A stretch of DNA of 64,000 nt from Staphylococcus sp. (GTDB lineage Bacteria; Bacteroidota; Bacteroidia; Bacteroidales; Muribaculaceae). The notes beneath the pieces were generated by a model. That model was given only the letters and a program-made list of their open reading frames with translations, had not been told where the DNA came from and made no database searches. Shown here piece by piece: positions 1 through 64,000 of the stretch (position 1 is the first letter of the stretch; the number at the start of each line of letters is the position of its first letter). The position numbers and the translations under genes are program-made. The stretch spans positions 2,431,659-2,495,658 of the forward strand of contig JAMPDC010000001.1 in assembly GCA_023665865.1 (NCBI GenBank), written 5' to 3'.

Positions 1-32
1 GAAAGTGGGAAAGTAGATAACCGCCCCCTCTA

Positions 33-79
33 CGAGTCGAGTCTGAAAACGCTCCAGCGTCTCAGACCCGACTTTTTTT
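33..79 (+). terminator. Intrinsic terminator of an upstream gene outside the window
   Basis: The arms 35-46 and 62-73 pair over 12 positions with one mismatch, and are followed at once by a run of seven T. It probably ends a plus-strand gene lying before the window. No coding sequence is visible in the first 190 bases. Confidence 0.75.
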
Positions 80-145
80 ATGCACTTATCCGGCCTCGAC
101 TGCTTAATTTTGAGGCATAAGCAAGGATATATGGGCCTTTTTTTG

Positions 146-153
146 TAATTTTG
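146..153 (+). promoter_or_regulatory. -7 box of the purB promoter
   Basis: TAATTTTG matches the Bacteroidales TAnnTTTG -7 element and lies 38 nt before the purB start codon. No convincing -33 TTTG is seen at the usual 20-nt distance. Confidence 0.55.
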
Positions 154-191
154 CATCAGGTATGAATTAATAATCCTATCAAAAGATTAAC

Positions 192-1535
192 ATGAAACTT
201 TCTGAACTGACAGCAATTTCGCCCGTTGACGGCCGTTACCGCGGTAAATGCGAGGCCCTTGATGAATATTTCTCAGAGTATGCTCTGATCCGCTATCGCG
301 TTAAGGTTGAAGTGGAATACTTCATATCCCTATGCGAGATTCCTCTTCCGGCTCTTGCTGATTTTCCTGCTGATCTTTTTGGGAAATTGCGTGCAGTATA
401 TACAGACTTCACTGTCGATGATGCCGCAAGGATTAAAGAAATTGAAAGCGTAACCAACCACGACGTCAAAGCCGTGGAATATTTCCTTAAGGAGAAATTT
501 GATGCGCTTGACATTGCAAAGTATAAGGAGTATATCCATTTCGGACTGACATCTCAGGATATCAATAACACATCGGTTCCGATGTCGATTGCCGATGCGC
601 TCAAGCAGGTCTATCGCCCGCGTATCGTTGAGCTAATCGAGCATCTCGAGGGACGTGCCGACGAATGGTATGATATCCCCATGCTTGCAAAGACACATGG
701 CCAGCCCGCGTCTCCCACTCGTCTCGGTAAGGAGATCAAGGTATTCAGCTACCGTCTCCGCCGTCAACTCGCAATCCTCGACGCTGTTGAGATTTCAGGA
801 AAGTTCGGTGGCGCCACAGGCAATTTCAACGCACACCTCTGTGCCTTCCCCTCTATCGACTGGCGCGACTTCGGAGCACGCTTCCTTTCAGAGAAGCTTG
901 GCATTGTGCGCGAGGAATACACTACCCAGATTTCCAACTACGACAATCTTGCTGCTCTATTCGATGCGCTTGCACGAATCAACAACATTATCCTCGATCT
1001 TGACCGCGACATGTGGATGTATATCTCCATGGAATACTTCAAGCAGAAGATCAAGGCGGGAGAAGTAGGCTCGTCAGCCATGCCCCACAAGGTAAACCCC
1101 ATTGACTTCGAGAATTCAGAGGGTAATATCGGTATTGCCAATGCCGTATTCGGACATCTTGCATCAAAACTTCCTGTGTCACGTCTTCAGCGCGACCTCA
1201 CAGACTCCACTGTTCTTAGAAACATTGGTGTGCCTTTGGCTCATACTCTTATAGCTGTGGCTTCAACCATGAAAGGACTTGGCAAACTGTTGCTCAACCG
1301 TGCAGCCATTGATGCCGATCTTGACAATACCTGGAGTGTTGTTGCCGAAGCTATTCAGACAGTGCTCCGCCGCGAAGGCTATCCGAAACCCTATGAGACT
1401 CTCAAGGAGCTCACACGCAAGAATGAGGCTGTTACATCCGAGAGCATTGCCTCCTTCATCGAGACGCTCAATGTCTCCGACGATGTCAAGGCTGAACTGA
1501 AGAAGCTCTCACCTCATTCCTACACTGGATATTGA
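192..1535 (+). CDS. purB: Adenylosuccinate lyase
   Basis: This enzyme removes fumarate from SAICAR and from adenylosuccinate, so it acts twice in purine synthesis in the cytosol. The 447 residues match the usual PurB length. The fumarate-lyase signature GSSAMPHKVNP is visible near residue 295, and the N-terminal motif SPVDGRY is typical of the E. coli-like PurB group. The ATG at 192 follows a Bacteroidales -7 box. No terminator is obvious before the next small gene, so read-through toward dxs is possible. Identification is firm. Confidence 0.97.
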   Translation: MKLSELTAISPVDGRYRGKCEALDEYFSEYALIRYRVKVEVEYFISLCEIPLPALADFPADLFGKLRAVYTDFTVDDAARIKEIESVTNHDVKAVEYFLKEKFDALDIAKYKEYIHFGLTSQDINNTSVPMSIADALKQVYRPRIVELIEHLEGRADEWYDIPMLAKTHGQPASPTRLGKEIKVFSYRLRRQLAILDAVEISGKFGGATGNFNAHLCAFPSIDWRDFGARFLSEKLGIVREEYTTQISNYDNLAALFDALARINNIILDLDRDMWMYISMEYFKQKIKAGEVGSSAMPHKVNPIDFENSEGNIGIANAVFGHLASKLPVSRLQRDLTDSTVLRNIGVPLAHTLIAVASTMKGLGKLLLNRAAIDADLDNTWSVVAEAIQTVLRREGYPKPYETLKELTRKNEAVTSESIASFIETLNVSDDVKAELKKLSPHSYTGY

Positions 1536-1594
1536 CATTAGCCGGCCTTGTGCCGTCTTCCCACCACATCCTCCCTCCAAGACCTTAGATTTTC

Positions 1595-1783
1595 ATGGAT
1601 ACATCCACTAAAATACGATTTCTCTTCATAGCTGTGCTATGGTTGTTCCTCTGCTACCTTGTCGTGGCCTCGCAACCGTTCAGCTTTTGGGTGCTCTTTG
1701 TTATCATAGCATCCGGGATCATCGTGTGGGTGCCGCTTTATAAGAAATATATAAAGAATGGAAAAGGAAACGATAGACAGTAA
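1595..1783 (+). CDS. Small membrane protein, two predicted helices
   Basis: This 62-residue protein has two hydrophobic stretches, about residues 7-25 and 30-47, then a basic tail rich in lysine. That pattern suggests an inner-membrane hairpin with the charged tail in the cytoplasm. Its end overlaps the start of dxs by 26 bases in another frame, so the two are probably co-transcribed and perhaps translationally coupled. No family is recognised. It could be a lineage-specific membrane peptide; the hydrophobic layout and coupling argue against a chance frame. Confidence 0.65.
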   Translation: MDTSTKIRFLFIAVLWLFLCYLVVASQPFSFWVLFVIIASGIIVWVPLYKKYIKNGKGNDRQ

Positions 1784-3689
1784 GTACCCGTTGCTGTCTC
1801 ATATCGATTCGCCGGCAGATCTACGGCGGCTTCCGGTGGACGAACTACCGAAAGTGTGCAGTGAGTTGCGTTCATTTCTGATCAACTCTCTCTCGTCACA
1901 CCCCGGTCACTTCGCCTCAAGCATGGGAGCCGTTGAGCTTACGGTCGCGCTTCACTATGTCTTCAACACCCCATACGATAGAATCGTGTGGGATGTTGGG
2001 CATCAGGCTTATGGTCATAAAATCCTTACGGGGCGCCGTGACAATTTTGTTACCAACCGTACATTTGGCGGCTTGAGTGGTTTCCCGACACCAAAAGAAA
2101 GCGAGTATGACACGTTTACGGCCGGCCACGCTTCCAACTCCATTTCGGCAGCCCTTGGTATGACGGTGGCAAGTTCACTTCTCAATGAATCGCCCCGCCG
2201 CAACGTAGTGGCCGTCATCGGCGACGCCTCGATCAGTGGCGGTCTTGCCTTCGAAGGCCTGAACAACGCTGCCAATGCCAATTCAAACCTGCTTATCATA
2301 CTGAATGATAACGATATGTCAATCGACCGCAATGTCGGTTCGCTTAACTCATATCTTGCCCATCTCACCACATCTAAGGCCTACAACAATTTCCGCTACA
2401 AATTTGCCCGTTTCCTGCGTCGCTACCATTTAGTGACCGACAAAGGCAAAGGCCGCATATTGCGCTTCTCAAATAGTCTGAAATCACTACTGACAAAGGA
2501 GCAGAATATCTTTGAAGGTCTTAACATCCGCTATTTCGGCCCCTTTGACGGACATGATCTCCCGACTATCATCAATGTCCTCAATGAGATCAAGGATTTC
2601 ACAGGTCCCCGCATACTCCATCTATGTACCGTCAAGGGCAAAGGCTATGAACCGGCCGAGAAAGATCCTGCCGTCTGGCATGCTCCTGGCAAATTCAATG
2701 CCGCCACCGGCGAGTTGGTTAAAGATTCAACCCCCAAACCTCCGAAATATCAGGACGTATTTGGCGAAACACTCGTCGAGCTGGCATCGAAAGATGAAAA
2801 AATCGTAGGTATTACGGCTGCCATGCCGTCAGGCACCTCAATGATAAAGCTGCAGAACGCCTATCCTTCCCGCACCTTTGATGTCGGAATCTCCGAAGGC
2901 CATGCCGTCACTTTTGCCGGTGGACTTGCCAAGGAGGGGATGAAACCCTTTGTCGCTATTTATTCATCCTTCCTTCAGAGATCATACGACCACATAATCC
3001 ACGATGTGGCCATCGAAGGCCTTCCCGTCACCTTCTGTCTTGACCGCGCCGGACTCGTCGGAGAGGACGGAGCCACCCACCATGGTGTGTTCGACCTCGC
3101 GTACCTGCGCCCTATTCCGGGAATGACTGTAGCCGCACCAAGAAATCTCGACATGCTCCGCCATCTGATGATGACAGCCGAGCATTTCAACGGTCCATTT
3201 GCCATACGCTATCCCCGCGGTACAGGTGAAACCAGCATCAGCGAGGAGATGCACACTCTACCCATCGGGAAAGGAGAGCGCCTGAAGGATGGGTCGGATA
3301 TCGTCATCCTCACTATCGGTACCGTCGCTTCGGATGCTGCCAAAGCCATTGCCAGGGCTGAAAAAGAATTCAGCCTCAGCATAGCCCACTACGACATGAT
3401 ATTCCTGAAACCGATGGACAGTGCGATTATTGACGATATCGTTGCAAAGAACGTCCCGGTCATTACTATCGAGGATGGCGTCGTTGACGGTGGTATGGGA
3501 GCTGCTGTCATTGAGGCCCTTTCCGAGCGCAATGTCATGCTCCCGGTTCAACGTCTTGGTGTCCCTGATCGTTTCATACCACAAGGCACTCCCTCGCAAC
3601 TCAAGAATCTTTGCGGATATGACGAAGAAGGTATCTACAACACTATTGCAAAGATTGCCAAATCTCTAAAATCTACAAACGATAAATGA
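1758..3689 (+). CDS. dxs: 1-deoxy-D-xylulose-5-phosphate synthase
   Basis: Dxs condenses pyruvate and glyceraldehyde 3-phosphate, the first step of the MEP isoprenoid pathway, using thiamine diphosphate. The protein has 643 residues, the normal family length. The HPGH motif lies at residues 48-51. The cofactor-binding motif reads GDASISGG at 155-162 (GDG in many relatives) and is followed by the conserved NN and NDND stretch. The later transketolase pyrimidine domain carries the DVGISEGHAV segment with the expected glutamate. The gene overlaps the small membrane gene upstream and overlaps trkA by four bases (ATGA). Another MEP gene, ispE, is elsewhere in the window. Confidence 0.97.
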   Translation: MEKETIDSKYPLLSHIDSPADLRRLPVDELPKVCSELRSFLINSLSSHPGHFASSMGAVELTVALHYVFNTPYDRIVWDVGHQAYGHKILTGRRDNFVTNRTFGGLSGFPTPKESEYDTFTAGHASNSISAALGMTVASSLLNESPRRNVVAVIGDASISGGLAFEGLNNAANANSNLLIILNDNDMSIDRNVGSLNSYLAHLTTSKAYNNFRYKFARFLRRYHLVTDKGKGRILRFSNSLKSLLTKEQNIFEGLNIRYFGPFDGHDLPTIINVLNEIKDFTGPRILHLCTVKGKGYEPAEKDPAVWHAPGKFNAATGELVKDSTPKPPKYQDVFGETLVELASKDEKIVGITAAMPSGTSMIKLQNAYPSRTFDVGISEGHAVTFAGGLAKEGMKPFVAIYSSFLQRSYDHIIHDVAIEGLPVTFCLDRAGLVGEDGATHHGVFDLAYLRPIPGMTVAAPRNLDMLRHLMMTAEHFNGPFAIRYPRGTGETSISEEMHTLPIGKGERLKDGSDIVILTIGTVASDAAKAIARAEKEFSLSIAHYDMIFLKPMDSAIIDDIVAKNVPVITIEDGVVDGGMGAAVIEALSERNVMLPVQRLGVPDRFIPQGTPSQLKNLCGYDEEGIYNTIAKIAKSLKSTNDK

Positions 3690-5020
3690 AAATTATCATT
3701 GCCGGTTCGGGAGAAGTCGGCACACACTTAGCCAAGCTTCTGTCAAATGAGGAGCAGGATATCACCGTAGTCGATAGTGACGGTGAGAAGCTTGCCATGC
3801 TTGACTCAAACTACAATCTGTTGACATTCAGAGGATCGCCAACTTCTTTCAACAGTCTCCGTCAGGCAGGAGCCGAAGACTGCGATCTTTTCATCGCCGT
3901 CACTCCGTTTGAGACGCGCAATATCGTGGCCTGTGCGATAGCTAAAAGTCTCGGCGCTAAAAAAACTGTGGCCCGTATTGATAATTACGAATTCAAGGAT
4001 CCTGCCAATAAAGAGTTTTTTACCCATATCGGGGCTGACGACATGATCTACCCCGAATATCTCGCCGCACTGGAGATAATCCAGGCATTACGCCACAACT
4101 GGGTGCGCCATTGGTTTGAGCTACACAACGGAGAACTTATGCTCGTCGGAGTGAAGCTGCGCACCAACGCACCGCTTATGGGTATGCAACTGAAGGAACT
4201 CGGCATGACTGAACATAGTTTCCACGTAGCGGCCATCAAGCGCAATCATGAGACAATCATTCCGGGTGGTCATGACCGTCTGGAGCCAAACGATATTGTC
4301 TACTTCATGACTACACGTGACTATGTCGATTCCCTCGTCGAGCTCTGCGGTAAAGTCCAGCGCAAGATCCGCGATGTCCTCATCATGGGGGGAAGCCGCA
4401 TAGCCATCCGCCTCTGCGCCATGGCCGGCGATGAGTTTAACTTCAAGATCATGGACATCGACCGTGAGCACTGTCTGCGACTGTCCGAGAAATGTCCCGA
4501 TGCGAGCATCATTAATGCCGATGCCCGCGACACAGAGGCGCTTCTCGAAGCCGGAATCTCAGACATGGACGCTTTCGTCGCGCTTGCCGACAGCAGCGAG
4601 ACCAATATCCTCACCTGCCTTTCAGCCAAGGAACTCGGTGTTGTAAAGACAATAGCCGAAGTCGAAAACCTTCAGTTCATCTCCGAAGCCGAAGGACTCA
4701 ACATCGGCACCATTATCAATAAGAAGCTTCTTGCCTCATCGAGAATTTTCCAGATGCTGCTCGACCGTGACACCTCGACTTCAAAATGTCTGGCGCTCGC
4801 CGATGCAGAAGTCGCCGAAATCGAAGCCAAGGAGGGATCGCGGATCACTAAAGCACCCGTGAAAGATCTCCATCTTTCACGCGATATGACTATCGCCGGC
4901 CTTATCCGCGACGGGAAAGGCTATCTCGTTTCCGGCAACACCGTCATCATGCCCGGTGACCGCGTAGTGGTCTTCACTCTCAACGGAGTGGTCCACAAAG
5001 TTGAGAAACTCTTCAAATAG
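3686..5020 (+). CDS. trkA: Trk potassium uptake system regulatory subunit TrkA
   Basis: TrkA is the peripheral cytoplasmic NAD(H)-binding subunit that gates the TrkH potassium channel. The 444 residues show the duplicated RCK design: one Rossmann fold begins with GSGEVG at residues 7-12, and a second begins with MGGSRIAIRL near residue 232. Each is followed by a TrkA-C-like ligand domain. Its ATG overlaps the dxs stop, an unusual pairing of isoprenoid and ion-transport genes. trkH follows after 61 bases, which supports the assignment. Confidence 0.95.
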   Translation: MKIIIAGSGEVGTHLAKLLSNEEQDITVVDSDGEKLAMLDSNYNLLTFRGSPTSFNSLRQAGAEDCDLFIAVTPFETRNIVACAIAKSLGAKKTVARIDNYEFKDPANKEFFTHIGADDMIYPEYLAALEIIQALRHNWVRHWFELHNGELMLVGVKLRTNAPLMGMQLKELGMTEHSFHVAAIKRNHETIIPGGHDRLEPNDIVYFMTTRDYVDSLVELCGKVQRKIRDVLIMGGSRIAIRLCAMAGDEFNFKIMDIDREHCLRLSEKCPDASIINADARDTEALLEAGISDMDAFVALADSSETNILTCLSAKELGVVKTIAEVENLQFISEAEGLNIGTIINKKLLASSRIFQMLLDRDTSTSKCLALADAEVAEIEAKEGSRITKAPVKDLHLSRDMTIAGLIRDGKGYLVSGNTVIMPGDRVVVFTLNGVVHKVEKLFK

Positions 5021-5081
5021 CAGTCGTTTGGCCGCCGGATGGCCGCCTTCAAGTGTTATTGTATAAGATATATCCAAATAA

Positions 5082-6563
5082 ATGAGTTTACGAGAATACA
5101 CTACCACGATAAACATTCCGGTGATCCTGCGTGTCATAGGCCTCCTTCTGATGATAGAGGGCGCTTTCCTTATCGTCCCGCTCGTGACAAGTCTCATATA
5201 TGAGGAAAATGACTGGATGTGCTTCCTCCTCACGATGCTTGTGACGATGGTGGCCGGAGCCGTGATGAGCTATGGCATCCGTCCCGGCAATCCTCGCATG
5301 GGCAAACGTGAAGGCTTCCTGCTGACGGCTCTCATCTGGATCTTCTTCTCGGCGTTCGGCATGATTCCATTCATATTCATGGAACACCAACCGCTGTCGG
5401 TTTCAGATGCCTTCTTCGAAGCCATGTCAGGTTTCACTACGACTGGAGCCACAGTCATGTCATCGATAAGCCATCTGAGTCACGGCATTGTCATCTGGCG
5501 TAGCCTTATGCAGTGGATCGGCGGCATGGGTATCATCCTCTTCACCCTAGCCGTAGTCCCCATGCTCAACCATTCAGGTGGCATGCAGATGTTCAACGCC
5601 GAGGTCACAGGAATCACCCACGACAAGCTCAGGCCCCGTATCTCTCAGACGGCAAAAGGATTGTGGCTCATATATATCGTGCTCACAGTCATGCTCTTCG
5701 TCCTGCTTGTCATCGGCCCGATGGATACTTTCGAGTCTATCTGCCATGCGTTCAGCACCATGTCGACCGGAGGCTTCTCGACCGCCGACAATAGCATCGA
5801 GTCATGGGGATCGGTATATATAGAAATAGTCATGACAGTGTTCATGTTTCTTGGAGGAACGAGTTTCGTGCTCCTCTATCGTGCCGCTCATGGCGATTTC
5901 AAACCGATATGGAAAAATGATGTCTTCCGCACCTACGTCGGCATCATTTTCGGTTGCTACCTCCTCTTTGTCATAGCCATCTTCTACCATGGCCAGGCCC
6001 ACTCGATCAAGGCTGTCACGCTTGATCCGCTTTTCCAGATAGTATCAACCATCACTTCCACCGGCTATGAAGTTTCGTCCTTCTCGAGCTGGGGCACCTT
6101 TGCATTGTCGCTTGTCTTCGCATTGATGTTTTTCGGAGCGTGTGCAGGCTCGACCAGTGGTGGTGCAAAAATCGATAGGCTCATCTATCTTCTCAAGAAT
6201 TGCCGCAACGAGATCGTGCGCTGCATACATCCAAACAACATCTTTACGGTCAGAGTCAATGATCGTGTCATCCCTCACGAGACCGTCTCGAAGGTGATTG
6301 CTTTCCTTTGTCTCTATGTGATGATCATTATGGTCGGAGGTATCCTTCTCACGGCTCTCGGTCTCCCGCTCGTCGATTCATTTTTCTCCGCTTTCTCCTG
6401 CATCAGCAATACCGGTCTCGGTGCTGGTGTCACAGGCTACGGTGGCTCATACGCTATAGTCCCCGACGTGGGGAAGTGGCTTCTCGCCCTTATCATGATG
6501 ATAGGACGTCTCGAGCTGTTTACTGTCCTCATCCTCTTCACCCCTACATTCTGGCGCAAGTAG
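5082..6563 (+). CDS. trkH: Trk potassium channel-like membrane subunit TrkH
   Basis: This 493-residue polytopic inner-membrane protein forms the potassium pathway gated by TrkA. Four pore-loop repeats are visible, each with the filter-type threonine/glycine motif: GFTTTGATVM, STMSTGGFS, STITSTGYE and CISNTGLGAG. The order and number match the TrkH/KtrB superfamily, and the length is typical of TrkH. It closes the plus-strand run and is followed by a strong hairpin. Confidence 0.96.
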   Translation: MSLREYTTTINIPVILRVIGLLLMIEGAFLIVPLVTSLIYEENDWMCFLLTMLVTMVAGAVMSYGIRPGNPRMGKREGFLLTALIWIFFSAFGMIPFIFMEHQPLSVSDAFFEAMSGFTTTGATVMSSISHLSHGIVIWRSLMQWIGGMGIILFTLAVVPMLNHSGGMQMFNAEVTGITHDKLRPRISQTAKGLWLIYIVLTVMLFVLLVIGPMDTFESICHAFSTMSTGGFSTADNSIESWGSVYIEIVMTVFMFLGGTSFVLLYRAAHGDFKPIWKNDVFRTYVGIIFGCYLLFVIAIFYHGQAHSIKAVTLDPLFQIVSTITSTGYEVSSFSSWGTFALSLVFALMFFGACAGSTSGGAKIDRLIYLLKNCRNEIVRCIHPNNIFTVRVNDRVIPHETVSKVIAFLCLYVMIIMVGGILLTALGLPLVDSFFSAFSCISNTGLGAGVTGYGGSYAIVPDVGKWLLALIMMIGRLELFTVLILFTPTFWRK

Positions 6564-6582
6564 GAAACCACAAGATATAATG

Positions 6583-6638
6583 AAAACACCGATAACAACA
6601 GGAAGTCTTGATGCTCCCACGTTTGCCATCGGTGTTTT
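6583..6638. terminator. Bidirectional terminator between trkH and the P1 nuclease gene
   Basis: The arms 6583-6593 and 6628-6638 are perfect 11-base complements (AAAACACCGAT). T or A runs on both sides suit termination in either direction. It separates the convergent genes trkH and the nuclease. Confidence 0.8.
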
Positions 6639-6656
6639 TATTAATTACGGAATCTT

Positions 6657-7469
6657 TTATTGAGCTACAATCCTCGAAGGATGCGACGCTCTGTATTCAG
6701 GATCAAAAATCAGATTGAGCACATGAGCCAGACGCAGACCTCCGAAAAGAAACTGACGCTCTACCACCGGAGTCCAGTCGGCAACCTCATTGTAGGAGAT
6801 ATTGTCAACTTGTGAAAAATATTTATATACTGCATCGCAGGTGATCACAGTTTGCTTTGCCCAGTTGTCGATAGTCCCGGAGATCACCTCAGCCTCCAGT
6901 TCAGCCGGTGCACGGTCAATCTGTTGCTGCCATTCAGAGTAGCTCCATTTGTGGGCCGATTCAGGTAGAGAACTATCCCATACAGAATGTAGATTTGTGT
7001 CCCTTCCAAAATATTTAACCTTAATGCGGTTGCCGCCGAGGTCAGTGGCATGGCCCATGTGGAGAGGCATGTGTAGATCACCCATGACGTGGATCAGTAT
7101 TTTAAGCGCGAGATTTGACTCTTCAAATGGAGCCTGTCCTGAATCGAGAGTCTCTATCTGCGCCTTGAGAGCCGTGACCGCATCTCCTGCGGGATTGGCC
7201 TGAGCCTCTTCATAGCGTTCGCCGGCATTGATATTTTTGTAATGCCACGTCTTTGTGTAAGCGTATGGTGGGGTATGACTCGCGTTGTCGAGCCAATTTG
7301 CCCAATAGACCATTGATTTTCCCTCAAGAAGAGAGTCAACTGCATGGCGTGTTGCCGGGGTCAGATGATTTTCCGCTATGAAAGCGGTAGTGTCGTGCCC
7401 CTTCTGTCCCCATGCGAAAGCGGTGATGGCCGAAGCGAGCATGATGAGATAAGTTAAACTTCTTTTCAT
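6657..7469 (-). CDS. Secreted S1/P1-type zinc nuclease
   Basis: This 270-residue protein has a signal peptide (residues 1-19). The mature chain begins with tryptophan, WGQKGH, which is the zinc-ligand start of the S1/P1 nuclease and phospholipase C fold. Further zinc ligands appear in HVMGDLHMPLHMGHATDLGG and in LHSVWDSSL. Family members cut single-stranded DNA and RNA and remove 3' phosphates. Export to the periplasm suggests nucleic-acid scavenging, which is inferred. The gene stands alone, convergent to trkH. Confidence 0.93.
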   Translation of the reverse strand: MKRSLTYLIMLASAITAFAWGQKGHDTTAFIAENHLTPATRHAVDSLLEGKSMVYWANWLDNASHTPPYAYTKTWHYKNINAGERYEEAQANPAGDAVTALKAQIETLDSGQAPFEESNLALKILIHVMGDLHMPLHMGHATDLGGNRIKVKYFGRDTNLHSVWDSSLPESAHKWSYSEWQQQIDRAPAELEAEVISGTIDNWAKQTVITCDAVYKYFSQVDNISYNEVADWTPVVERQFLFGGLRLAHVLNLIFDPEYRASHPSRIVAQ

Positions 7470-7519
7470 CGGATAGATTTAATTATAATGATTGAGTGAT
7501 ATGTTGGTATATTTCTATA

Positions 7520-8534
7520 TCAGTTTGATTTTTTGCTGGACAATCGGTTTAATTGCCCTTTAAAAAATTCTGTGAAATTGGCATATATGAGATTTAGGAT
7601 GATAGCGACAGCCAGTACGAAGCAGAAACGACCGAACCACATACCTGTCACATTGGCCCACGGTGTAATGGCGTAAACCGGAATAATATGCCAAAGGTAG
7701 ATCCACATTGAGTTTTCGCTGAGATATCTGAATACTTTGCCCTTAGTTACAGCTGCCAATACAGGTTTTAGACTCCACATAAGCGCGCTTCCAAACAGGC
7801 CATAGAGCAGATACAGTGACTGGGGAGGATACTTATAGAGCTTAGGTTGGAAGACCATGTCATTACACCACACGAAACAAATTATGGCACAGAGCGTTAT
7901 GCCGAGAAATGCCAGCAGTTGGCGCGGTGATAATTCTGCTATCTTTAACCCGAGAATCGCTATTGGCGCATAGCCTATGGCATAGAGGACTATCTCATCG
8001 AGAATGAAATTTATAATCTTGTTGTCAATAGACCCGATAGCTTCGATCAATAGCTGCTGCACACCGATGAGTCCGAATATAATGACGCAAAGAGGCATGA
8101 AATTGATATCTTTAAGCAATCTGCCAAGCATAGGGAGCATTAGCGCCATCAGGAGAAAAACGCGCATGATCCAAACATAACCGATACTCGGACCGTTGAG
8201 CAGAAGATACGATCCGATGATCGTTTTTATTTCGATATGTGGTTTTCCGATGACCAAATAGCATACAATCTCTAATGCGAAAAACAAAGTTAGAAATATC
8301 AAGACAGGGTAGTAGATACGTTTAAAGCGTTTGATGGTATACGCTAAGTACCCCCCCCCTCAATGGTTTATAACACATTGCAGATATAACAACCATAAGC
8401 GGTACATCAAAAATGCGTATCGTTGCGAGCCACGAGGGTGCCCATGTATGGGCAACTACAAGCATCAATAGGCCAAAAGCCCGTAGGAAGTCAACATACG
8501 AGTCTCTTGTTGGAGTCGTGGAAGAAATAGTCAT
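7520..8534 (-). pseudogene. Acyltransferase-3 membrane protein interrupted at a G9 tract (possibly phase-variable)
   Basis: Two reading frames together make one acyltransferase-3 protein. The N-terminal part starts at the ATG at 8534 with residues DSYVDFLRAFGLLMLVVAHT, which carry the family histidine. It reads into nine G (C at 8351-8359 on the plus strand) and stops soon after, at 8322. The C-terminal part, rich in membrane helices, runs from about 8350 to 7520 in another frame. Removing one G gives a continuous 337-residue protein through RGGYLAYTIKRFKRIYYPV, exactly the sequence expected at this place in the family. This could be phase variation, a sequencing error or a real pseudogene. 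The start at 8534 is preferred because a -7 box (TACCTTTG) lies at 8552-8559. Confidence 0.85.
8351..8359 (-). repeat. Homopolymer tract, nine G on the coding strand
   Basis: Nine consecutive C on the plus strand lie inside the acyltransferase gene. With nine the frame is off; with eight the full protein would be read. Such tracts slip easily during replication, and also during sequencing. Confidence 0.9.
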
Positions 8535-8551
8535 AATGATATATAATTTTT

Positions 8552-8559
8552 CAAAGGTA
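8552..8559 (-). promoter_or_regulatory. -7 box of the acyltransferase promoter
   Basis: TACCTTTG on the minus strand matches TAnnTTTG. It lies 17 nt before the ATG at 8534 and leaves no room for the longer N-terminal extension up to 8636. Confidence 0.5.
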
Positions 8560-8619
8560 ATCAGTGCAAATCTACATAAATTTGATTGAATACCCAAGAA
8601 AAATTCATCCTGACGAAAA

Positions 8620-8669
8620 AAACGACGGGCCATCAACAGGGCAGGATTGTTGTCGGAGCCTGCTGTTGA
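8620..8669 (-). terminator. Terminator of the muramidase gene
   Basis: The arms 8633-8645 and 8659-8669 pair (TCAACAG with CTGTTGA, then GCAGG with CCTGC, with a small bulge). On the minus strand a T run follows near 8620. Confidence 0.6.
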
Positions 8670-8706
8670 GGGACTGTCGTTTATCTATATAAGTGAGAGG
8701 TCGGTT

Positions 8707-9459
8707 TCAGGCCTCAGCAGTGGTCGGTTCTGAGGCATTGGCGGCCTTCGAATGTTTTGCGTATGCCTGAGCCATGCGTGTGTGATAACGACGGCGGGCA
8801 TATCCGGGACCATTGTAGCCACGTGCGAATGAGGCCCAGTTTTTGGCCTGTAAATGTTTGAGCAGACCTGTGTTGGTGATAAACTCTGCAAACATGTCGA
8901 GTTGGTCACGTTCGGAACGCGACATACGGTCTACAAAGTCATCGAGACTCTCAGCGCCACATTTCTTCCAGTTGAAACCACCTATCTGAAACATGCCCCA
9001 GAAGGTGCCTTCGATCGCGGCGTTCTTGTTGATTGAACGGGCGGCTTCGAGACGACGATAAGCCCTGGTCTGCGACCCTCTCGATGAGGTGAAGACCACG
9101 GAGTGTGACTTGCTGTATTTTGCAAGATTGACGCCACGGCGGGTGGCGAAACGGCGAAACATCGTCAGGTCAAAGTTGACCAGCGGTTGGCCGGGAGCGG
9201 AGAAGCCTTGGTGAGTACGGCCGGCTTCGATTTCTACAACTGCTTTTATGGCGGCAACTTCGACTCCGAGTCGTTGGGCCACCTCTTCAAAATCTTCCTC
9301 AGTGAGTGTTATGATTGTGTCGGAGGGGAGATTTTCACTTTCTGCTATCGCTTGGGAGAGGGGGGCGGCCGTCGTCTTGATTGAGGTGTGCTCAGTCTGC
9401 GAGAAGATGACCGTCGAGAAGAGTGCCACGAGCGCCAGCAGAGCGAAACGTCTAAGCAT
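8707..9459 (-). CDS. Secreted N-acetylmuramidase-like protein (DUF3380)
   Basis: The start at 9459 gives 250 residues beginning MLRRFALLALVALFS, a clear signal peptide; a longer frame to 9498 would bury it. The mature region matches the N-acetylmuramidase domain found in phage endolysins. It has the glutamate-containing stretch AVVEIEAGRTHQGF, then QPLVNFDLTMF, EGTFWGMFQIGGFNWK, and the closing FARGYNGPGY segment. Such enzymes cut the glycan backbone of peptidoglycan. With no holin or phage genes nearby and with a signal peptide, a cell-wall remodelling role in the periplasm is more likely than phage lysis; that is inference. Confidence 0.88.
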   Translation of the reverse strand: MLRRFALLALVALFSTVIFSQTEHTSIKTTAAPLSQAIAESENLPSDTIITLTEEDFEEVAQRLGVEVAAIKAVVEIEAGRTHQGFSAPGQPLVNFDLTMFRRFATRRGVNLAKYSKSHSVVFTSSRGSQTRAYRRLEAARSINKNAAIEGTFWGMFQIGGFNWKKCGAESLDDFVDRMSRSERDQLDMFAEFITNTGLLKHLQAKNWASFARGYNGPGYARRRYHTRMAQAYAKHSKAANASEPTTAEA

Positions 9460-9815
9460 AAAAAATAACTTTAGTAAAACAATTCCCTTGCTCGCCACAC
9501 GGCGCCAGGGGGATAATAATCTCGGAAGTGATGATTATAGTGGAAAAGGTGTTTCATGTCGCGGGGCGACTCTTCGCTGTCCGTCTGGCATTACACCTAA
9601 TAGTTAGAACGCGCTTAGGTCGTGAAAGTTTAGTGGGCTAATGACAATAAATGTTAAAAATGATATGAACCCACGGAATTATTGACATTTCTGTCATTCC
9701 CGAAACTTGGGGCTGCCGCTTCAATCAGTCTGAGCGGCAGCCCCTTGTCGGAATGATTCGGGAGGTTAGGGGAGAGAGGGCTATCTGTGTGAAAAGGTTG
9801 GGTCGATAGCGAAGA
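9460..9815. other. Intergenic stretch with a large hairpin
   Basis: No gene is seen in these 356 bases. The arms 9709-9720 and 9733-9744 are perfect 12-base complements (GGGGCTGCCGCT), extended by outer arms 9695-9703 and 9748-9755 with one bulge. It lies downstream of pepD but lacks a T run on either side, so it may be a terminator of unusual type or an mRNA 3' stabiliser. The part near 9460 should hold the muramidase promoter, but no clear -7 box was found. Confidence 0.7.
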
Positions 9816-11276
9816 TTATTTCTTCAGCTCGCCTACTTTTTCGAGAGTGCGCTTGAGCTGACCCCAGAATTTTTCAACTGCGGGGATATACATGCGCTCA
9901 GAGGGTGAGTGGACATCGCGGAGGGTCGGGCCGAACGAAACCATGTCGAGGTGAGGATATTTCGTGAGGAAAAGACCGCACTCAAGACCGGCATGGATCG
10001 CTTTGATGGCCGGCTTCACGCCATAGAGCTCCTCGTATGCATCGCTTGAGATCTTCATGATGGGCGATTCGAGGTTGGGCTGCCATCCGGGATAGCCGTC
10101 GCCGTGCTTGACGGTCGCACCTGCGAGGAGGAAGACTGCCTCTACCTGGCGGGCGATGTCCCATTTGCGCGACTCAACAGAGCTGCGTTGGCTTGTGGTG
10201 ACAACGATAGTATTGTCCGGAGCCATCTTGACAGATGCAAGGTTGGTCGAGGTCTCCACGAGGCCTTCGAGGTCACGGCTCATCGAGATCACTCCGTGAG
10301 GAGCGCAGTAGAGCGAGCGGATAAGGTTGATCGATGTAGCCTGGTCGATGGTGAAGTCGGGGGTATCGACGCTCTCCATGGTCACCTTGAGGTTAGGCTC
10401 AAGACCTGCATATTCGTTTTCAAGATCGGCGATGTAATGGTTGAGGGCCACACGCACTTCTTCCTTGCGCGAAGTGTGGACACCAATGACAGCGTGGCTT
10501 GCGCGGGGGATAGCGTTGCGGAGGTTGCCGCCGTCGATCTCAGAGACTACCACTTCGTGTTTCTCAGAGAGGAGGAAGAGGAAGCGGGCGAGAAGCTTGT
10601 TGGCGTTGGCGCGACCGAGATGGATGTCGCCGCCTGAGTGACCGCCGTTGAGCCCCTCAATATTTATCTTGAAGTATAGGAAGTCGGTGGGAGCAAACGA
10701 ACGCTTGTATGAGAAGAAGGCCTGGGTGTCCACGCCACCTGCGCAACCTACGAAGATCTCAGCGTCGTCCTCCGAGTCAAGGTTGAGGAGCATGGTGCCG
10801 GTGATCATGTCGGTGCCGAGATTGTTGGCGCCGGTCATGCCTGTCTCCTCATCGACTGTAAAGAGAGCTTCGAGTGGACCGTGCTCAAACGAGTCGTCGA
10901 TGAGAGCTGCGAGCGAAGCGGCCATACCGATGCCATTGTCAGCACCGAGAGTGGTGCCGTTGGTGCGGATCCAGTCTCCGTCGACCACGGTAGGGATCGG
11001 ACTGGTGGTGAAGTCAAACGATTTGTCGTTCGATTCGCAGACCATGTCCATGTGGCCTTGCATGATTACAGTGGGAGCGTTTTCATGGCCCGGGGTAGCC
11101 GGCTTGCTGATGACGACATTGCCAATCTTATCGGTCTTGGCGTTGAGGTTGTGTTTTTTCGCAAAATCAAGAAGATACTCGCGGATTTTCTCTTCTTTTT
11201 TGGACGGGCGTGGAATTTTGGTGATCTCTTCAAAAATAGAGAATACCTCACGCGGTTGAAGGTCTTTGATTTCCAT
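9816..11276 (-). CDS. pepD: Aminoacyl-histidine dipeptidase (cytosolic nonspecific dipeptidase)
   Basis: PepD is an M20-family di-zinc peptidase that hydrolyses Xaa-His and other dipeptides in the cytosol. The 486 residues match PepD length. Metal and catalytic motifs are visible in order: MQGHMDMVCE, LGADNGIGMA, TVDEETGMTGANNL and LLNLDSED, with the last conserved histidine in the HAGLECGLF segment. The dimerisation domain occupies the middle, after NIEGLNGGHSGGDIH. It is a single gene on the minus strand, without signal peptide. Confidence 0.95.
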   Translation of the reverse strand: MEIKDLQPREVFSIFEEITKIPRPSKKEEKIREYLLDFAKKHNLNAKTDKIGNVVISKPATPGHENAPTVIMQGHMDMVCESNDKSFDFTTSPIPTVVDGDWIRTNGTTLGADNGIGMAASLAALIDDSFEHGPLEALFTVDEETGMTGANNLGTDMITGTMLLNLDSEDDAEIFVGCAGGVDTQAFFSYKRSFAPTDFLYFKINIEGLNGGHSGGDIHLGRANANKLLARFLFLLSEKHEVVVSEIDGGNLRNAIPRASHAVIGVHTSRKEEVRVALNHYIADLENEYAGLEPNLKVTMESVDTPDFTIDQATSINLIRSLYCAPHGVISMSRDLEGLVETSTNLASVKMAPDNTIVVTTSQRSSVESRKWDIARQVEAVFLLAGATVKHGDGYPGWQPNLESPIMKISSDAYEELYGVKPAIKAIHAGLECGLFLTKYPHLDMVSFGPTLRDVHSPSERMYIPAVEKFWGQLKRTLEKVGELKK

Positions 11277-11453
11277 ATAGAATATTTTAGGAATTTAAGG
11301 GCATTTCGTATAAATAGTCCTCCCATCCGGATGGATGAGGGGGATTTTAGGAAATATTAGCGCAAGTGTGAAACAAGTGTTAAATATTTCTCATTTGCAC
11401 CACTAAATTATAAAATAAAATTGAGATACATGCTATAATTTGAAGTAAATTGC

Positions 11454-11461
11454 TACTTTTG
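11454..11461 (+). promoter_or_regulatory. -7 box of the small-protein/OmpH-like operon
   Basis: TACTTTTG matches TAnnTTTG and lies 22 nt before the ATG at 11484. The -33 element is not clear. Confidence 0.5.
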
Positions 11462-11483
11462 CATCGTAAAATCCTATTTGACT

Positions 11484-11666
11484 ATGAAAATTGTAATCCT
11501 CACACTCGTTGCAGCCGCCATTATCGTCGGTCTGGCTGTGGTAATGCTGGGGGTGAAAGTTTTTTTTGTCAAAGGAGGCAAATTTCCGTCGGGCCATGCC
11601 CACGACAGCCCCGCGCTCAGGAGCCGCGGCATAGGTTGTGCCCACAGGGATGCTGCCGATCAATGA
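11484..11666 (+). CDS. Conserved small single-span membrane protein
   Basis: This 60-residue protein has one hydrophobic helix (about residues 2-23) followed by VFFVKGGKFPSGHAHDSPAL and a short cysteine-containing tail. From memory, similar small proteins with a VFFVKGGKFPNxH segment recur in Bacteroidota, which supports this frame over the opposite-strand frame. Function is unknown. I chose the ATG at 11484, 22 nt after a good -7 box, over the TTG at 11478. It precedes an OmpH-like lipoprotein by 49 bases, probably in one transcript. Confidence 0.7.
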   Translation: MKIVILTLVAAAIIVGLAVVMLGVKVFFVKGGKFPSGHAHDSPALRSRGIGCAHRDAADQ

Positions 11667-11715
11667 TTAACGAATTCTATTACCAATCTCTTATTACATC
11701 ACACATTATTCTCAC

Positions 11716-12333
11716 ATGAACAAGTTAGCAATATCAGCTTCAACGCTGCTTTTCAGTCTCTTTGCCCTCACTGCTACCTCGTGCGGCGGCTCAACGTCAA
11801 ACGATTCCGCAGCCGGAGCTCCGCAACAAGCAGCATCGGCCGATGGCGCAACCACAACCGCAAGCCTTAACATCCGCTACATTGATTCAGACTCATTGAT
11901 GACCCACTATAATCTTGCCAAGGATTTCCAGGAAGCTTCAATGCGTGCTGTCTCCAAGATTGAAAGCGCCCGCCAGTCAAAGGCTAATGAGATCCAGAAG
12001 TTTGCAGCTGCCATCGAGCAGAAGGGTCGTAGCAATGGTTATCTCACCGAGGCAAGCTACAATGCCGACATGCAGAAACTTCAGAAAATGCAGCAGGACG
12101 CAGAGTCTTATCTCGCAAACCTCAGCCGCAATACTGAAAACGAGCTTGGTCAGCAGCAGCTTCAGCTCAACGACTCGATCGAGAACTACATCAAGATCTA
12201 CAATGCCTCAAAGGGCTACGACGCTATCCTCTTCAAGGCCGCCGGTATCTATTTCAATCCGTCGCTCGACATCACCAAAGATATCATCGAGGGTCTCAAC
12301 GCCCGCTACAATAAAGTCGACGCATCGAAATAA
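11716..12333 (+). CDS. OmpH/Skp-like lipoprotein
   Basis: This 205-residue protein has a signal peptide and a near-consensus lipobox ending at Cys23 (ATSC-GG). A serine/alanine/threonine-rich linker to about residue 48 follows, then a long helical, coiled-coil-prone region (about 65-160) rich in Q, K, E and A. The domain start IRYIDSDSLMTHYNLAK matches OmpH family proteins, the periplasmic Skp-like chaperones that carry unfolded outer-membrane proteins. Here the chaperone is likely membrane-anchored, as is common in Bacteroidota. A clear terminator follows. Confidence 0.85.
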   Translation: MNKLAISASTLLFSLFALTATSCGGSTSNDSAAGAPQQAASADGATTTASLNIRYIDSDSLMTHYNLAKDFQEASMRAVSKIESARQSKANEIQKFAAAIEQKGRSNGYLTEASYNADMQKLQKMQQDAESYLANLSRNTENELGQQQLQLNDSIENYIKIYNASKGYDAILFKAAGIYFNPSLDITKDIIEGLNARYNKVDASK

Positions 12334-12388
12334 GAGCGAGCGTCCACTTGCTTGAAAGTATAACAGACTTCACATACACACACATTCC

Positions 12389-12430
12389 AAGGCAGACTCC
12401 GCAGCCGATAGCAGCGCGGGTCTGCCTTTT
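12389..12430 (+). terminator. Terminator of the OmpH-like gene
   Basis: AAGGCAGAC at 12389-12397 pairs with GTCTGCCTT at 12420-12428, followed by TT. It lies 55 bases after the stop codon. Confidence 0.8.
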
Positions 12431-12868
12431 GTCATATATATGCCATCACTGTGCTATTATCCTTTATCGGTTGGCTGTGCTGACGGTCAGTGGCTGCGGC
12501 TGAGTCGGGAGAAAAAAGAAACATGCAACGCCGGCTGAATCTCTTCGCAAGCGTTGCATGTATGGGTGTGTGTGTGATTCGTAGTGTGAGATTATCAATA
12601 CCTTATCATGAAAAATTTTCGTCGTATAATTCTTGATTACCTTAAAACCAATTATCTAATACCTATCTTAAAAATGGCATGTATGCCTAAAACAATCTGA
12701 TTTAACCTTAGCATCATTTCCGTCAGCGGAAACTCTTACTGCATGAGTTGAAACATGAAAAATTATAAATCTCTACAAAATAGTTTTTTATTGACGCCCG
12801 GCCATGGACCGGTGTGAAAAGGTTTAGCGAGGGGAGAGGTGTTCGTTCTTCTTTCTCTAAAACACTGA
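12431..12868. other. AT-rich intergenic stretch, no gene seen
   Basis: About 440 bases between convergent genes. Apart from the hairpin at 12521-12561 nothing recognisable was found. The 12570-12790 part is AT-rich with no open frame of note. It could be the 3' region of the sigma-factor transcript if that transcript runs to the hairpin. Confidence 0.5.
12510..12561 (-). terminator. Minus-strand terminator-like hairpin 300 bases beyond the ECF sigma gene
   Basis: ACATGCAACGC at 12521-12531 and its exact complement at 12551-12561 form an 11-bp stem. On the minus strand it is followed by TTCTTTTTTCTC, a good T run. If it ends the sigma-factor transcript, that mRNA has a 3' tail of about 300 nt. 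Confidence 0.65.
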
Positions 12869-13372
12869 TCAACGGTAGTCGGCGAAGCGTACCTGGAGTT
12901 TCTTGCGGGCGAAGAAGATGCGGCTCTTGACAGTGCCGAGGGGGAGATTCATCTTCTCAGCGATCTCGTTATACTTGTAGCCTGCGACGTGCATGGAGAA
13001 CGGGATGCGATATTCGTCGGGGAAGGCGTTGATGGCGTCTGAGATCTCGTTGGCTCCGAAAGAACCCTCGGGAGTCTCAAGTCCTGAATCCTGTGAGAGG
13101 TTGAGGTGATAGAGATCTTCAGTCTGGTCAATCACTGTAGCCGAGCGGACAACACGGCGGTAATTGTTGATGAAGATATTGCGCATGATGGTGAAAACCC
13201 AACCCTTGAAGTTGGTGTTGTCAACATACTTGCTTTCGTTGTCGAGGGCCTTCAGGGTGGTGTCCTGGAGCAGATCGTAAGCATTGTCTCTGTTGGAGGT
13301 GAGCATGTAGGCAAAGTTAAGGAGGTTGTCCTGAAGGCTCATAAGCTTGTTCTGAAATTCCTGAGTTCCCAT
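12869..13372 (-). CDS. RNA polymerase ECF sigma factor
   Basis: This 167-residue cytosolic protein has the two domains of an extracytoplasmic-function sigma factor. Sigma region 2 spans about residues 10-75 with DLLQDTTLKAL and NFKGWVFTIMRNIFINNYRR. Sigma region 4 spans about 110-165 with DEYRIPFSMHVAGYKYNEIA and the helix-turn-helix LPLGTVKSRIFFARKKL. No anti-sigma gene or TonB receptor is next to it, so its signal cannot be read from context. A -7 box lies about 120 nt upstream of the start. Confidence 0.94.
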   Translation of the reverse strand: MGTQEFQNKLMSLQDNLLNFAYMLTSNRDNAYDLLQDTTLKALDNESKYVDNTNFKGWVFTIMRNIFINNYRRVVRSATVIDQTEDLYHLNLSQDSGLETPEGSFGANEISDAINAFPDEYRIPFSMHVAGYKYNEIAEKMNLPLGTVKSRIFFARKKLQVRFADYR

Positions 13373-13489
13373 AATTGTAAGTTTTAGAGAGTTGAACGTT
13401 ATTTTAGAATATCGTTATGATGATTCTTATGTCTTTATATTTGGTTTGTCAGTTCGGCCTTTTGAGGGGCTTTGTTTTGTTTGACACTT

Positions 13490-13497
13490 CAAAGTTA
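13490..13497 (-). promoter_or_regulatory. -7 box upstream of the ECF sigma gene
   Basis: TAACTTTG on the minus strand matches TAnnTTTG and would give a leader of about 110 nt before the start at 13372. Confidence 0.45.
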
Positions 13498-13960
13498 CAA
13501 CCAAAATCGCCGAACAGGATATTTTTATTGTAAAAATATGTTAATTCAATGACAAAGTTGTTACAAAACTATCTAAAATCTTGAAAATAAGTGTGTTGGC
13601 TGTTGAAAATAATGATTACAAAAATGTTACAATGTAACGATTGCTGTAATATGATTTGTAACAGTCCCTGCAATCTCTCCGATAGGGAGGGATTGTGTGT
13701 GTAATGGAAGCAGTATGTAAGCCAGTCGGATTTTAATTATGCTATTGGATCTATTGGATTGCGGAGGGTTAAGTAAATGTGTGTAAGTCAGAGTTTGTAG
13801 GTGGTATGGAGAGATTAATGGATTGCGGTGTCCGGGATGCTTCGGGATGATCCGGAGCATTACAGACACACTATATATAATAATGATATGGAGTTTGAAA
13901 TGTTTTGGTGAAGGCCGGTTTTTAACTAAATTATGATTTAGTGTGTTAAAGCAAAGGTGT

Positions 13961-14001
13961 AAAATTAACACCGCCCCGGGCCGGAGGGCGCGGGGCGGTG
14001 T
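13961..14001 (-). terminator. Terminator of the sdh operon
   Basis: ACACCGCCCC at 13968-13977 pairs perfectly with GGGGCGGTGT at 13992-14001. On the minus strand it is followed by TTAATTTT. It lies 27 bases beyond the sdhB stop. Confidence 0.85.
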
Positions 14002-14027
14002 CGTATGAAAAGTTTTTACAGCGAGTA

Positions 14028-14783
14028 TCAGTCAGCGCATTTAGCTTTGATATACTCACGGTTGAGACGGGCGATATTGCTCAGAGGAACGTTCTTCGGA
14101 CATTCGGCAGCGCAGGCACCGGTATTGGTACAGTTGCCGAAGCCAAGCTCGTCCATCTTGTTGACCATTGCGCGGGCGCGACGGGCGCGCTCGACCTGGC
14201 CCTGGGGCAGAAGAGCGAACTGGCTGACCTTGGCGCTGACAAAGAGCATTGCCGAGCCGTTTTTGCAGGCTGCCACGCATGCACCGCATCCGATGCAGGT
14301 TGCAGAGTCCATGGCGACGTCGGCCACTTCCTTGGAGATGGGGAGTGAGTTGGCATCGGGAGCACCGCCGCAGTTGAACGACACGTAGCCACCGGCCTGC
14401 TGGATCTGGTCGAAAGCGTTACGGTTGACCATGAGGTCGCGGATCACGGGGAACGCAGCAGAGCGCCAGGGCTCGATGGTGATGGTGTCCTCATTGTTGA
14501 ACTTACGCATGTGGAGCTGGCAGGTGGTGATACCCTGGACGGGGCCGTGGGGATGTCCGTTGATATAAAGTGAACACATACCGCAGATGCCTTCACGACA
14601 GTCGCTGTCAAACACTACAGGCTCCTCGTTGCGGTCGATGAGCTGCTGGTTGAGCATGTCGAGCATCTCAAGGAATGAGCTTCCGGTAGAGACATTCTCA
14701 ACACGGTAGGTCTGGAATGAACCCGGTTCTTTGGGGCCACGTTGACGCCAAATCTTGAGGTTTACATTTATAGTATGTTCCAT
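14028..14783 (-). CDS. sdhB: Fumarate reductase/succinate dehydrogenase iron-sulfur subunit
   Basis: SdhB/FrdB passes electrons between the flavin subunit and the membrane cytochrome. The 251 residues include the [2Fe-2S] ligands in [16 protein letters not shown] (about residues 60-75) and the ferredoxin-type ligands in [19 protein letters not shown] and [15 protein letters not shown]. It is the last gene of sdhC-sdhA-sdhB, 18 bases after sdhA. In anaerobic Bacteroidales this complex mainly reduces fumarate in the route to succinate and propionate. Confidence 0.97.
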
Positions 14784-14801
14784 TTTTTCTTCGAAATTTT
14801 C

Positions 14802-16829
<2,028 letters not shown>

Positions 16830-16859
16830 ATCTGTGATGTGGTATTGTTTACGAAAAGA

Positions 16860-17534
16860 TTAATAACATCCGCTGTTGGCACGGACTGTGAACACGATAA
16901 CTTCGGCAATGAAGAGAAGAACTACGATGGTAGTCCACCAGAAACCGATACATTTGAGGCGGGGGAGCCAGGTGTCGTTGTCCCATCCGCAGCTCTGGAA
17001 CATTGACCAGAAGCCGTGGTTCATGTGGAACCAGAGTGCAATGAAGCCGATGATGTAGACGATAGGAGTCCACACGAGTTTAAAGGCTTCGTTGATGAAA
17101 TACATGCCGTCCTGAGGATCGGGGAAGTGATGGCCCAGGATTTCGGCGAGCTGCATTTTGGCCCAGAACTGAATCATGTGTACTACAAGGAAGGCAAGGA
17201 TCACGATGCCGAGCACGAGCATGTTCTGTGAAGCCCATTCTACCTGAGCGGGCTTGGAGACTACGGCATAACGGTCGTTGCCGCGTGCTTTGCGGTTTTG
17301 GATCGTGAGCCAGAGAGCATAGCAGATGTGAATGATGAAAAGAAGGCCGAGACCCATGGATGCTACGAGCGCATACCAGTTGGCGCCGAGAAATGCGCAG
17401 ACTGCGTTGTAACCGTCAGGCCAGAAAAGGGCCACTCCGTTCATCAGACAGTGAAACGTGACAAATAGGACAAGGCAAATGCCCGTGAGTGCCATCACGA
17501 ACTTCCTTCCTATAGATGAGCATGTTAACCACAT
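16860..17534 (-). CDS. sdhC: Fumarate reductase/succinate dehydrogenase cytochrome b subunit
   Basis: This 224-residue inner-membrane protein has five predicted helices and several intramembrane histidines, as in the single-subunit di-heme cytochrome b of Wolinella-type (type B) fumarate reductases. It exchanges electrons with menaquinone. It heads the operon, 30 bases before sdhA. The start MWLTCSSIGRKFVMAL fits homologues, and a full Bacteroidales promoter lies about 130 bases upstream. Confidence 0.94.
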   Translation of the reverse strand: MWLTCSSIGRKFVMALTGICLVLFVTFHCLMNGVALFWPDGYNAVCAFLGANWYALVASMGLGLLFIIHICYALWLTIQNRKARGNDRYAVVSKPAQVEWASQNMLVLGIVILAFLVVHMIQFWAKMQLAEILGHHFPDPQDGMYFINEAFKLVWTPIVYIIGFIALWFHMNHGFWSMFQSCGWDNDTWLPRLKCIGFWWTTIVVLLFIAEVIVFTVRANSGCY

Positions 17535-17665
17535 AGTAGTTTGGAATGAAATTAAAATTATTGATTGGAAATATGAAATTGATGCGGGTGGATTATGTCA
17601 CGGATGGCCACGGTCAACACGGCCACGGTCTGTGTCCGGCTATATTTTCGGCCATCTTCATAGTG

Positions 17666-17696
17666 CAAAGTTACGTCAAATCATTGGTGTTTACAA
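17666..17696 (-). promoter_or_regulatory. Promoter of the sdhCAB operon
   Basis: On the minus strand a TTG at 17694-17696 is followed after 20 nt by TAACTTTG at 17666-17673, matching the Bacteroidales -33/-7 pattern. Confidence 0.7.
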
Positions 17697-17846
17697 GAAT
17701 TAAAGAAAAATTTCTTTAACCGGGTGAAAGATTGTTTAACGTTTTGATACTTTTCTTTATCACCCGTATACATTCCTTTACCACCTTTTATATAATATGT
17801 ATCGATATCAAACGTCAGTATCGCACTCAATAATAATTGCACATTT

Positions 17847-17878
17847 TTTGAAACTATAGCGAATTTTGTGTATTTTTG
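17847..17878 (+). promoter_or_regulatory. Promoter of plsC
   Basis: TTTG at 17847-17850, a 20-nt spacer, then TATTTTTG at 17871-17878: a textbook Bacteroidales promoter. It lies inside the longer frame starting at 17868, so translation must begin at the ATG at 17901. The rest of 17535-17846 holds the divergent sdh promoter and AT-rich sequence. Confidence 0.8.
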
Positions 17879-17900
17879 CGTGTGTTTAACCCCCCTTCGA

Positions 17901-18620
17901 ATGATCATCCTCTATCGTATTTACCAGATCTGCGTGATGTGTCCGCTGATAATCGTGTCGACAATCATCACAGCCGTTACCACAGTCATCGGTTCGGCCC
18001 TCGGCTTCGGCCGTTGGTGGGGCTACTATCCCGAGATTCTTTGGTCGAGAATATTCTGCTGGCTCGCCTTTGTCAGAGTGACGGTCAGAGGGCGGGAAAA
18101 CATTGATCCGAAAGTCAGCTATGTCTTTGTGGCGAATCATCAGGGGGCCTACGACATTTTCACCATCTACGGCTATCTCGGCCACAATTTCCGCTGGATG
18201 ATGAAGCAGAGTCTGCGCAAGATTCCCTTTGTCGGCTGGGCGTGCCGATGGGCTCATCAGATTTTCGTCGACAACTCTTCGGCGTCAGCCACGCGCCGCA
18301 CCATGCAGCTGGCCGAGCGTCAACTGCAGGGAGGCATGTCGCTTGTCGTCTTTCCGGAAGGTGCGCGGACCTGGACCGGCGAGATGCGACAGTTCAAGCG
18401 TGGCGCCTATCGTCTTGCTGTCGAGTTTAACCTGCCGGTCGTCCCGCTGACTATCGACGGAGCCTTCGATGTGCTCCCCCGTTTCAAGAAGCTCCCGCGT
18501 CCGGGCCATATCATCCTCACTATCCATAAGCCAATCTGTCCTTCCGCCGAGGGGCATGATCTCGCACGCCTGATGGCCGAGTCGCGCAGCGCGATAGATT
18601 CAGCTCTGCCACCGCGCTGA
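17901..18620 (+). CDS. plsC: 1-acyl-sn-glycerol-3-phosphate acyltransferase
   Basis: This enzyme adds the second acyl chain to lysophosphatidic acid in phospholipid synthesis. The 239-residue protein starts with a hydrophobic anchor (about residues 8-35). The catalytic HX4D box appears as NHQGAYDIF, the substrate-binding box as FPEGARTWTGEM, and the later VVPLTIDGAFDVLP matches family motif IV. The ATG at 17901 is chosen because the promoter -7 box ends at 17878. A related lysophospholipid or ornithine-lipid acyltransferase cannot be excluded. Confidence 0.9.
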   Translation: MIILYRIYQICVMCPLIIVSTIITAVTTVIGSALGFGRWWGYYPEILWSRIFCWLAFVRVTVRGRENIDPKVSYVFVANHQGAYDIFTIYGYLGHNFRWMMKQSLRKIPFVGWACRWAHQIFVDNSSASATRRTMQLAERQLQGGMSLVVFPEGARTWTGEMRQFKRGAYRLAVEFNLPVVPLTIDGAFDVLPRFKKLPRPGHIILTIHKPICPSAEGHDLARLMAESRSAIDSALPPR

Positions 18621-18725
18621 ACAAATGCGCCGGTCCGACCGTTATACAACTGCGTGGTGAAGAATATTTCATTGATTCTTCACCTCTCGTCGTGGCCTGT
18701 CGCCGCCTTGATGCCTACAGGAAAT

Positions 18726-18751
18726 TGACATTTTGTCAGTCACGACTGACA
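18726..18751 (+). promoter_or_regulatory. Overlapping palindromes upstream of groES, candidate activator site
   Basis: TGACA-TTT-TGTCA at 18726-18738 overlaps TGTCAGTC-AC-GACTGACA at 18734-18751; both are perfect inverted repeats. Their position, 11 bases before the sigma-54-like promoter, suits a regulator-binding site, though that is close for a classical enhancer. Confidence 0.6.
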
Positions 18752-18761
18752 GCACTTGCGA

Positions 18762-18777
18762 TTGGCACGGTTTGTGC
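18762..18777 (+). promoter_or_regulatory. Sigma-54-like -24/-12 promoter of groESL
   Basis: TTGGCACG at 18762-18769 and GTGC at 18774-18777 fit the sigma-54 pattern TGGCACG-N4-TTGC with a single mismatch, at the correct GG-to-GC spacing. It lies 87 bases before groES. No TAnnTTTG box and no CIRCE element is seen in the same gap. The site is itself an inverted repeat (GGCAC-GGTTT-GTGCC). Confidence 0.65.
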
Positions 18778-18864
18778 CGCTTCAGATAACGGATGCCCTC
18801 TATAGCGGGCTCCCGACATTGGAATAATCATCAATATAATAAACAATATTACACCACAACAACT

Positions 18865-19140
18865 ATGAATATTAAGCCATTAGCTGATAGAGTGCTGATT
18901 ACTCCCACTCCCGTGGAGGAAGTGACAGCAGCCGGTATCATCATCCCTGACACAGCAAAGGAAAAACCTCTCCGCGGAACTGTAGTCGCCACTGGCAACG
19001 GTACTAAAGATGAGGAAATGGTCGTCAAAAAAGGCGACGAGGTGCTTTTCGGTAAATATGCCGGCTCTGAAGTGGAGCTTGATGGCACCAAATATCTCAT
19101 CATGCGTCAGAGCGACATCCTCGCAGTCATCGAGAAGTGA
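18865..19140 (+). CDS. groES: Co-chaperonin GroES
   Basis: This 91-residue lid protein caps the GroEL folding chamber. It begins [15 protein letters not shown], the canonical GroES start, so the ATG at 18865 is chosen over an in-frame ATG at 18793 that would add 24 unrelated residues. The mobile loop region [18 protein letters not shown] and the closing ILAVIEK are present. groEL follows 70 bases downstream. The upstream region holds a sigma-54-like promoter and palindromes. Confidence 0.96.
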
Positions 19141-19198
19141 TCACGCCTTGGCGCAAGGATTTGAAAAACAACATCAATTCATTTTAGAATTATTTTAA

Positions 19199-20848
<1,650 letters not shown>

Positions 20849-20880
20849 GCCATCCGCTCTACGATAAATTCACTAGATAG

Positions 20881-20912
20881 AAATCGCCTCCATTTCCATG
20901 GGGGCGATTTTG
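20881..20912 (+). terminator. Terminator of groESL
   Basis: AAATCGCC at 20881-20888 pairs with GGCGATTT at 20903-20910, extended inward by CC/GG, followed by TTG. It lies 32 bases after groEL. The rest of 20913-21031 is AT-rich with nothing seen. Confidence 0.75.
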
Positions 20913-21032
20913 TTGTATATGGACTTCATATTTCTATGTCCAAAATGCTGAAAGGTGTGTTTCTTTTGAAACGCGCATTTTTTCAACAAACTGCTTATAG
21001 ATCATATTTTACTATTGATATCTTCTCATTTC

Positions 21033-21063
21033 TTGGAGATTAGGAAATTTAAATGTAATTTTG
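21033..21063 (+). promoter_or_regulatory. Promoter of the pectinesterase gene
   Basis: TTG at 21033-21035, a 20-nt spacer and TAATTTTG at 21056-21063 match the Bacteroidales promoter. The leader to the ATG at 21198 is about 130 nt. Confidence 0.7.
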
Positions 21064-21197
21064 CAATGCCCCAAATCTGATGTCATGCATCCACAATAGC
21101 CGACAAATGGAAAAATATTGTGCTTTTGACTGAACGACAACTATTTATAAATACATATTTAATAAATTTAATACCAATCATTACAAAATTTTTACTC

Positions 21198-24100
21198 ATG
21201 ACAAAAAGAATCTGGAATGTTGTCCTTGTTCTGGCGTGTCTGCTGGGCTATCAGTCTGCACATGCCGACTTCAAGGACATCAAAGTTGATTTGACAGACG
21301 GCAATCTGCTGACAGAGCAGGAAGTTGCCGACAAGTCATTGACTACATTCGGAGTTGCCGTCGGTGCTGACGGTTCTGTTTCCCGCGTTGCTGCTGACGA
21401 TGCTTCAGCTGCGATAGTGCTTACTGGAAAATTCCACAGCAAAGAGCACGGCTGGGGCAATTTTACTTCGACCGTGAAAGTTGATGGTCCGGTGAAGGTT
21501 TCAATGGGAACCTGCGCATGGGGCGGTGATGTTACTGTCAAAAATGAAGCCGGTGAGACTGTAGCTTCATTTAACACAAACACCGGAGCCTGCTTCCATA
21601 ATGACAAGGTAGCCAACATCGCTTCGGCTACCTACAAGGGTGGTGCTGCAACTATCACTATCTCCGGCGGTTCCTACACTCCCTACATTGCGGTTGAGGC
21701 AGTCGATCCCGCTGACCTTGTTGAAGAGGTTGAGGTTTCCTTCGGCTTCGGTGACTATGCCGATGCCGGAATACTTCCTGCCGGTGAGAAGGTGGAGATA
21801 GGCAAGACTTTCACCATTCCCGCTAACTTCACAATGTATCAGGAGGGCAAGACTCTCGTCGGATGGACCGATGGCTCCAAGCGCTACGAGATCGGTGAAG
21901 TCGTGACCGTGGCTGGACCTCTCGCGCTCACTCCGGTCTTCGTCGACAACACCGTCACTCTCGCTGACCGTACTGAAAATGTGACCCTCCGTTGGGACTT
22001 CCAGCGTCAGAACGGCGCACCGACCGTAGGTTTTGAAGGTAAGGCCGGTTTCTGGGTAGCTCAGGCCAAGATCGGCACTGAGATCATCGACGTCCGCATG
22101 GATTTCGACACTAACAACGGTGGCAAAATCGCCAACGGCAACTGGACCGACTGGGCACAGATGAACGCCGGTACAACTTTCACCGTCCCTGCATGCAAAG
22201 GCGCGGTTGTCTCAACCGAAGCCTACAATGTTCCAACCACTACTACTGTGGATGGTATGATGATTGGAAACGGCACAAATACTCCTGAATTTATTTGTCA
22301 GAGCAATGCCGAATTTGTTGACGTGGTCATTGGCGATGGTGCATATTATCGTTACATTCAGGTTGTTCTTCCTGTTGCTCCCAAGGATATAGTCGGTTCT
22401 TCATTCGAAAATCAGGAAGCGTCTGTCGTATGGGCTTTCAACAACACTTCTACTTATATGGAAGATGTTGTTGCATCTCCCGAAGGATCGTTTTCCATCA
22501 CAAGCTTCGATGCAGGAGTCTGCACTGTGAAGACAACGAAGGCAACAACACTCTGCCCCAATGTCAATTTCGTCTGCATTGCATCTGGTACAGGTGCAGC
22601 TGACCTTCTCAAATGGACTGTCAAGCCAGTCAAGGGGCTCCAATTCACTCCCACTTCAATCAGTTTCTACGTCGGACGTGATGGCACTGACGGTGCCGGC
22701 AAGGACGTCACAGTCCGTGGACAGGTTGGCGATGGAGAAGAAGTGCTTTTCGCTGCCATAACTCCTCATCGTAACAACAAGACCCAGGAGGCGGATAAGT
22801 GGGGGGCCGATGAGTCATACACCACTAAATTCGAATATACCTTGACTCACGAACAGCAGCAGGCTCTTACTTCCGGTGAAGGCTTCAGCCTCGTGCTCAA
22901 CAACGGCTATGCAACCAATAAGGCTTTGATGGTATCCGATGTTCACATCAACGGTGTGCTCAACGGTACTGTTGAGTCTGTTGATAAATTCACTCTCACG
23001 CTTGCATCAAATCTTGAAGATGCTTGCAAACTGTCTGTTTATCCTGCCGCCGATAAATATGAGTTCGGAACAGAAGTCGCTATTTCTGCCGTGCGCAATT
23101 TTGGCTACAAATTCATCAACTGGACCGATGCTGCCGGTAAAGAAGTGTCGACTGAACTCTCGTTCAAGTATGAAATCACTGCTGATGCCGAGCTGACCGC
23201 TAACTTCGAGAAGCTTACTACCTACTCACTCGACTATGGCGTTGAGGGTGGTGCAAATCTGTATATGGTTCAGCCTCAACCTGCGCCTGTAGTGGTCGAT
23301 GGCAAGAATATGTATGAGGAAGGTACTGTCGTAACCCTCACTGCAAGCAGCAATGACATCCTCACCTTCACCAACTGGAGCGACGGCGCTACATTTGCTG
23401 AAACCAAGGTGACTATGGATGGTGATAAGTCACTGACCGCTGTTTACTCTGTTGTTGACTATATAGTCGGCTGGGACTTCTATCTTGCAGGTGCCAACGG
23501 TCGTCCGGCAGATTTCTCGTCAACTCCTGAAAACGAAAGCGCAACTCTTATCCTCCGTGATGCCGAAGGCAACACTCAGGGCTGGCTTGACAAGTCGACC
23601 GTTGCAGCCGGTGGTTATGAAAGCTTCGAAGGTGCGGCAGTCAACTGGAAGAAGCTCGGACAATACTATTATCAGACCAAGGTGAATGCTCGTGACTTCT
23701 CCAACATCAAGGTGCAGGCCAAGATGATGTATAACTACAATGCCTACACTACCCAGGTCCTCGAATACTCACTCGATGGTGAGGCCTGGAACGAAGTGAC
23801 CCGCATGACTATGGAAGGTGCCAAGACTCAGAATGAAATCGCAGGCACTCTTCCTGCCGAGGCCAATCATGCCGAGACTCTCTTCATTCGCTGGCGTCCC
23901 GATCTTGACAGTACGGTTGACGGAACCCCTGCTGCTGACAATGATGGTACGGCAATCTCTGCAATCTACATTATTGCAGATGCCAATGTCTACAACGACG
24001 GTGTCGCTCCCAAGCTCATCTCGTCTGTTCCATCCGACAATGCTGCCGGTGCATCATCTACCGGCCGCATCGTCCTCAACTTCGATGAGAAAGTCAAGCT

Positions 24101-25628
24101 CACGGCTGCTGCCAAGGCTACTATCAACGGCAAGGAACTTGAACTGGCAGTCTCAGGCAAGACTGTAACCGCCAACTACCGTAACCTTGACTATGCTACC
24201 GAGTATGTCTTCAACCTCGCTGCAGGTTCTGTCAGCGATGCTGCAGGCAATACTATGACCGAGCCTGTGAAAATCACGTTCACAACCATGAGCCGTCCGA
24301 CTGTTGCAAAGGTCGGTTTCGACAAGGAGGTCACCAACGCTGCTGAGTTCCTCGCAGCTCTCGAAGCGGCTAATACACGCAGTGACAAGAGCACTCGTTA
24401 CCGCATCTTCCTCCATAACGGAACTTACGATCTTGGCAAGGCTACTCTCACAGGTATCTCTGCTCCCTACATTTCGCTCATTGGTGAGAGCCAGGACGGA
24501 GTTGTCATCGTCAACAAGCCTGAGGTTGAGGGTATCGGCGTGACAGCCACTCTCTTCAACACCAGTACCGGTCTCTACATGCAGGACATCACTCTCAAGA
24601 ATGACTATCCCTACGCCAACACCACCGGTCGTGCTGTCTGTCTTCAGGACAAGGGTAACAAGACCGTGGCAAAGCGTGTGACACTTCTTTCATATCAGGA
24701 TACATACTATAGCAACAACTCATCTTCACGCTTCTACTGGGAAGATTCAGAAATCCACGGAACTGTCGACTTCCTCTGCGGTGGCGGTGACGTTTTCTAC
24801 AACCGTGTCAACCTCGTTGTCGAGAACCGTAAGGGCAATGTGATTGCAGCTCCCAACGGCCAGCTCAAATACGGTTATGTATTCCTTGACTGCGAGATCA
24901 ACTGTCCTGCAGGTGCCGAATCTGTTGTCAACGGTTCTTACCGTCTCGGTCGTCCCTGGGGTGCCAATGCCCGTGCGCAGTACATCAACACCCGCATGAA
25001 CGTCATTCCCGCCGCCGACGGTTGGGGTGAAATGGGTGGTAATAAGCCGGAAGTATTCGCTGAATTCAACAGTACCGACAAGAACGGAACAGCTGTCGAT
25101 CTCTATACCCGCAAAGTGAAATTCGATGGTGGCACTCAAGCAAGCGCTATCCTCACCGAGGCTCAGGTTGCCGAACTCAGCATTGAGAACGTTATGGGTG
25201 GTTCTGACGAATGGAATCCTCTCGGCCTTACCGAACAGGCTCCCATTGTCACCAACCTTTCTCTCGAAAACGGTGTCCTCTCATGGGACAACAGTGACTA
25301 CGTGTCTTGCTGGGCTATCTGCAAGGACGGCAAGGTGATCGCCTTCACTACTGAACCCACCTATGATATTTCTGGAAGCCGTGCCGACGAGGCTGTCTAC
25401 TCTGTCCGTGCCGCTAACGAAATGGGTGGTCTCGGCGAGGCCATCGTTGCCGGCAATGGCGGTGAGTCGACCGGAATCGACATCATCGGTGCTGATTCGG
25501 CAGTCATGTCCACTGTCTACTACAACATGCAGGGTCTCCGCGTGACTCCCACCGCTGCAGGAGTCTATGTCAAGGTCGACACTCTCGCTTCAGGTGAGAC
25601 TGTTACCACCAAGGTAGTCATCCGATAA
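21198..25628 (+). CDS. Large secreted multidomain pectinesterase (CE8)
   Basis: This 1476-residue exported protein starts at the ATG at 21198 with MTKRIWNVVLVLACLLG, a signal peptide. The C-terminal part (about residues 1040-1330) is a pectinesterase beta-helix: LSYQDTYYSNNSSS near 1165, GTVDFLCGGGDVFY near 1188 and YRLGRPWG near 1247 supply the catalytic Gln, Asp, Asp and Arg. Before it come an SbsA-like Ig domain (about 937-1031) and InlB-type beta-grasp repeats (about 596-672 and 676-752, with a possible third at 179-251). The tail after about 1434 (YYNMQGLRV...GVYVKV...TKVVIR) looks like a type IX secretion sorting domain. It probably removes methyl esters from pectin at the cell surface. 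Confidence 0.88.
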   Translation: MTKRIWNVVLVLACLLGYQSAHADFKDIKVDLTDGNLLTEQEVADKSLTTFGVAVGADGSVSRVAADDASAAIVLTGKFHSKEHGWGNFTSTVKVDGPVKVSMGTCAWGGDVTVKNEAGETVASFNTNTGACFHNDKVANIASATYKGGAATITISGGSYTPYIAVEAVDPADLVEEVEVSFGFGDYADAGILPAGEKVEIGKTFTIPANFTMYQEGKTLVGWTDGSKRYEIGEVVTVAGPLALTPVFVDNTVTLADRTENVTLRWDFQRQNGAPTVGFEGKAGFWVAQAKIGTEIIDVRMDFDTNNGGKIANGNWTDWAQMNAGTTFTVPACKGAVVSTEAYNVPTTTTVDGMMIGNGTNTPEFICQSNAEFVDVVIGDGAYYRYIQVVLPVAPKDIVGSSFENQEASVVWAFNNTSTYMEDVVASPEGSFSITSFDAGVCTVKTTKATTLCPNVNFVCIASGTGAADLLKWTVKPVKGLQFTPTSISFYVGRDGTDGAGKDVTVRGQVGDGEEVLFAAITPHRNNKTQEADKWGADESYTTKFEYTLTHEQQQALTSGEGFSLVLNNGYATNKALMVSDVHINGVLNGTVESVDKFTLTLASNLEDACKLSVYPAADKYEFGTEVAISAVRNFGYKFINWTDAAGKEVSTELSFKYEITADAELTANFEKLTTYSLDYGVEGGANLYMVQPQPAPVVVDGKNMYEEGTVVTLTASSNDILTFTNWSDGATFAETKVTMDGDKSLTAVYSVVDYIVGWDFYLAGANGRPADFSSTPENESATLILRDAEGNTQGWLDKSTVAAGGYESFEGAAVNWKKLGQYYYQTKVNARDFSNIKVQAKMMYNYNAYTTQVLEYSLDGEAWNEVTRMTMEGAKTQNEIAGTLPAEANHAETLFIRWRPDLDSTVDGTPAADNDGTAISAIYIIADANVYNDGVAPKLISSVPSDNAAGASSTGRIVLNFDEKVKLTAAAKATINGKELELAVSGKTVTANYRNLDYATEYVFNLAAGSVSDAAGNTMTEPVKITFTTMSRPTVAKVGFDKEVTNAAEFLAALEAANTRSDKSTRYRIFLHNGTYDLGKATLTGISAPYISLIGESQDGVVIVNKPEVEGIGVTATLFNTSTGLYMQDITLKNDYPYANTTGRAVCLQDKGNKTVAKRVTLLSYQDTYYSNNSSSRFYWEDSEIHGTVDFLCGGGDVFYNRVNLVVENRKGNVIAAPNGQLKYGYVFLDCEINCPAGAESVVNGSYRLGRPWGANARAQYINTRMNVIPAADGWGEMGGNKPEVFAEFNSTDKNGTAVDLYTRKVKFDGGTQASAILTEAQVAELSIENVMGGSDEWNPLGLTEQAPIVTNLSLENGVLSWDNSDYVSCWAICKDGKVIAFTTEPTYDISGSRADEAVYSVRAANEMGGLGEAIVAGNGGESTGIDIIGADSAVMSTVYYNMQGLRVTPTAAGVYVKVDTLASGETVTTKVVIR

Positions 25629-25675
25629 TCATTTTCTCCCGGATTCCCACCTCATATCCGGAACCATCATTAACT

Positions 25676-25714
25676 TCCCCCGGAGCTGTCATCTGGCCGC
25701 TTCGGGGGATTTTG
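25676..25714 (+). terminator. Terminator of the pectinesterase gene
   Basis: TCCCCCG at 25676-25682 pairs with CGGGGGA at 25703-25709, followed by TTTT. Confidence 0.7.
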
Positions 25715-25736
25715 CTTCTCTACAGAGGAGTTTAAG

Positions 25737-25768
25737 TTTGATTATTCGGCGGATTTTATGTATTTTTG
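25737..25768 (+). promoter_or_regulatory. Promoter of the TlpA-like gene
   Basis: TTTG at 25737-25740, a 20-nt spacer and TATTTTTG at 25761-25768: a full-match Bacteroidales promoter. It fixes the start codon at 25796 rather than 25766. Confidence 0.8.
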
Positions 25769-25795
25769 CTGCAAATAAATATTGAAAATTCAGAT

Positions 25796-26914
25796 ATGAA
25801 CAAAAAATCTATCATCATGCTTTCCGCCGGAATGTTGGCGGTCAGTGCATGTGGCCTCCAGGCACAGTCAAACTACACTGTCACTCTCCCTGTTCCTGCA
25901 GAAAAGAACAATACCATGGCCTATCTCATCGACTTCGATACAAGCGAGAAGGTTGACTCGGTAGTCGTCACTGACAATCAGGTACGTTTCACCGGTTCAG
26001 TTGCAGATCCTTTCATCGGACGCATTTATGTCGACGGCGCCCGCGGTCCCATACTCATCGTCGAGGAAGGTGACATCACTTTCACTCCCGAGCGTGCTGT
26101 CAGCGGTACACCCCTCAACGTAAAGATGACTCAGTACAACGACCAGCTCTCAAAGATAGAGACTGAGGCCCGTTCGCTCAATCCCAAGGACTCGACACAG
26201 AGAGTACAGCTCGAGCAGCTTTATTCCCAATATGAGTCTGTGATGACCAATGCCTACAACGACAACAAGGACAATGCCCTTGGTCTCTACTTCTTCCTCC
26301 AGACTGCATCTGATATGGATGCCGCTGACTTCAACGCCGCTGTCGCAGCCAATCCGTCTCTCTCAAAGTCAAAGCGTGTACAGGCAGTCACCCAGGCAGC
26401 TCTTGCAAAGGCTGAGACCTCTGTCGGTAAGCACTATAAGGACTTCTCGGTGACCTACAACGGCAAGACCGAGAAACTCAGCGACTACGTTAAGCCCGGT
26501 CGCTACACACTCGTCGATTTCTGGGCAAGCTGGTGTGGTCCCTGCATCCGTCAGGCCAAAGTCATCAAGCAGCTCTACAATAAGTATAAGGATCAGGGTC
26601 TCGACGTCGTGGGTGTCGCTGTCTGGGACGAACCCGACAACACTGTCAAGGCTATCGGTACCCACAAACTCGACTGGCCCTGCATCATCAACGCACAGAC
26701 CATCCCCACCGATCTCTATGGCATCCGCGCCATTCCCTGCATAATCCTTATCAATCCTGAGGGCATTATCGTTTCGCGCGACAAGCAGAGCGAAGAACTT
26801 ATCGCTGACGTTGACAACGCCATGGCTACCTACAAGGCTTCAGCCCAAACTGAAGTTGCTCCTGCCACTGCCGACAAGGATACAGCCGCAGTTGACAACA
26901 GTGTGATTTTTTAA
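25796..26914 (+). CDS. TlpA-like thioredoxin-fold protein with DUF4369-like N terminus
   Basis: This 372-residue envelope protein has an N-terminal signal; VSAC at residues 17-20 could be a lipobox. The region of about 25-130 resembles DUF4369, a helical part follows, and the C-terminal thioredoxin domain carries the redox motif WASWCGPCIRQAK (cysteines near 247 and 250) and the cis-proline region IRAIPCIILINPEG. Such proteins reduce disulfides in periplasmic partners, for example in cytochrome maturation or oxidative stress; the partner is unknown. The ATG at 25796 is chosen because the -7 box ends at 25768. Confidence 0.88.
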   Translation: MNKKSIIMLSAGMLAVSACGLQAQSNYTVTLPVPAEKNNTMAYLIDFDTSEKVDSVVVTDNQVRFTGSVADPFIGRIYVDGARGPILIVEEGDITFTPERAVSGTPLNVKMTQYNDQLSKIETEARSLNPKDSTQRVQLEQLYSQYESVMTNAYNDNKDNALGLYFFLQTASDMDAADFNAAVAANPSLSKSKRVQAVTQAALAKAETSVGKHYKDFSVTYNGKTEKLSDYVKPGRYTLVDFWASWCGPCIRQAKVIKQLYNKYKDQGLDVVGVAVWDEPDNTVKAIGTHKLDWPCIINAQTIPTDLYGIRAIPCIILINPEGIIVSRDKQSEELIADVDNAMATYKASAQTEVAPATADKDTAAVDNSVIF

Positions 26915-26935
26915 AAAAACAAAGACATTTTCGAT

Positions 26936-27703
26936 ATGACAGAAAGAGATCTTAAGGATCTTCTTGATACAGAGGCGGCGAGAATCAACTCGCCGTCTTT
27001 CATTAGTGACGATCCTGTCCAGTTTCCGCGCCGTTTCTCCGATCTGCGCGACATTGAGCTCGCCGCACTCCTCACGTCGGGCATCGCCTGGGGCAACCGC
27101 AAGATGATCTGCCGCGACTGCGACCGTCTCCTTGCCCTTATGGACAATCAGCCTTACAACTATCTCATTGACCGTGGCTATGAAGACCTTCCTGACGGTC
27201 AGAATATCCACCGCACTTTTTTCACCCAGCATCTCAAGCACTACATGAGAGGCTTGCGCGAGATCTATCTCCGCCACGGCTCGCTCCAGGAGTTTGGACG
27301 TGCCGAGGGGATAGCCTCGTCAGAGACTCCGTCGTGGGAACTCGTCGCCGGCATCAACCGCATGTTGGCCGAGACCGATCCGGCCAATTCAGCTCTTGCT
27401 TCGCGTTGTCTCCCGCAGAATCTGGCCACTACAGCCCTCAAGCGTGTCAACATGGCCTTGCGCTGGCTCGTGCGCGATGACGGTATTGTCGATCTCGGAG
27501 TGTGGGATGTCATCAAGCCGTCGCAGCTCTACATCCCGCTCGACGTCCATGTCGGCGACATCTCGCGCGAGCTCGGCCTGCTCTCTCGTAAGGCTGACGA
27601 CCGCCGTTCGGTCAACGAACTGACCGCACGTCTCCGCGACTTCAATCCCTCAGATCCCACCATCTACGACTTCGCTCTCTTCGGCATAGGCATGAAGCTC
27701 TGA
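26936..27703 (+). CDS. TIGR02757 family protein
   Basis: This 255-residue soluble protein without a signal peptide matches the TIGR02757 family, widespread in Bacteroidota and spirochaetes and of unknown function. Recognisable features are the start RDIELAALLTSGIAWGNRK, the middle KRVNMALRWLVRDDGIVDLG, and the ending YDFALFGIGMK. The helical character and the closing motif recall helix-hairpin-helix DNA glycosylase folds, but no catalytic residues can be assigned. It starts 21 bases after the TlpA-like gene and ends at a strong terminator. Confidence 0.85.
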   Translation: MTERDLKDLLDTEAARINSPSFISDDPVQFPRRFSDLRDIELAALLTSGIAWGNRKMICRDCDRLLALMDNQPYNYLIDRGYEDLPDGQNIHRTFFTQHLKHYMRGLREIYLRHGSLQEFGRAEGIASSETPSWELVAGINRMLAETDPANSALASRCLPQNLATTALKRVNMALRWLVRDDGIVDLGVWDVIKPSQLYIPLDVHVGDISRELGLLSRKADDRRSVNELTARLRDFNPSDPTIYDFALFGIGMKL

Positions 27704-27722
27704 CAGCTGGAGTTTAAGCATG

Positions 27723-27771
27723 AAAAAATCCTGCACTGTCGACAGATTGTTCAGCAGTGCAGGATTTTTTT
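27723..27771. terminator. Bidirectional terminator between TIGR02757 and malQ
   Basis: AAAAAATCCTGCACTG at 27723-27738 is perfectly complementary to 27755-27770, 16 base pairs with A and T runs at the ends. It serves the convergent genes on both sides. Confidence 0.9.
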
Positions 27772-27797
27772 AGATTTATACTAACTCTTAGCGATGT

Positions 27798-30479
27798 TTA
27801 TCGTCCCGAGTGGGTGATCTCTTCGCGCAGACGGTTGTTGAATTCGTCCTGTCCGTTGAGGTCTTCAAGAGTCAGGTGCATACGGTAGCGCCAGTAGTGG
27901 CGTGGGTTGGCAGGGATATTGATGAGTTCCTCGCGCGGATCCTGACGGCGGAGCACTCCGTCGATCGACAGCCAGTCCTGGAGCGGAAGTATGCAGAGCA
28001 TCGAGGGCGACTGGAGGTGCATGCGCACGATGCGGTCGCAGATCCATGGTTCGGCATATTGAGGAGCCGGACCCGCTTCGCCGAGCACCTCATTGAAGTA
28101 GCGCTGGGTAGCGTCGCGGTCGCTTTCCCACCAGCGGCGTATTCCATCCATGTCGTGGGTCGATGTTGTGCAGACCGAGCGGTAGGGATAGTTCCATGTA
28201 TTGCCGAAGGTTGCGTTCGGATCTTTCGGCATGCGCTGGATCTCAAGCACCAGAATCTCGAGATTGTTCATCACGGCGGGCACACAGGCGGGAATCATGC
28301 CGAGGTCTTCGGCGCAGACGAGCATGTCGGTCGCATCGGTCAGCGGAGGTAACTTCCACATCGCCTTGCCATACCAGAAGTCGTTGTTGCGGCGGTAGAA
28401 GAAGTCGTTATACATGCGGTTGTAGCACCACTTCTCGTAGTCGTTGAGCGCACGGTAGGCGTATGTGAACTGTGCGGAGATACGCGGATGATATTTACCC
28501 TTCTCATAGGGATCCTCGATGAAGAGCACTTCGTCGAGGAAGCCGAGGAGCGCATTGCAGATGCGGTTGTTACGGTCATTGTTTTCCTGCGTGGCAAAGA
28601 AATCCACGACCTTGCGCTGGGTGTTGAACTCATCGCGCAGACGGTAGCGTCCATAACCTTCGTCGATAAGGAAACGGTCACGACATTCGTCTACGTTGTC
28701 CTCGCCGAAGAAGTCGGCAAGCATGTAGTCCATGATGTAGGGACGGGTCTGATGGTCTACATCGATCCAGAAATCATAGCTGTTGCGGAGCTCGTCGGGG
28801 CTGAAGGGGAGCGCGCGGTTAAACACACCGAGCAGACCGTGGACTGCATCCATCGGGATCTGCCAGATGCGGAAGAAGCCGAGCACATGGTCGATTCGGT
28901 AGGCGTCAAAATATTCAGCCATCTTGCGGAAACGGGCTTTCCACCATGCGAAACCGTCTTTTGCCATCTCGTCCCAGTTGTAGGTCGGGAAGCCCCAGTT
29001 CTGACCAAGCACCGAAAAGTCGTCCGGCGGCGCGCCGGCCTGGCAGTCGAGGTTGAAGAGGCGCGGTGAGATCCATGCGTCCACGCTTGTGCGCGAGATG
29101 CCGATAGGTATGTCACCCTTGATGGCGACACCCTTTGAGTGTGCGTAGTCACGCACCTCGCGCATCTGCTTGTCAAGGAAATATTGCTGGTAATAGACGT
29201 AGTTGATATCGTCCTGATGGTTTTTGATGAATTCTGCCACCTTGCCTTCGTCATAGATCGCATACTCACCCCACTTGCTCATGTCGGCAGTGTGGTTGAG
29301 GTCGCGGAGCACACAGAACGCGGCGTATGGTGTCAGCCAAGAGGCGTTTTTGTCAAAGAATGACTTGAAGCTCTCCGTCGCAAGGACATTTCTGCCATCC
29401 TGGGCGAAAAGCTCGCGGGTAAATTCGTTTTTGGCGTTGTTGACGCGTTCATAGTCAACCTGCGGGAGGCGGTTGAGCTCACGGCCGAGATCGTCAAAGT
29501 AGCGCTGACGCTCTTCATTGTCGAGGCGTCCCATCTCCTGAAGGCGGAGATACATCGGGTGGAGCGCAAAGGTGGAGTTTGCATTATAGGGGTAGGAGTC
29601 AGTCCATGTGCCGGTCATGGTGGTGTCGTTTATCGGGAGGAGCTGGACGAAATTTTGTTTCGTGCGGGCAGCCCAGTCGATCATCAGCTTGAGATCGACG
29701 AAATCTCCCACACCGAAGTCGCTCTCGCTGCGGAGCGAGAAGACCGGTATTGCCACGCCTGCTCCACGCCACGGTGCGAGGGGATTGACGAGGCGCTGGC
29801 CAGCATTGACCACCGACACTTCCTGATTGACTTTAGCGAGGTCAATGTGGCGGTTGTCGCGTCCTTCCCAGGCCACGGCTTCACCGGTATTCTTTTTGAT
29901 GATGAGGAACTTATAGTCGGTGCCGGGCGCGATATCTGCAAGCGGGATGTTGGCCGTCCATGTGGGATAGTTAGCGTCACTCATGCGCACAGCCTTCTTG
30001 ATGTCCCAGGCTCCGAGAGCCTTGGCCTCTCCGCTGACTGCCACAACTTCGTCTGGGGCGATCATCGGAGCGTCGACCGAGAGGGTGAGCATGCCGGCAG
30101 CCGGGATGACCGGAGCCATGCGGTCGCCGCGGTGACAGATGCAGTCTGTGAACGCGCTGCTGTAGTATGGTTTGTCCCAGGGCTGGTCCTGCCAGCGGTC
30201 AGTGATGTCATAGATATGAGTATTGTTGCCCAGGCGGAAATGGCGTGGCTTTCCCCACTCCCGGCGGATGTAGCCGTTGTCGTGGCGGACGATATAGCCG
30301 TAGGTGAATTCCCTGACGGTGTCCGGGATCTCCACGCGTACGGTCCACGTTTCCGATCCGGTGAGCTGCATGGGGACTGCTCTCGCATCGTCGTTCTCGC
30401 CAAGAGCGAGCGCAGAGCCGGTGAGATAGAGCGATTCGCCCCATTCGGTGCGGTAGTTGACGGTAAAGGTAAGTTTCAT
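27798..30479 (-). CDS. malQ: 4-alpha-glucanotransferase with N-terminal starch-binding domains
   Basis: MalQ moves alpha-1,4-glucan segments between maltodextrins during starch or glycogen use. The 893-residue protein is longer than E. coli MalQ because of two CBM20-type domains (about residues 1-105 and 125-235). The GH77 barrel follows, with the nucleophile in RIDHVLGFFR (near 527), the acid/base in CAEDLGMIP (near 719) and the third carboxylate in STHDMDGIRRWW (near 774). No signal peptide is present, so it acts in the cytosol on imported or stored glucan. It is a single gene with a -7 box at 30518-30525. Confidence 0.95.
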   Translation of the reverse strand: MKLTFTVNYRTEWGESLYLTGSALALGENDDARAVPMQLTGSETWTVRVEIPDTVREFTYGYIVRHDNGYIRREWGKPRHFRLGNNTHIYDITDRWQDQPWDKPYYSSAFTDCICHRGDRMAPVIPAAGMLTLSVDAPMIAPDEVVAVSGEAKALGAWDIKKAVRMSDANYPTWTANIPLADIAPGTDYKFLIIKKNTGEAVAWEGRDNRHIDLAKVNQEVSVVNAGQRLVNPLAPWRGAGVAIPVFSLRSESDFGVGDFVDLKLMIDWAARTKQNFVQLLPINDTTMTGTWTDSYPYNANSTFALHPMYLRLQEMGRLDNEERQRYFDDLGRELNRLPQVDYERVNNAKNEFTRELFAQDGRNVLATESFKSFFDKNASWLTPYAAFCVLRDLNHTADMSKWGEYAIYDEGKVAEFIKNHQDDINYVYYQQYFLDKQMREVRDYAHSKGVAIKGDIPIGISRTSVDAWISPRLFNLDCQAGAPPDDFSVLGQNWGFPTYNWDEMAKDGFAWWKARFRKMAEYFDAYRIDHVLGFFRIWQIPMDAVHGLLGVFNRALPFSPDELRNSYDFWIDVDHQTRPYIMDYMLADFFGEDNVDECRDRFLIDEGYGRYRLRDEFNTQRKVVDFFATQENNDRNNRICNALLGFLDEVLFIEDPYEKGKYHPRISAQFTYAYRALNDYEKWCYNRMYNDFFYRRNNDFWYGKAMWKLPPLTDATDMLVCAEDLGMIPACVPAVMNNLEILVLEIQRMPKDPNATFGNTWNYPYRSVCTTSTHDMDGIRRWWESDRDATQRYFNEVLGEAGPAPQYAEPWICDRIVRMHLQSPSMLCILPLQDWLSIDGVLRRQDPREELINIPANPRHYWRYRMHLTLEDLNGQDEFNNRLREEITHSGR

Positions 30480-30517
30480 AAGTATGATAGATCTTTAATC
30501 TTTATTTATTGGATAGG

Positions 30518-30525
30518 CAAAGTTA
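30518..30525 (-). promoter_or_regulatory. -7 box of malQ
   Basis: TAACTTTG on the minus strand, 38 nt before the malQ start. The -33 element is unclear. Confidence 0.5.
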
Positions 30526-30580
30526 GCATTTTAGCGATAAAGTGCATAGAAATGGATGATAAAAAAACTTTAGTCACAGA

Positions 30581-30635
30581 AAAAAATTGACAGCTGATAC
30601 TTTCAAGCCAGAAAATATCAGCTGTCAATTTTTTT
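30581..30635 (-). terminator. Terminator of the M16 peptidase gene
   Basis: A 19-base-pair perfect stem (30581-30599 with 30616-30634) containing TTGACAGCTGATA, with A and T runs at its base. It ends the minus-strand peptidase gene upstream of malQ and would also work in the plus direction. Confidence 0.9.
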
Positions 30636-30673
30636 GTCAGTCTGCCGGATTTTTCAGCAGCCGGATGTGTCGG

Positions 30674-33523
30674 TTACTTTGCGGGGTCGAGGATGATCAC
30701 ACGGTAGTTGCCCTGGGCGTTGAGGTTTTTCATGAAGTCCATGACATCCTGAGTGGTGATGGCGTTTATGGTCTCGACATTACCGTTGAAGGTGTCGACA
30801 CCGTTGACAAGAGTGCTGCGGAGGGCCTGGAGCCAGGGGCTGTTTTTCTCTTTGCTTTCGGTGAAGACCTTGACCATGTATTCCTTGATAGGATTGAGTT
30901 CCTCGGCAGTGATATTGGAGCCCATAGACTCAAACTGACCTTTGATATGAGCGAGGACTTCTTCTTTCATCTCCGGCTTCATCGGGAACTGTGACATGAT
31001 GGAGACAGGGAGAAGACCTGAACGGTCAAACTGACCCATGGCGTGGATTGAATAGACAGCACCCATCTCCTCGCGCACGTTCTGGATCAGACGGTTGGTG
31101 AGGATCTGACCGGCGATTGACGCGAGCATTGCGTTTTTGGGCGAATACTCCATGTCGCCGCTCTCGATGATGGTCACCTGGGTCTGTGGAGTGGACATTG
31201 CTGTAGTGAAGGTGTCGGTCTTGTCGCCACCCTTCATGAAGAAGGCGGGGTTGAAGTCTTTGACCTCCTTGACTGCGGTCTTAGCGTCGCCGGGGAGCGA
31301 TGCGATATACTTCTCGACGAGGGGACGGAGGACGGCGGGATCTACGTTGCCGACAAAGATGAAGGTCCAGTCAGCGGCGTTGGCTGTCATCGCATGTGCG
31401 ATTTCAATAGTCTGGCTGAGTGAGGCAGCCTCAATGTTGGCCGAGTTGAGGGCATGGTGGCGGGGTGAATCGTAGAGCGCTTCCATGAGGTTTTTCTCAT
31501 AGATGTACTCGGGGCTCTTCTCCTGGTTGGAGAGGATACCGCTGTAGGCTTTCTGGAGAGCGGCAAACTCATCCTCAGTCCATTCGACATCCTTGAAGCC
31601 CATATAGATGAGTTCCATGAGGGTCGGGAGATCCTTGGGAGTTGCAGAGCCACCCATATAGCGGGCATAATCATCAAAAGAGATGTGGAGCGATGCTTGC
31701 TTGCCGGCGGTATATTTGCTGAGATCGGTGTTGGTATATGAGCCGAGACCGTAGGATCTCATGCTGATCGGAAGGAAGAGCAGTGAGTTGGTGTAGCTGT
31801 CGGAGAAGTTGGCTGTTCCGCCCTTGGCGTAGGCCGAGAAGAGGATTTCGTCTTCCTTGAATTTGGTGGTCTTGACGATGACCTTGGCACCGTTGGAGAG
31901 AGTCCACTCTGTGGTGCCCCATTTGGAATCGTCGGTAGAGTTGACCACAGTTCCGGCAACAGGGTCGGAGGGGATGAGGGGTTCGGTCTTCACTTCGTCG
32001 ACAAAGGCTTCGATAGTCTCTGCGTCGACAGCTGCGAGCGCATCGGCGAGTGTCTGCTCGGTGGGGAGTGAATAGCCTTCGCCTTCGGGCGAGAAGACGA
32101 GGAGCACGCGGTTGTCAGGAGTGATGGCCTGGGCCATGGTCTGGTTAATGGCCTGGACGGGGAGTGACATGGCGAGCTGCTGGATGAGTGGCCATTCGAC
32201 CTCTATGCCGGGGATAGGTTCGTGATCCTTGAAGTTGCCGAGATACTCACGGACAAACGAGCTGTTCTCGCGGGTGGCACGGTTGTTGTAGATGCGTTCG
32301 AGACCTGAGAGATACTCGTTGCGGGCACGCTCATATTCGCTCTGGGTGAAGCCGCCGCGCTGCGCACGGAGCAATTCGCGGTACACTGACTGGAGCGGGC
32401 CGATGATATCTTTTTCCTTGGCGAGAACACCTGCGGTCAGTGCGTCCTTGACCTTGCGCGACATAAAGAAGCCACCGATATAGGCGCCGGCGCCGGCGAA
32501 GGGTGAGTCGGGCTTGGATGAGATCTCTTCAAGACGGTTGTTGATCATGGATGAGATCATCGACTGGATATATTGCTGAGCAAGGAAGATGGGTGTATTT
32601 TTCATCTCGGCCGGAAGCTGGTCGGAGATAAACATCATCTGGGCCATCAATGTCTTCTGCTCGGGGTCGCTGCCCATAGCGTAGATGGTTCCCTTGTGGT
32701 CGGGCACAGGTTCGAAGACGCGCTCGGCGGGATTTTCGGGCATTTCGATGGAGGTAAACATCTCCTTGATCTTTCCCTCGATACGGTCAACGTCGATGTC
32801 ACCGACAACCACGATGCCCTGAAGGTCGGGACGATACCACTTCTCATAGTAGTCGCGGAGAGCCTGTGCAGGGAAATTGTCAACCACTTCCATGGTGCCG
32901 ATCGGCAGACGGTGGCCATATTTGGAGGTCGGATAGATGGTGGGGAGGATGTTTTCGATGATGCGGCGCTGACCTACATTGTCTTTGCGCCACTCCTCGT
33001 GGATGACACCGCGCTCTTTCTCAATCTCCTCGGGGTCAAGAGTGAGATCGTTGGCCCAGTCGTGAAGGATGAGGAGGCAGGAGTCCTGGACGCTTTCGCG
33101 TGCGGTGGGCACGTTGGTGATGTTGTAGACAGTCTCGTCGACATCAGTGTAGGCGTTGAGGTTGGCGCCAAATTTCACACCGATTGACTCGAGCCAGTCG
33201 CGGAGTTTGGAGCCGGGAAAATTGGTGGTTCCGTTGAAACACATGTGTTCGAGGAAGTGGGCGAGACCGCGCTGATTGTCCTCTTCAAGGATGGAGCCTA
33301 CGTTCTGCACGATGTAGTAATCGGCCTGTCCCTTGGGATATTCATTGTGGCGGATGTAGTAGGTCAGTCCGTTGGGAAGTTTGCCGATGCGGACAGCCGT
33401 GTCTACCGGAAGTTGCTGCAGCATAGGATTCTGGTTTGGATCCTGTGCTTTGACTATGCCGGGGAGGAGGATGACGATGAGCATCATCACTGCCGACAAA
33501 AGTCTTGTTCTGGTTTTCATCAT
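30674..33523 (-). CDS. Periplasmic M16 (pitrilysin-like) zinc peptidase
   Basis: This 949-residue protein has a signal peptide (about 1-26) and two M16 halves. The first half carries the inverted zinc motif HFLEH at residues 89-93, with the third ligand expected in the DLTLDPEEIEKERGVIHEEW segment. The second half lacks the motif, as is normal for the inactive partner half. Such enzymes form a clam-shell chamber that degrades short peptides. Export suggests peptide breakdown in the periplasm, useful in a peptide-fermenting gut anaerobe. Confidence 0.93.
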   Translation of the reverse strand: MMKTRTRLLSAVMMLIVILLPGIVKAQDPNQNPMLQQLPVDTAVRIGKLPNGLTYYIRHNEYPKGQADYYIVQNVGSILEEDNQRGLAHFLEHMCFNGTTNFPGSKLRDWLESIGVKFGANLNAYTDVDETVYNITNVPTARESVQDSCLLILHDWANDLTLDPEEIEKERGVIHEEWRKDNVGQRRIIENILPTIYPTSKYGHRLPIGTMEVVDNFPAQALRDYYEKWYRPDLQGIVVVGDIDVDRIEGKIKEMFTSIEMPENPAERVFEPVPDHKGTIYAMGSDPEQKTLMAQMMFISDQLPAEMKNTPIFLAQQYIQSMISSMINNRLEEISSKPDSPFAGAGAYIGGFFMSRKVKDALTAGVLAKEKDIIGPLQSVYRELLRAQRGGFTQSEYERARNEYLSGLERIYNNRATRENSSFVREYLGNFKDHEPIPGIEVEWPLIQQLAMSLPVQAINQTMAQAITPDNRVLLVFSPEGEGYSLPTEQTLADALAAVDAETIEAFVDEVKTEPLIPSDPVAGTVVNSTDDSKWGTTEWTLSNGAKVIVKTTKFKEDEILFSAYAKGGTANFSDSYTNSLLFLPISMRSYGLGSYTNTDLSKYTAGKQASLHISFDDYARYMGGSATPKDLPTLMELIYMGFKDVEWTEDEFAALQKAYSGILSNQEKSPEYIYEKNLMEALYDSPRHHALNSANIEAASLSQTIEIAHAMTANAADWTFIFVGNVDPAVLRPLVEKYIASLPGDAKTAVKEVKDFNPAFFMKGGDKTDTFTTAMSTPQTQVTIIESGDMEYSPKNAMLASIAGQILTNRLIQNVREEMGAVYSIHAMGQFDRSGLLPVSIMSQFPMKPEMKEEVLAHIKGQFESMGSNITAEELNPIKEYMVKVFTESKEKNSPWLQALRSTLVNGVDTFNGNVETINAITTQDVMDFMKNLNAQGNYRVIILDPAK

Positions 33524-33639
33524 GATGAATTGGTAAAAAAAGATATGTGTATATTGGTTGATTTGCTATAGGTTATATGAATTATTAGACGCACTGACGG
33601 TAGAAAAAGTGTCAGCGTTCAACTTGGGTTTAACCTATT

Positions 33640-34413
33640 TTAACGCATGGCGGTCATCTCTTCCTCCGGCTGTCGGATTCGGAGCGCATGGTTTGTTAGC
33701 ACGGCCTCAGCCTCGCGGCAGAGATAGGGGACAGGCACGACATAGGCCATCGAATAGTCGGGGTGGAAGACTCCGAGCTTCAGATGGTTTACCCGTATGC
33801 CATAGCAGCGCTCCAGGATGAAACGGTAGATGCTCAACTGGAGCGAGTAGTGGTGGAAGGAACAGTCCGGCAGATGGTTGACGGGAAAAAATCCGCGTTT
33901 CCCGTAGCGGTTTGTAGTCTCGACTGAGCCGTCGGGGGCAATCAGCTTCTTGGAGCGCTTCCAGTCATAGATGTTAAACGTCCCGTCGGGGCGACGTTCG
34001 AGAAAGTCGAGCGTTCCGGCAACACCATATTGCTCCATGTAGATGCGCCACTCTGTGCGGTAGGGATAGAGACGTTCGGCAGCCGCGAAGTGGCGGAAGA
34101 GGGTATAGGCATCTCCGTCGTCGCCGGCATCTTCGCCAAGGTAGTAGCGTTCAATCTTGGCGTGCATCTCAGTGCCGAGGTTGCGTGAGCGCTCGGCATT
34201 GGCCTCCCATCTGGCCTTAAGTTCCTCGGGAGTCAAACCCATGGCGGGAGCTTTGCGCAGAGCCCAGTAGTCGGCGTCGAATTTCGGGAAACAGTCCTCG
34301 ACGATATTGGTCACCGAGACGAGCGTCCGTGATCCGAGAGTGTATGTGTGGGTTTCGGCATCGAAGTTGAGATATGGGTCGCGCGGATGAGCGTTGAGTT
34401 CGTTGCAGTTCAT
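33640..34413 (-). CDS. PD-(D/E)XK nuclease superfamily protein
   Basis: This 257-residue soluble protein shows the RecB/Cas4-type nuclease layout: a helix with GTEMHAKIERYY near residue 80, the core acids and lysine in GTLDFLE...IYDWKRSK (about 132-152), and a later HHYSLQLSIYRFILE helix like the QLxxY motif. The target is unknown. It follows mazG by nine bases, so both are likely in one transcript, perhaps linking nucleotide-pool cleaning with DNA repair; that link is inference. No phage or CRISPR genes are near. Confidence 0.8.
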   Translation of the reverse strand: MNCNELNAHPRDPYLNFDAETHTYTLGSRTLVSVTNIVEDCFPKFDADYWALRKAPAMGLTPEELKARWEANAERSRNLGTEMHAKIERYYLGEDAGDDGDAYTLFRHFAAAERLYPYRTEWRIYMEQYGVAGTLDFLERRPDGTFNIYDWKRSKKLIAPDGSVETTNRYGKRGFFPVNHLPDCSFHHYSLQLSIYRFILERCYGIRVNHLKLGVFHPDYSMAYVVPVPYLCREAEAVLTNHALRIRQPEEEMTAMR

Positions 34414-34422
34414 CGCTCAGGG

Positions 34423-35202
34423 TCAAAGGAGTTTGGCTTCTTCCCAGAGAGCGTCCATCTCAGCCAGAGTCATATCCTTGAGATTCTTACCCATCTCTTT
34501 GGCGCGCTTCTCAACATGGTTGAAGCGGGCTATGAATTTCTTGTTGGTCTTTTCGAGCGCGTTTTCGGGGTTGATCTTGTAGAGGCGCGCGGCGTTGATG
34601 ACGCTGAAGAGCAGGTCGCCCATTTCTTCCTCGCGGCGTTCGGCCGACATGCCGCCTACCGTCTCCTCAAACTCAGCCATCTCCTCCTTGACCTTGTCCC
34701 ACACCTGTTCGGGATGCTCCCAGTCAAAGCCGACGTTGGCAGCCTTCTCCTGGATGCGGTCAGCCTTGATCATTGCCGGCAGGGCGGTGGGCACTCCTGA
34801 AAGCACAGTCTTGTTGCCGCCTTTCTCCTTCAGCTTGAGCTCCTCCCAGTTCTGGAGCACCTCGTCGGTAGAGTTGACACTGGTCTCGCCGAAGACATGT
34901 GGATGGCGGAAGATGAGTTTTGAGTTGAGTGCGTCGCAGACATCTGCTATGTCAAACGCGCCTTTTTCCTCTCCGATCTTGGAGTAGAAGAGCACGTGGA
35001 GCAATACGTCGCCCAGTTCTTTACGGATGTTTACGTCGTCGGAGTTGATGAGAGCGTCGCAAAGCTCATAGACTTCCTCTATAGTGTTGGGGCGCAGAGA
35101 CTCATTGGTCTGCTTTGCGTCCCAGGGACATTTGACACGCAGGATGTCGAGCGTGTCGATGACTCGTCCCAGAGCCTCGATTTTTTCCTCGCGGGTGTGC
35201 AT
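34423..35202 (-). CDS. mazG: Nucleoside triphosphate pyrophosphohydrolase MazG
   Basis: MazG hydrolyses NTPs and dNTPs, including damaged ones, to monophosphates and pyrophosphate. The 259 residues match the two-domain bacterial type. The first half has CPWDAKQTNESLRPNTIEEV followed by the EExxE-type metal-binding helices. The second half repeats the fold, with EEMGDLLFSVINAARL. A full-match promoter lies just upstream, and the PD-(D/E)XK gene follows after nine bases. Confidence 0.95.
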   Translation of the reverse strand: MHTREEKIEALGRVIDTLDILRVKCPWDAKQTNESLRPNTIEEVYELCDALINSDDVNIRKELGDVLLHVLFYSKIGEEKGAFDIADVCDALNSKLIFRHPHVFGETSVNSTDEVLQNWEELKLKEKGGNKTVLSGVPTALPAMIKADRIQEKAANVGFDWEHPEQVWDKVKEEMAEFEETVGGMSAERREEEMGDLLFSVINAARLYKINPENALEKTNKKFIARFNHVEKRAKEMGKNLKDMTLAEMDALWEEAKLL

Positions 35203-35223
35203 AAGTTTCTATTTTTATGACTA

Positions 35224-35255
35224 CAAAGTTACGAAAAGCGAGGGGCATATCCAAA
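35224..35255 (-). promoter_or_regulatory. Promoter of mazG
   Basis: Minus strand TTTG (35252-35255), a 20-nt spacer, then TAACTTTG (35224-35231). Confidence 0.8.
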
Positions 35256-35294
35256 AATAGATCAATCTATCGGAATAGAAGACTCCTCGGATTG

Positions 35295-35528
35295 TCATGC
35301 CATAGTGCCTATGCGATATAAAAATTCGGGGGCAAAATCTGCTCCGTTTGCCCATTCTATAGTAATGTGGGTGAGTCCATATTGTACAAATTTTTCTTTA
35401 TCCAGGAGCTCTCCAAAAACTTCCCCATATAGATAAGGACGCAGGTCGGCAACTCGCGTCTCTCCGTTGTTGAAAGTCAGGGATAGTGAGTAATCACCCA
35501 AATAGTCAACGTCGATTATTTTCATCAT
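35295..35528 (-). CDS. DUF2442 protein, likely partner of DUF4160
   Basis: This 77-residue protein starts at ATG-ATG (35528 or 35525) and contains IIDVDYLGDYSLSLTFNNGE and VADLRPYL, typical of DUF2442. It lies 15 bases after a DUF4160 gene. DUF4160/DUF2442 pairs are common in genomes and behave like accessory, toxin-antitoxin-like units, but their activity is not established. No signal peptide is present. Confidence 0.85.
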   Translation of the reverse strand: MMKIIDVDYLGDYSLSLTFNNGETRVADLRPYLYGEVFGELLDKEKFVQYGLTHITIEWANGADFAPEFLYRIGTMA

Positions 35529-35543
35529 AAGCAATGGAATTTA

Positions 35544-35801
35544 TTATTTTAAAGGGGCGATTCTATCAATTTTTTCTCCTTTCTGAGCTTTTTCCCATGC
35601 AGACAATATTTCATCTTCATGTAAATCCATCCATTGATTTACCTTTACGATAACTTTTGCTGGAGCTGATCCTTCTACAATACGATCAAATACAGAAATT
35701 GAGCATTCGTAGTTACCATATGTAAAATGTACATGTGGAGGATTGTGATCTCTCCAATACAGGCTCAAGATTATTCCGAAGAATCGACTGATTTCAGGCA
35801 T
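35544..35801 (-). CDS. DUF4160 protein
   Basis: This 85-residue protein starts MPEISRFFGIILSLYWRDHN and contains the diagnostic HNPPHVHFTYG histidine stretch of DUF4160. The ATG at 35801 is chosen over an upstream extension because the -7 box TATATTTG lies at 35829-35836. It forms a pair with the DUF2442 gene downstream. Biochemical function is unknown; a toxin-antitoxin role is often suggested for such pairs. Confidence 0.87.
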   Translation of the reverse strand: MPEISRFFGIILSLYWRDHNPPHVHFTYGNYECSISVFDRIVEGSAPAKVIVKVNQWMDLHEDEILSAWEKAQKGEKIDRIAPLK

Positions 35802-35828
35802 ATTGTCAGGATTTATTTGCTTACTTCG

Positions 35829-35836
35829 CAAATATA
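35829..35836 (-). promoter_or_regulatory. -7 box of the DUF4160/DUF2442 pair
   Basis: TATATTTG on the minus strand, directly after the dnaJ terminator, 28 nt before the start at 35801. Confidence 0.55.
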
Positions 35837-35841
35837 CGAAA

Positions 35842-35880
35842 AATAATAAAAGGGCGTCTAACAATAAATGTTAAACGCCC
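35842..35880 (-). terminator. Terminator of grpE-dnaJ
   Basis: AGGGCGT at 35851-35857 pairs with ACGCCCT at 35874-35880, and TAACA pairs with TGTTA inside. On the minus strand a TTTTA run follows. It lies about 45 bases after dnaJ. Confidence 0.75.
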
Positions 35881-35924
35881 TGAAATATTTTATGTCTCCC
35901 TATTTTTAAGAATATGTGGAGTGA

Positions 35925-37091
35925 TTACGATTCAAAGATGTGGCGGAGCTTGCTGAAGATGCGGTTTTTGGTCGATTCGTTAGGGGTCATGTTTGGTTTG
36001 CCCTGAAGCGACTCGATGGCTTTGCGTTCTTCATCGTTGACGGTCTCGGGGATATAGACCATCACGTTGATAAGCTCGTCGCCCGTGCCGTAGCCCTCGG
36101 TCGAGGGAAGACCTTTGCCACGCAGACGGAGCACCTTGCCCGGCTGTGTGCCGGCGGGGATTTTCAGGCGTGCACGTCCGGTGATGGTCGGCACTTCGAC
36201 CGATCCGCCGAGAGTGGCGGTCGGGATGTCGAGCATGAGGTTGTAGATCACGTCGTTGCCGTCGCGGATCAGCTCCGGATCCTTGATCTCCTCGATGACC
36301 ACGAGCAGGTCGCCGTTGACGCCTCCGTGGATTGCCGCATTGCCCTGACCTTTGACGGTCAGAGTCTGTCCGTCGGCCACTCCTGCGGGGATGGTGAAGG
36401 TCACGGTGCGGTCTTCGCGGATGACACCCTCGCCGTGGCAGTAGGTACACTTCTCGGTGATGATCTTGCCCTCACCTTTACACTGCGGACACTCTACCGC
36501 CGACTGCGACAGACCGAAGAGGGTCTGCTGCTGACGGAGCACTGTTCCGGAGCCGCCACAGGTGGGGCAGGTGTTGAACGCCTTGCCATCCTTTGCACCG
36601 GTGCCGTCGCAGTGGGTGTCTTTGACGAGGGTAGGGATTTTGAGAGTTTTGGTGACACCTTTGGCGATTTCCGCGAGAGTCATCTTGACCTTGATGCGGA
36701 GATCGGAGCCGCGTCGCTGGCGGCGGCGTGTGCGTCCACCGGCGGTCTCGAAACCGCCCATGTTGCCAAATCCGCCACCGAATATGTCGCCGAACTGCGA
36801 GAAGATATCCTCCATCGAGAAGCCGCCGGCGTGGAAACCTCCACCTCCGCCCGGGAATCCCTGCGGACCCATGTCGTGGCCGAACTGGTCATACTTGGCG
36901 CGCTTCTCCGGATTGGAGAGCACGTCGTAGGCCTCGGCCGCTTCCTTGAACTTCTCTTCGGCTTCCTTATCGCCCGGATTCTTGTCGGGGTGATATTGGA
37001 TCGCCTTCTTGCGGTAGGCGCTCTTTATGGCTTTTTCGTCGGCATTCTTGTCGACTCCAAGCACTTCGTAGTAATCTCTTTTGGTTGCCAT
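35925..37091 (-). CDS. dnaJ: Chaperone DnaJ with an altered first zinc motif
   Basis: DnaJ delivers clients to DnaK and stimulates its ATPase. The 388-residue protein starts at [13 protein letters not shown] (37091). It has the J domain with HPDKNPG, a Gly/Phe region, four CxxCxGxG-type zinc repeats (near 150-220) and the C-terminal beta domains. Repeats 2-4 read [16 protein letters not shown] and CTYCHGEG, but repeat 1 reads DTHCDGTG, with aspartate in place of its first cysteine, so zinc centre I has only three cysteines. It lies 21 bases after grpE; dnaK is not in the window. Confidence 0.96.
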
Positions 37092-37112
37092 GAACAAATA
37101 TGCTTATGCTGC

Positions 37113-37736
37113 TTACTGGCCCACAGCCACTTTCGCATGGCGGAGCACTTTGTCGTTGATTGTATAGCCCTTGGTGGGTGTGTCGATGACGATGCCCTTC
37201 TGCGATTCGTCAGTGACGGGCACCATTGCGATGGCTTCGTGAAGCTCGGCGTCAAACGGCTTGCCGGTGCTTTCGATCGGCTTGACTCCGTTTGAGGCAA
37301 GGAATTTCACCAATTTCTGGTAGATGAGTTCCATGCCCTGACGCACTGAGGCGGGATCGTCGGAATGTGAGCTTGCTTCAAGCCCGCGCTCGAAGTCGTC
37401 GACGATTGGAAGGAGCCCTTTGAGCACGCTCTCTGATGCGTTTTTGATGATGTCTGACTTTTCTTTCACGGTGCGTTTGCGGAAGTTGTCAAACTCGGCC
37501 ATCAGGAAGAGATATTCCTTCTTTTCCTTGGCAAGTTTCTCTTCTGTCTCGGCCAGCTGCTTGTTGAGGGCATCGATGTCGGAAAGTTGCTTGTTGATCA
37601 TCTCGTTTTCCTCTTCTTCAGTCGAGTTTTGCTCGTCGAAGGCTTCCTGCACGTCGTCAAGGATAGCGCCGCCGTTGTCGACGGTCTCTTCCTGACGCTT
37701 GTCTTTATCTTGTGGGTGATTGTGCTTGTGGCTCAT
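37113..37736 (-). CDS. grpE: Nucleotide exchange factor GrpE
   Basis: GrpE releases ADP from DnaK. The 207-residue protein has an acidic, disordered N terminus, a long coiled coil (about residues 45-95), and the conserved C-terminal beta part with AIAMVPVTDESQKG and KGYTINDKVLRHAKVAVG. It is the first gene of grpE-dnaJ. A weak sigma-54-like site lies about 65 bases upstream. Confidence 0.96.
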   Translation of the reverse strand: MSHKHNHPQDKDKRQEETVDNGGAILDDVQEAFDEQNSTEEEENEMINKQLSDIDALNKQLAETEEKLAKEKKEYLFLMAEFDNFRKRTVKEKSDIIKNASESVLKGLLPIVDDFERGLEASSHSDDPASVRQGMELIYQKLVKFLASNGVKPIESTGKPFDAELHEAIAMVPVTDESQKGIVIDTPTKGYTINDKVLRHAKVAVGQ

Positions 37737-37798
37737 AATATATATGTAGTTTTTTCAATTATTCATTGTCTGGGGACGATGCCTATCTTTCAACATCC

Positions 37799-37815
37799 CT
37801 CAAAAAGGTTGCCAA
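37799..37815 (-). promoter_or_regulatory. Possible sigma-54-like promoter of grpE-dnaJ
   Basis: On the minus strand TTGGCAAC (37808-37815) is followed by TTGA (37800-37803) at sigma-54 spacing. The -12 element lacks the usual GC, so this is a weak match, noted because groESL has a better one. Confidence 0.3.
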
Positions 37816-37943
37816 AATCGTCGTGAAACGCCGGATCGGTTGCTTTTACTTATAGCGCAGGCAACACTTCTATCTGTTTTTACAACAAACGTGGTCTCAT
37901 AACGTTCAATATTACAATAAAAAACGCTTTCCGCTCAGTGAGG

Positions 37944-38765
37944 TCAGATTTTTTCGACAAAGACTGAACAGTCGGCAAATTGCTGTGACAGAGTGTCTGC
38001 CAAAATGTCATCTTTGAAAATTCCGTAGACGGCAGAACCTGAACCCGACATAGAAGCATAGATGGCTCCCGCTTCGAGCAACTGCGACTTGATAGCTGAG
38101 ATGGCGGGGTAGGAGGGGAAGACTGATGGCTCGAAATCATTTTTGACCACCCCTTGCCAGCTCTCGAGCGGCCGGCGGATGCTCTCGCGCAGCGTCACCT
38201 CGGGGAGGCGTGGCGAAGTGTGGCTATAGGCTTCTGCTGTCGGGACGCTCACCTGCGGCTTGACCACTGCGAGCGTGAGCCCATTCAGGTCGATGTCGAT
38301 CGGTTCCATATCTGTTCCCGTGCCCGTGCATAGCATCGGACGGTTGTAGATGAAAAACGGACAGTCGGCTCCCAGCCCCGAGGCGATCTCTGCCAGAGTC
38401 TCGTCGGAGAGGTCAAGAGCGAAGAGCTCATTGAGTCCGCGGAGAGTGAAGGCGGCGTCGGCCGAACCTCCACCAAGCCCGGCTCCGTCGGGGATGACTT
38501 TGCGGAGATATATGTCGACAGCCGGCAGACCTACCCTGGTCTCAAGCGCTCGGTAGGCTTTCATGACCAGGTTTTTTTCCGGCGGACAGTTGACCTCACG
38601 GCCGCTGACAGTCAGTGTCGTCTCCTCGCCCCGGGCCGGGACTATCTCGAGAATGTCGCGCCAGGGGATCGGCATCATGACAGTCTCGATGTCGTGGTAG
38701 CCGTCTGGGCGCTTGCGGACTATGTCGAGCCCGAGGTTTATTTTGGCGTTGGGAAACAGAATCAT
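37944..38765 (-). CDS. ispE: 4-diphosphocytidyl-2-C-methyl-D-erythritol kinase
   Basis: IspE phosphorylates CDP-ME in the MEP isoprenoid pathway, the pathway begun by dxs in this window. The 273-residue GHMP kinase shows the substrate-binding start PNAKINLGLDI, the ATP-binding GAGLGGGSADAAF loop (about residues 92-104), and the late MSGSGSAVYGIF motif. Its 5' leader holds a ten-base homopolymer, 33 nt before the start codon. The gene is divergent from dnaB. Confidence 0.95.
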   Translation of the reverse strand: MILFPNAKINLGLDIVRKRPDGYHDIETVMMPIPWRDILEIVPARGEETTLTVSGREVNCPPEKNLVMKAYRALETRVGLPAVDIYLRKVIPDGAGLGGGSADAAFTLRGLNELFALDLSDETLAEIASGLGADCPFFIYNRPMLCTGTGTDMEPIDIDLNGLTLAVVKPQVSVPTAEAYSHTSPRLPEVTLRESIRRPLESWQGVVKNDFEPSVFPSYPAISAIKSQLLEAGAIYASMSGSGSAVYGIFKDDILADTLSQQFADCSVFVEKI

Positions 38766-38798
38766 GGTTGATGATTATAATTAATGTATATACATGGC

Positions 38799-38808
38799 GG
38801 GGGGGGGG
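38799..38808 (-). repeat. Ten-base C tract in the ispE leader (G on plus strand)
   Basis: Ten consecutive G on the plus strand lie between the ispE -7 box and its start codon, so the mRNA leader would carry C10. Length changes could alter leader folding. Confidence 0.85.
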
Positions 38809-38839
38809 ACGGTGGAAGTCTCACATCTCATTCCGACTG

Positions 38840-38847
38840 CAAAGGTA
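38840..38847 (-). promoter_or_regulatory. -7 box of ispE
   Basis: TACCTTTG on the minus strand, about 75 nt before the ispE start. The -33 element is unclear. Confidence 0.5.
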
Positions 38848-38912
38848 GTCGTTTTTTTGCTTAACTTTTGTGCCGTCGGGACGGAAAGGTGTAGAATCTC
38901 ATGAATTTTATG

Positions 38913-38920
38913 TACTTTTG
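38913..38920 (+). promoter_or_regulatory. -7 box of dnaB
   Basis: TACTTTTG on the plus strand, 49 nt before the dnaB ATG at 38969. It lies within the longer open frame, so it excludes the upstream start. Confidence 0.55.
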
Positions 38921-38968
38921 TACCCCTCGATAACCCACACGCATCATATATTATCCCCGATAACAGAT

Positions 38969-40549
38969 ATGCCTCAGAATAACGCCAACTATACACCCGG
39001 CTCGCGCCGGCAGAAACCCGAACACGTCTCCTCCTTTGACCATGGTGGGCGCATACCGCCACGCGACAACGATCTTGAGGAGGCAGTCCTCGGTGCCCTA
39101 ATGCTTGAGAAAGACGCCTATACCGTAGTCTGCGATATTCTGAAACCTGAGTCGTTCTACGATCCTGCCAACCAGAAAATCTATGCTGCCATCCAGAGCC
39201 TCGGTGCCGCCCAGCAGAGCATCGACATGCTCACTGTCACCGAGAAGCTCCGCCTGATGGGCGAACTTGATAGTGTCGGCGGCCCGTTGCGCATCTCGGA
39301 ATTGACATCAAGGGTAGCTTCGGGTGCCCACGTCGAATTTCACGCCCGCATTGTCGCTCAGAAATATCTTGCCCGTGAGCTCATCAAATTCGCCTCGCAG
39401 ATCGAGGCCCAGGCCTTCGACGAGAGCTATGACGTCGACGACCTCCTGCAGGAAGCCGAAGGCAAGCTCTTCGAGATCTCGCAGCGCAACGTCAAGAAAG
39501 ACGTCACGCAGATCGACCCTGTGATCAATGCCGCCATCGAGCAGATCCAGATAGCTGCCAACCGTGCCTCGGGCCTTTCAGGCCTCGAATCGGGCTACCA
39601 TGAGCTTGACAAGCTCACTTCAGGCTGGCAGCGCAGCGACCTCATCATCATCGCCGCCCGTCCTGCGATGGGCAAGACCGCATTCGTGCTCTCGATGGCA
39701 AAGAATATGGCTGTCGACTACAATATCCCCGTAGCCATCTTCTCGCTCGAAATGTCAAATCTTCAGCTCGTCAACCGTCTTATCCAGAACACCTGTGAGA
39801 TCGAGGGTGAAAAAATCAAGAGCGGACAGCTTTCGCAGATGGAATGGGACCAGCTGATGTCGCGCGTCAAGAATCTCTTCAGCGCCCCGCTCTATATCGA
39901 CGACACCGCCTCGCTCTCCATCTTCGAGCTCCGCACCAAGGCGCGCCGACTCGTGCGGGAACATAAGGTGTCGTTCATCATCATCGACTACCTTCAGCTC
40001 ATGAATGCTTCCGGTATGAAATTCGGCTCGCGCGAGCAGGAGGTCTCCATGATCTCGCGTTCGCTCAAGCAGCTTGCCAAGGAACTCAACATCCCCATCG
40101 TTGCCCTCTCGCAGCTCAACCGAAGCGTCGAGTCGCGCGGTGCCGACAGCAAAGATGGCAAGCGCCCGCAGCTGAGCGACCTCCGTGAGTCGGGTGCGAT
40201 CGAACAGGATGCCGACATCGTTTGTTTCATCCACCGTCCCGAATACTATCTCCGCTCCGGCACCGACGCAGCCGGCAATGACATCCGCGGACTTGCCGAA
40301 TTTATCGTCGCCAAGCACCGTAGCGGTCGTGTCGACGACGTCAAGATGCGTTTCAAATCGCGTTATGCCCGCTTCGAGAACTGGGACGGTGAGCCGGAGA
40401 TGACAAGCGGCAGCCGAGTCTCGCGCCTCAACTCCGGTGGCGACGATGGCATTGCGGCCCAGGGTGGGGCTTTCGCACCTGCGAGTCCCTTCAGTGGAGG
40501 CTCGGCCGACATTCTCGGCACGACTTCCGACGACGTCGCACCGTTCTGA
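38969..40549 (+). CDS. dnaB: Replicative DNA helicase DnaB
   Basis: DnaB is the hexameric 5'-3' helicase that opens DNA at the replication fork. The 526-residue protein starts MPQNNANYTPGSRRQ and has the N-terminal domain from DLEEAVLGALML. The RecA-like domain has Walker A ARPAMGKTAF, the GEKIKSGQLSQMEW segment, Walker B IIIDYLQLM, and the arginine-finger region with HRSGR. The C-terminal tail is rich in Gly, Ser and Ala. The start at 38969 is preferred because the -7 box is at 38913-38920. Confidence 0.97.
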   Translation: MPQNNANYTPGSRRQKPEHVSSFDHGGRIPPRDNDLEEAVLGALMLEKDAYTVVCDILKPESFYDPANQKIYAAIQSLGAAQQSIDMLTVTEKLRLMGELDSVGGPLRISELTSRVASGAHVEFHARIVAQKYLARELIKFASQIEAQAFDESYDVDDLLQEAEGKLFEISQRNVKKDVTQIDPVINAAIEQIQIAANRASGLSGLESGYHELDKLTSGWQRSDLIIIAARPAMGKTAFVLSMAKNMAVDYNIPVAIFSLEMSNLQLVNRLIQNTCEIEGEKIKSGQLSQMEWDQLMSRVKNLFSAPLYIDDTASLSIFELRTKARRLVREHKVSFIIIDYLQLMNASGMKFGSREQEVSMISRSLKQLAKELNIPIVALSQLNRSVESRGADSKDGKRPQLSDLRESGAIEQDADIVCFIHRPEYYLRSGTDAAGNDIRGLAEFIVAKHRSGRVDDVKMRFKSRYARFENWDGEPEMTSGSRVSRLNSGGDDGIAAQGGAFAPASPFSGGSADILGTTSDDVAPF

Positions 40550-40690
40550 TTTTCACATTTGAAAAAATAATTGTAAAAAATCATTGCTACACCACCTTGT
40601 AGTAATGATTTTTTAACTTTCATAAAACTTTTTCGAAACAAGAGTTGTTAGATAGATAAAATTAACAAAACCAACAACAACTATTGTTTT

Positions 40691-41746
40691 ATGAAAAAAG
40701 CGTTATTAATCATTGCAATCATGCTGGGTAGCGTGGCTGCATTCGCTCAGAGCCTCGACAAGAATGAAGCAAAACAGCTCAAGACTTTCCTCTCCGAGCC
40801 TTCACAGAACGGCACCAATGCCTCTGCTCTTAAAGTTTCCGACATAAATGCAATCGCCTCCATCGAAGGTGTTACAGTCGAAAATGGTCATGTAACCGCT
40901 ATTGAATGGAAGGATAAGAAACTTGGCGGCACTCTCAACCTCGCCAATTTCAAGGCCCTCACCAAAGTAGACGTTTCCCGCAACGATCTCGCTTCTCTCA
41001 GTGTTGCCAACTGTCCTCAGCTCACCGAGCTCAACGCAAGCCGCAACAAACTTACTTCGATTGACTTCGACGGCTGTACCAACCTCCAGAAAGTCGCTGT
41101 CTACAAAAACCGTCTGACCGAGATTGATCTCACCGGTACCACTATGATCGAGAACCTCAACGTGTCAAACAACCTCTTCGTTGAACTCGACATCGCAAAT
41201 AGCCCCACATTGAAGACCCTCAACTGCCAGGGATGTCATCTTGAAAACCTCAATGTATCCGGTTGCACCGCCCTCAAGAACCTCTATTGTGGCTACAACA
41301 AGCTTACCTCACTCCAGCTCGCAGGCGTTGAAAACCTCCAGAACCTCAACGTTGACGATAACGAAATTTCCAACTTCATCGTTTCAGGTCTGCCCTCTCT
41401 CTCAACCCTCATCTGCTCTGACAACAACATGACCACAATCGGTGTCCGCAACTGCAACGCACTCCTCGACCTCGTTTGCTCTTACAACGATCTCACCACT
41501 CTCTCAGTTGAAAGCTGCCCCAACCTCCAGTATGTAGACTGCTCTTACAACGACCTTACCTCACTCGACCTTTCAAACCAGACCTTCCTCCAGCGTCTGC
41601 TTTGCAACAACAACCAGCTCAACATGCTCGATGTTTCGTTTGACCAGGCCCTTGTCTACATCAACTGCCGTTTCAACACCATCACCGACTTCCGCACTAT
41701 CGGTTGCAACAACCTCCGTATGGTTGCCTGCCAGTGGAACTACTAA
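40691..41746 (+). CDS. Secreted leucine-rich-repeat protein
   Basis: This 351-residue protein has a signal peptide (about 1-20, ending AFAQ) and then, from about residue 80, roughly twelve tandem repeats of exactly 21 residues. The repeat consensus is L..L.CSYNDLT.LDVS.CP.N, for example LQYVDCSYNDLTSLDLSNQTF. This short class resembles the Bacteroidota-type secreted LRR proteins often linked to surface adhesion or ligand binding. Several repeats carry a cysteine at the same strand position, which may form a stacked ladder. There is no sorting tail or anchor, so it may be periplasmic. The ligand is unknown. Confidence 0.85.
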   Translation: MKKALLIIAIMLGSVAAFAQSLDKNEAKQLKTFLSEPSQNGTNASALKVSDINAIASIEGVTVENGHVTAIEWKDKKLGGTLNLANFKALTKVDVSRNDLASLSVANCPQLTELNASRNKLTSIDFDGCTNLQKVAVYKNRLTEIDLTGTTMIENLNVSNNLFVELDIANSPTLKTLNCQGCHLENLNVSGCTALKNLYCGYNKLTSLQLAGVENLQNLNVDDNEISNFIVSGLPSLSTLICSDNNMTTIGVRNCNALLDLVCSYNDLTTLSVESCPNLQYVDCSYNDLTSLDLSNQTFLQRLLCNNNQLNMLDVSFDQALVYINCRFNTITDFRTIGCNNLRMVACQWNY

Positions 41747-41800
41747 TGACTCACACGGTTGTCAGCCCCGCCTGACAGCCAGCGCATAAAAACACTACAC

Positions 41801-41841
41801 AACTCCGGCCGGAATCCCCGAGGATTCCGGCCGGAGTTTTT
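41801..41841. terminator. Strong hairpin terminator after the LRR gene
   Basis: AACTCCGGCCGGAATCC at 41801-41817 is fully complementary to 41822-41838, 17 base pairs with a four-base loop, followed by TTT. It may also serve the GNAT gene on the other strand. Confidence 0.9.
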
Positions 41842-41904
41842 ATCTGTGCGATTTATCTTACAAGCAGTTGTTCAGTATATTGTGTGAAGGGATTCAAGTA
41901 ACCG

Positions 41905-42507
41905 CTAATTCATTTTCAGATCAAAGAACATAAATCGAGTTTCCAACGGTTTGTCGTGGTTTAGAGCAAGGAAATCGCGTTCCTCTTGTTCGGTCCGGTA
42001 GAGAGGTTTGAATCCATTCTTCTCATAAAAGCGCAGAGTCCGCTCGTTGTTGTAGGCATCCACTACTATGAATCTGCATCTGGTCTTGTTTTCGTCTGAT
42101 CTGAACCAGTCTTTGATAAAGTCAAGAATCTGGCTACCTATATTCAGACCTTTATCCCGATAGTTGATCGATACCCCAAGGCGACCGATCAAGACTGCCG
42201 GATAGTTCATCCCGCGTTTGGCATTAGCGACTCCGCGCTGGACCCGGTTTTTTGCCGACGATGAGATGTATTTCGCTTTGACACTATCATTGGCCAGAGT
42301 GACCATGCCAAGGATGCTTTTGGGATCAAGAGCATCTACCCATACATATGTTTTCCCAAGAAATTCAGCGTTATAGAGGAGAGCTTCATTCAAAAAGAAG
42401 TCATCAAGATCTGCGTCATCACATGAGAATGGTCTGCAAAACGATGCGACTTCTTTAGTATAGGGCAGCCGGTTGGCAGCCCTCGCAAGGATAAATGGAT
42501 CGGACAT
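41905..42507 (-). CDS. GNAT acetyltransferase, toxin-like
   Basis: This 200-residue cytosolic protein has a GNAT fold: early FSCDDADLDDFFLNEAL, the beta-strand IGRLGVSINYRDKGLNIGSQIL with the acetyl-CoA loop, and the late YNNERTLRFYEKNGF. The opening and length recall GNAT toxins that acetylate charged tRNAs (TacT-like), but the substrate is inferred only. Its ATG overlaps the stop of a small upstream gene (TGATG), as in toxin-antitoxin operons. Confidence 0.82.
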   Translation of the reverse strand: MSDPFILARAANRLPYTKEVASFCRPFSCDDADLDDFFLNEALLYNAEFLGKTYVWVDALDPKSILGMVTLANDSVKAKYISSSAKNRVQRGVANAKRGMNYPAVLIGRLGVSINYRDKGLNIGSQILDFIKDWFRSDENKTRCRFIVVDAYNNERTLRFYEKNGFKPLYRTEQEERDFLALNHDKPLETRFMFFDLKMN

Positions 42508-42692
42508 CAGATTGTTTTGCGACGGATAAAAGATAATAATTCGCGTGATCTGCGGTCCATCTCACGAAGTTCGGCCTCGCGTTCTTTTGACAGCCGCGGA
42601 GTTGGGAGTTTAGCATTGCGCTCGGCTTCTTCGATAAAGATTCGGGCGGATTCACCCACGAGCACGGGAGAGGAGTTGATTGTCATTGCCAT
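42507..42692 (-). CDS. Small basic protein, candidate antitoxin of the GNAT gene
   Basis: This 61-residue protein (start at 42692, or 42686 at the next ATG) has the stretch SPVLVGESARIFIEEAERNA followed by charged helical sequence KEREAELREMDRRSRELL. It is translationally coupled to the GNAT gene, and a full-match promoter lies upstream. Position and size suit an antitoxin, but no known antitoxin fold such as ribbon-helix-helix is evident. Confidence 0.7.
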   Translation of the reverse strand: MAMTINSSPVLVGESARIFIEEAERNAKLPTPRLSKEREAELREMDRRSRELLSFIRRKTI

Positions 42693-42712
42693 GGCTGTAA
42701 ATATTTAAAGTG

Positions 42713-42743
42713 CAAATATACAATATTATAACACAATTTGCAA
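42713..42743 (-). promoter_or_regulatory. Promoter of the small protein/GNAT pair
   Basis: Minus strand TTG (42741-42743), a 20-nt spacer, then TATATTTG (42713-42720). The -33 element sits inside an inverted repeat arm (42740-42749). Confidence 0.75.
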
Positions 42744-42779
42744 CCCATGCGATTGTTAAAAAATAATCTCATGGGTTGC
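42740..42779. repeat. Inverted repeat between the GntR gene and the GNAT pair
   Basis: GCAACCCATG at 42740-42749 is the exact complement of 42770-42779. It may end the GntR transcript, but no T run follows on the minus strand; it could instead be an operator, since it covers the -33 element of the toxin-like operon. Confidence 0.7.
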
Positions 42780-42787
42780 TATAGCGT

Positions 42788-43144
42788 CTATTTCATCTCG
42801 TCGTAGTGGCGGACCACTTCGTCGATGGTGATATCGAGAAGTTTCATCTCTTTGAATACTTCCTTGAGGGTCGTGTCGAAAAATTCTTCGCGTCGAGCCT
42901 TGTTGACTCGCTCGACGGCATCGGCCGTGAGATAGAATCCCATGCCGCGTTTGGAGACTATTATTTCTTCGGCCTGGAGATACTCGTAGGCTTTGAGCAC
43001 GGTGTGGCTGTTGACCGACAGCTCTACCGACAGCTCGCGCACCGACGGCACTCTCTGCCCCGGAATCCATATCCCGGTGAGAATCTGCCCGAATCCATAG
43101 TCGATGATCTGGCGATATATAGGTTTATTGGGTGAAAAATCCAT
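42788..43144 (-). CDS. GntR family regulator, YtrA type
   Basis: This 118-residue protein has the GntR winged helix (about residues 8-75) with YRQIIDYGFGQILTG, PSVRELSVELSVNSHTVLKAY and the wing VSKRGMGFYLT. A short helical tail replaces a ligand-binding domain, which defines the YtrA subgroup. Members usually sit next to and repress ABC transporters. Here it is the last gene of a TraB-ABC-permease-GntR run, 38 bases after the permease. Confidence 0.92.
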   Translation of the reverse strand: MDFSPNKPIYRQIIDYGFGQILTGIWIPGQRVPSVRELSVELSVNSHTVLKAYEYLQAEEIIVSKRGMGFYLTADAVERVNKARREEFFDTTLKEVFKEMKLLDITIDEVVRHYDEMK

Positions 43145-43182
43145 GTCGAGATTTCATGTGTGAGGGTTAGTCGACGCCATTG

Positions 43183-43995
43183 TCACGCTCTGACTTGCTG
43201 GCGGCCAATGTGGCGGTAGAGCAGATACATGACGAAAATGTCGAAGGCTATGAGAAAGCCATAGAGGCAATAGAACACCGGCGAGAGCGCTATCAGTAAG
43301 TTCGTCCTTGTCTCGTTGAGACTTGTCTCGTTGATACTTGCGCCGAGCGATTCGTTGCTAATCTCGCGGAAGGCTACAACAAAACCGGAGATAGCTGCAA
43401 TCAGGCCGACCAGGAAGATCAACCCCGCGAGGGCGAGGATACCTTTGATGACGCGGTGGGTCGAGGAGGTGATGACGATATATAGCACGCCCATGATCGT
43501 GGCCACAGACTGGATGATGCTGTAGACGAAAAAGAGGTTTTTCGACGGGAATGTCGATGTGTCTATGGCCTTTTCTGCGAGATTATACATATAGATGGTG
43601 AGATCATATTTATCGCCAAACAGGCTGAAGATAATATTTGTGCCATACCATCCTGCTTCGATCACGAGGGGAGCGATGACGAGCGAGAAGACCACGTAGC
43701 AACAGAATTTTTCCGAAACCTTAGCCGGGATCTGGGCAATGAGATTGTCATCGCGCCGGGCGAAGACAAGTGGCGACAGATAGAGTGACATGCCGACCAG
43801 GCTCGAGAATAAGGTGTAGAACGGCAGGACGTGTCTGGTGTGGTGCATGCAGAATTGCACACAGAGATATGAGCAGAGGGAGATGCAGAAAGTGAGTATG
43901 AGGTAAATTTTCATGGAGCTGCCAAACATAGCACCGAAGGCCATCACACGCTTGAGGGAAAATTTATCGGATAGGGTTGAGATATTATTGTCCAT
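43183..43995 (-). CDS. ABC transporter permease-like membrane protein
   Basis: This 270-residue protein has about six hydrophobic segments (near residues 30-50, 58-78, 98-120, 155-175, 185-210 and 235-258) and no signal peptide. It starts nine bases after the ABC ATPase gene and is followed by a YtrA-type GntR regulator, so it is most likely the membrane partner of that ATPase. The substrate is unknown; similar sets act in stress or antibiotic response. Confidence 0.8.
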   Translation of the reverse strand: MDNNISTLSDKFSLKRVMAFGAMFGSSMKIYLILTFCISLCSYLCVQFCMHHTRHVLPFYTLFSSLVGMSLYLSPLVFARRDDNLIAQIPAKVSEKFCCYVVFSLVIAPLVIEAGWYGTNIIFSLFGDKYDLTIYMYNLAEKAIDTSTFPSKNLFFVYSIIQSVATIMGVLYIVITSSTHRVIKGILALAGLIFLVGLIAAISGFVVAFREISNESLGASINETSLNETRTNLLIALSPVFYCLYGFLIAFDIFVMYLLYRHIGRQQVRA

Positions 43996-44004
43996 GTCTT
44001 TTAG

Positions 44005-44835
44005 CTATGAGTTGATAATATCAAGCACTTTGTCGCGTGTCGGCGACATCAGCGCGGAGTAGAGCAGACCATAGTTGAGATCGCCACCGTCGCCGGTCTC
44101 ATTTATGATTATTGAGTGGAAGATTCCAGCGCCTCTCTCCATGAACAGCGGTTCGTAGGGTGGGATAGTGGTGGCCTGACAGAGTATCTTCTCCGAGATC
44201 TCCCATGAGCTTTTTGCCAGCAGGAGTTTGCCGCGCGAGAGCACGATGACACCGTCGTAGAGCTCACGGAGATCCGAGACGGTGTGGGTCGAGATGATCA
44301 CAGTCTGTTCCGGACCGGTGCAGCGGGCAAGGATGTGGCGCAACGCCTTCTTTGATGTTATGTCAAGGCCGTTGGCGGGCTCGTCGAGCAGCAACACATC
44401 AACTCCGAGTGCAACCACGTAGGCCAGCAGCGTCTTGTGGCGCAATCCGAGCGACAGCTGTGAGTAGACTTCATCGCCGCTCAGCGCGAATTCTCTCAGA
44501 TTCTCCTCAAAATTCTCCTCGGAGAAGGTGGGGTAGAAACGGCTGTGGATTTTTGCAAACTGGCGGATGGTGCGTGTCGGGAGTTCCAGGCTGTCGGGGA
44601 GCATGAAGACACTCTTCATGCTCGATGGAGCCTGGCGGTCGATGCTGAGTCCTTCGATCTCGCAGCTCCCGGAGGTCGGGGTGAGCAGTCCGGCGGTGAG
44701 TCTTAGCAAAGTCGTCTTTCCTGCACCGTTCTCGCCTAAGAGCAGATGGATGCCGGGTGCGACTTTCGCCGTGACGTCATTGAGAGCAATGATGCCACGG
44801 CGATAACCGTATGTGAGATTTTTGTATTCGATCAT
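44005..44835 (-). CDS. ABC transporter ATP-binding protein
   Basis: This 276-residue ATPase starts MIEYKNLTYGYRRG at 44835; the frame extends to 45006, but that part lies inside the TraB gene and looks non-coding. Walker A GENGAGKTT is at about 34-42. The signature is LSLGLR rather than LSGGQ, a change known in some YtrB-like ATPases. Walker B is VLLLDEPANGLD, and the switch histidine is in ISTHTVSDL. The start overlaps the TraB stop by four bases (ATGA). Confidence 0.93.
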   Translation of the reverse strand: MIEYKNLTYGYRRGIIALNDVTAKVAPGIHLLLGENGAGKTTLLRLTAGLLTPTSGSCEIEGLSIDRQAPSSMKSVFMLPDSLELPTRTIRQFAKIHSRFYPTFSEENFEENLREFALSGDEVYSQLSLGLRHKTLLAYVVALGVDVLLLDEPANGLDITSKKALRHILARCTGPEQTVIISTHTVSDLRELYDGVIVLSRGKLLLAKSSWEISEKILCQATTIPPYEPLFMERGAGIFHSIIINETGDGGDLNYGLLYSALMSPTRDKVLDIINS

Positions 44836-45719
44836 TCTTCGACGGGAGTTACGTTGTAGCCTTCCTTCTTGAGGAGATTGATGAGCCCTTTCTCGCCGGG
44901 GAGGTGTCCGGCTCCGACTGCGATAAATACGGAGGCTGTCGGGAGTAGTCCGACCATGATGCGTACCCAGTTGGCGTTGCGTTTGTTGATCATGCGCTCT
45001 GTCCACTCTTCGCCGTTGCCGCCATTGCCGGGCTCTTCCATGATAGCAAGCATCTTGTTGAGGTCGCCTGCGAGATAGGCGTTGGCGAGTTTGAGAGCGG
45101 TTGAGGCTGACTTCTCGTCATTTCTGATGAGTTCCATCAGTTCATTGGCCTGATCGATGATGGGGGTACCGAACATAGCTTTGCACTGATCCTCGAGAGT
45201 TTCAAACGAGCCGATTTCCTTGCCGGCCGCTGCACCTCGGTTCTGCACCTCGGTGTCGAGTTGCTTGTTGGGGTCGAAGGTCGGGAACACCTTCTGGCTT
45301 TGGACCATTGCAAGGACAGTCGAGAGCATTGCCGGTTTCAGCGGGGCAAACTGGTTGGCTCCGGCCATCGGGCCCATGTTGGCTTTGAGAACTTTGTCGA
45401 GCGAATCAATCTGGGCAGGGGAGAGGACTGCGGTTAGAGTGCTGTCTTGCGGAGCCATGGCATAGCCGAGCATCACCTGCTGGGCGGCGGGAGTGTTTGA
45501 CTCGCTCATGATGAGCTCGCCATACACTTTGTCGGCCGATGCGAGGGCGGAGTTAAGTCCGGGTACACTGTCGAGAACCGTGATGGGGGCCACGTGGTGG
45601 GTGCCGAAAAGATATGAGGGCTTTTCAAGGCCATTGCCTGTGATTTTCCAAAGGAGCTGTGCGTTGCAGCCGAAAGCGCCGGCAACTGCGACGACGAGGG
45701 TAAGGAGAATCTTTTTCAT
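44832..45719 (-). CDS. TraB/GumN family protein
   Basis: This 295-residue protein has a signal peptide (about 1-20) and the TraB/GumN layout: YLFGTHHVAPI with paired histidines near residue 40, an ELIMSES glutamate region, a central helical part, and the closing VGAGHLPGEKGLINLLKKEG. TraB-like domains are thought to be metal-dependent peptidases related to the Tiki fold. Being co-transcribed with an ABC transporter and GntR regulator is unusual and hints at an envelope-stress or peptide-related unit; this is inference. Confidence 0.9.
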   Translation of the reverse strand: MKKILLTLVVAVAGAFGCNAQLLWKITGNGLEKPSYLFGTHHVAPITVLDSVPGLNSALASADKVYGELIMSESNTPAAQQVMLGYAMAPQDSTLTAVLSPAQIDSLDKVLKANMGPMAGANQFAPLKPAMLSTVLAMVQSQKVFPTFDPNKQLDTEVQNRGAAAGKEIGSFETLEDQCKAMFGTPIIDQANELMELIRNDEKSASTALKLANAYLAGDLNKMLAIMEEPGNGGNGEEWTERMINKRNANWVRIMVGLLPTASVFIAVGAGHLPGEKGLINLLKKEGYNVTPVEE

Positions 45720-45799
45720 CGTTTGATTGGTTTTCTTGAGAGGTTATATTTTTTGATATTTGTTGTAGTGTTGAGGTGTTGTACATGACTAACACACCG

Positions 45800-45831
45800 C
45801 AAAGGTATGTACCTTTTTCTTCCCTTCCAAA
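45800..45831 (-). promoter_or_regulatory. Promoter of the TraB-ABC-GntR operon
   Basis: Minus strand TTTG (45828-45831), a 20-nt spacer and TACCTTTG (45800-45807): a complete match to the Bacteroidales consensus. Confidence 0.8.
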
Positions 45832-45874
45832 TTTTTTAGCAAAAAAATCAAAAAAAAATTATACACCTATATTA

Positions 45875-45905
45875 AATGGCAATACATTTCACTCAATGGC
45901 GATAC
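45875..45905. repeat. Short direct repeat upstream of maf
   Basis: AATGGCAATAC at 45875-45885 and AATGGCGATAC at 45895-45905 differ at one base and are 20 bases apart, two helical turns, in an otherwise AT-rich gap. This could be a tandem protein-binding site. Confidence 0.5.
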
Positions 45906-45974
45906 TTTTTTTGGAAAGAAATTTGTAATTTCGTGCTGAAAGAATATTGAATTATAATCTATCCTACTGACGAT

Positions 45975-46565
45975 ATGTTTCATCCTCTTGAAAATCTGCG
46001 TGATTACGAAGTGATACTTGCCAGCGGCTCCCCCCGTCGCCGCGAATTGCTGTCGATGCTCGACATTGATTTCCGTGTCGACACCTCCCACTCTGTCGAC
46101 GAGACAGTCCCCGCCGGGCTCTGTGCCGAGGAGGTGGCGCCCTACCTTTCACGTCTGAAAGCCGAGGCCTATCCGCTCGTTGCCGGCGACCGCAAACTCG
46201 TTATCACTGCCGACACTGTCGTCATCATCGACGGGGAGGTGCTCGGCAAGCCGAACGATGAGGCCGATGCTCGCAAGATGCTCGCACGTCTTCAGGGACG
46301 GGTGCAGACGGTCATCACCGGAGTCACCATACGCACCGCCGACAGCATGGAGACTTTCAGCGCAGTCTCAGAGGTAGAGTTTGCGCCTCTGACAGCCGAC
46401 GAGATCGCATACTACGTCGGCCACTACCGTCCGCTCGACAAGGCAGGAGCCTATGGCATACAGGAGTGGATCGGAGCGGCCGGCATAAAGGGTATCAACG
46501 GTAGCTTCTACAATGTCATGGGGCTTCCCGTCCAGCGGCTCTACAGCCTTTTGAAAAAAATCTGA
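45975..46565 (+). CDS. maf: Maf-like nucleoside triphosphate pyrophosphatase
   Basis: Maf proteins hydrolyse dTTP, UTP or modified nucleotides, cleaning the pool; they were first linked to septum inhibition. The 196-residue protein has the Maf start LASGSPRRRELLSML, the central ITADTVVIIDGEVLGKPNDE with the catalytic aspartate, and DKAGAYGIQEWIGAAGIKGI. A weak -7 box (TAATTTCG) is seen at 45926-45933. It converges with the barrel gene downstream. Confidence 0.95.
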   Translation: MFHPLENLRDYEVILASGSPRRRELLSMLDIDFRVDTSHSVDETVPAGLCAEEVAPYLSRLKAEAYPLVAGDRKLVITADTVVIIDGEVLGKPNDEADARKMLARLQGRVQTVITGVTIRTADSMETFSAVSEVEFAPLTADEIAYYVGHYRPLDKAGAYGIQEWIGAAGIKGINGSFYNVMGLPVQRLYSLLKKI

Positions 46566-46580
46566 GCTGGATGTCTGTTT

Positions 46581-46610
46581 TTAAGAGGTTTTTAAAAAAC
46601 AACCTCTTAA
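46581..46610. terminator. Hairpin between convergent maf and a barrel gene
   Basis: TTAAGAGGTT at 46581-46590 and AACCTCTTAA at 46601-46610 are perfect 10-base complements with a ten-base A/T-rich loop. The T run after it is weak, so termination is likely but not certain. Confidence 0.6.
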
Positions 46611-46617
46611 CACCCTT

Positions 46618-47334
46618 TTATTTTGACGCAGAGGTCTGGAAGCGGATACCGATCGAGATATTCATGGTGCTGCCCCACGAACGTGATTTAATGACGGTGG
46701 TCGACAGATGTTCGCCGTCAGCTCCGGTGCGCGTCTTGGTATATTTGGCTGCTGCCAGCGGCTGGATATAGTCGAGATCGGCGAATAGAGCGCAGACGCG
46801 CGATGTGCGGAAGGCTATCGACATGCCGCCGTCGAGACAGAACATATTTCCGGCGATTTTCTCCGCTGTCTTTACTCCTGATTTGTCTGTGCCCTTTGAT
46901 TTGTGTGTGCCATAAGAGTTAACCCCGATGCCGAGACGCGGTTGAAACTGCCAGCGCGCTGACTCCAGACGATAGATACCGCCTATGGTGTAAGCCGGTT
47001 TCATTTTTCCGAGGCCGGGCAGAAGGATGTCGAGTATCTTTTCCCACTTGCTGAAGCGGATGTAGTTGATGCGCACGTCGGCATAGCCACCCCAGTGGCG
47101 CGAGAAGAAGTAGCTCGGGCGGAAGCTGATCTCGAAGGCCGACGACGGTCGTCCGTAGAATCCCGTTTTCTGCTCCTCGTTGAGATCTGACATGTCGAGA
47201 CCCGCTCCCATGCTGATGTCAAAGGCAAACGCATTTTTCTGATAAGGTTCCGGAGTGGAGGCTGACGCGCTGAGGCTTGACATGGCGAGCATGACCGCCG
47301 AAGCGATTACTGTGGTAAGCTTTCTGTAGTTCAT
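46618..47334 (-). CDS. Predicted outer-membrane beta-barrel protein
   Basis: This 238-residue protein has a signal peptide (about 1-26, ending SASA) and alternating strands throughout, such as FEISFRPSYFF, GGYADVRINYIRF and NISIGIRFQTS. That pattern suits a small eight- to ten-stranded outer-membrane barrel. No family was recognised and no neighbour explains it. It starts 24 bases upstream of the ATP-grasp-like gene's end, so the two may share a transcript (ATP-grasp first). Confidence 0.75.
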   Translation of the reverse strand: MNYRKLTTVIASAVMLAMSSLSASASTPEPYQKNAFAFDISMGAGLDMSDLNEEQKTGFYGRPSSAFEISFRPSYFFSRHWGGYADVRINYIRFSKWEKILDILLPGLGKMKPAYTIGGIYRLESARWQFQPRLGIGVNSYGTHKSKGTDKSGVKTAEKIAGNMFCLDGGMSIAFRTSRVCALFADLDYIQPLAAAKYTKTRTGADGEHLSTTVIKSRSWGSTMNISIGIRFQTSASK

Positions 47335-47358
47335 GATTGTGTGTATATGATTGGTAAA

Positions 47359-48435
47359 TTATTTCAGTCTGAGGGTAAATCCGGCGGTCGGGGGAAGCAG
47401 GATTAATCCGCTGTTATCGTCAAAGTCAGGTTGTTTCCCTTTGGGGGCATGTTCCCAACCGAGGAAGCGGAGCGAGTCGCCACCGAGATGCTCGGCCACC
47501 TTCATGGCCACGACACCCATCGTCGTGCGCAGGTTGAGCTCAACGCAGGGCATGATGCGCAGCTGTCCGGAAGCATTGCGGTGGACCATCATGTCGACAC
47601 CCATCCATCCGCGGTAGTCTTTCCCGACAAGAGCGGTTAATATCGTCTCCTCGTGGGCAATGATCTCCGACAGCTCCGATAGGTCGATGAGCGCGGCGAG
47701 TTTCTCTTCGAGCAGATGTTGTGGCCCGACGAGGTTACCGCTATACATCCCGCGTGGCTCGGTAGCGAAGACCGAGAGTCCACGGAATCTGACAGCCTCA
47801 CCGTCGGCGAAGAAGAGGGAGGCGAAGTCGGCCACTTTGTCAAGCCCACGTTCGACCATCACACTGCCTTGCCGATGGATGATCCCCCCGGCGCGGCTAC
47901 GCAGGGATTTTTCGTCGAGTGAACGTGCGCAGAACACTCCGCGGCCGCTGCCCGACCAAGGCGACTTGATGTAGCAACCCGGATGTGAGCGTTCCATCCC
48001 GATGACCTCGTCGGCATCGTCGGTTTCGAGAGGAATAGGGTAGTCCCCGTCGAGCTCACGGAGTATCTTGATCGACGAGCGGCGGTGGCTCAGTTCTCTC
48101 ATGCGGTTGATGGCGCTCTCCGACGGGAGTATATCACTTCCCACGCCCGCCCGCACAAACTGGCGTCTGGCGTCGGCGCTCCATCCCCATGGCGCAGCTT
48201 CGTCGGCCTCTGCGGGATTGCCGATCCGTCCGTGGAGCCCGAAGCGTCTGGCAAGCCGTGAGACCTCTTCGCAGAGAGACCCTGACGCGAGAAGCAGGTC
48301 ACCCTCCTCGGCCCACCACATAGGCAACAGCGCCCCGGCGGCGTGGATGGCGGCAGCGTGGGGCGGGGGAGTGTAGTGCGTGCATCCGAGTGCCAACGCA
48401 AGGTCGTTTTCAGGATTGAAAAGATGGATTTTCAT
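47359..48435 (-). CDS. ATP-grasp-like protein of unknown substrate
   Basis: This 358-residue cytosolic protein begins MKIHLFNPENDLALAL, a start shared, from memory, by uncharacterised Bacteroidales proteins. The central and C-terminal parts look like an ATP-grasp fold: CYIKSPWSGSGRGVF as a lysine/glycine loop, MVERGLDKVADFASLFF, GWMGVDMMVH, and the metal-site pattern CVELNLRTTMGVV. Such enzymes join a carboxylate to an amine or thiol. The substrate cannot be guessed. The ATG at 48435 is chosen over a TTG at 48441. Confidence 0.72.
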   Translation of the reverse strand: MKIHLFNPENDLALALGCTHYTPPPHAAAIHAAGALLPMWWAEEGDLLLASGSLCEEVSRLARRFGLHGRIGNPAEADEAAPWGWSADARRQFVRAGVGSDILPSESAINRMRELSHRRSSIKILRELDGDYPIPLETDDADEVIGMERSHPGCYIKSPWSGSGRGVFCARSLDEKSLRSRAGGIIHRQGSVMVERGLDKVADFASLFFADGEAVRFRGLSVFATEPRGMYSGNLVGPQHLLEEKLAALIDLSELSEIIAHEETILTALVGKDYRGWMGVDMMVHRNASGQLRIMPCVELNLRTTMGVVAMKVAEHLGGDSLRFLGWEHAPKGKQPDFDDNSGLILLPPTAGFTLRLK

Positions 48436-48579
48436 CGACAAATTGCTGAGATATGGCTGTAAAGTTAATAAAATTAGTTATAAAGTAGGTGAAATTTGTA
48501 TAACAAATCTTGCATCTGTAGCCACCGTGGGAACAGAAAAGCGACGGGAGGCGTTTGTATTACCAAACACATCTCCACA

Positions 48580-49569
48580 ATGTTAACGAAAACCACACTT
48601 GATCCCACCGGTCCCGGCAATGGCCGCACAAGTATTGCGGACATGGTCAAGGGCAATCTCTTCATTCTGATTTCTACAATATTTTTCGGTGTCAACATCC
48701 CGGTTGTCAAGATTCTGATTCCTGAATGGATGAGCTCGGTCGATGTCACCATCTTTCGTCTTGGTGGTGGCTGCGTGCTCATGTGGTTGGCCTCAATCTT
48801 TCTGAAGACCGACCGCATCGAGCACCATGACTATCTCCGCATCTTCCTCGGAGGCGCAGCTGGGCTCTTCCTGTTCATGTATCTCTTCAATCTGTCGCTT
48901 CGCTATGCCGACCCGATCGATGTCTCCATCATCATGACCTTCCCGCCGGTGTTCGTCATATTGATCGGCATTATTTTTCAACACCGTCACACTTCCTGGC
49001 TCGAGATCATCGGACTGGCCGTTGGCTTTGCGGGAGCGTTTATCGTAATCGTGGCCCAGCATGGAGGCGAAAAGGGTACCGACAACCTCCTCGGCGACTG
49101 TCTCGCGCTTGCGTCCACCCTCTGCTATGCCTTCTATCTTGTCATTCTCGAAGGCCCCATGCACCGCTACAGTCCGGTGTCGATGTTGCGCTGGGTGTTT
49201 CTGATGTCCTGTCTGCCGATGCTCTTCCTCCTGCCATCTCTGCCTGAAGCGGAGATTTTCCACACCGCTGACTGGGAGCCATGGACTTGCATAGCTTTCG
49301 TTCTGCTGTGTCCGACCTTTCTTTCCTACTTTCTCATCAATCCGGCCGAGAAACTCATCGGCAGCGAGCTGGTGTCGCTCTATCAATATTTTCTTCCTGT
49401 CGTCTCCACTCTTGCAGCAGTTATAATGAAGGTTTCGACACTCAACTGGATTCAGGTAGTGGCAATGGTTGTCATCATCGTCGGTATGCTCATCACCAAC
49501 CGCGCCAAGAGGCTGCAACGACCGGCGCCCGTAAATACTAAAGAGGACACGCCCGCCGGTCATCAGTGA
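48580..49569 (+). CDS. EamA/DMT family transporter
   Basis: This roughly 329-residue inner-membrane protein has about ten predicted helices in two repeated EamA halves. The first starts at GNLFILISTIFFGVNIPVVK and the second at GDCLALASTLCYAFYLVI. DMT exporters move amino acids, metabolites or drugs; the substrate here is unknown. The ATG at 48580 is preferred to the frame opening at 48496; 48643 is a further alternative. The last bases of the gene form part of the terminator stem. Confidence 0.88.
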   Translation: MLTKTTLDPTGPGNGRTSIADMVKGNLFILISTIFFGVNIPVVKILIPEWMSSVDVTIFRLGGGCVLMWLASIFLKTDRIEHHDYLRIFLGGAAGLFLFMYLFNLSLRYADPIDVSIIMTFPPVFVILIGIIFQHRHTSWLEIIGLAVGFAGAFIVIVAQHGGEKGTDNLLGDCLALASTLCYAFYLVILEGPMHRYSPVSMLRWVFLMSCLPMLFLLPSLPEAEIFHTADWEPWTCIAFVLLCPTFLSYFLINPAEKLIGSELVSLYQYFLPVVSTLAAVIMKVSTLNWIQVVAMVVIIVGMLITNRAKRLQRPAPVNTKEDTPAGHQ

Positions 49570-49591
49570 TCCGGTCGGGGCATGTCCTCTT
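49541..49591. terminator. Bidirectional terminator, overlapping the end of the DMT gene
   Basis: AAGAGGACACGCCCGCCGG (49541-49559) pairs, with small mismatches, with 49571-49591. It serves the convergent DMT transporter and C1B peptidase genes. Confidence 0.8.
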
Positions 49592-49641
49592 CTTTGGTGT
49601 GTTTTCTTCTTATTGTGTGTGAAGAAACGTGTGGGGAGGGG

Positions 49642-50838
49642 TTATAGCTTCATTTTTTTCGCAATCTCAGCAGGGATAGCCTCGCGGTTCACGAGGATGT
49701 CGATAGTCTTTGCGAGGAAATAGGGCTCTGATACGTAGAAGAAACCGTCGTAGATCTGGTTGGTGTCCCAGGAGTTCTTGACCTTGTAGTATTTGTTGCC
49801 TTTCTGGTCGACAGCTTTGCCTACGATCACCATGCCATGATCATCGGTGGTCTCCTGCTTGTCAAACATCTGCTGGCGCAGTTCGGGAGTCACATTGATT
49901 TCCTCACAGGGTCCATTGATCTTATTGGCCTCGATCTCGCGGTCTTTGTCGCTGAGTTTGACCCAACGCGAGAGTTCGGTGCCCGAGAGATCGTTGGCGG
50001 TTTTCTTTTTGGGCATGAGAGCGTAGCCTTTGGTCCAGTTAAAACCGGGTTCACTGACGTCGGCAGCCCAGGCTACGGTATATCCGTTGTCGATGGCATT
50101 GTCAACGATGGCCTTCATTTCCTCGAGGGGTACGTTGTGATACTTCTCCCACAGCCAGTTGTCGGCAACTTCCACGGCAAATGATTCATAGAACGGATGG
50201 TGGGTGAACGAGGTCACGGGCACATAGTCGGCAGCATTGAGCCCGAGCGATTTGGCATAGCTCTCAGGAGTGTAGGTCTGACCTTCATATACGAAAGTTG
50301 CGGGGAGCTCTCCGAAATATGCGTCGAGCATGCCGGTAAAGGCATTTTTCCAAGAGGGCGATTTGAATTTCTGGGCGTTGATCGAGTTGAGAAATGAAGT
50401 GAAAGCGCTGCTGAGTTCAGCATGTTCATGCTTTTCGGCTCCATATTCGATGCCACGGTAAGCCTCTTCGGGGACGAGTCCGTAGTTGACCATCACGTAA
50501 GGCACATCAAGTGTGCTGCCGCCCTGGGCGAAGTTGATCTTGCCGTTCATGCGGATAAACTTGTCGGCCTTGTCGTTGTAGCAGTGGCGCACGACAAACA
50601 TTTCGCTGAGATCCACTTCTTTGCCGGTCTTGCGGAGGATTTCGTCTTCAAGGAAAGAGATACCCGAAAAACTCCAGCATGTTCCTGACTTGTTCTGGTC
50701 TTTGACTGGTGTGGTCTTGACGACTTTCACATCTTTAAATTTGAAACCGCCGGTTGCGTCATCGGCGTTTTTCTTGTCTTCTGCCTGTGCTCCGAGAGCC
50801 ACACAGAGGGCCATTGCCCCGAAAAGATATTTATTCAT
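49642..50838 (-). CDS. Secreted C1B cysteine peptidase (aminopeptidase C/bleomycin hydrolase-like)
   Basis: This 398-residue protein has a signal peptide (about 1-19), which cytosolic bleomycin hydrolases lack. The papain-like triad is visible: QNKSGTCWSFSG with Cys54, DDHGMVIVG with the histidine, and KNSWD with the asparagine. Homologues in Bacteroidales release amino acids from peptides, here probably in the periplasm. A good promoter lies upstream (TTG, 19 nt, TAACTTTG). It is divergent from the PorT-like gene. Confidence 0.92.
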   Translation of the reverse strand: MNKYLFGAMALCVALGAQAEDKKNADDATGGFKFKDVKVVKTTPVKDQNKSGTCWSFSGISFLEDEILRKTGKEVDLSEMFVVRHCYNDKADKFIRMNGKINFAQGGSTLDVPYVMVNYGLVPEEAYRGIEYGAEKHEHAELSSAFTSFLNSINAQKFKSPSWKNAFTGMLDAYFGELPATFVYEGQTYTPESYAKSLGLNAADYVPVTSFTHHPFYESFAVEVADNWLWEKYHNVPLEEMKAIVDNAIDNGYTVAWAADVSEPGFNWTKGYALMPKKKTANDLSGTELSRWVKLSDKDREIEANKINGPCEEINVTPELRQQMFDKQETTDDHGMVIVGKAVDQKGNKYYKVKNSWDTNQIYDGFFYVSEPYFLAKTIDILVNREAIPAEIAKKMKL

Positions 50839-50878
50839 TGGTGTGAATAGATTGGTTTAAGGTTGTTCTTAATGAATG

Positions 50879-50908
50879 CAAAGTTATCTAAAATTTATGG
50901 CAATTCAA
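50879..50908 (-). promoter_or_regulatory. Promoter of the C1B peptidase
   Basis: Minus strand TTG (50906-50908), a 19-nt spacer, then TAACTTTG (50879-50886). Confidence 0.65.
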
Positions 50909-50928
50909 GTATTTTAAAGAAAAAGTTG

Positions 50929-50936
50929 TAACTTTG
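50929..50936 (+). promoter_or_regulatory. -7 box of the PorT-like gene
   Basis: TAACTTTG on the plus strand, 45 nt before the ATG at 50982. The -33 element is not clear. Confidence 0.5.
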
Positions 50937-50981
50937 TGTCCCTAATTTAACTATATAAATCGAATCACACTCATCAGCTGC

Positions 50982-51608
50982 ATGAAAAGAAAAATTCTCT
51001 CATTCATCATAGCTGTTGTCGCGCTCGCAGGCCCGGTGGCCATCAATGCCCAGTTTCGTTGGGGTGCGACAGTCGGCGCTAATTTCAACAGTTTCAAGTT
51101 CAAGCAATCGGATATCCTGACAGTCGACCAGGCATTTGGCGAATCGGCCGGCATCCTCGGCGAGATGATGTTTCCCGGTATAGGCTTCGGTATTGACATA
51201 GGTCTCCGCTATGAGCAACTGGGCGCGACTCTCAATCTCGGCGACTTCCCCATCTGGTCAAGCCAGGGATATTCAAGCAAAGAACGAATCTATATCCACA
51301 ACGTCCAGATACCGTTCAATCTGAAATTCAAGTGGACCCGTATGCAGGGTTTTGAAGACTATCTGGCGCCTTTCATCTATGGTGGCCCTGTCTTCAACAT
51401 TCAGGCAGCCCACAGTTCCTGCGACGCATTGAAATTTTCCGGTGGCGACCTCGGTCTCTCAGTCGGCGGTGGCGTCGAGCTCTTCAGACGCTGGCAGCTC
51501 TCCGCGTCCTATACATGGGGGATGACCTATGCTCTGAAAACCAAACTGCTCACCGACTACAGCGCGCGCAACCGCACCTGGGATATACGCGTGACATACT
51601 TCTTCTGA
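50982..51608 (+). CDS. PorT family outer-membrane beta-barrel protein
   Basis: This 208-residue protein has a signal peptide (about 1-23, ending NAQF) and the small-barrel pattern RWGATVGANFNSF, GFGIDIGLRYEQLG, YLAPFIYGGPVF, LGLSVGGGVELF, and the closing aromatic strand WDIRVTYFF. This is the general PorT-like barrel family (outer membrane protein beta-barrel domain), not necessarily the type IX secretion component PorT itself. Function is unknown. Confidence 0.85.
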   Translation: MKRKILSFIIAVVALAGPVAINAQFRWGATVGANFNSFKFKQSDILTVDQAFGESAGILGEMMFPGIGFGIDIGLRYEQLGATLNLGDFPIWSSQGYSSKERIYIHNVQIPFNLKFKWTRMQGFEDYLAPFIYGGPVFNIQAAHSSCDALKFSGGDLGLSVGGGVELFRRWQLSASYTWGMTYALKTKLLTDYSARNRTWDIRVTYFF

Positions 51609-51636
51609 TCCCACCAATTCACAGACCATAAAGCAT

Positions 51637-51674
51637 AGCGCCGGCTTCTCGGACCAATCCCGGGAGCCGGCGCT
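51637..51674 (+). terminator. Hairpin after the PorT-like gene
   Basis: AGCGCCGGCT at 51637-51646 pairs with AGCCGGCGCT at 51665-51674, 28 bases past the stop. No T run follows. Confidence 0.6.
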
Positions 51675-51814
51675 TGACATATACGTATATAGTAAAGCGG
51701 CATGACGACAGATGGCCATAATGGAAACCGAAAATATGGCTCATGTCTGAAATGTGGATGCAAAAGACGCTATGAGTATCTGCATCTTTCTCACGCCATT
51801 GTCAATAGCAATAT

Positions 51815-51847
51815 TTATATAGGAAACATGATTATATAGGAAACATG
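51815..51847. repeat. Tandem 16-base direct repeat
   Basis: TTATATAGGAAACATG occurs at 51815-51830 and again at 51832-51847, one base apart. The second copy runs into the next hairpin. Otherwise the 319-base gap 51609-51927 holds two hairpins and no gene. Confidence 0.85.
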
Positions 51848-51886
51848 CAGGCCGTGTCGTTATGATGGACGACACGGCCTGCATGT
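51843..51886 (-). terminator. Seventeen-base-pair perfect hairpin after PBP1A
   Basis: ACATGCAGGCCGTGTCG at 51843-51859 is fully complementary to 51870-51886 with a ten-base loop. It lies 42 bases beyond the stop of the minus-strand PBP gene. The T run on that side is weak, so it may act as a 3' stabiliser as much as a terminator. Confidence 0.65.
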
Positions 51887-51927
51887 GTTGTGTTGATTGA
51901 TATGTCCTGATTGGGATAGTTGCGTCT

Positions 51928-54363
51928 TTAGTCGAAGACACCCTCCATAGAAGTGTCTTCAGCGTTTGAATCGGCATCTACTTCCTCGTCATAGAGTCCG
52001 TAGAATTCGCTCTCGCAGAGATTGACATCGGCAGGGAAGGTGAAGCGGGCACCCTGCGAATAGTTGAGCTTCGGGTCTCCGTAGACCTTCTTCATGAAGC
52101 GGCCATAGATAGGCAGAGCCATGGACGCGCCCTGGCCGTAGGCCATTGTGTTGAAGTGGATGAAGCGTTCGTCGCCACCGACCCACGTTCCGGCGACAAG
52201 ATTGGGAGTGAAGCCCATAAACCAACCGTCGGCGTTATAGTTGGTGGTACCTGTCTTGCCACCCATCTCAGCGGTCAGGCCGAAGCGTGAGCGCACGCGG
52301 TGGGCCGTACCCTCGTTGACAACATTGAGGAGCATCGAGAGGATGCGGTAGTAGGCTTTCTCACTGATCACCTCAGTGTGGCGCGGTGAGAATTCCGAGA
52401 TGATGTTGCCGTTGTTGTCGGCGATAGCGGTGACAAACATCGGGTCGACTCTCATGCCGTTGTTGGCAAAGGCTGAGTAGGCTGTGACCATTTCCTTGAC
52501 TGACACGTCGGCCGGGCCGAGACAGAGCGACATCACCGGAGGCAGTTCGGCAGTGATGCCGAAATTGTGCATGGTCCTGACGAGCGATGGGGGAGAGAGC
52601 TGTGAGATGAGGCGGGCTGAGATCCAGTTGTTGGAGTTGGTGAGCGCCCATTTGAGATCGACCATCTCGCCGACCCGGGCCGAGCCGGCGTTGCGCGGAG
52701 CCCAAACGTTTCCGGCCTCGTCGGTCAGCACAGGCTGCGTGTTGGAGAATTGGTCGCAGGGAGTGTAGCCCTCCTCCATTGCATAGGTGTAGAGGAAAGG
52801 CTTGACTGTCGAACCGATCTGTCGACGGCCGGTCGACACCATGTCATATTGGAAATATGAGAAGTCCGGGCCTCCGACGTATGCTTTGATGTGGCCGTTG
52901 AGCGGATCCATGGCCATGAAACCTGTGCGCAGGAAGTGTTTGTGGTAGAGCACCGAGTCGAGCGGGGTCATGACGGTGTCGACAGTGCCCGAGTAGGAGA
53001 ACACCTTCATCTCGCGCGGCGTGTTGAACGCGCGGTCGATCTCCTCGCGCGATGCACCCGCCTTGGTCATGACGCGGTAGCGGTCGGTGTTCTTCATCGC
53101 GTTGCGGATGAGGTGATTGCGGCGTATCTCCGAAAGCTCGGCGCGGTCGGTGGTGTAGGGTGCGCCTTTCGTGCCACGTTTCTCACGGAAGAAAGCCGGC
53201 TGGAGGTAGCCGCCGAGATGTTCGGCCACCGCTTCCTCGGCATACTGCTGCATGCGCGAGTCGATAGTGGTGTAGATTTTCAGACCGTCGGTGTAGATGT
53301 CATATTTCGACCCGTCGGGCTTGGGATTTTTTTCGATCCAGCCGTAGAGAGGATTGGTCTCCCATGCGATAGAGTCGTCGACAAATTTCTGGGTCTCCCA
53401 TCCGCGGTAGTTCTCACGCTCGGGTTTCTTGGCGCGGAGCATGCGGCGGAGCTCTTCGCGGAAGTAGGGGGCTATGCCATCCTTGGCATCGACGCGGTTA
53501 AATCTGAGGGTGAGCGGAAGGGCTGAGAGAGAGTCGAGCTCTGCCTTGGTGATCTTGCCGGCTTTCTCCATCTGCGAGAGCACCACATTGCGGCGCTGGC
53601 GTGTGCGCTCGTTGCGGCGCACGGGGTTGTAGTAGGCCGGATTCTTCACCATGCCGACGAGGGTTGCAGCCTCCTCGATGGTGAGATCTTTCGGGGCCTT
53701 GTTGAAATAGACGTGGGCGGCCGACTTGATGCCGACGGCGTTGTAGAGGAAGTCAAACTGGTTGAGATACATTTTGATGATCTCCTCTTTCGAATAGTAG
53801 CGCTCAAGTTTGACAGCGATCATCCATTCGATAGGCTTCTGTATCGCACGGGAGAGGAGTCCGGAACTGTTGGGCGAGTAGAGCTGCTTGGCAAGCTGCT
53901 GGGTCAGGGTCGAGCCGCCGCCGGCATTTTTATTGCCCATGAGGACTGTCTTGAAGAGCACACGTCCGAGTCCGCGCATGTCGATGCCGGAGTGATCCTC
54001 AAATCTCACGTCCTCTGTCGAGATGAGGGCGTCGATGACATGGGGCGACACTTCATCGAAGTCGGCATACACGCGGTTGCCAGTTCCGAGGAAGTAGCGC
54101 CCGATCTCTTTGCCGTCTTCCGAATAGAGCACGGAAGCGAAGCGGTCGGTCGGGTTCTTTAGCTCCTCGACGGGTGGCATATAGCCTATGACGCCGTTGT
54201 AGACGAGGAAAAGAAAGATGAATAGACCTATGATACACGATGTGAAAATGATCCACATCGTAGCGATGATGCCGCGGTGACGACGGGGCGTCTTGGCCGG
54301 CATTTTCTGACCGGGGCGCTGCGCTCCGTTGCTGTTGGGGATGTTTGATTCTGGTTGTTGCAT
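51928..54363 (-). CDS. mrcA: Penicillin-binding protein 1A (bifunctional transglycosylase/transpeptidase)
   Basis: This 811-residue class A PBP polymerises and crosslinks peptidoglycan. One N-terminal membrane helix (about 32-55) anchors it. The glycosyltransferase domain has ISTEDVRFEDHSGIDMRG and GGGSTLTQQLAKQLYSP. The transpeptidase has the active serine in GSTVKPF, the SNN motif in WALTNSNNW and KTGTTN. The C-terminal tail is acidic (EEVDADSNAEDTSMEG). A -7 box (TAAATTTG, 54408-54415) lies upstream. Confidence 0.96.
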   Translation of the reverse strand: MQQPESNIPNSNGAQRPGQKMPAKTPRRHRGIIATMWIIFTSCIIGLFIFLFLVYNGVIGYMPPVEELKNPTDRFASVLYSEDGKEIGRYFLGTGNRVYADFDEVSPHVIDALISTEDVRFEDHSGIDMRGLGRVLFKTVLMGNKNAGGGSTLTQQLAKQLYSPNSSGLLSRAIQKPIEWMIAVKLERYYSKEEIIKMYLNQFDFLYNAVGIKSAAHVYFNKAPKDLTIEEAATLVGMVKNPAYYNPVRRNERTRQRRNVVLSQMEKAGKITKAELDSLSALPLTLRFNRVDAKDGIAPYFREELRRMLRAKKPERENYRGWETQKFVDDSIAWETNPLYGWIEKNPKPDGSKYDIYTDGLKIYTTIDSRMQQYAEEAVAEHLGGYLQPAFFREKRGTKGAPYTTDRAELSEIRRNHLIRNAMKNTDRYRVMTKAGASREEIDRAFNTPREMKVFSYSGTVDTVMTPLDSVLYHKHFLRTGFMAMDPLNGHIKAYVGGPDFSYFQYDMVSTGRRQIGSTVKPFLYTYAMEEGYTPCDQFSNTQPVLTDEAGNVWAPRNAGSARVGEMVDLKWALTNSNNWISARLISQLSPPSLVRTMHNFGITAELPPVMSLCLGPADVSVKEMVTAYSAFANNGMRVDPMFVTAIADNNGNIISEFSPRHTEVISEKAYYRILSMLLNVVNEGTAHRVRSRFGLTAEMGGKTGTTNYNADGWFMGFTPNLVAGTWVGGDERFIHFNTMAYGQGASMALPIYGRFMKKVYGDPKLNYSQGARFTFPADVNLCESEFYGLYDEEVDADSNAEDTSMEGVFD

Positions 54364-54407
54364 GGATAGTTATTTGGCGGGAGAGAGTCATCCGCATAAA
54401 TAAAGTG

Positions 54408-54415
54408 CAAATTTA
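54408..54415 (-). promoter_or_regulatory. -7 box of the PBP1A gene
   Basis: TAAATTTG on the minus strand, 44 nt before the start; a TTTC lies 20 nt further upstream in place of TTTG. Confidence 0.55.
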
Positions 54416-54482
54416 AGTATTTTCCCCGAAAAAATGAAAACAGAGCTGTACCCTTTGGGAGAATCGGTGGTCATCGCGCGTC

Positions 54483-54827
54483 TCAACACATGACGGGCCC
54501 GTCAATAGTGGCGCTCCCGCTGACATTCGCATCGGCTGAGTCGATATAGGGGGCCACATAGCTCTTCAATATCCCTACATATTCTATAAACGCCTCGCGG
54601 CCGCCTTCGGTCATGCGGCAGACGGTGCGCGGACGTTTCTGATGAAATGTCTTTTCGACAGTGATATACCCGGCCTCCTCAAGCTTGGTGATCTGCACAC
54701 TGAGATTGCCCATGGTTGCCTCGGTTTTTGTCTTGAGATACATGAAATCGGCCTCCTCCACGCTCATGAGTATTGAGAGTATGGATAGACGGAGTTGGGA
54801 ATGGATCAATGGATTAAGCTCTTTCAT
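54483..54827 (-). CDS. Winged-helix transcriptional regulator
   Basis: This 114-residue protein has a MarR/ArsR-like winged helix: HSQLRLSILSILMSVEEADFMYL, then the recognition helix in ATMGNLSVQITKLEEAGYI, and the wing TVEKTFHQKRPRTVCRMTEGG. Such small regulators in Bacteroidota commonly accompany a membrane protein gene. Here its start overlaps the end of the upstream membrane gene by 14 bases, so the pair is coupled. The signal is unknown. Confidence 0.87.
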   Translation of the reverse strand: MKELNPLIHSQLRLSILSILMSVEEADFMYLKTKTEATMGNLSVQITKLEEAGYITVEKTFHQKRPRTVCRMTEGGREAFIEYVGILKSYVAPYIDSADANVSGSATIDGPVMC

Positions 54828-55377
54828 CTCTTAATTCGTATTTGATTTTATATGCGGGTAGCACCATCATGACGAGCATTGCCGCCCCGAAGATCGGGAT
54901 AGCTGTCGGGCCGGACACTACCCACAGCACTGCCGCGAGGATAAATCCGGGGATGGAACTGTATTTTAAGAATGAGAAGCGGATGAGTTCGCCCGTGATA
55001 AACGAGCCTATCGCAAGCAGGAGCAATATCATCGCAAGGACTTGGAATCTGACGACGAATGAAGAGACGGAGAGGGTCAGGATAACTACTGTCAGCATTT
55101 TCCATATCGTCAGGAGCGAATGTGAGATTGCTGTCTGCATACCTTTCTCCCTGGGACGGACACGACGCAACACAGGGAGGCCGACCACAGGAATCAGAAA
55201 CCATGCGAAATTCCAGTTGGGATTGCCGGTCAGAATGAGGCCGAGATATACTGTGATGGAAACGGCAGACGATACCCAGCCCCATACGAGAAGTGGCACG
55301 CACGAATGTCTCATGACATTGAGGCGCGTGTCGTTCATCATTTTGCTTATTATTTCAAGACTTTCCTTGGGATACAT
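54814..55377 (-). CDS. Membrane protein paired with a winged-helix regulator
   Basis: This 187-residue protein has five or six predicted helices (about residues 25-48, 52-70, 90-108, 112-130, 140-158 and 160-178) and charged ends. It has no recognised family. It is co-transcribed with the regulator that overlaps its 3' end, so it may be sensed or controlled by it. A promoter with TTG, 21 nt and TAAATTTG lies just upstream (55403-55434). Confidence 0.75.
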   Translation of the reverse strand: MYPKESLEIISKMMNDTRLNVMRHSCVPLLVWGWVSSAVSITVYLGLILTGNPNWNFAWFLIPVVGLPVLRRVRPREKGMQTAISHSLLTIWKMLTVVILTLSVSSFVVRFQVLAMILLLLAIGSFITGELIRFSFLKYSSIPGFILAAVLWVVSGPTAIPIFGAAMLVMMVLPAYKIKYELRDERA

Positions 55378-55402
55378 GGTTTATGTCGGTTGTGTTTATG
55401 CG

Positions 55403-55434
55403 CAAATTTACAAATAAGTTGACGGAATAAACAA
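55403..55434 (-). promoter_or_regulatory. Promoter of the membrane protein/regulator pair
   Basis: Minus strand TTG (55432-55434), a 21-nt spacer, then TAAATTTG (55403-55410). It makes this pair a transcription unit separate from the DUF2141 gene. Confidence 0.65.
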
Positions 55435-55462
55435 CTTTCACCAACTTATTTGATTGAAAATA

Positions 55463-55843
55463 TCAGTATTGGATTAATTTCAAGTGAAGTTCTCCGGTGC
55501 GGGTATCGGGTGTGAGGTTGGTCTGCAGGCAAGGTTCCTGCGGCCGCCCGTAGCTGTCGAAGTCAAGGATATTGTTTCCGTTCAGGTCTTGAAACGCCTG
55601 CACATTAAGCTCTTTGCCTTCGAATCCCGAAAGATTGACAGGAATCGAGACAGTGTCGCTCTCTACGTCGACGGCCGTCATGAGGATCCGGCTGTCACCG
55701 CTGCTGACGGCCACAAAGAGTTTACCCTCCGGATATGGTATGTCTGAGAACCGGAGCTGCATGGATGGATTGTCACAGATGTTGGCGGCGTTTGCCGGTA
55801 AGATGATGGCGGCTGCCAGGATGATGGTTGAAGTCATTTTCAT
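55463..55843 (-). CDS. DUF2141 secreted protein
   Basis: This 126-residue protein has a signal peptide (about 1-19) and one DUF2141 domain, with GKLFVAVSSG and the hallmark FQDLNGNNILDFDSYGRPQE. Members are small beta-sandwich envelope proteins of unknown function, common in Bacteroidota. Its ATG overlaps the stop of the 700-residue barrel gene by four bases, so the two are made together and may form one outer-membrane unit. Confidence 0.88.
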   Translation of the reverse strand: MKMTSTIILAAAIILPANAANICDNPSMQLRFSDIPYPEGKLFVAVSSGDSRILMTAVDVESDTVSIPVNLSGFEGKELNVQAFQDLNGNNILDFDSYGRPQEPCLQTNLTPDTRTGELHLKLIQY

Positions 55844-57930
55844 TTCTGTACGTTTTTGATGGTTTCGTATATGTTATTATTGTCGAGTTTCTTTCGTGTG
55901 GCGGTTCGGCGTTTGCCGTTTGAGATATTTAGCGAGACACCGATCCATGCCAGGCAGTTGGTCGATTCCGCATGGTATGTGCGTTCATAACCCGCTATTT
56001 CCGACAGATCCCTGCTCGTGATGCTTACGTTGCCGATCGGATTGACCATTCCTGCCATGAACGTGGCAGCCCGGTATCTGTAGCCTGCGCCGAGGTTCAG
56101 CAGATTGTTGTTGACACACTTCACGGTCTCGCCCCACAGGAGGTTGTAGGCATTGTTGTATTTCGCCATCACCCACCAGGGGCCGGTGACAAACATGAGT
56201 TGGGCGTTGACGAATCCCTGTCCGTAAGTGTGGCGGTAGCTCTCACCCTTGCTGACTGTCCGGTGCCACCCGCCTTCGAGGGTCAGCCGCAAGCGCTTTG
56301 TCAATATTGGCGTCGAGATCTCTCCTTTGACCGCCAGGTCATTGTTGTAGCCGGCATTGTGGTAGGTCTGCAAGATTTTCCCATCGGTATAGCTCTTCGC
56401 GCTCATGACCGGGGTATGACAATAGGTGTCGGTCACGGCGAGCCTCAGTGTCGCGTCTGAAATCTTCAGGTCAAGCCCCACTTTCGTTTTATAGCGGCGA
56501 AAAGGGGATAGCTCCGGCGATCCTGCCGAATATTGGAAGAGGTCTATCCGCTCCTCGACAGGGCTGAGTTGGCCCGCTGTGGGATTTATCGTTGATCCGT
56601 CGACCGAAATGTCGATCCCGAATCGTGTCACAGGTGTATATCTCACGAACAGCCGCGGGGTGATGTTGGCGAAGCTTCCCGCCAACGGTTTCGACATCCG
56701 TAGCAGCGAGGCGTCAGCCCCGATGATATACCGCAGCTTCCCGACACTGTGGTCCCATTCCGCGAAGGCGTGTCCTTCACGGGCAATATTCCTTGCCGTT
56801 GATCGGGACGGCGAATATGTGGCCTTGGCCTGCTCAATGTTGCCGCGCACGCCTCCTGTCAGGCGACCGCCGCCGATTCGTCCTTCCCACACACCCTCGC
56901 AGAGCAGCATGGCGGCGCGGTTTCTGATAGTGGATGAGATTGACAGTCCCTCGTTCTCATAGCTGCGGCCGCTCGTTGAGCTTACTATAGTCGGGACTAT
57001 GTTGAGATACACCTTATGCCTCCGGTTGATTTTCCAGTGGAGATAGAAGTCGACGTCGCCTTGCCATGACGATAGTGGCGCCGTCTCCTTCTCCATGCTT
57101 TCGACAGGCTGTGAACCGGCTTCTGTCGTGAGAATCGTCCCGACAGACGCGTAGCGGTCATTCCGGCGGGTGAGGCGGGCCTGGACGTTGAGCAGCAGGT
57201 CTGACTTGACGGCGTAGGAATATTGTACGGCGGCGCGGTGGGTAGCCATCCGGTTGGGTGTCTCGATCCCTCGCTCGCGGCGTGTGATCACCCGACCTTC
57301 GGGCAGCCGGATAGTCTCAGTGTTGTCGCGGTAGCAGCCCATGTCCCACATGGGATTTGAATGATAGTCGGCACTCCACTCGCTGCGCCCGGAGTTGTAT
57401 CTCAACGCGACGGTATAGTCTCCCCATCCGCGGTTTGGCGATTGCAACAGGTTCATGACCACTCCATATCCCTCTTTGCGCCGGCGCACGGTGAGATTGA
57501 CCACTCCGCTTGCGTCTCCATATCTGACGCCCGGGTCTGAGGTATATTCCACCTTTATAATATCCTTTGCAGAGATGGTCAGCAGGTCGGTCTGCGATGC
57601 TGGGCGCCCGTTGATCCTGACCGACAGTCTGCCCCCGCCTGCTATCGAGATGCTTCCGTCGGCGGGATTAACGATCAATCCCGCTATCTGTAGGCCGGCG
57701 AGTAACAGCGATGAGGTTGCCATCGTCTCTTTCAGCTCTTTAGTGGGGTAATATATCTGCCTGTTGCCCGCTTGTATGGCTTCGGGGGCCCTGACTATTA
57801 CCTCACGCAGGGTGTCAGATAGCATGGTGCTGTCGTTGGCCACCTCTTGTCGGGCATGGAGGTGAGGTGTGGCGGCAAGCCACAGCCAGATCGCTGCCGC
57901 GGCGGTGAGTATGTTTACGGTTTTCTTCAT
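55840..57930 (-). CDS. TonB-receptor-like outer-membrane barrel protein
   Basis: From the ATG at 57930 this gives 696 residues (57942 would add MSVD). A signal peptide ends near residue 27 (LHAR). A plug-like domain follows (about 45-145) with REVIVRAPEA, RLSVRINGRPAS and DPGVRYGDASGVVNLTVRR, then a long barrel. The layout fits the outer-membrane beta-barrel family 3 proteins, which resemble TonB receptors without the N-terminal carboxypeptidase-like domain. The ligand is unknown. It is co-transcribed with DUF2141 and divergent from the sigma-barrel fusion gene. Its promoter is a full consensus match. Confidence 0.88.
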   Translation of the reverse strand: MKKTVNILTAAAAIWLWLAATPHLHARQEVANDSTMLSDTLREVIVRAPEAIQAGNRQIYYPTKELKETMATSSLLLAGLQIAGLIVNPADGSISIAGGGRLSVRINGRPASQTDLLTISAKDIIKVEYTSDPGVRYGDASGVVNLTVRRRKEGYGVVMNLLQSPNRGWGDYTVALRYNSGRSEWSADYHSNPMWDMGCYRDNTETIRLPEGRVITRRERGIETPNRMATHRAAVQYSYAVKSDLLLNVQARLTRRNDRYASVGTILTTEAGSQPVESMEKETAPLSSWQGDVDFYLHWKINRRHKVYLNIVPTIVSSTSGRSYENEGLSISSTIRNRAAMLLCEGVWEGRIGGGRLTGGVRGNIEQAKATYSPSRSTARNIAREGHAFAEWDHSVGKLRYIIGADASLLRMSKPLAGSFANITPRLFVRYTPVTRFGIDISVDGSTINPTAGQLSPVEERIDLFQYSAGSPELSPFRRYKTKVGLDLKISDATLRLAVTDTYCHTPVMSAKSYTDGKILQTYHNAGYNNDLAVKGEISTPILTKRLRLTLEGGWHRTVSKGESYRHTYGQGFVNAQLMFVTGPWWVMAKYNNAYNLLWGETVKCVNNNLLNLGAGYRYRAATFMAGMVNPIGNVSITSRDLSEIAGYERTYHAESTNCLAWIGVSLNISNGKRRTATRKKLDNNNIYETIKNVQK

Positions 57931-57973
57931 GTCTACTGACATCGCTAATGAGGGGTGGGATTTGATGATGGGG

Positions 57974-58005
57974 CAAAGATAATTATATTTATATTATAAA
58001 CCAAA
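57974..58005 (-). promoter_or_regulatory. Promoter of the barrel/DUF2141 operon
   Basis: Minus strand TTTG (58002-58005), a 20-nt spacer, then TATCTTTG (57974-57981). The divergent gene has only a poor -7 match, TATCTTTA at 58108-58115. Confidence 0.8.
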
Positions 58006-58191
58006 TTATAAAACAAATATATTATGTCATGCCGTAGGCGAAGATCTTGCAAAAAAAAAGTTTTTAAATTATTCAGCTGACTGACGAGCTGTTAGCCTAC
58101 TTTTTCCTATCTTTATGAAATTTTTTTCGTGTGGTCATGCAGTCTTTTGGCATTTTTCCACTCATTAGAATAAAGACCCACTCCCGACACC

Positions 58192-59790
58192 ATGGAACCG
58201 ACCGAGCTTATCAGACAGTGTGTGGCGGGCGATGTAGCCGCTATGACCGAGCTATATCGCCTCTATTCGCCGCGCATGATGAAACTCGTGCTCCACTACG
58301 TCAGCGATAGGTCAGCGGCCGAAGACATTCTCCACGACGGCTTCATAGTGATTTTCACCCACATCTCAGAGGTGCGCACCTCTGACCGCCTCGAATACTG
58401 GATGGGGACGATCATGAAAAACCTCGCCATCCAATATCTCAGCCGCATAGAGATGTCGACTCTCCTCGGCGAAGATGATGACGACCATCCCGAAGTGCCC
58501 GACATCAACGACATACTCTCATACGAAGAACTCGAAATCATCATCAACCGCCTCCCCGAGGGCTACAGGACCATCTTTAAGCTCGCGGTTTTTGAAAACA
58601 AGTCCCACAAGGAGATTGCCGGCATCCTCGGCATAGCTCCCCACACCTCTTCCTCCCAGCTCGCGCGGGCCAAGGCCATGCTTCGCAAGATGATCGAGGA
58701 GCGCAACGCAGCCTTGCTGGCCATTCTTCTCCTCCTCATCCCTGCCGGGATCATCTTCCTCCTCACGACAGGAACCTCCGACGACACTCCACTCTCGATG
58801 CGCGTCGACCACCCTGTCGCCTCAACAGCCACACGAATTACATCTTCTCATACTATGAACACAGGCGTCATCCACACGGGGACCGGCCCTGCCTCCGGGC
58901 AGCCCGGCTCTCCCGTGATGGCTGCTGCCACATCCGCCCCCGGCAGTGTCACGGCCACCGGGCCCGATAGTGCTGTTGTCGAAAATGCGATTGCAGAGGT
59001 CCCCGCTGATACAGTCACTGCCGCCGTCCCGGCCGAAGGGCGTCCGCAGGCGCGCCCGGTCGACATGGGTAACGTCGGGAACACCCGTCGCCACACCGCC
59101 TCCTCCACCCGCCGTGGCTCCACCCGCAACAAGGGCTCATGGAGCGTCGGCGTCAACTACAGCATGAACATGTCGGCCCGTCATGGGCAGGGATTCCACA
59201 GCGACAATTCATACGCAGCAGATATGCTCCCTGACTCCATGAAACTCAGCCGCGGATCCACTGTGATTAAGGATGGCTTCAAGCAGACCATCACCCACAA
59301 GCTACCCGTGACCGTCGGGATCAACATCAACAAGAATCTCACCCCCCGTCTCGGCATCGAGACCGGCGTCAGCTTCACCTATCTGCGCAGCTCCATCACC
59401 TACCGCGAGCTTGATCTCGGCCTCGTCAATGCCACGCGCGACGTCAGCTCCTATTTCATCGGCATACCGCTCAAGCTCAACTACCGCATCTTTGACTACG
59501 GACGCTTCTCAGTCTACGGCACTGCCGGCTTGGCCCTCGACATCCCCGTTGGCACCGACGTCAAGACTGCGCATTTCGGAGAGCTGCGCAACTACCCGAC
59601 GCTCGAAAACCGTCTGCAGATGTCGGTCAGCGTAGGTGCCGGCTTCGAATACCGCCTCGTGCGCGGTCTGAGCCTCTACGTCGAACCCTCCGTGAGATAC
59701 TACCCCTCCAATGGCTCCTCCCTCCCCACCATCCGCCAGGACCAACCCTTCGAATTCACCCTCCCCCTCGGCCTCCGCTTCAACCTCTGA
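58192..59790 (+). CDS. ECF sigma factor fused to a membrane helix and a predicted outer-membrane barrel
   Basis: One uninterrupted 532-residue frame. Residues 1-170 are an ECF sigma factor: region 2 with SAAEDILHDGFIVIFTHI and EYWMGTIMKNLAIQYLSR, and region 4 with LPEGYRTIFKLAVFENKSHK and a helix-turn-helix around GIAPHTSSSQLARAKAML. Residues 173-192 form a strong membrane helix (LLAILLLLIPAGIIFLL). A 120-residue linker rich in Ala, Thr, Ser, Gly and Pro follows. Residues from about 315 resemble a PorT-like barrel: WSVGVNYSMNMS, LGIETGVSFTYL, FIGIPLKLNYRI, ENRLQMSVSVGAGFEYR, and the end FTLPLGLRFNL. The predicted topology has sigma in the cytoplasm and the barrel outside the inner membrane. 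The barrel would need export without a cleaved signal. Confidence 0.88.
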   Translation: MEPTELIRQCVAGDVAAMTELYRLYSPRMMKLVLHYVSDRSAAEDILHDGFIVIFTHISEVRTSDRLEYWMGTIMKNLAIQYLSRIEMSTLLGEDDDDHPEVPDINDILSYEELEIIINRLPEGYRTIFKLAVFENKSHKEIAGILGIAPHTSSSQLARAKAMLRKMIEERNAALLAILLLLIPAGIIFLLTTGTSDDTPLSMRVDHPVASTATRITSSHTMNTGVIHTGTGPASGQPGSPVMAAATSAPGSVTATGPDSAVVENAIAEVPADTVTAAVPAEGRPQARPVDMGNVGNTRRHTASSTRRGSTRNKGSWSVGVNYSMNMSARHGQGFHSDNSYAADMLPDSMKLSRGSTVIKDGFKQTITHKLPVTVGININKNLTPRLGIETGVSFTYLRSSITYRELDLGLVNATRDVSSYFIGIPLKLNYRIFDYGRFSVYGTAGLALDIPVGTDVKTAHFGELRNYPTLENRLQMSVSVGAGFEYRLVRGLSLYVEPSVRYYPSNGSSLPTIRQDQPFEFTLPLGLRFNL

Positions 59791-59817
59791 CCGGCCGGCG
59801 GCTAAGCCATAAATGGA

Positions 59818-59839
59818 GCTCCCGGATTTTCGGGTTTTT
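59818..59839 (+). terminator. Weak terminator after the sigma-barrel gene
   Basis: CCCG at 59821-59824 pairs with CGGG at 59831-59834, followed by TTTTT. The stem is short. Confidence 0.45.
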
Positions 59840-59851
59840 CATCAAAAAATA

Positions 59852-59882
59852 TTGTAAATGTGAAATATTGTTTTTAACTTTG
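59852..59882 (+). promoter_or_regulatory. Promoter of the candidate RNA/leader
   Basis: TTG at 59852-59854, a 20-nt spacer, then TAACTTTG at 59875-59882: a good Bacteroidales promoter almost 400 bases before the next start codon. Confidence 0.65.
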
Positions 59883-59887
59883 CTGTT

Positions 59888-60214
59888 GCAGACCGCCATA
59901 GCAGAAGCCCCGGTCTGGGGTCATGCGGGACGGGATGCAACAGACATTTTTAAGAAAGCGTTTATCCGCGCTGATTCTTGACGTTCAGAAATTCTCGCAA
60001 AATTTCATAATAAAGTCAAGGATTGAGCAACGGTAGATGCCCGTGGATATGTAATATCAGGCTTTCGGCAGAGTGCCTTGTGAAAGGTATAGCCGAATGC
60101 TATTGTTGCATATACAGCGTAGGGCTTCTGCGTGTTGCCGTCCGACTTTATTAGGGCAATGCGAGAAGCCTCTGAACGTAGGACGGTAACAGATACAGAT
60201 TCCTACGCTTTTTT
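59888..60214 (+). ncRNA. Candidate structured RNA of about 325 nt, or a long leader
   Basis: A full promoter ends at 59882 and an intrinsic terminator lies at 60177-60214, with no credible open frame between. Several stems can be drawn. CTGTTGCA at 59883-59890 pairs with 59936-59943. TTCGGC pairs with GCCGAA within 60060-60110. A long arm at about 60121-60170 has GGCTTCT/AGAAGCC and TTGCC/GGCAA separated by an internal loop. The last arm recalls the bulged helix of 6S RNA, but no family is identified. The 5' end is inferred from the promoter. Alternatively the region is a leader with an attenuator for the gene at 60274. Confidence 0.5.
60177..60214 (+). terminator. Intrinsic terminator 60 bases before the secreted-protein operon
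   Basis: CGTAGG at 60177-60182 pairs with CCTACG at 60202-60207, followed by CTTTTTTG. It would end the candidate RNA or attenuate the downstream operon. Confidence 0.7.
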
Positions 60215-60273
60215 GTGCTAATAGTTGGACTGTGGAATCTTCCAACATAAAAACCAATCGTCACAGTCCTACC

Positions 60274-60951
60274 ATGAAGAAGACTATTTTCGGACTAATT
60301 ACATTGATGCTTTTATCTGCATCCGGACTAGCTTGCGCACAATCCGCAAAGGACCAACGCAAGGAGCGTCAGGAACTTGCAAAAGCTACCAAAAAAGAAC
60401 TTAACGAAAAAGCGAGCAAAGCAGCCCGGAAAGAGGCTAAGAAACTTGACAAGGTCGGGTGGCAGACTGCTCCTGGTGCACTACCTCTTGAAAAACAGCT
60501 TGATAAATCGTATATGATGCAATATCAATACGATTCTGACGGATTCCCTCAGTTCATCATGGCTGAAGGTATGAGCACGGCAGGCAATTATGATGCGGCC
60601 AAAATGCAGGCTCTTGAGCTTGCCAAACAAAATCTCGCCGGTCAGATTCAGACAGAGATAACAGCTCTTGTAGAGAATACGGTTGCCAACGAGCAGATGG
60701 ATCAAAGCGATGCGGCCTCACTTACACGTAGTGTATTGGCAAGCAAAAATCTCATATCGCAAAGCATCGGTCGTGTAGTTCCAGTAGTGGAAACCTATCG
60801 CGTTGTAAACGGAAATAATCGTGAAGTTTTAATCCGGATTGCGTATAGTCAGAATATGGCTAAAGCAACGGCAAAAAACGCTATCAAAAAGGAACTTGAG
60901 CAGCGCGGAGACTCACTCCACAATAAACTTGATGGACTTCTTGGTTGGTAA
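60274..60951 (+). CDS. Secreted LPP20-like protein, first gene of the caspase operon
   Basis: This 225-residue protein starts at the ATG at 60274 with a signal peptide (about 1-22, ending CAQS). A lysine-, alanine- and glutamate-rich helix (about 25-55) precedes a domain resembling the LPP20 lipoprotein fold, with YDAAKMQALELAKQNLAGQI and VVETYRVVNGNNREVLIRIA. The assignment rests on pattern only. It starts 60 bases after a terminator-like hairpin and is followed within three bases by the next gene. This run is visibly richer in A and T than most of the window. Confidence 0.75.
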   Translation: MKKTIFGLITLMLLSASGLACAQSAKDQRKERQELAKATKKELNEKASKAARKEAKKLDKVGWQTAPGALPLEKQLDKSYMMQYQYDSDGFPQFIMAEGMSTAGNYDAAKMQALELAKQNLAGQIQTEITALVENTVANEQMDQSDAASLTRSVLASKNLISQSIGRVVPVVETYRVVNGNNREVLIRIAYSQNMAKATAKNAIKKELEQRGDSLHNKLDGLLGW

Positions 60952-60953
60952 TT

Positions 60954-61835
60954 ATGAAGCGTTTGTTGCTGATACTCCTGCTATTGAATTTTGAGAACTT
61001 CTTTGTATATGCGCAGAAAATCAAGAAAGTTTCTGTGACATACACCTATTGTGCCCCGGAAACTATGTCGGTTGAGGAAGCTAAACGGACTGCGCTTGAA
61101 AGAGCCAAGATACAGGCTATCGCTGATGAATTCGGCACACAGGTTTCCCAAAATACATCAACTGTTGTCTCTAATAATAATGGCGAATCTGATACCCAAT
61201 TCTTTTCTACAGGAGGAAGTAATGTAAAAGGAGAGTGGCTTGAAACCACTAAAGCTCCTGCCTACCAAATTTCATATGCAGACGGAATGTTGGTTGTTGA
61301 AGTTGCAGTTAGTGGCAAAATCAAACAATTAGGCAACTTTCAAATACCATTGAAAGTCCAGTTGTTAAGAAATGGCTTTGAGTCAAGAAACGAAGATGAT
61401 ACTTTTAGAAATGGAGATGATTTATTCATGCAATTCCAATCGCCGGTGAGTGGCAATTTGCTTGTTTATCTCATTGATTACACGGATGGCTCAGTTTTTT
61501 GCTTGCTACCCTATAGTTCATCACAAATATCCTCTGTTAATATCCAACAGGATAAAAGTTATATATTTTTCTCAGACAAACATGCTGAAAATGACGGATG
61601 TGACTTTGTGGACGAATATACTTTGACCTGTAATTCTTCATCGGGGATTGATTTCAATGAAATAGTCATATTGTTTTCCTCTGAAGAACTTGTCAAATCA
61701 GCTACTGAACGTTTAGAAAATTGCTTGCCTCGACAGTTGTCACTGGATGATTTCAACAGATGGTACTCAAAAATACTATCAACCTCAGATAAAATACAAG
61801 TTATTCGAAAACCAATCAAAATAATTAAAAACTAA
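60954..61835 (+). CDS. Secreted protein with LPP20-like start and possible DUF4384 region
   Basis: This 293-residue protein starts at the ATG at 60954, two bases after the previous stop. It has a signal peptide (about 1-20, ending YAQ). The early helix ETMSVEEAKRTALERAKIQAIADEF looks like the LPP20-type domain of its neighbour. The later part, with LFMQFQSPVSGNLLVYLIDYTDGSVFCLLP, resembles DUF4384, a domain often next to or fused with caspase-like peptidases. That resemblance fits the caspase gene two genes downstream. Confidence 0.72.
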   Translation: MKRLLLILLLLNFENFFVYAQKIKKVSVTYTYCAPETMSVEEAKRTALERAKIQAIADEFGTQVSQNTSTVVSNNNGESDTQFFSTGGSNVKGEWLETTKAPAYQISYADGMLVVEVAVSGKIKQLGNFQIPLKVQLLRNGFESRNEDDTFRNGDDLFMQFQSPVSGNLLVYLIDYTDGSVFCLLPYSSSQISSVNIQQDKSYIFFSDKHAENDGCDFVDEYTLTCNSSSGIDFNEIVILFSSEELVKSATERLENCLPRQLSLDDFNRWYSKILSTSDKIQVIRKPIKIIKN

Positions 61836-61840
61836 CAACA

Positions 61841-62902
61841 ATGAAAAAACTATTATCTGTTATCGCTTTTGCGATTGTAAGTGTCTTTGCTGTTTATGCA
61901 GGTAATGAACTCAAGACTAACTATCGTACCTCTCTGGTTCTTGCGTATTCACCTACCAACAGCATCTATGAGGATGACAATCTGAAATTGGAGATCTACA
62001 ATGAAAAATTGTGGGCTACCAACAAAACCTCAAAGACTATCTTCATTGATCTTTCGCAGTGTTTTTTGATTCACAATGGTTCCTCCTATCCGATGTTCGA
62101 TAAAGAACAGAACGAAAAAAATGCTTCAAAGAAAAAAGTATCCACATCAGTGGATGAGTTCATTTCAATCGCTCCTTCTGTAGGTACAAAGCAGAATGAG
62201 ACATTTATATGTAATTTAGGAGGTGGTGTATATGGCAAATATTCAACTACTGAATCTCCGTCTGGAGATTTCTCGCCATACGAGGAACGACTGCTCACTC
62301 TTTTGAATGAGTTGATAAACGAGAGCCTTGAGGGAGATCCGAAAGGAAAACAATATCTTGGCACTGCCTCACGACATCTTACTGAAGATGAAAGTATCAG
62401 TAACATTGGTGCTTCGATTGCCTATGCTTTCAATAAAAGATCTGAAGATTGGACTTCTGTTGCGATATCAACATGGGTAAGTGACGTTTATCTCGCTCCC
62501 TACTATGTGGAAATGCCTGTAGATCTTAAGAAAGAACAAAAACGAGGTTTTGGTGTAAAAAAGACAGAAGCCTCAAAACTCCATATCAAGGCTGATACTC
62601 CTTTTGAATTTATGGAAGATAAATCGCCGGTTATTGTATGTGATTGGGTCGGTGATTTTAAGAAAGGAACTTTCTCGCTCAATCCGACATGGGTAAGTAA
62701 AAAGAAAGGAATGGGATTTGGTAAGGTCCTCCTTGCTTCTTTTGCAACCCTTGCGACCGGTGGTGCTGGAGCTGCCTTATTTGTGAACAATGAAGAGACA
62801 TTCTATAAGAAAGTCGTGATATTCCACGGTGAAAATAGCGACTGGGGAAAGATGTCGTATTTCGACAATGATGATCTTTCGAAATTTGACAACAAACGCT
62901 GA
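61841..62902 (+). CDS. Secreted protein of unknown function in the caspase operon
   Basis: This 353-residue protein has a signal peptide (about 1-20, ending VYAG). The body has beta-strand character (LKLEIYNEKLWATNKTSKTI) and a charged middle. Near residues 290-310 lies a glycine/alanine-rich hydrophobic stretch, KVLLASFATLATGGAGAALF, that could be a membrane segment or a buried strand. No family is recognised. It starts five bases after the DUF4384-like gene and is surely in the same transcript. Confidence 0.75.
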   Translation: MKKLLSVIAFAIVSVFAVYAGNELKTNYRTSLVLAYSPTNSIYEDDNLKLEIYNEKLWATNKTSKTIFIDLSQCFLIHNGSSYPMFDKEQNEKNASKKKVSTSVDEFISIAPSVGTKQNETFICNLGGGVYGKYSTTESPSGDFSPYEERLLTLLNELINESLEGDPKGKQYLGTASRHLTEDESISNIGASIAYAFNKRSEDWTSVAISTWVSDVYLAPYYVEMPVDLKKEQKRGFGVKKTEASKLHIKADTPFEFMEDKSPVIVCDWVGDFKKGTFSLNPTWVSKKKGMGFGKVLLASFATLATGGAGAALFVNNEETFYKKVVIFHGENSDWGKMSYFDNDDLSKFDNKR

Positions 62903-62973
62903 GTTTTATAATTAATTCATATAGAATAATAGGCCGGGATTTATCATGAATAATCCCGGCTCATTCATCGATT

Positions 62974-64000
62974 ATGTCTAAGATTCTCCTTGTTATACTT
63001 TTAACATTCCCGTTTGTATCTCATGCATATAATCTTGATCGGGTTAACGATGCGCTTCAAGATTTAAAAAATGGTGATGTAGCGACTGTCATTACGAAAT
63101 TAAAGAAAAGTTCCGCAATGAATGATTTGGCCGCTCAGCACTATTTGGGGCAATGCTATGAACATGGTATTGGTGTGGAGAAAGACTCTAAGCAAGCCTT
63201 CTTGATGTATCGTCGGGCTGCTGAAAGAGGCTTTGCTCCAGCCATGGAAAAGCTTTCGCAGTGCTATAGAGATGGAATTGGAGTGATGATTAACAAATCT
63301 CGGTCAGATGAATGGTTGGCACGTTTTGACAAACGAAATGATGGTTCGTCAATCCCTGACATAGTCGCTATTTATTCTATGTGTGATACTGTTCACAAGG
63401 ATTTGGCATGTCAATCATCAACAGTTGAAAGACGGACCGCGGATGAGAAGCCAGTTTCAGTGGCGAAAAATCAGCAGCCAACCGCATATCAATACATGAT
63501 GATTGGTAGTCATAGCGTTGAGCAGGAATCAACTATTCCTGCAAAGCCGATATCAGATGTTGATGTTGATATTCCACGCTCATCGGCTGAGAAGTCCACA
63601 GTATTCGCCTTAATTATAGCAAATGAGGATTATCAAGATGTGGCCGCAGTACCTAACGCGCTCAATGATGGAGATGTGATGGCTAAATACTGCCAATTTA
63701 CCTTAGGATTACCACCGACCAATATTCATTTGATAAAGAACGCTACACTCAACAATATCAGACGAGAAATAAACATAATTAGCAAGATCGCTGAAGCATA
63801 CAAAGGCGAAGCTTCGTTCTTGGTTTACTATGCTGGACATGGAGTCCCTGATGAGGCAACACGCGATGCTTTTTTGCTACCGGTCGATGGATATGTGGCA
63901 GATATGACGACATGCTATAAGCTCAGCGATTTTTATCATACTTTAGGTCAGATGCCGTCATTGAAAACCATTGTGATGCTTGATGCGTGTTTCAGTGGTG
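62974..64000 (+). CDS. Secreted Sel1-repeat caspase-like peptidase (C14), truncated by the window end
   Basis: The frame runs from the ATG at 62974 to the window end without a stop; 342 residues are visible. It begins with a signal peptide (MSKILLVILLTFPFVSHA). One or two Sel1-type repeats follow (about residues 41-110: AAQHYLGQCYEHGIGVEKDS, then AMEKLSQCYRDGIGV), then a linker of about 90 residues. The caspase-like domain begins near residue 210 (FALIIANEDYQDVAAVPNAL). The catalytic dyad is visible: His289 in YYAGHG and Cys339 in MLDACFSG. A secreted caspase-like enzyme is unusual. It lies 71 bases after the preceding gene, with no strong terminator between. Confidence 0.88.
   Translation, partial: MSKILLVILLTFPFVSHAYNLDRVNDALQDLKNGDVATVITKLKKSSAMNDLAAQHYLGQCYEHGIGVEKDSKQAFLMYRRAAERGFAPAMEKLSQCYRDGIGVMINKSRSDEWLARFDKRNDGSSIPDIVAIYSMCDTVHKDLACQSSTVERRTADEKPVSVAKNQQPTAYQYMMIGSHSVEQESTIPAKPISDVDVDIPRSSAEKSTVFALIIANEDYQDVAAVPNALNDGDVMAKYCQFTLGLPPTNIHLIKNATLNNIRREINIISKIAEAYKGEASFLVYYAGHGVPDEATRDAFLLPVDGYVADMTTCYKLSDFYHTLGQMPSLKTIVMLDACFSG

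Follow-up and report, generated by a model that had tools for sequence, protein, structure and literature searches.

The gene described here encodes a protein of the Dma3 type, in which an ECF sigma factor, a membrane helix, a disordered linker and a β-barrel are joined in a single chain, and profile searches indicate that this fusion is a sigma factor plus a Dma protein from which the anti-sigma domain has been lost at the junction. We put at about one in two the probability that the membrane anchor now stands in place of the lost domain, with an event at the outer membrane leading, by way of proteolysis, to a free sigma factor. The positions of the gene and its parts are collected in Table 1, numbered along the window, the whole stretch of 64,000 nucleotides of DNA that was analysed.

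Table 1. Positions in the window of the fused gene, its parts and its candidate promoter
Feature	Coordinates	Strand	Details
Candidate autoregulatory ECF promoter	58138..58166	+	−35-like TGCAGT 58138–58143, 18 nt, −10-like TCATT 58162–58166
Fused sigma/membrane helix/linker/barrel gene, Dma3-type	58192..59790	+	532 aa, one intact frame
Sigma region 2, residues 21–85	58252..58446	+	PF04542 2.3e-9; pLDDT 95–98 up to residue 80, then 80
Sigma region 4.2, residues 114–164	58531..58683	+	PF08281 5.3e-13
Membrane helix, residues ~173–193	58708..58770	+	Kyte–Doolittle 3.1 over 17 residues; AF2 helix
Disordered linker, predicted periplasmic, residues 196–314	58777..59133	+	pLDDT <50 for most of 196–310
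OmpA-type outer-membrane β-barrel, residues 315–532	59134..59787	+	profile match and AF2 model

The ECF sigma factor occupies residues 1–170 of the 532-residue window protein, and a 17-residue hydrophobic peak begins 4 residues past the end of the sigma profile. In the AF2 model of the full chain, residues 150–193 form a single unbroken helix that runs from region 4 into the membrane helix, the linker of some 120 residues is disordered and the C-terminus folds as a barrel. On this model, the sigma domain would be cytoplasmic, lying a few residues from the inner membrane, with the barrel in the outer membrane. A preliminary description, made from the DNA letters, had proposed just this succession of sigma factor, membrane helix, long flexible linker and barrel in one polypeptide; the succession is conserved in 108 other fused frames, and the structure prediction bears out both the barrel and the flexibility of the linker. 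The barrel had also been likened to PorT, and no match to a PorT profile was found among the 7 Pfam matches or the best 25 of 84 NCBIfam matches to the window protein. A BFVD fold search returned single-domain matches only among the best 50 matches listed.

The Dma profile A3 matches the fusion with an E-value of 2.7e-54, covering profile positions 40–423. Of the features of the Dma family, the window protein has a predicted single membrane helix, a long disordered tether and a C-terminal β-barrel, together with those of the Dma3 type, an N-terminal sigma domain with no ECF21 sigma gene adjoining; a second sigma gene of the same cluster is lacking from the window stretch 50001–64000. Of 12 pairs of fused genes compared, 7 are less than 94% identical, and for these dN/dS is 0.04–0.12 for the sigma domain, 0.06–0.16 for the barrel and 0.24–0.59 for the linker, the linker lying above both domains in these relatives. 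The low values in the sigma factor and the barrel indicate that the fused gene is in use and that the barrel is under purifying selection.

Divergent from the fusion, at 55463–57942 on the minus strand, lies a gene for another outer-membrane barrel (PF14905), which overlaps a gene with a below-cut-off match to DUF2141. On the other side, three genes at 60232–62902 have no Pfam matches and are followed at 62974–64000 by a frame running off the window that contains a Sel1 repeat and a caspase-like domain (PF00656, 2.1e-13).

The layout itself is already known, since Dma3 of Bacteroides thetaiotaomicron (BT_2778) is described in PMC13088901, and the belief in the preliminary description that there was no characterised example is thereby superseded. 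The available text of that source (Pardue et al. 2026, citing Pardue et al. PNAS 2024 for the locus bt_2778–2779) gives the fused layout one sentence, adding that "very little is known". It defines Dma as the dual membrane-spanning anti-sigma family, made up of an anti-sigma domain, a membrane helix, a disordered tether and a barrel, and reports that the dma3 locus goes up on deletion of dma1 or dma2 and that deletion of dma3 does not revert the vesicle profile of dma1 and dma2 mutants. The accessible part of PMC10434189 lists BT2778 as a factor of the sigma-70 family, with a 2.3-fold rise at low iron. Dma3, like the window protein, has its sigma factor at the N-terminus of a Dma protein and no separate ECF21 sigma gene adjoining; the likeness is drawn from the published description and not from the BT_2778 sequence, and the text of PMC13088901, as available, does not state the status of the anti-sigma domain, the promoter, the direct targets or the spread of the type. 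The open literature that we searched yielded no report on the missing domain, promoter, targets or spread, some of which the PNAS 2024 paper may hold. New as far as this search extends are the lack of any match to the anti-sigma domain in the fused proteins tested together with the continuous helix, the grouping in one clade and the shared bipartite motif, as is the finding of no Dma anti-sigma domain anywhere in the window genome, which is 88.75% complete.

Many relatives possess, instead of the fusion, two adjoining genes for a sigma factor and a Dma protein, the latter 384–474 residues long in 23 such split pairs. The window sigma is related to the sigmas encoded beside Dma and is taken to be of the Das type, probably ECF21. 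Dma1/Das1 and Dma2/Das2 share with the fusion the same membrane helix, disordered tether and barrel, and a sigma factor of the same kind; they differ in having two genes, with an N-terminal anti-sigma domain carried by Dma, whereas a single gene encodes the fusion and gave no match to that domain. The Dma/Das family is the relevant standard of comparison, and not classical TonB-dependent cell-surface signalling. Classical systems of the FecA/FecR/FecI type do resemble the fusion in that an ECF sigma factor is controlled by an outer-membrane event, but they comprise three proteins, one of them a TonB-dependent receptor.

A profile of the anti-sigma domain, built from residues 1–60 of the Dma proteins in a training set of 23, matches 25 of 25 Dma proteins, 23 of which are the training set itself, and none of 73 fused proteins, the window's included, the best fused E-value being 0.64. 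On two-fold cross-validation, 21 of the 23 held-out Dma proteins pass 1e-3 (worst value, 0.015) and the best fused E-values of the two folds are 0.021 and 0.46, so that the separation is less wide. In a later set, the profile matches 21 of 22 Dma rows at E ≤ 1e-4, missing L242, and 0 of 30 fused proteins; at least 4 of those 22 rows repeat earlier loci or each other, and four barrel rows without an anti-sigma domain (L222, L223, L268 and L277) were judged to be broken fused copies and left out of the Dma count. In the genus of G1011, 21 of 21 split loci match at E ≤ 1e-3 versus 0 of 6 fused ones. Searched genome-wide, 5 of 11 fusion-bearing genomes, that of the window (G000) among them, have no anti-sigma domain at E ≤ 0.05, and the fusion is their sole match to the Dma profile; each of the other six has one anti-sigma domain, within a split Dma gene. 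The distance from the end of the sigma profile to the most hydrophobic 17-mer is 2–7 residues in 72 of the 73 fused proteins and −3 in the remaining one; in Dma proteins, the membrane helix is preceded by 51 residues at the median.

The fused genes also share a promoter-like motif. Upstream of most of them an A/T tract is followed by [CG]ATGCAGT[CA]TTT, about 14 nucleotides and a TC-centred −10-like element. The copy ahead of the window's gene is the only match to the promoter pattern in the window with no mismatch; when 2 mismatches are allowed, the window gives 2 matches versus 4.3 expected by chance, and since these are not above chance only the exact match counts. TGCAGT lies upstream of 59 of 73 fused genes, compared with a mean of 2.6 and a maximum of 8 in 50 shuffles, and is missing in exact form from the other 14; it was first spotted on part of this same set. 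Among 30 fused genes found by protein similarity alone, 28 are preceded by it. Over all sets, TGCAGT precedes 90 of 105 other fused genes versus 23 of 59 split pairs, and the bipartite motif precedes 80 of 105 versus 0 of 59. TGCAGT had been entertained as a mark of fused genes only, when 2 of 23 split pairs had it, and was given up at 23 of 59; only the bipartite form separates the two classes. The same −35-like element precedes the split pairs of the Bacteroides group, where its partner is mostly a −10 of the CATTTA type. At L224 and L287–L307, ATGCAGTATTT followed by a CATTTA-type −10 occurs upstream of many split Das sigma genes and is nearly the fused-gene motif. Within the 400 nucleotides that follow the fused gene, 31 of 69 loci have a second copy of the motif (mean of the shuffles, 0.02) and 38, the window's among them, have none. 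The presence of the motif before most fused genes and its recurrence before surface-lipoprotein genes point to autoregulation, in which the fused sigma would act on its own gene through this motif.

A strict form of the pattern was searched in 29 genomes and gave 24 sites in 9 of the 11 fusion-bearing ones, the other two having none, and 4 sites spread over 3 of the remaining 18. Reversing the pattern as a control gave 3 sites in the same genomes. The 28 strict sites fall before a fused gene (9), before a lipoprotein-signal-like start (12, judged by eye), before a radical SAM gene (1) and before other genes or nothing (6). In the scan for second copies downstream of fused genes, a lipobox pattern gave a count of 17, which is too low because the pattern missed several evident lipoproteins. 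The window genome has exactly three strict sites, one ahead of the fusion and two ahead of lipoprotein-like genes elsewhere. Genome G016, in which no fusion turned up, accounts for two of the four sites that fall outside the fusion-bearing genomes; these two are identical or nearly so to sites in G026, and the genes after them start alike. Ten genes scanned, 8 of them fusion neighbours, include lipoproteins (TIGR04134, CotH PF08757 and DUF4377) and also a radical SAM/SPASM protein, a methyltransferase and an oxidoreductase. Genes for a radical SAM/SPASM protein or a radical SAM-associated lipoprotein (TIGR04134) lie beside fusions at L042 (2565–6078), L046 (3224–3688), L112, L118 and L121. As radical SAM-type genes adjoin several fusions, there is a hint that a modified surface peptide or lipoprotein may be under control of the fused sigma. 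A supposed homology between the L203 lipoprotein and the lipoprotein that adjoins the fusion of G005 and G018 was ruled out by BLASTP.

From the domain order, the missing domain, the single clade, the short spacer, the continuous helix and the shared motif, all of them found by computation, we infer how the sigma factor would be sequestered, signalled to and set free. The short anchor on region 4 would keep sigma from RNA polymerase, replacing the anti-sigma domain. Binding of a ligand at the outer membrane, or failed or lost insertion of the barrel there, would expose the tether to proteolysis; intramembrane cleavage would release the sigma factor; and the freed sigma would transcribe its own gene together with a small number of genes for surface lipoproteins. 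Loss of the domain and the tight conservation of the short spacer suggest that nearness to the membrane acts as the brake on region 4, and the disordered tether offers proteases a likely point of attack. That dma3 rises in dma1 and dma2 deletants, in which Das sigmas would be free, fits the presence of the same −35-like element at the Das genes of the Bacteroides group.

Release by proteolysis is proposed by analogy with IutY of Pseudomonas putida (ECF243), a membrane-fused ECF sigma factor freed by Prc and RseP and the sole sigma/anti-sigma fusion called experimentally characterised in the available text of a review (PMC8999054). IutY resembles the window protein in the fusion of sigma to a membrane-bound C-terminal part; it differs in carrying an anti-sigma part and in serving iron-starvation cell-surface signalling, and that text describes no barrel in the same chain. 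From the same source, ECF48, ECF52 and ECF53 (SCO4117) are alike in having a C-terminal membrane extension on sigma, with proteolysis expected, and unlike in being actinobacterial and having a zinc-finger anti-sigma region (PMC8999054). An M50 protease gene is present in the window genome, which says little because each of the 14 control genomes has the family too.

Regulators such as ToxR and CadC act while anchored in the membrane, which counts against the idea that a spacer of 2–7 residues would keep a sigma factor from RNA polymerase. The fusion might likewise work uncleaved, a signal passing along the tether and helix to alter the contact of region 4 with RNA polymerase at the membrane. 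The short spacer of conserved length and the helix that is continuous in the model could pass on movement, and an unsystematic look at the linker noticed no conserved cleavage site; nevertheless, a disordered linker of this length is ill suited to carry a mechanical signal from the barrel, and the characterised fusion, IutY, is released by proteolysis according to the text cited above. We consider action in place unlikely. Improbable to a similar degree is that the barrel serves to monitor outer-membrane assembly, as a sentinel and not a ligand receptor, such that a chain that failed to insert would be degraded and its sigma freed, giving more envelope lipoproteins and more of the sentinel. 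The candidate autoregulation and lipoprotein targets and the purifying selection on the barrel accord with a sentinel, as does the effect of Dma1 and Dma2 on vesiculation reported in the available text of PMC13088901; the candidate target set, however, is small and varies between species.

The anchor would be less than a substitute if a separate anti-sigma factor of another family held sigma and the membrane part only positioned it. The preliminary description had suggested that the fusion may act without a separate anti-sigma protein, and for the Dma-type domain, to which the profile search applies, this stands: it was found neither in the protein nor in the window genome. An anti-sigma factor may possibly have been missed, because that genome is incomplete, and one of another type would lie beyond the profile; but no gene family is common to the neighbourhoods of the fusions, none lying beside more than 4 of 13 fused loci, and we regard such a protein as very improbable. 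The origin of the window fusion in a sequencing or assembly error, which a small slip might have produced given that 17 of 23 split pairs overlap (10 of the 17 by 4 nucleotides), has next to no probability and is ruled out by the 108 other distinct fused frames, the fused forms besides lacking a domain of ~50 residues that a frame slip would have kept and making up a clade of their own.

The 108 further frames, all in Bacteroidales, form 104 clusters at 95% identity when the window's is included. Relatives, 397 genomes of the family and the genomes of named species together supplied 72; 30 came, among the loci returned, from the order (393 genomes) and from the family of G719, in which 74 of 301 genomes match at 1e-60; and 6 came from the genus of G1011 (99 genomes), which was taken to be Bacteroides. 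The 28 loci from this genus among the matches listed comprise 6 intact fusions, none of them with an anti-sigma domain, 21 split pairs and 1 broken copy. Carriers in Muribaculaceae include Duncaniella, Paramuribaculum and Muribaculum caecicola; others are Bacteroides caecigallinarum, Bacteroides sp. Marseille-P3684, Barnesiella sp. WM24 and Candidatus Phocaeicola faecipullorum, and the fusion is also present in Prevotella and Alloprevotella bins. Across the phylum, 395 sampled genomes gave 3 matches at 1e-60, the window genome and one broken copy among them. As all three belong to the same order, we conclude that the fused type, recognised by sequence similarity, is common in Bacteroidales, with none seen outside it in this sample at that threshold.

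A second fused type, in Bacteroides and keeping the anti-sigma domain, had been suspected from open frames of ~620 residues; the seven such loci that were read among the matches listed (L287, L290, L300, L302, L303, L304 and L307) proved to be gene pairs separated by a stop codon. A split pair interrupted by a single in-frame stop can thus yield an open-frame length of ~620, and such a length is no proof of fusion. Genome G015 holds three fused paralogues (L042, L043 and L044), one with a truncated barrel, and the promoter motif is kept in all three. In Bacteroides muris, a truncated copy of the fused gene (L162 4001–4477 and L276 2149–2625) lies near a 1275-residue helicase-like frame, which we take to be of the kind found on integrative elements; an intact fusion occurs elsewhere in what is taken as the same genome (L251).

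In both a sigma tree and a sigma-plus-barrel tree, computed by a quick method, 51 fused rows separate from 58 split rows with an SH-aLRT of 100; these trees took in 51 of 109 fused rows and left out all unpaired sigma rows. The barrel-only tree, of 52 fused and 49 split rows, has the same separation with a support of only 71. In an earlier sigma tree of 70 fused, 23 split and 15 unpaired rows, the fused label needs two changes because one unpaired row has a branch length of 7. Rows that were truncated, frameshifted or N-holding were dropped: L164, L159 and L137 from the earlier sigma tree and from the count of the motif in 105 fused genes versus 59 split pairs. The barrel-only tree and alignment A2 are without L164, L159 and L043, and the SH-aLRT 100 trees without L164, L159, L137 and L043. 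One origin for the fused genes is the simplest reading of these trees, and a likely one.

A broader proposal, which we hold tentatively, is that the whole clade in Bacteroidales has dropped the anti-sigma domain, so that the inner membrane would serve as the anti-sigma and one chain as sensor, tether and transcription factor, controlling a small self-amplifying surface-lipoprotein regulon through −35 elements shared with the Das sigmas. This sharing would account for the crosstalk that has been reported between dma3 and both dma1 and dma2. Overall, the little-studied Dma3 type is now seen as a family that probably arose once and in which one domain is missing, and candidates are at hand for its promoter and its target genes. 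If the anchor does replace the anti-sigma domain, a signal at the outer membrane would reach transcription through one chain, and what holds a sigma factor off when it has no anti-sigma would become testable in common gut commensals.
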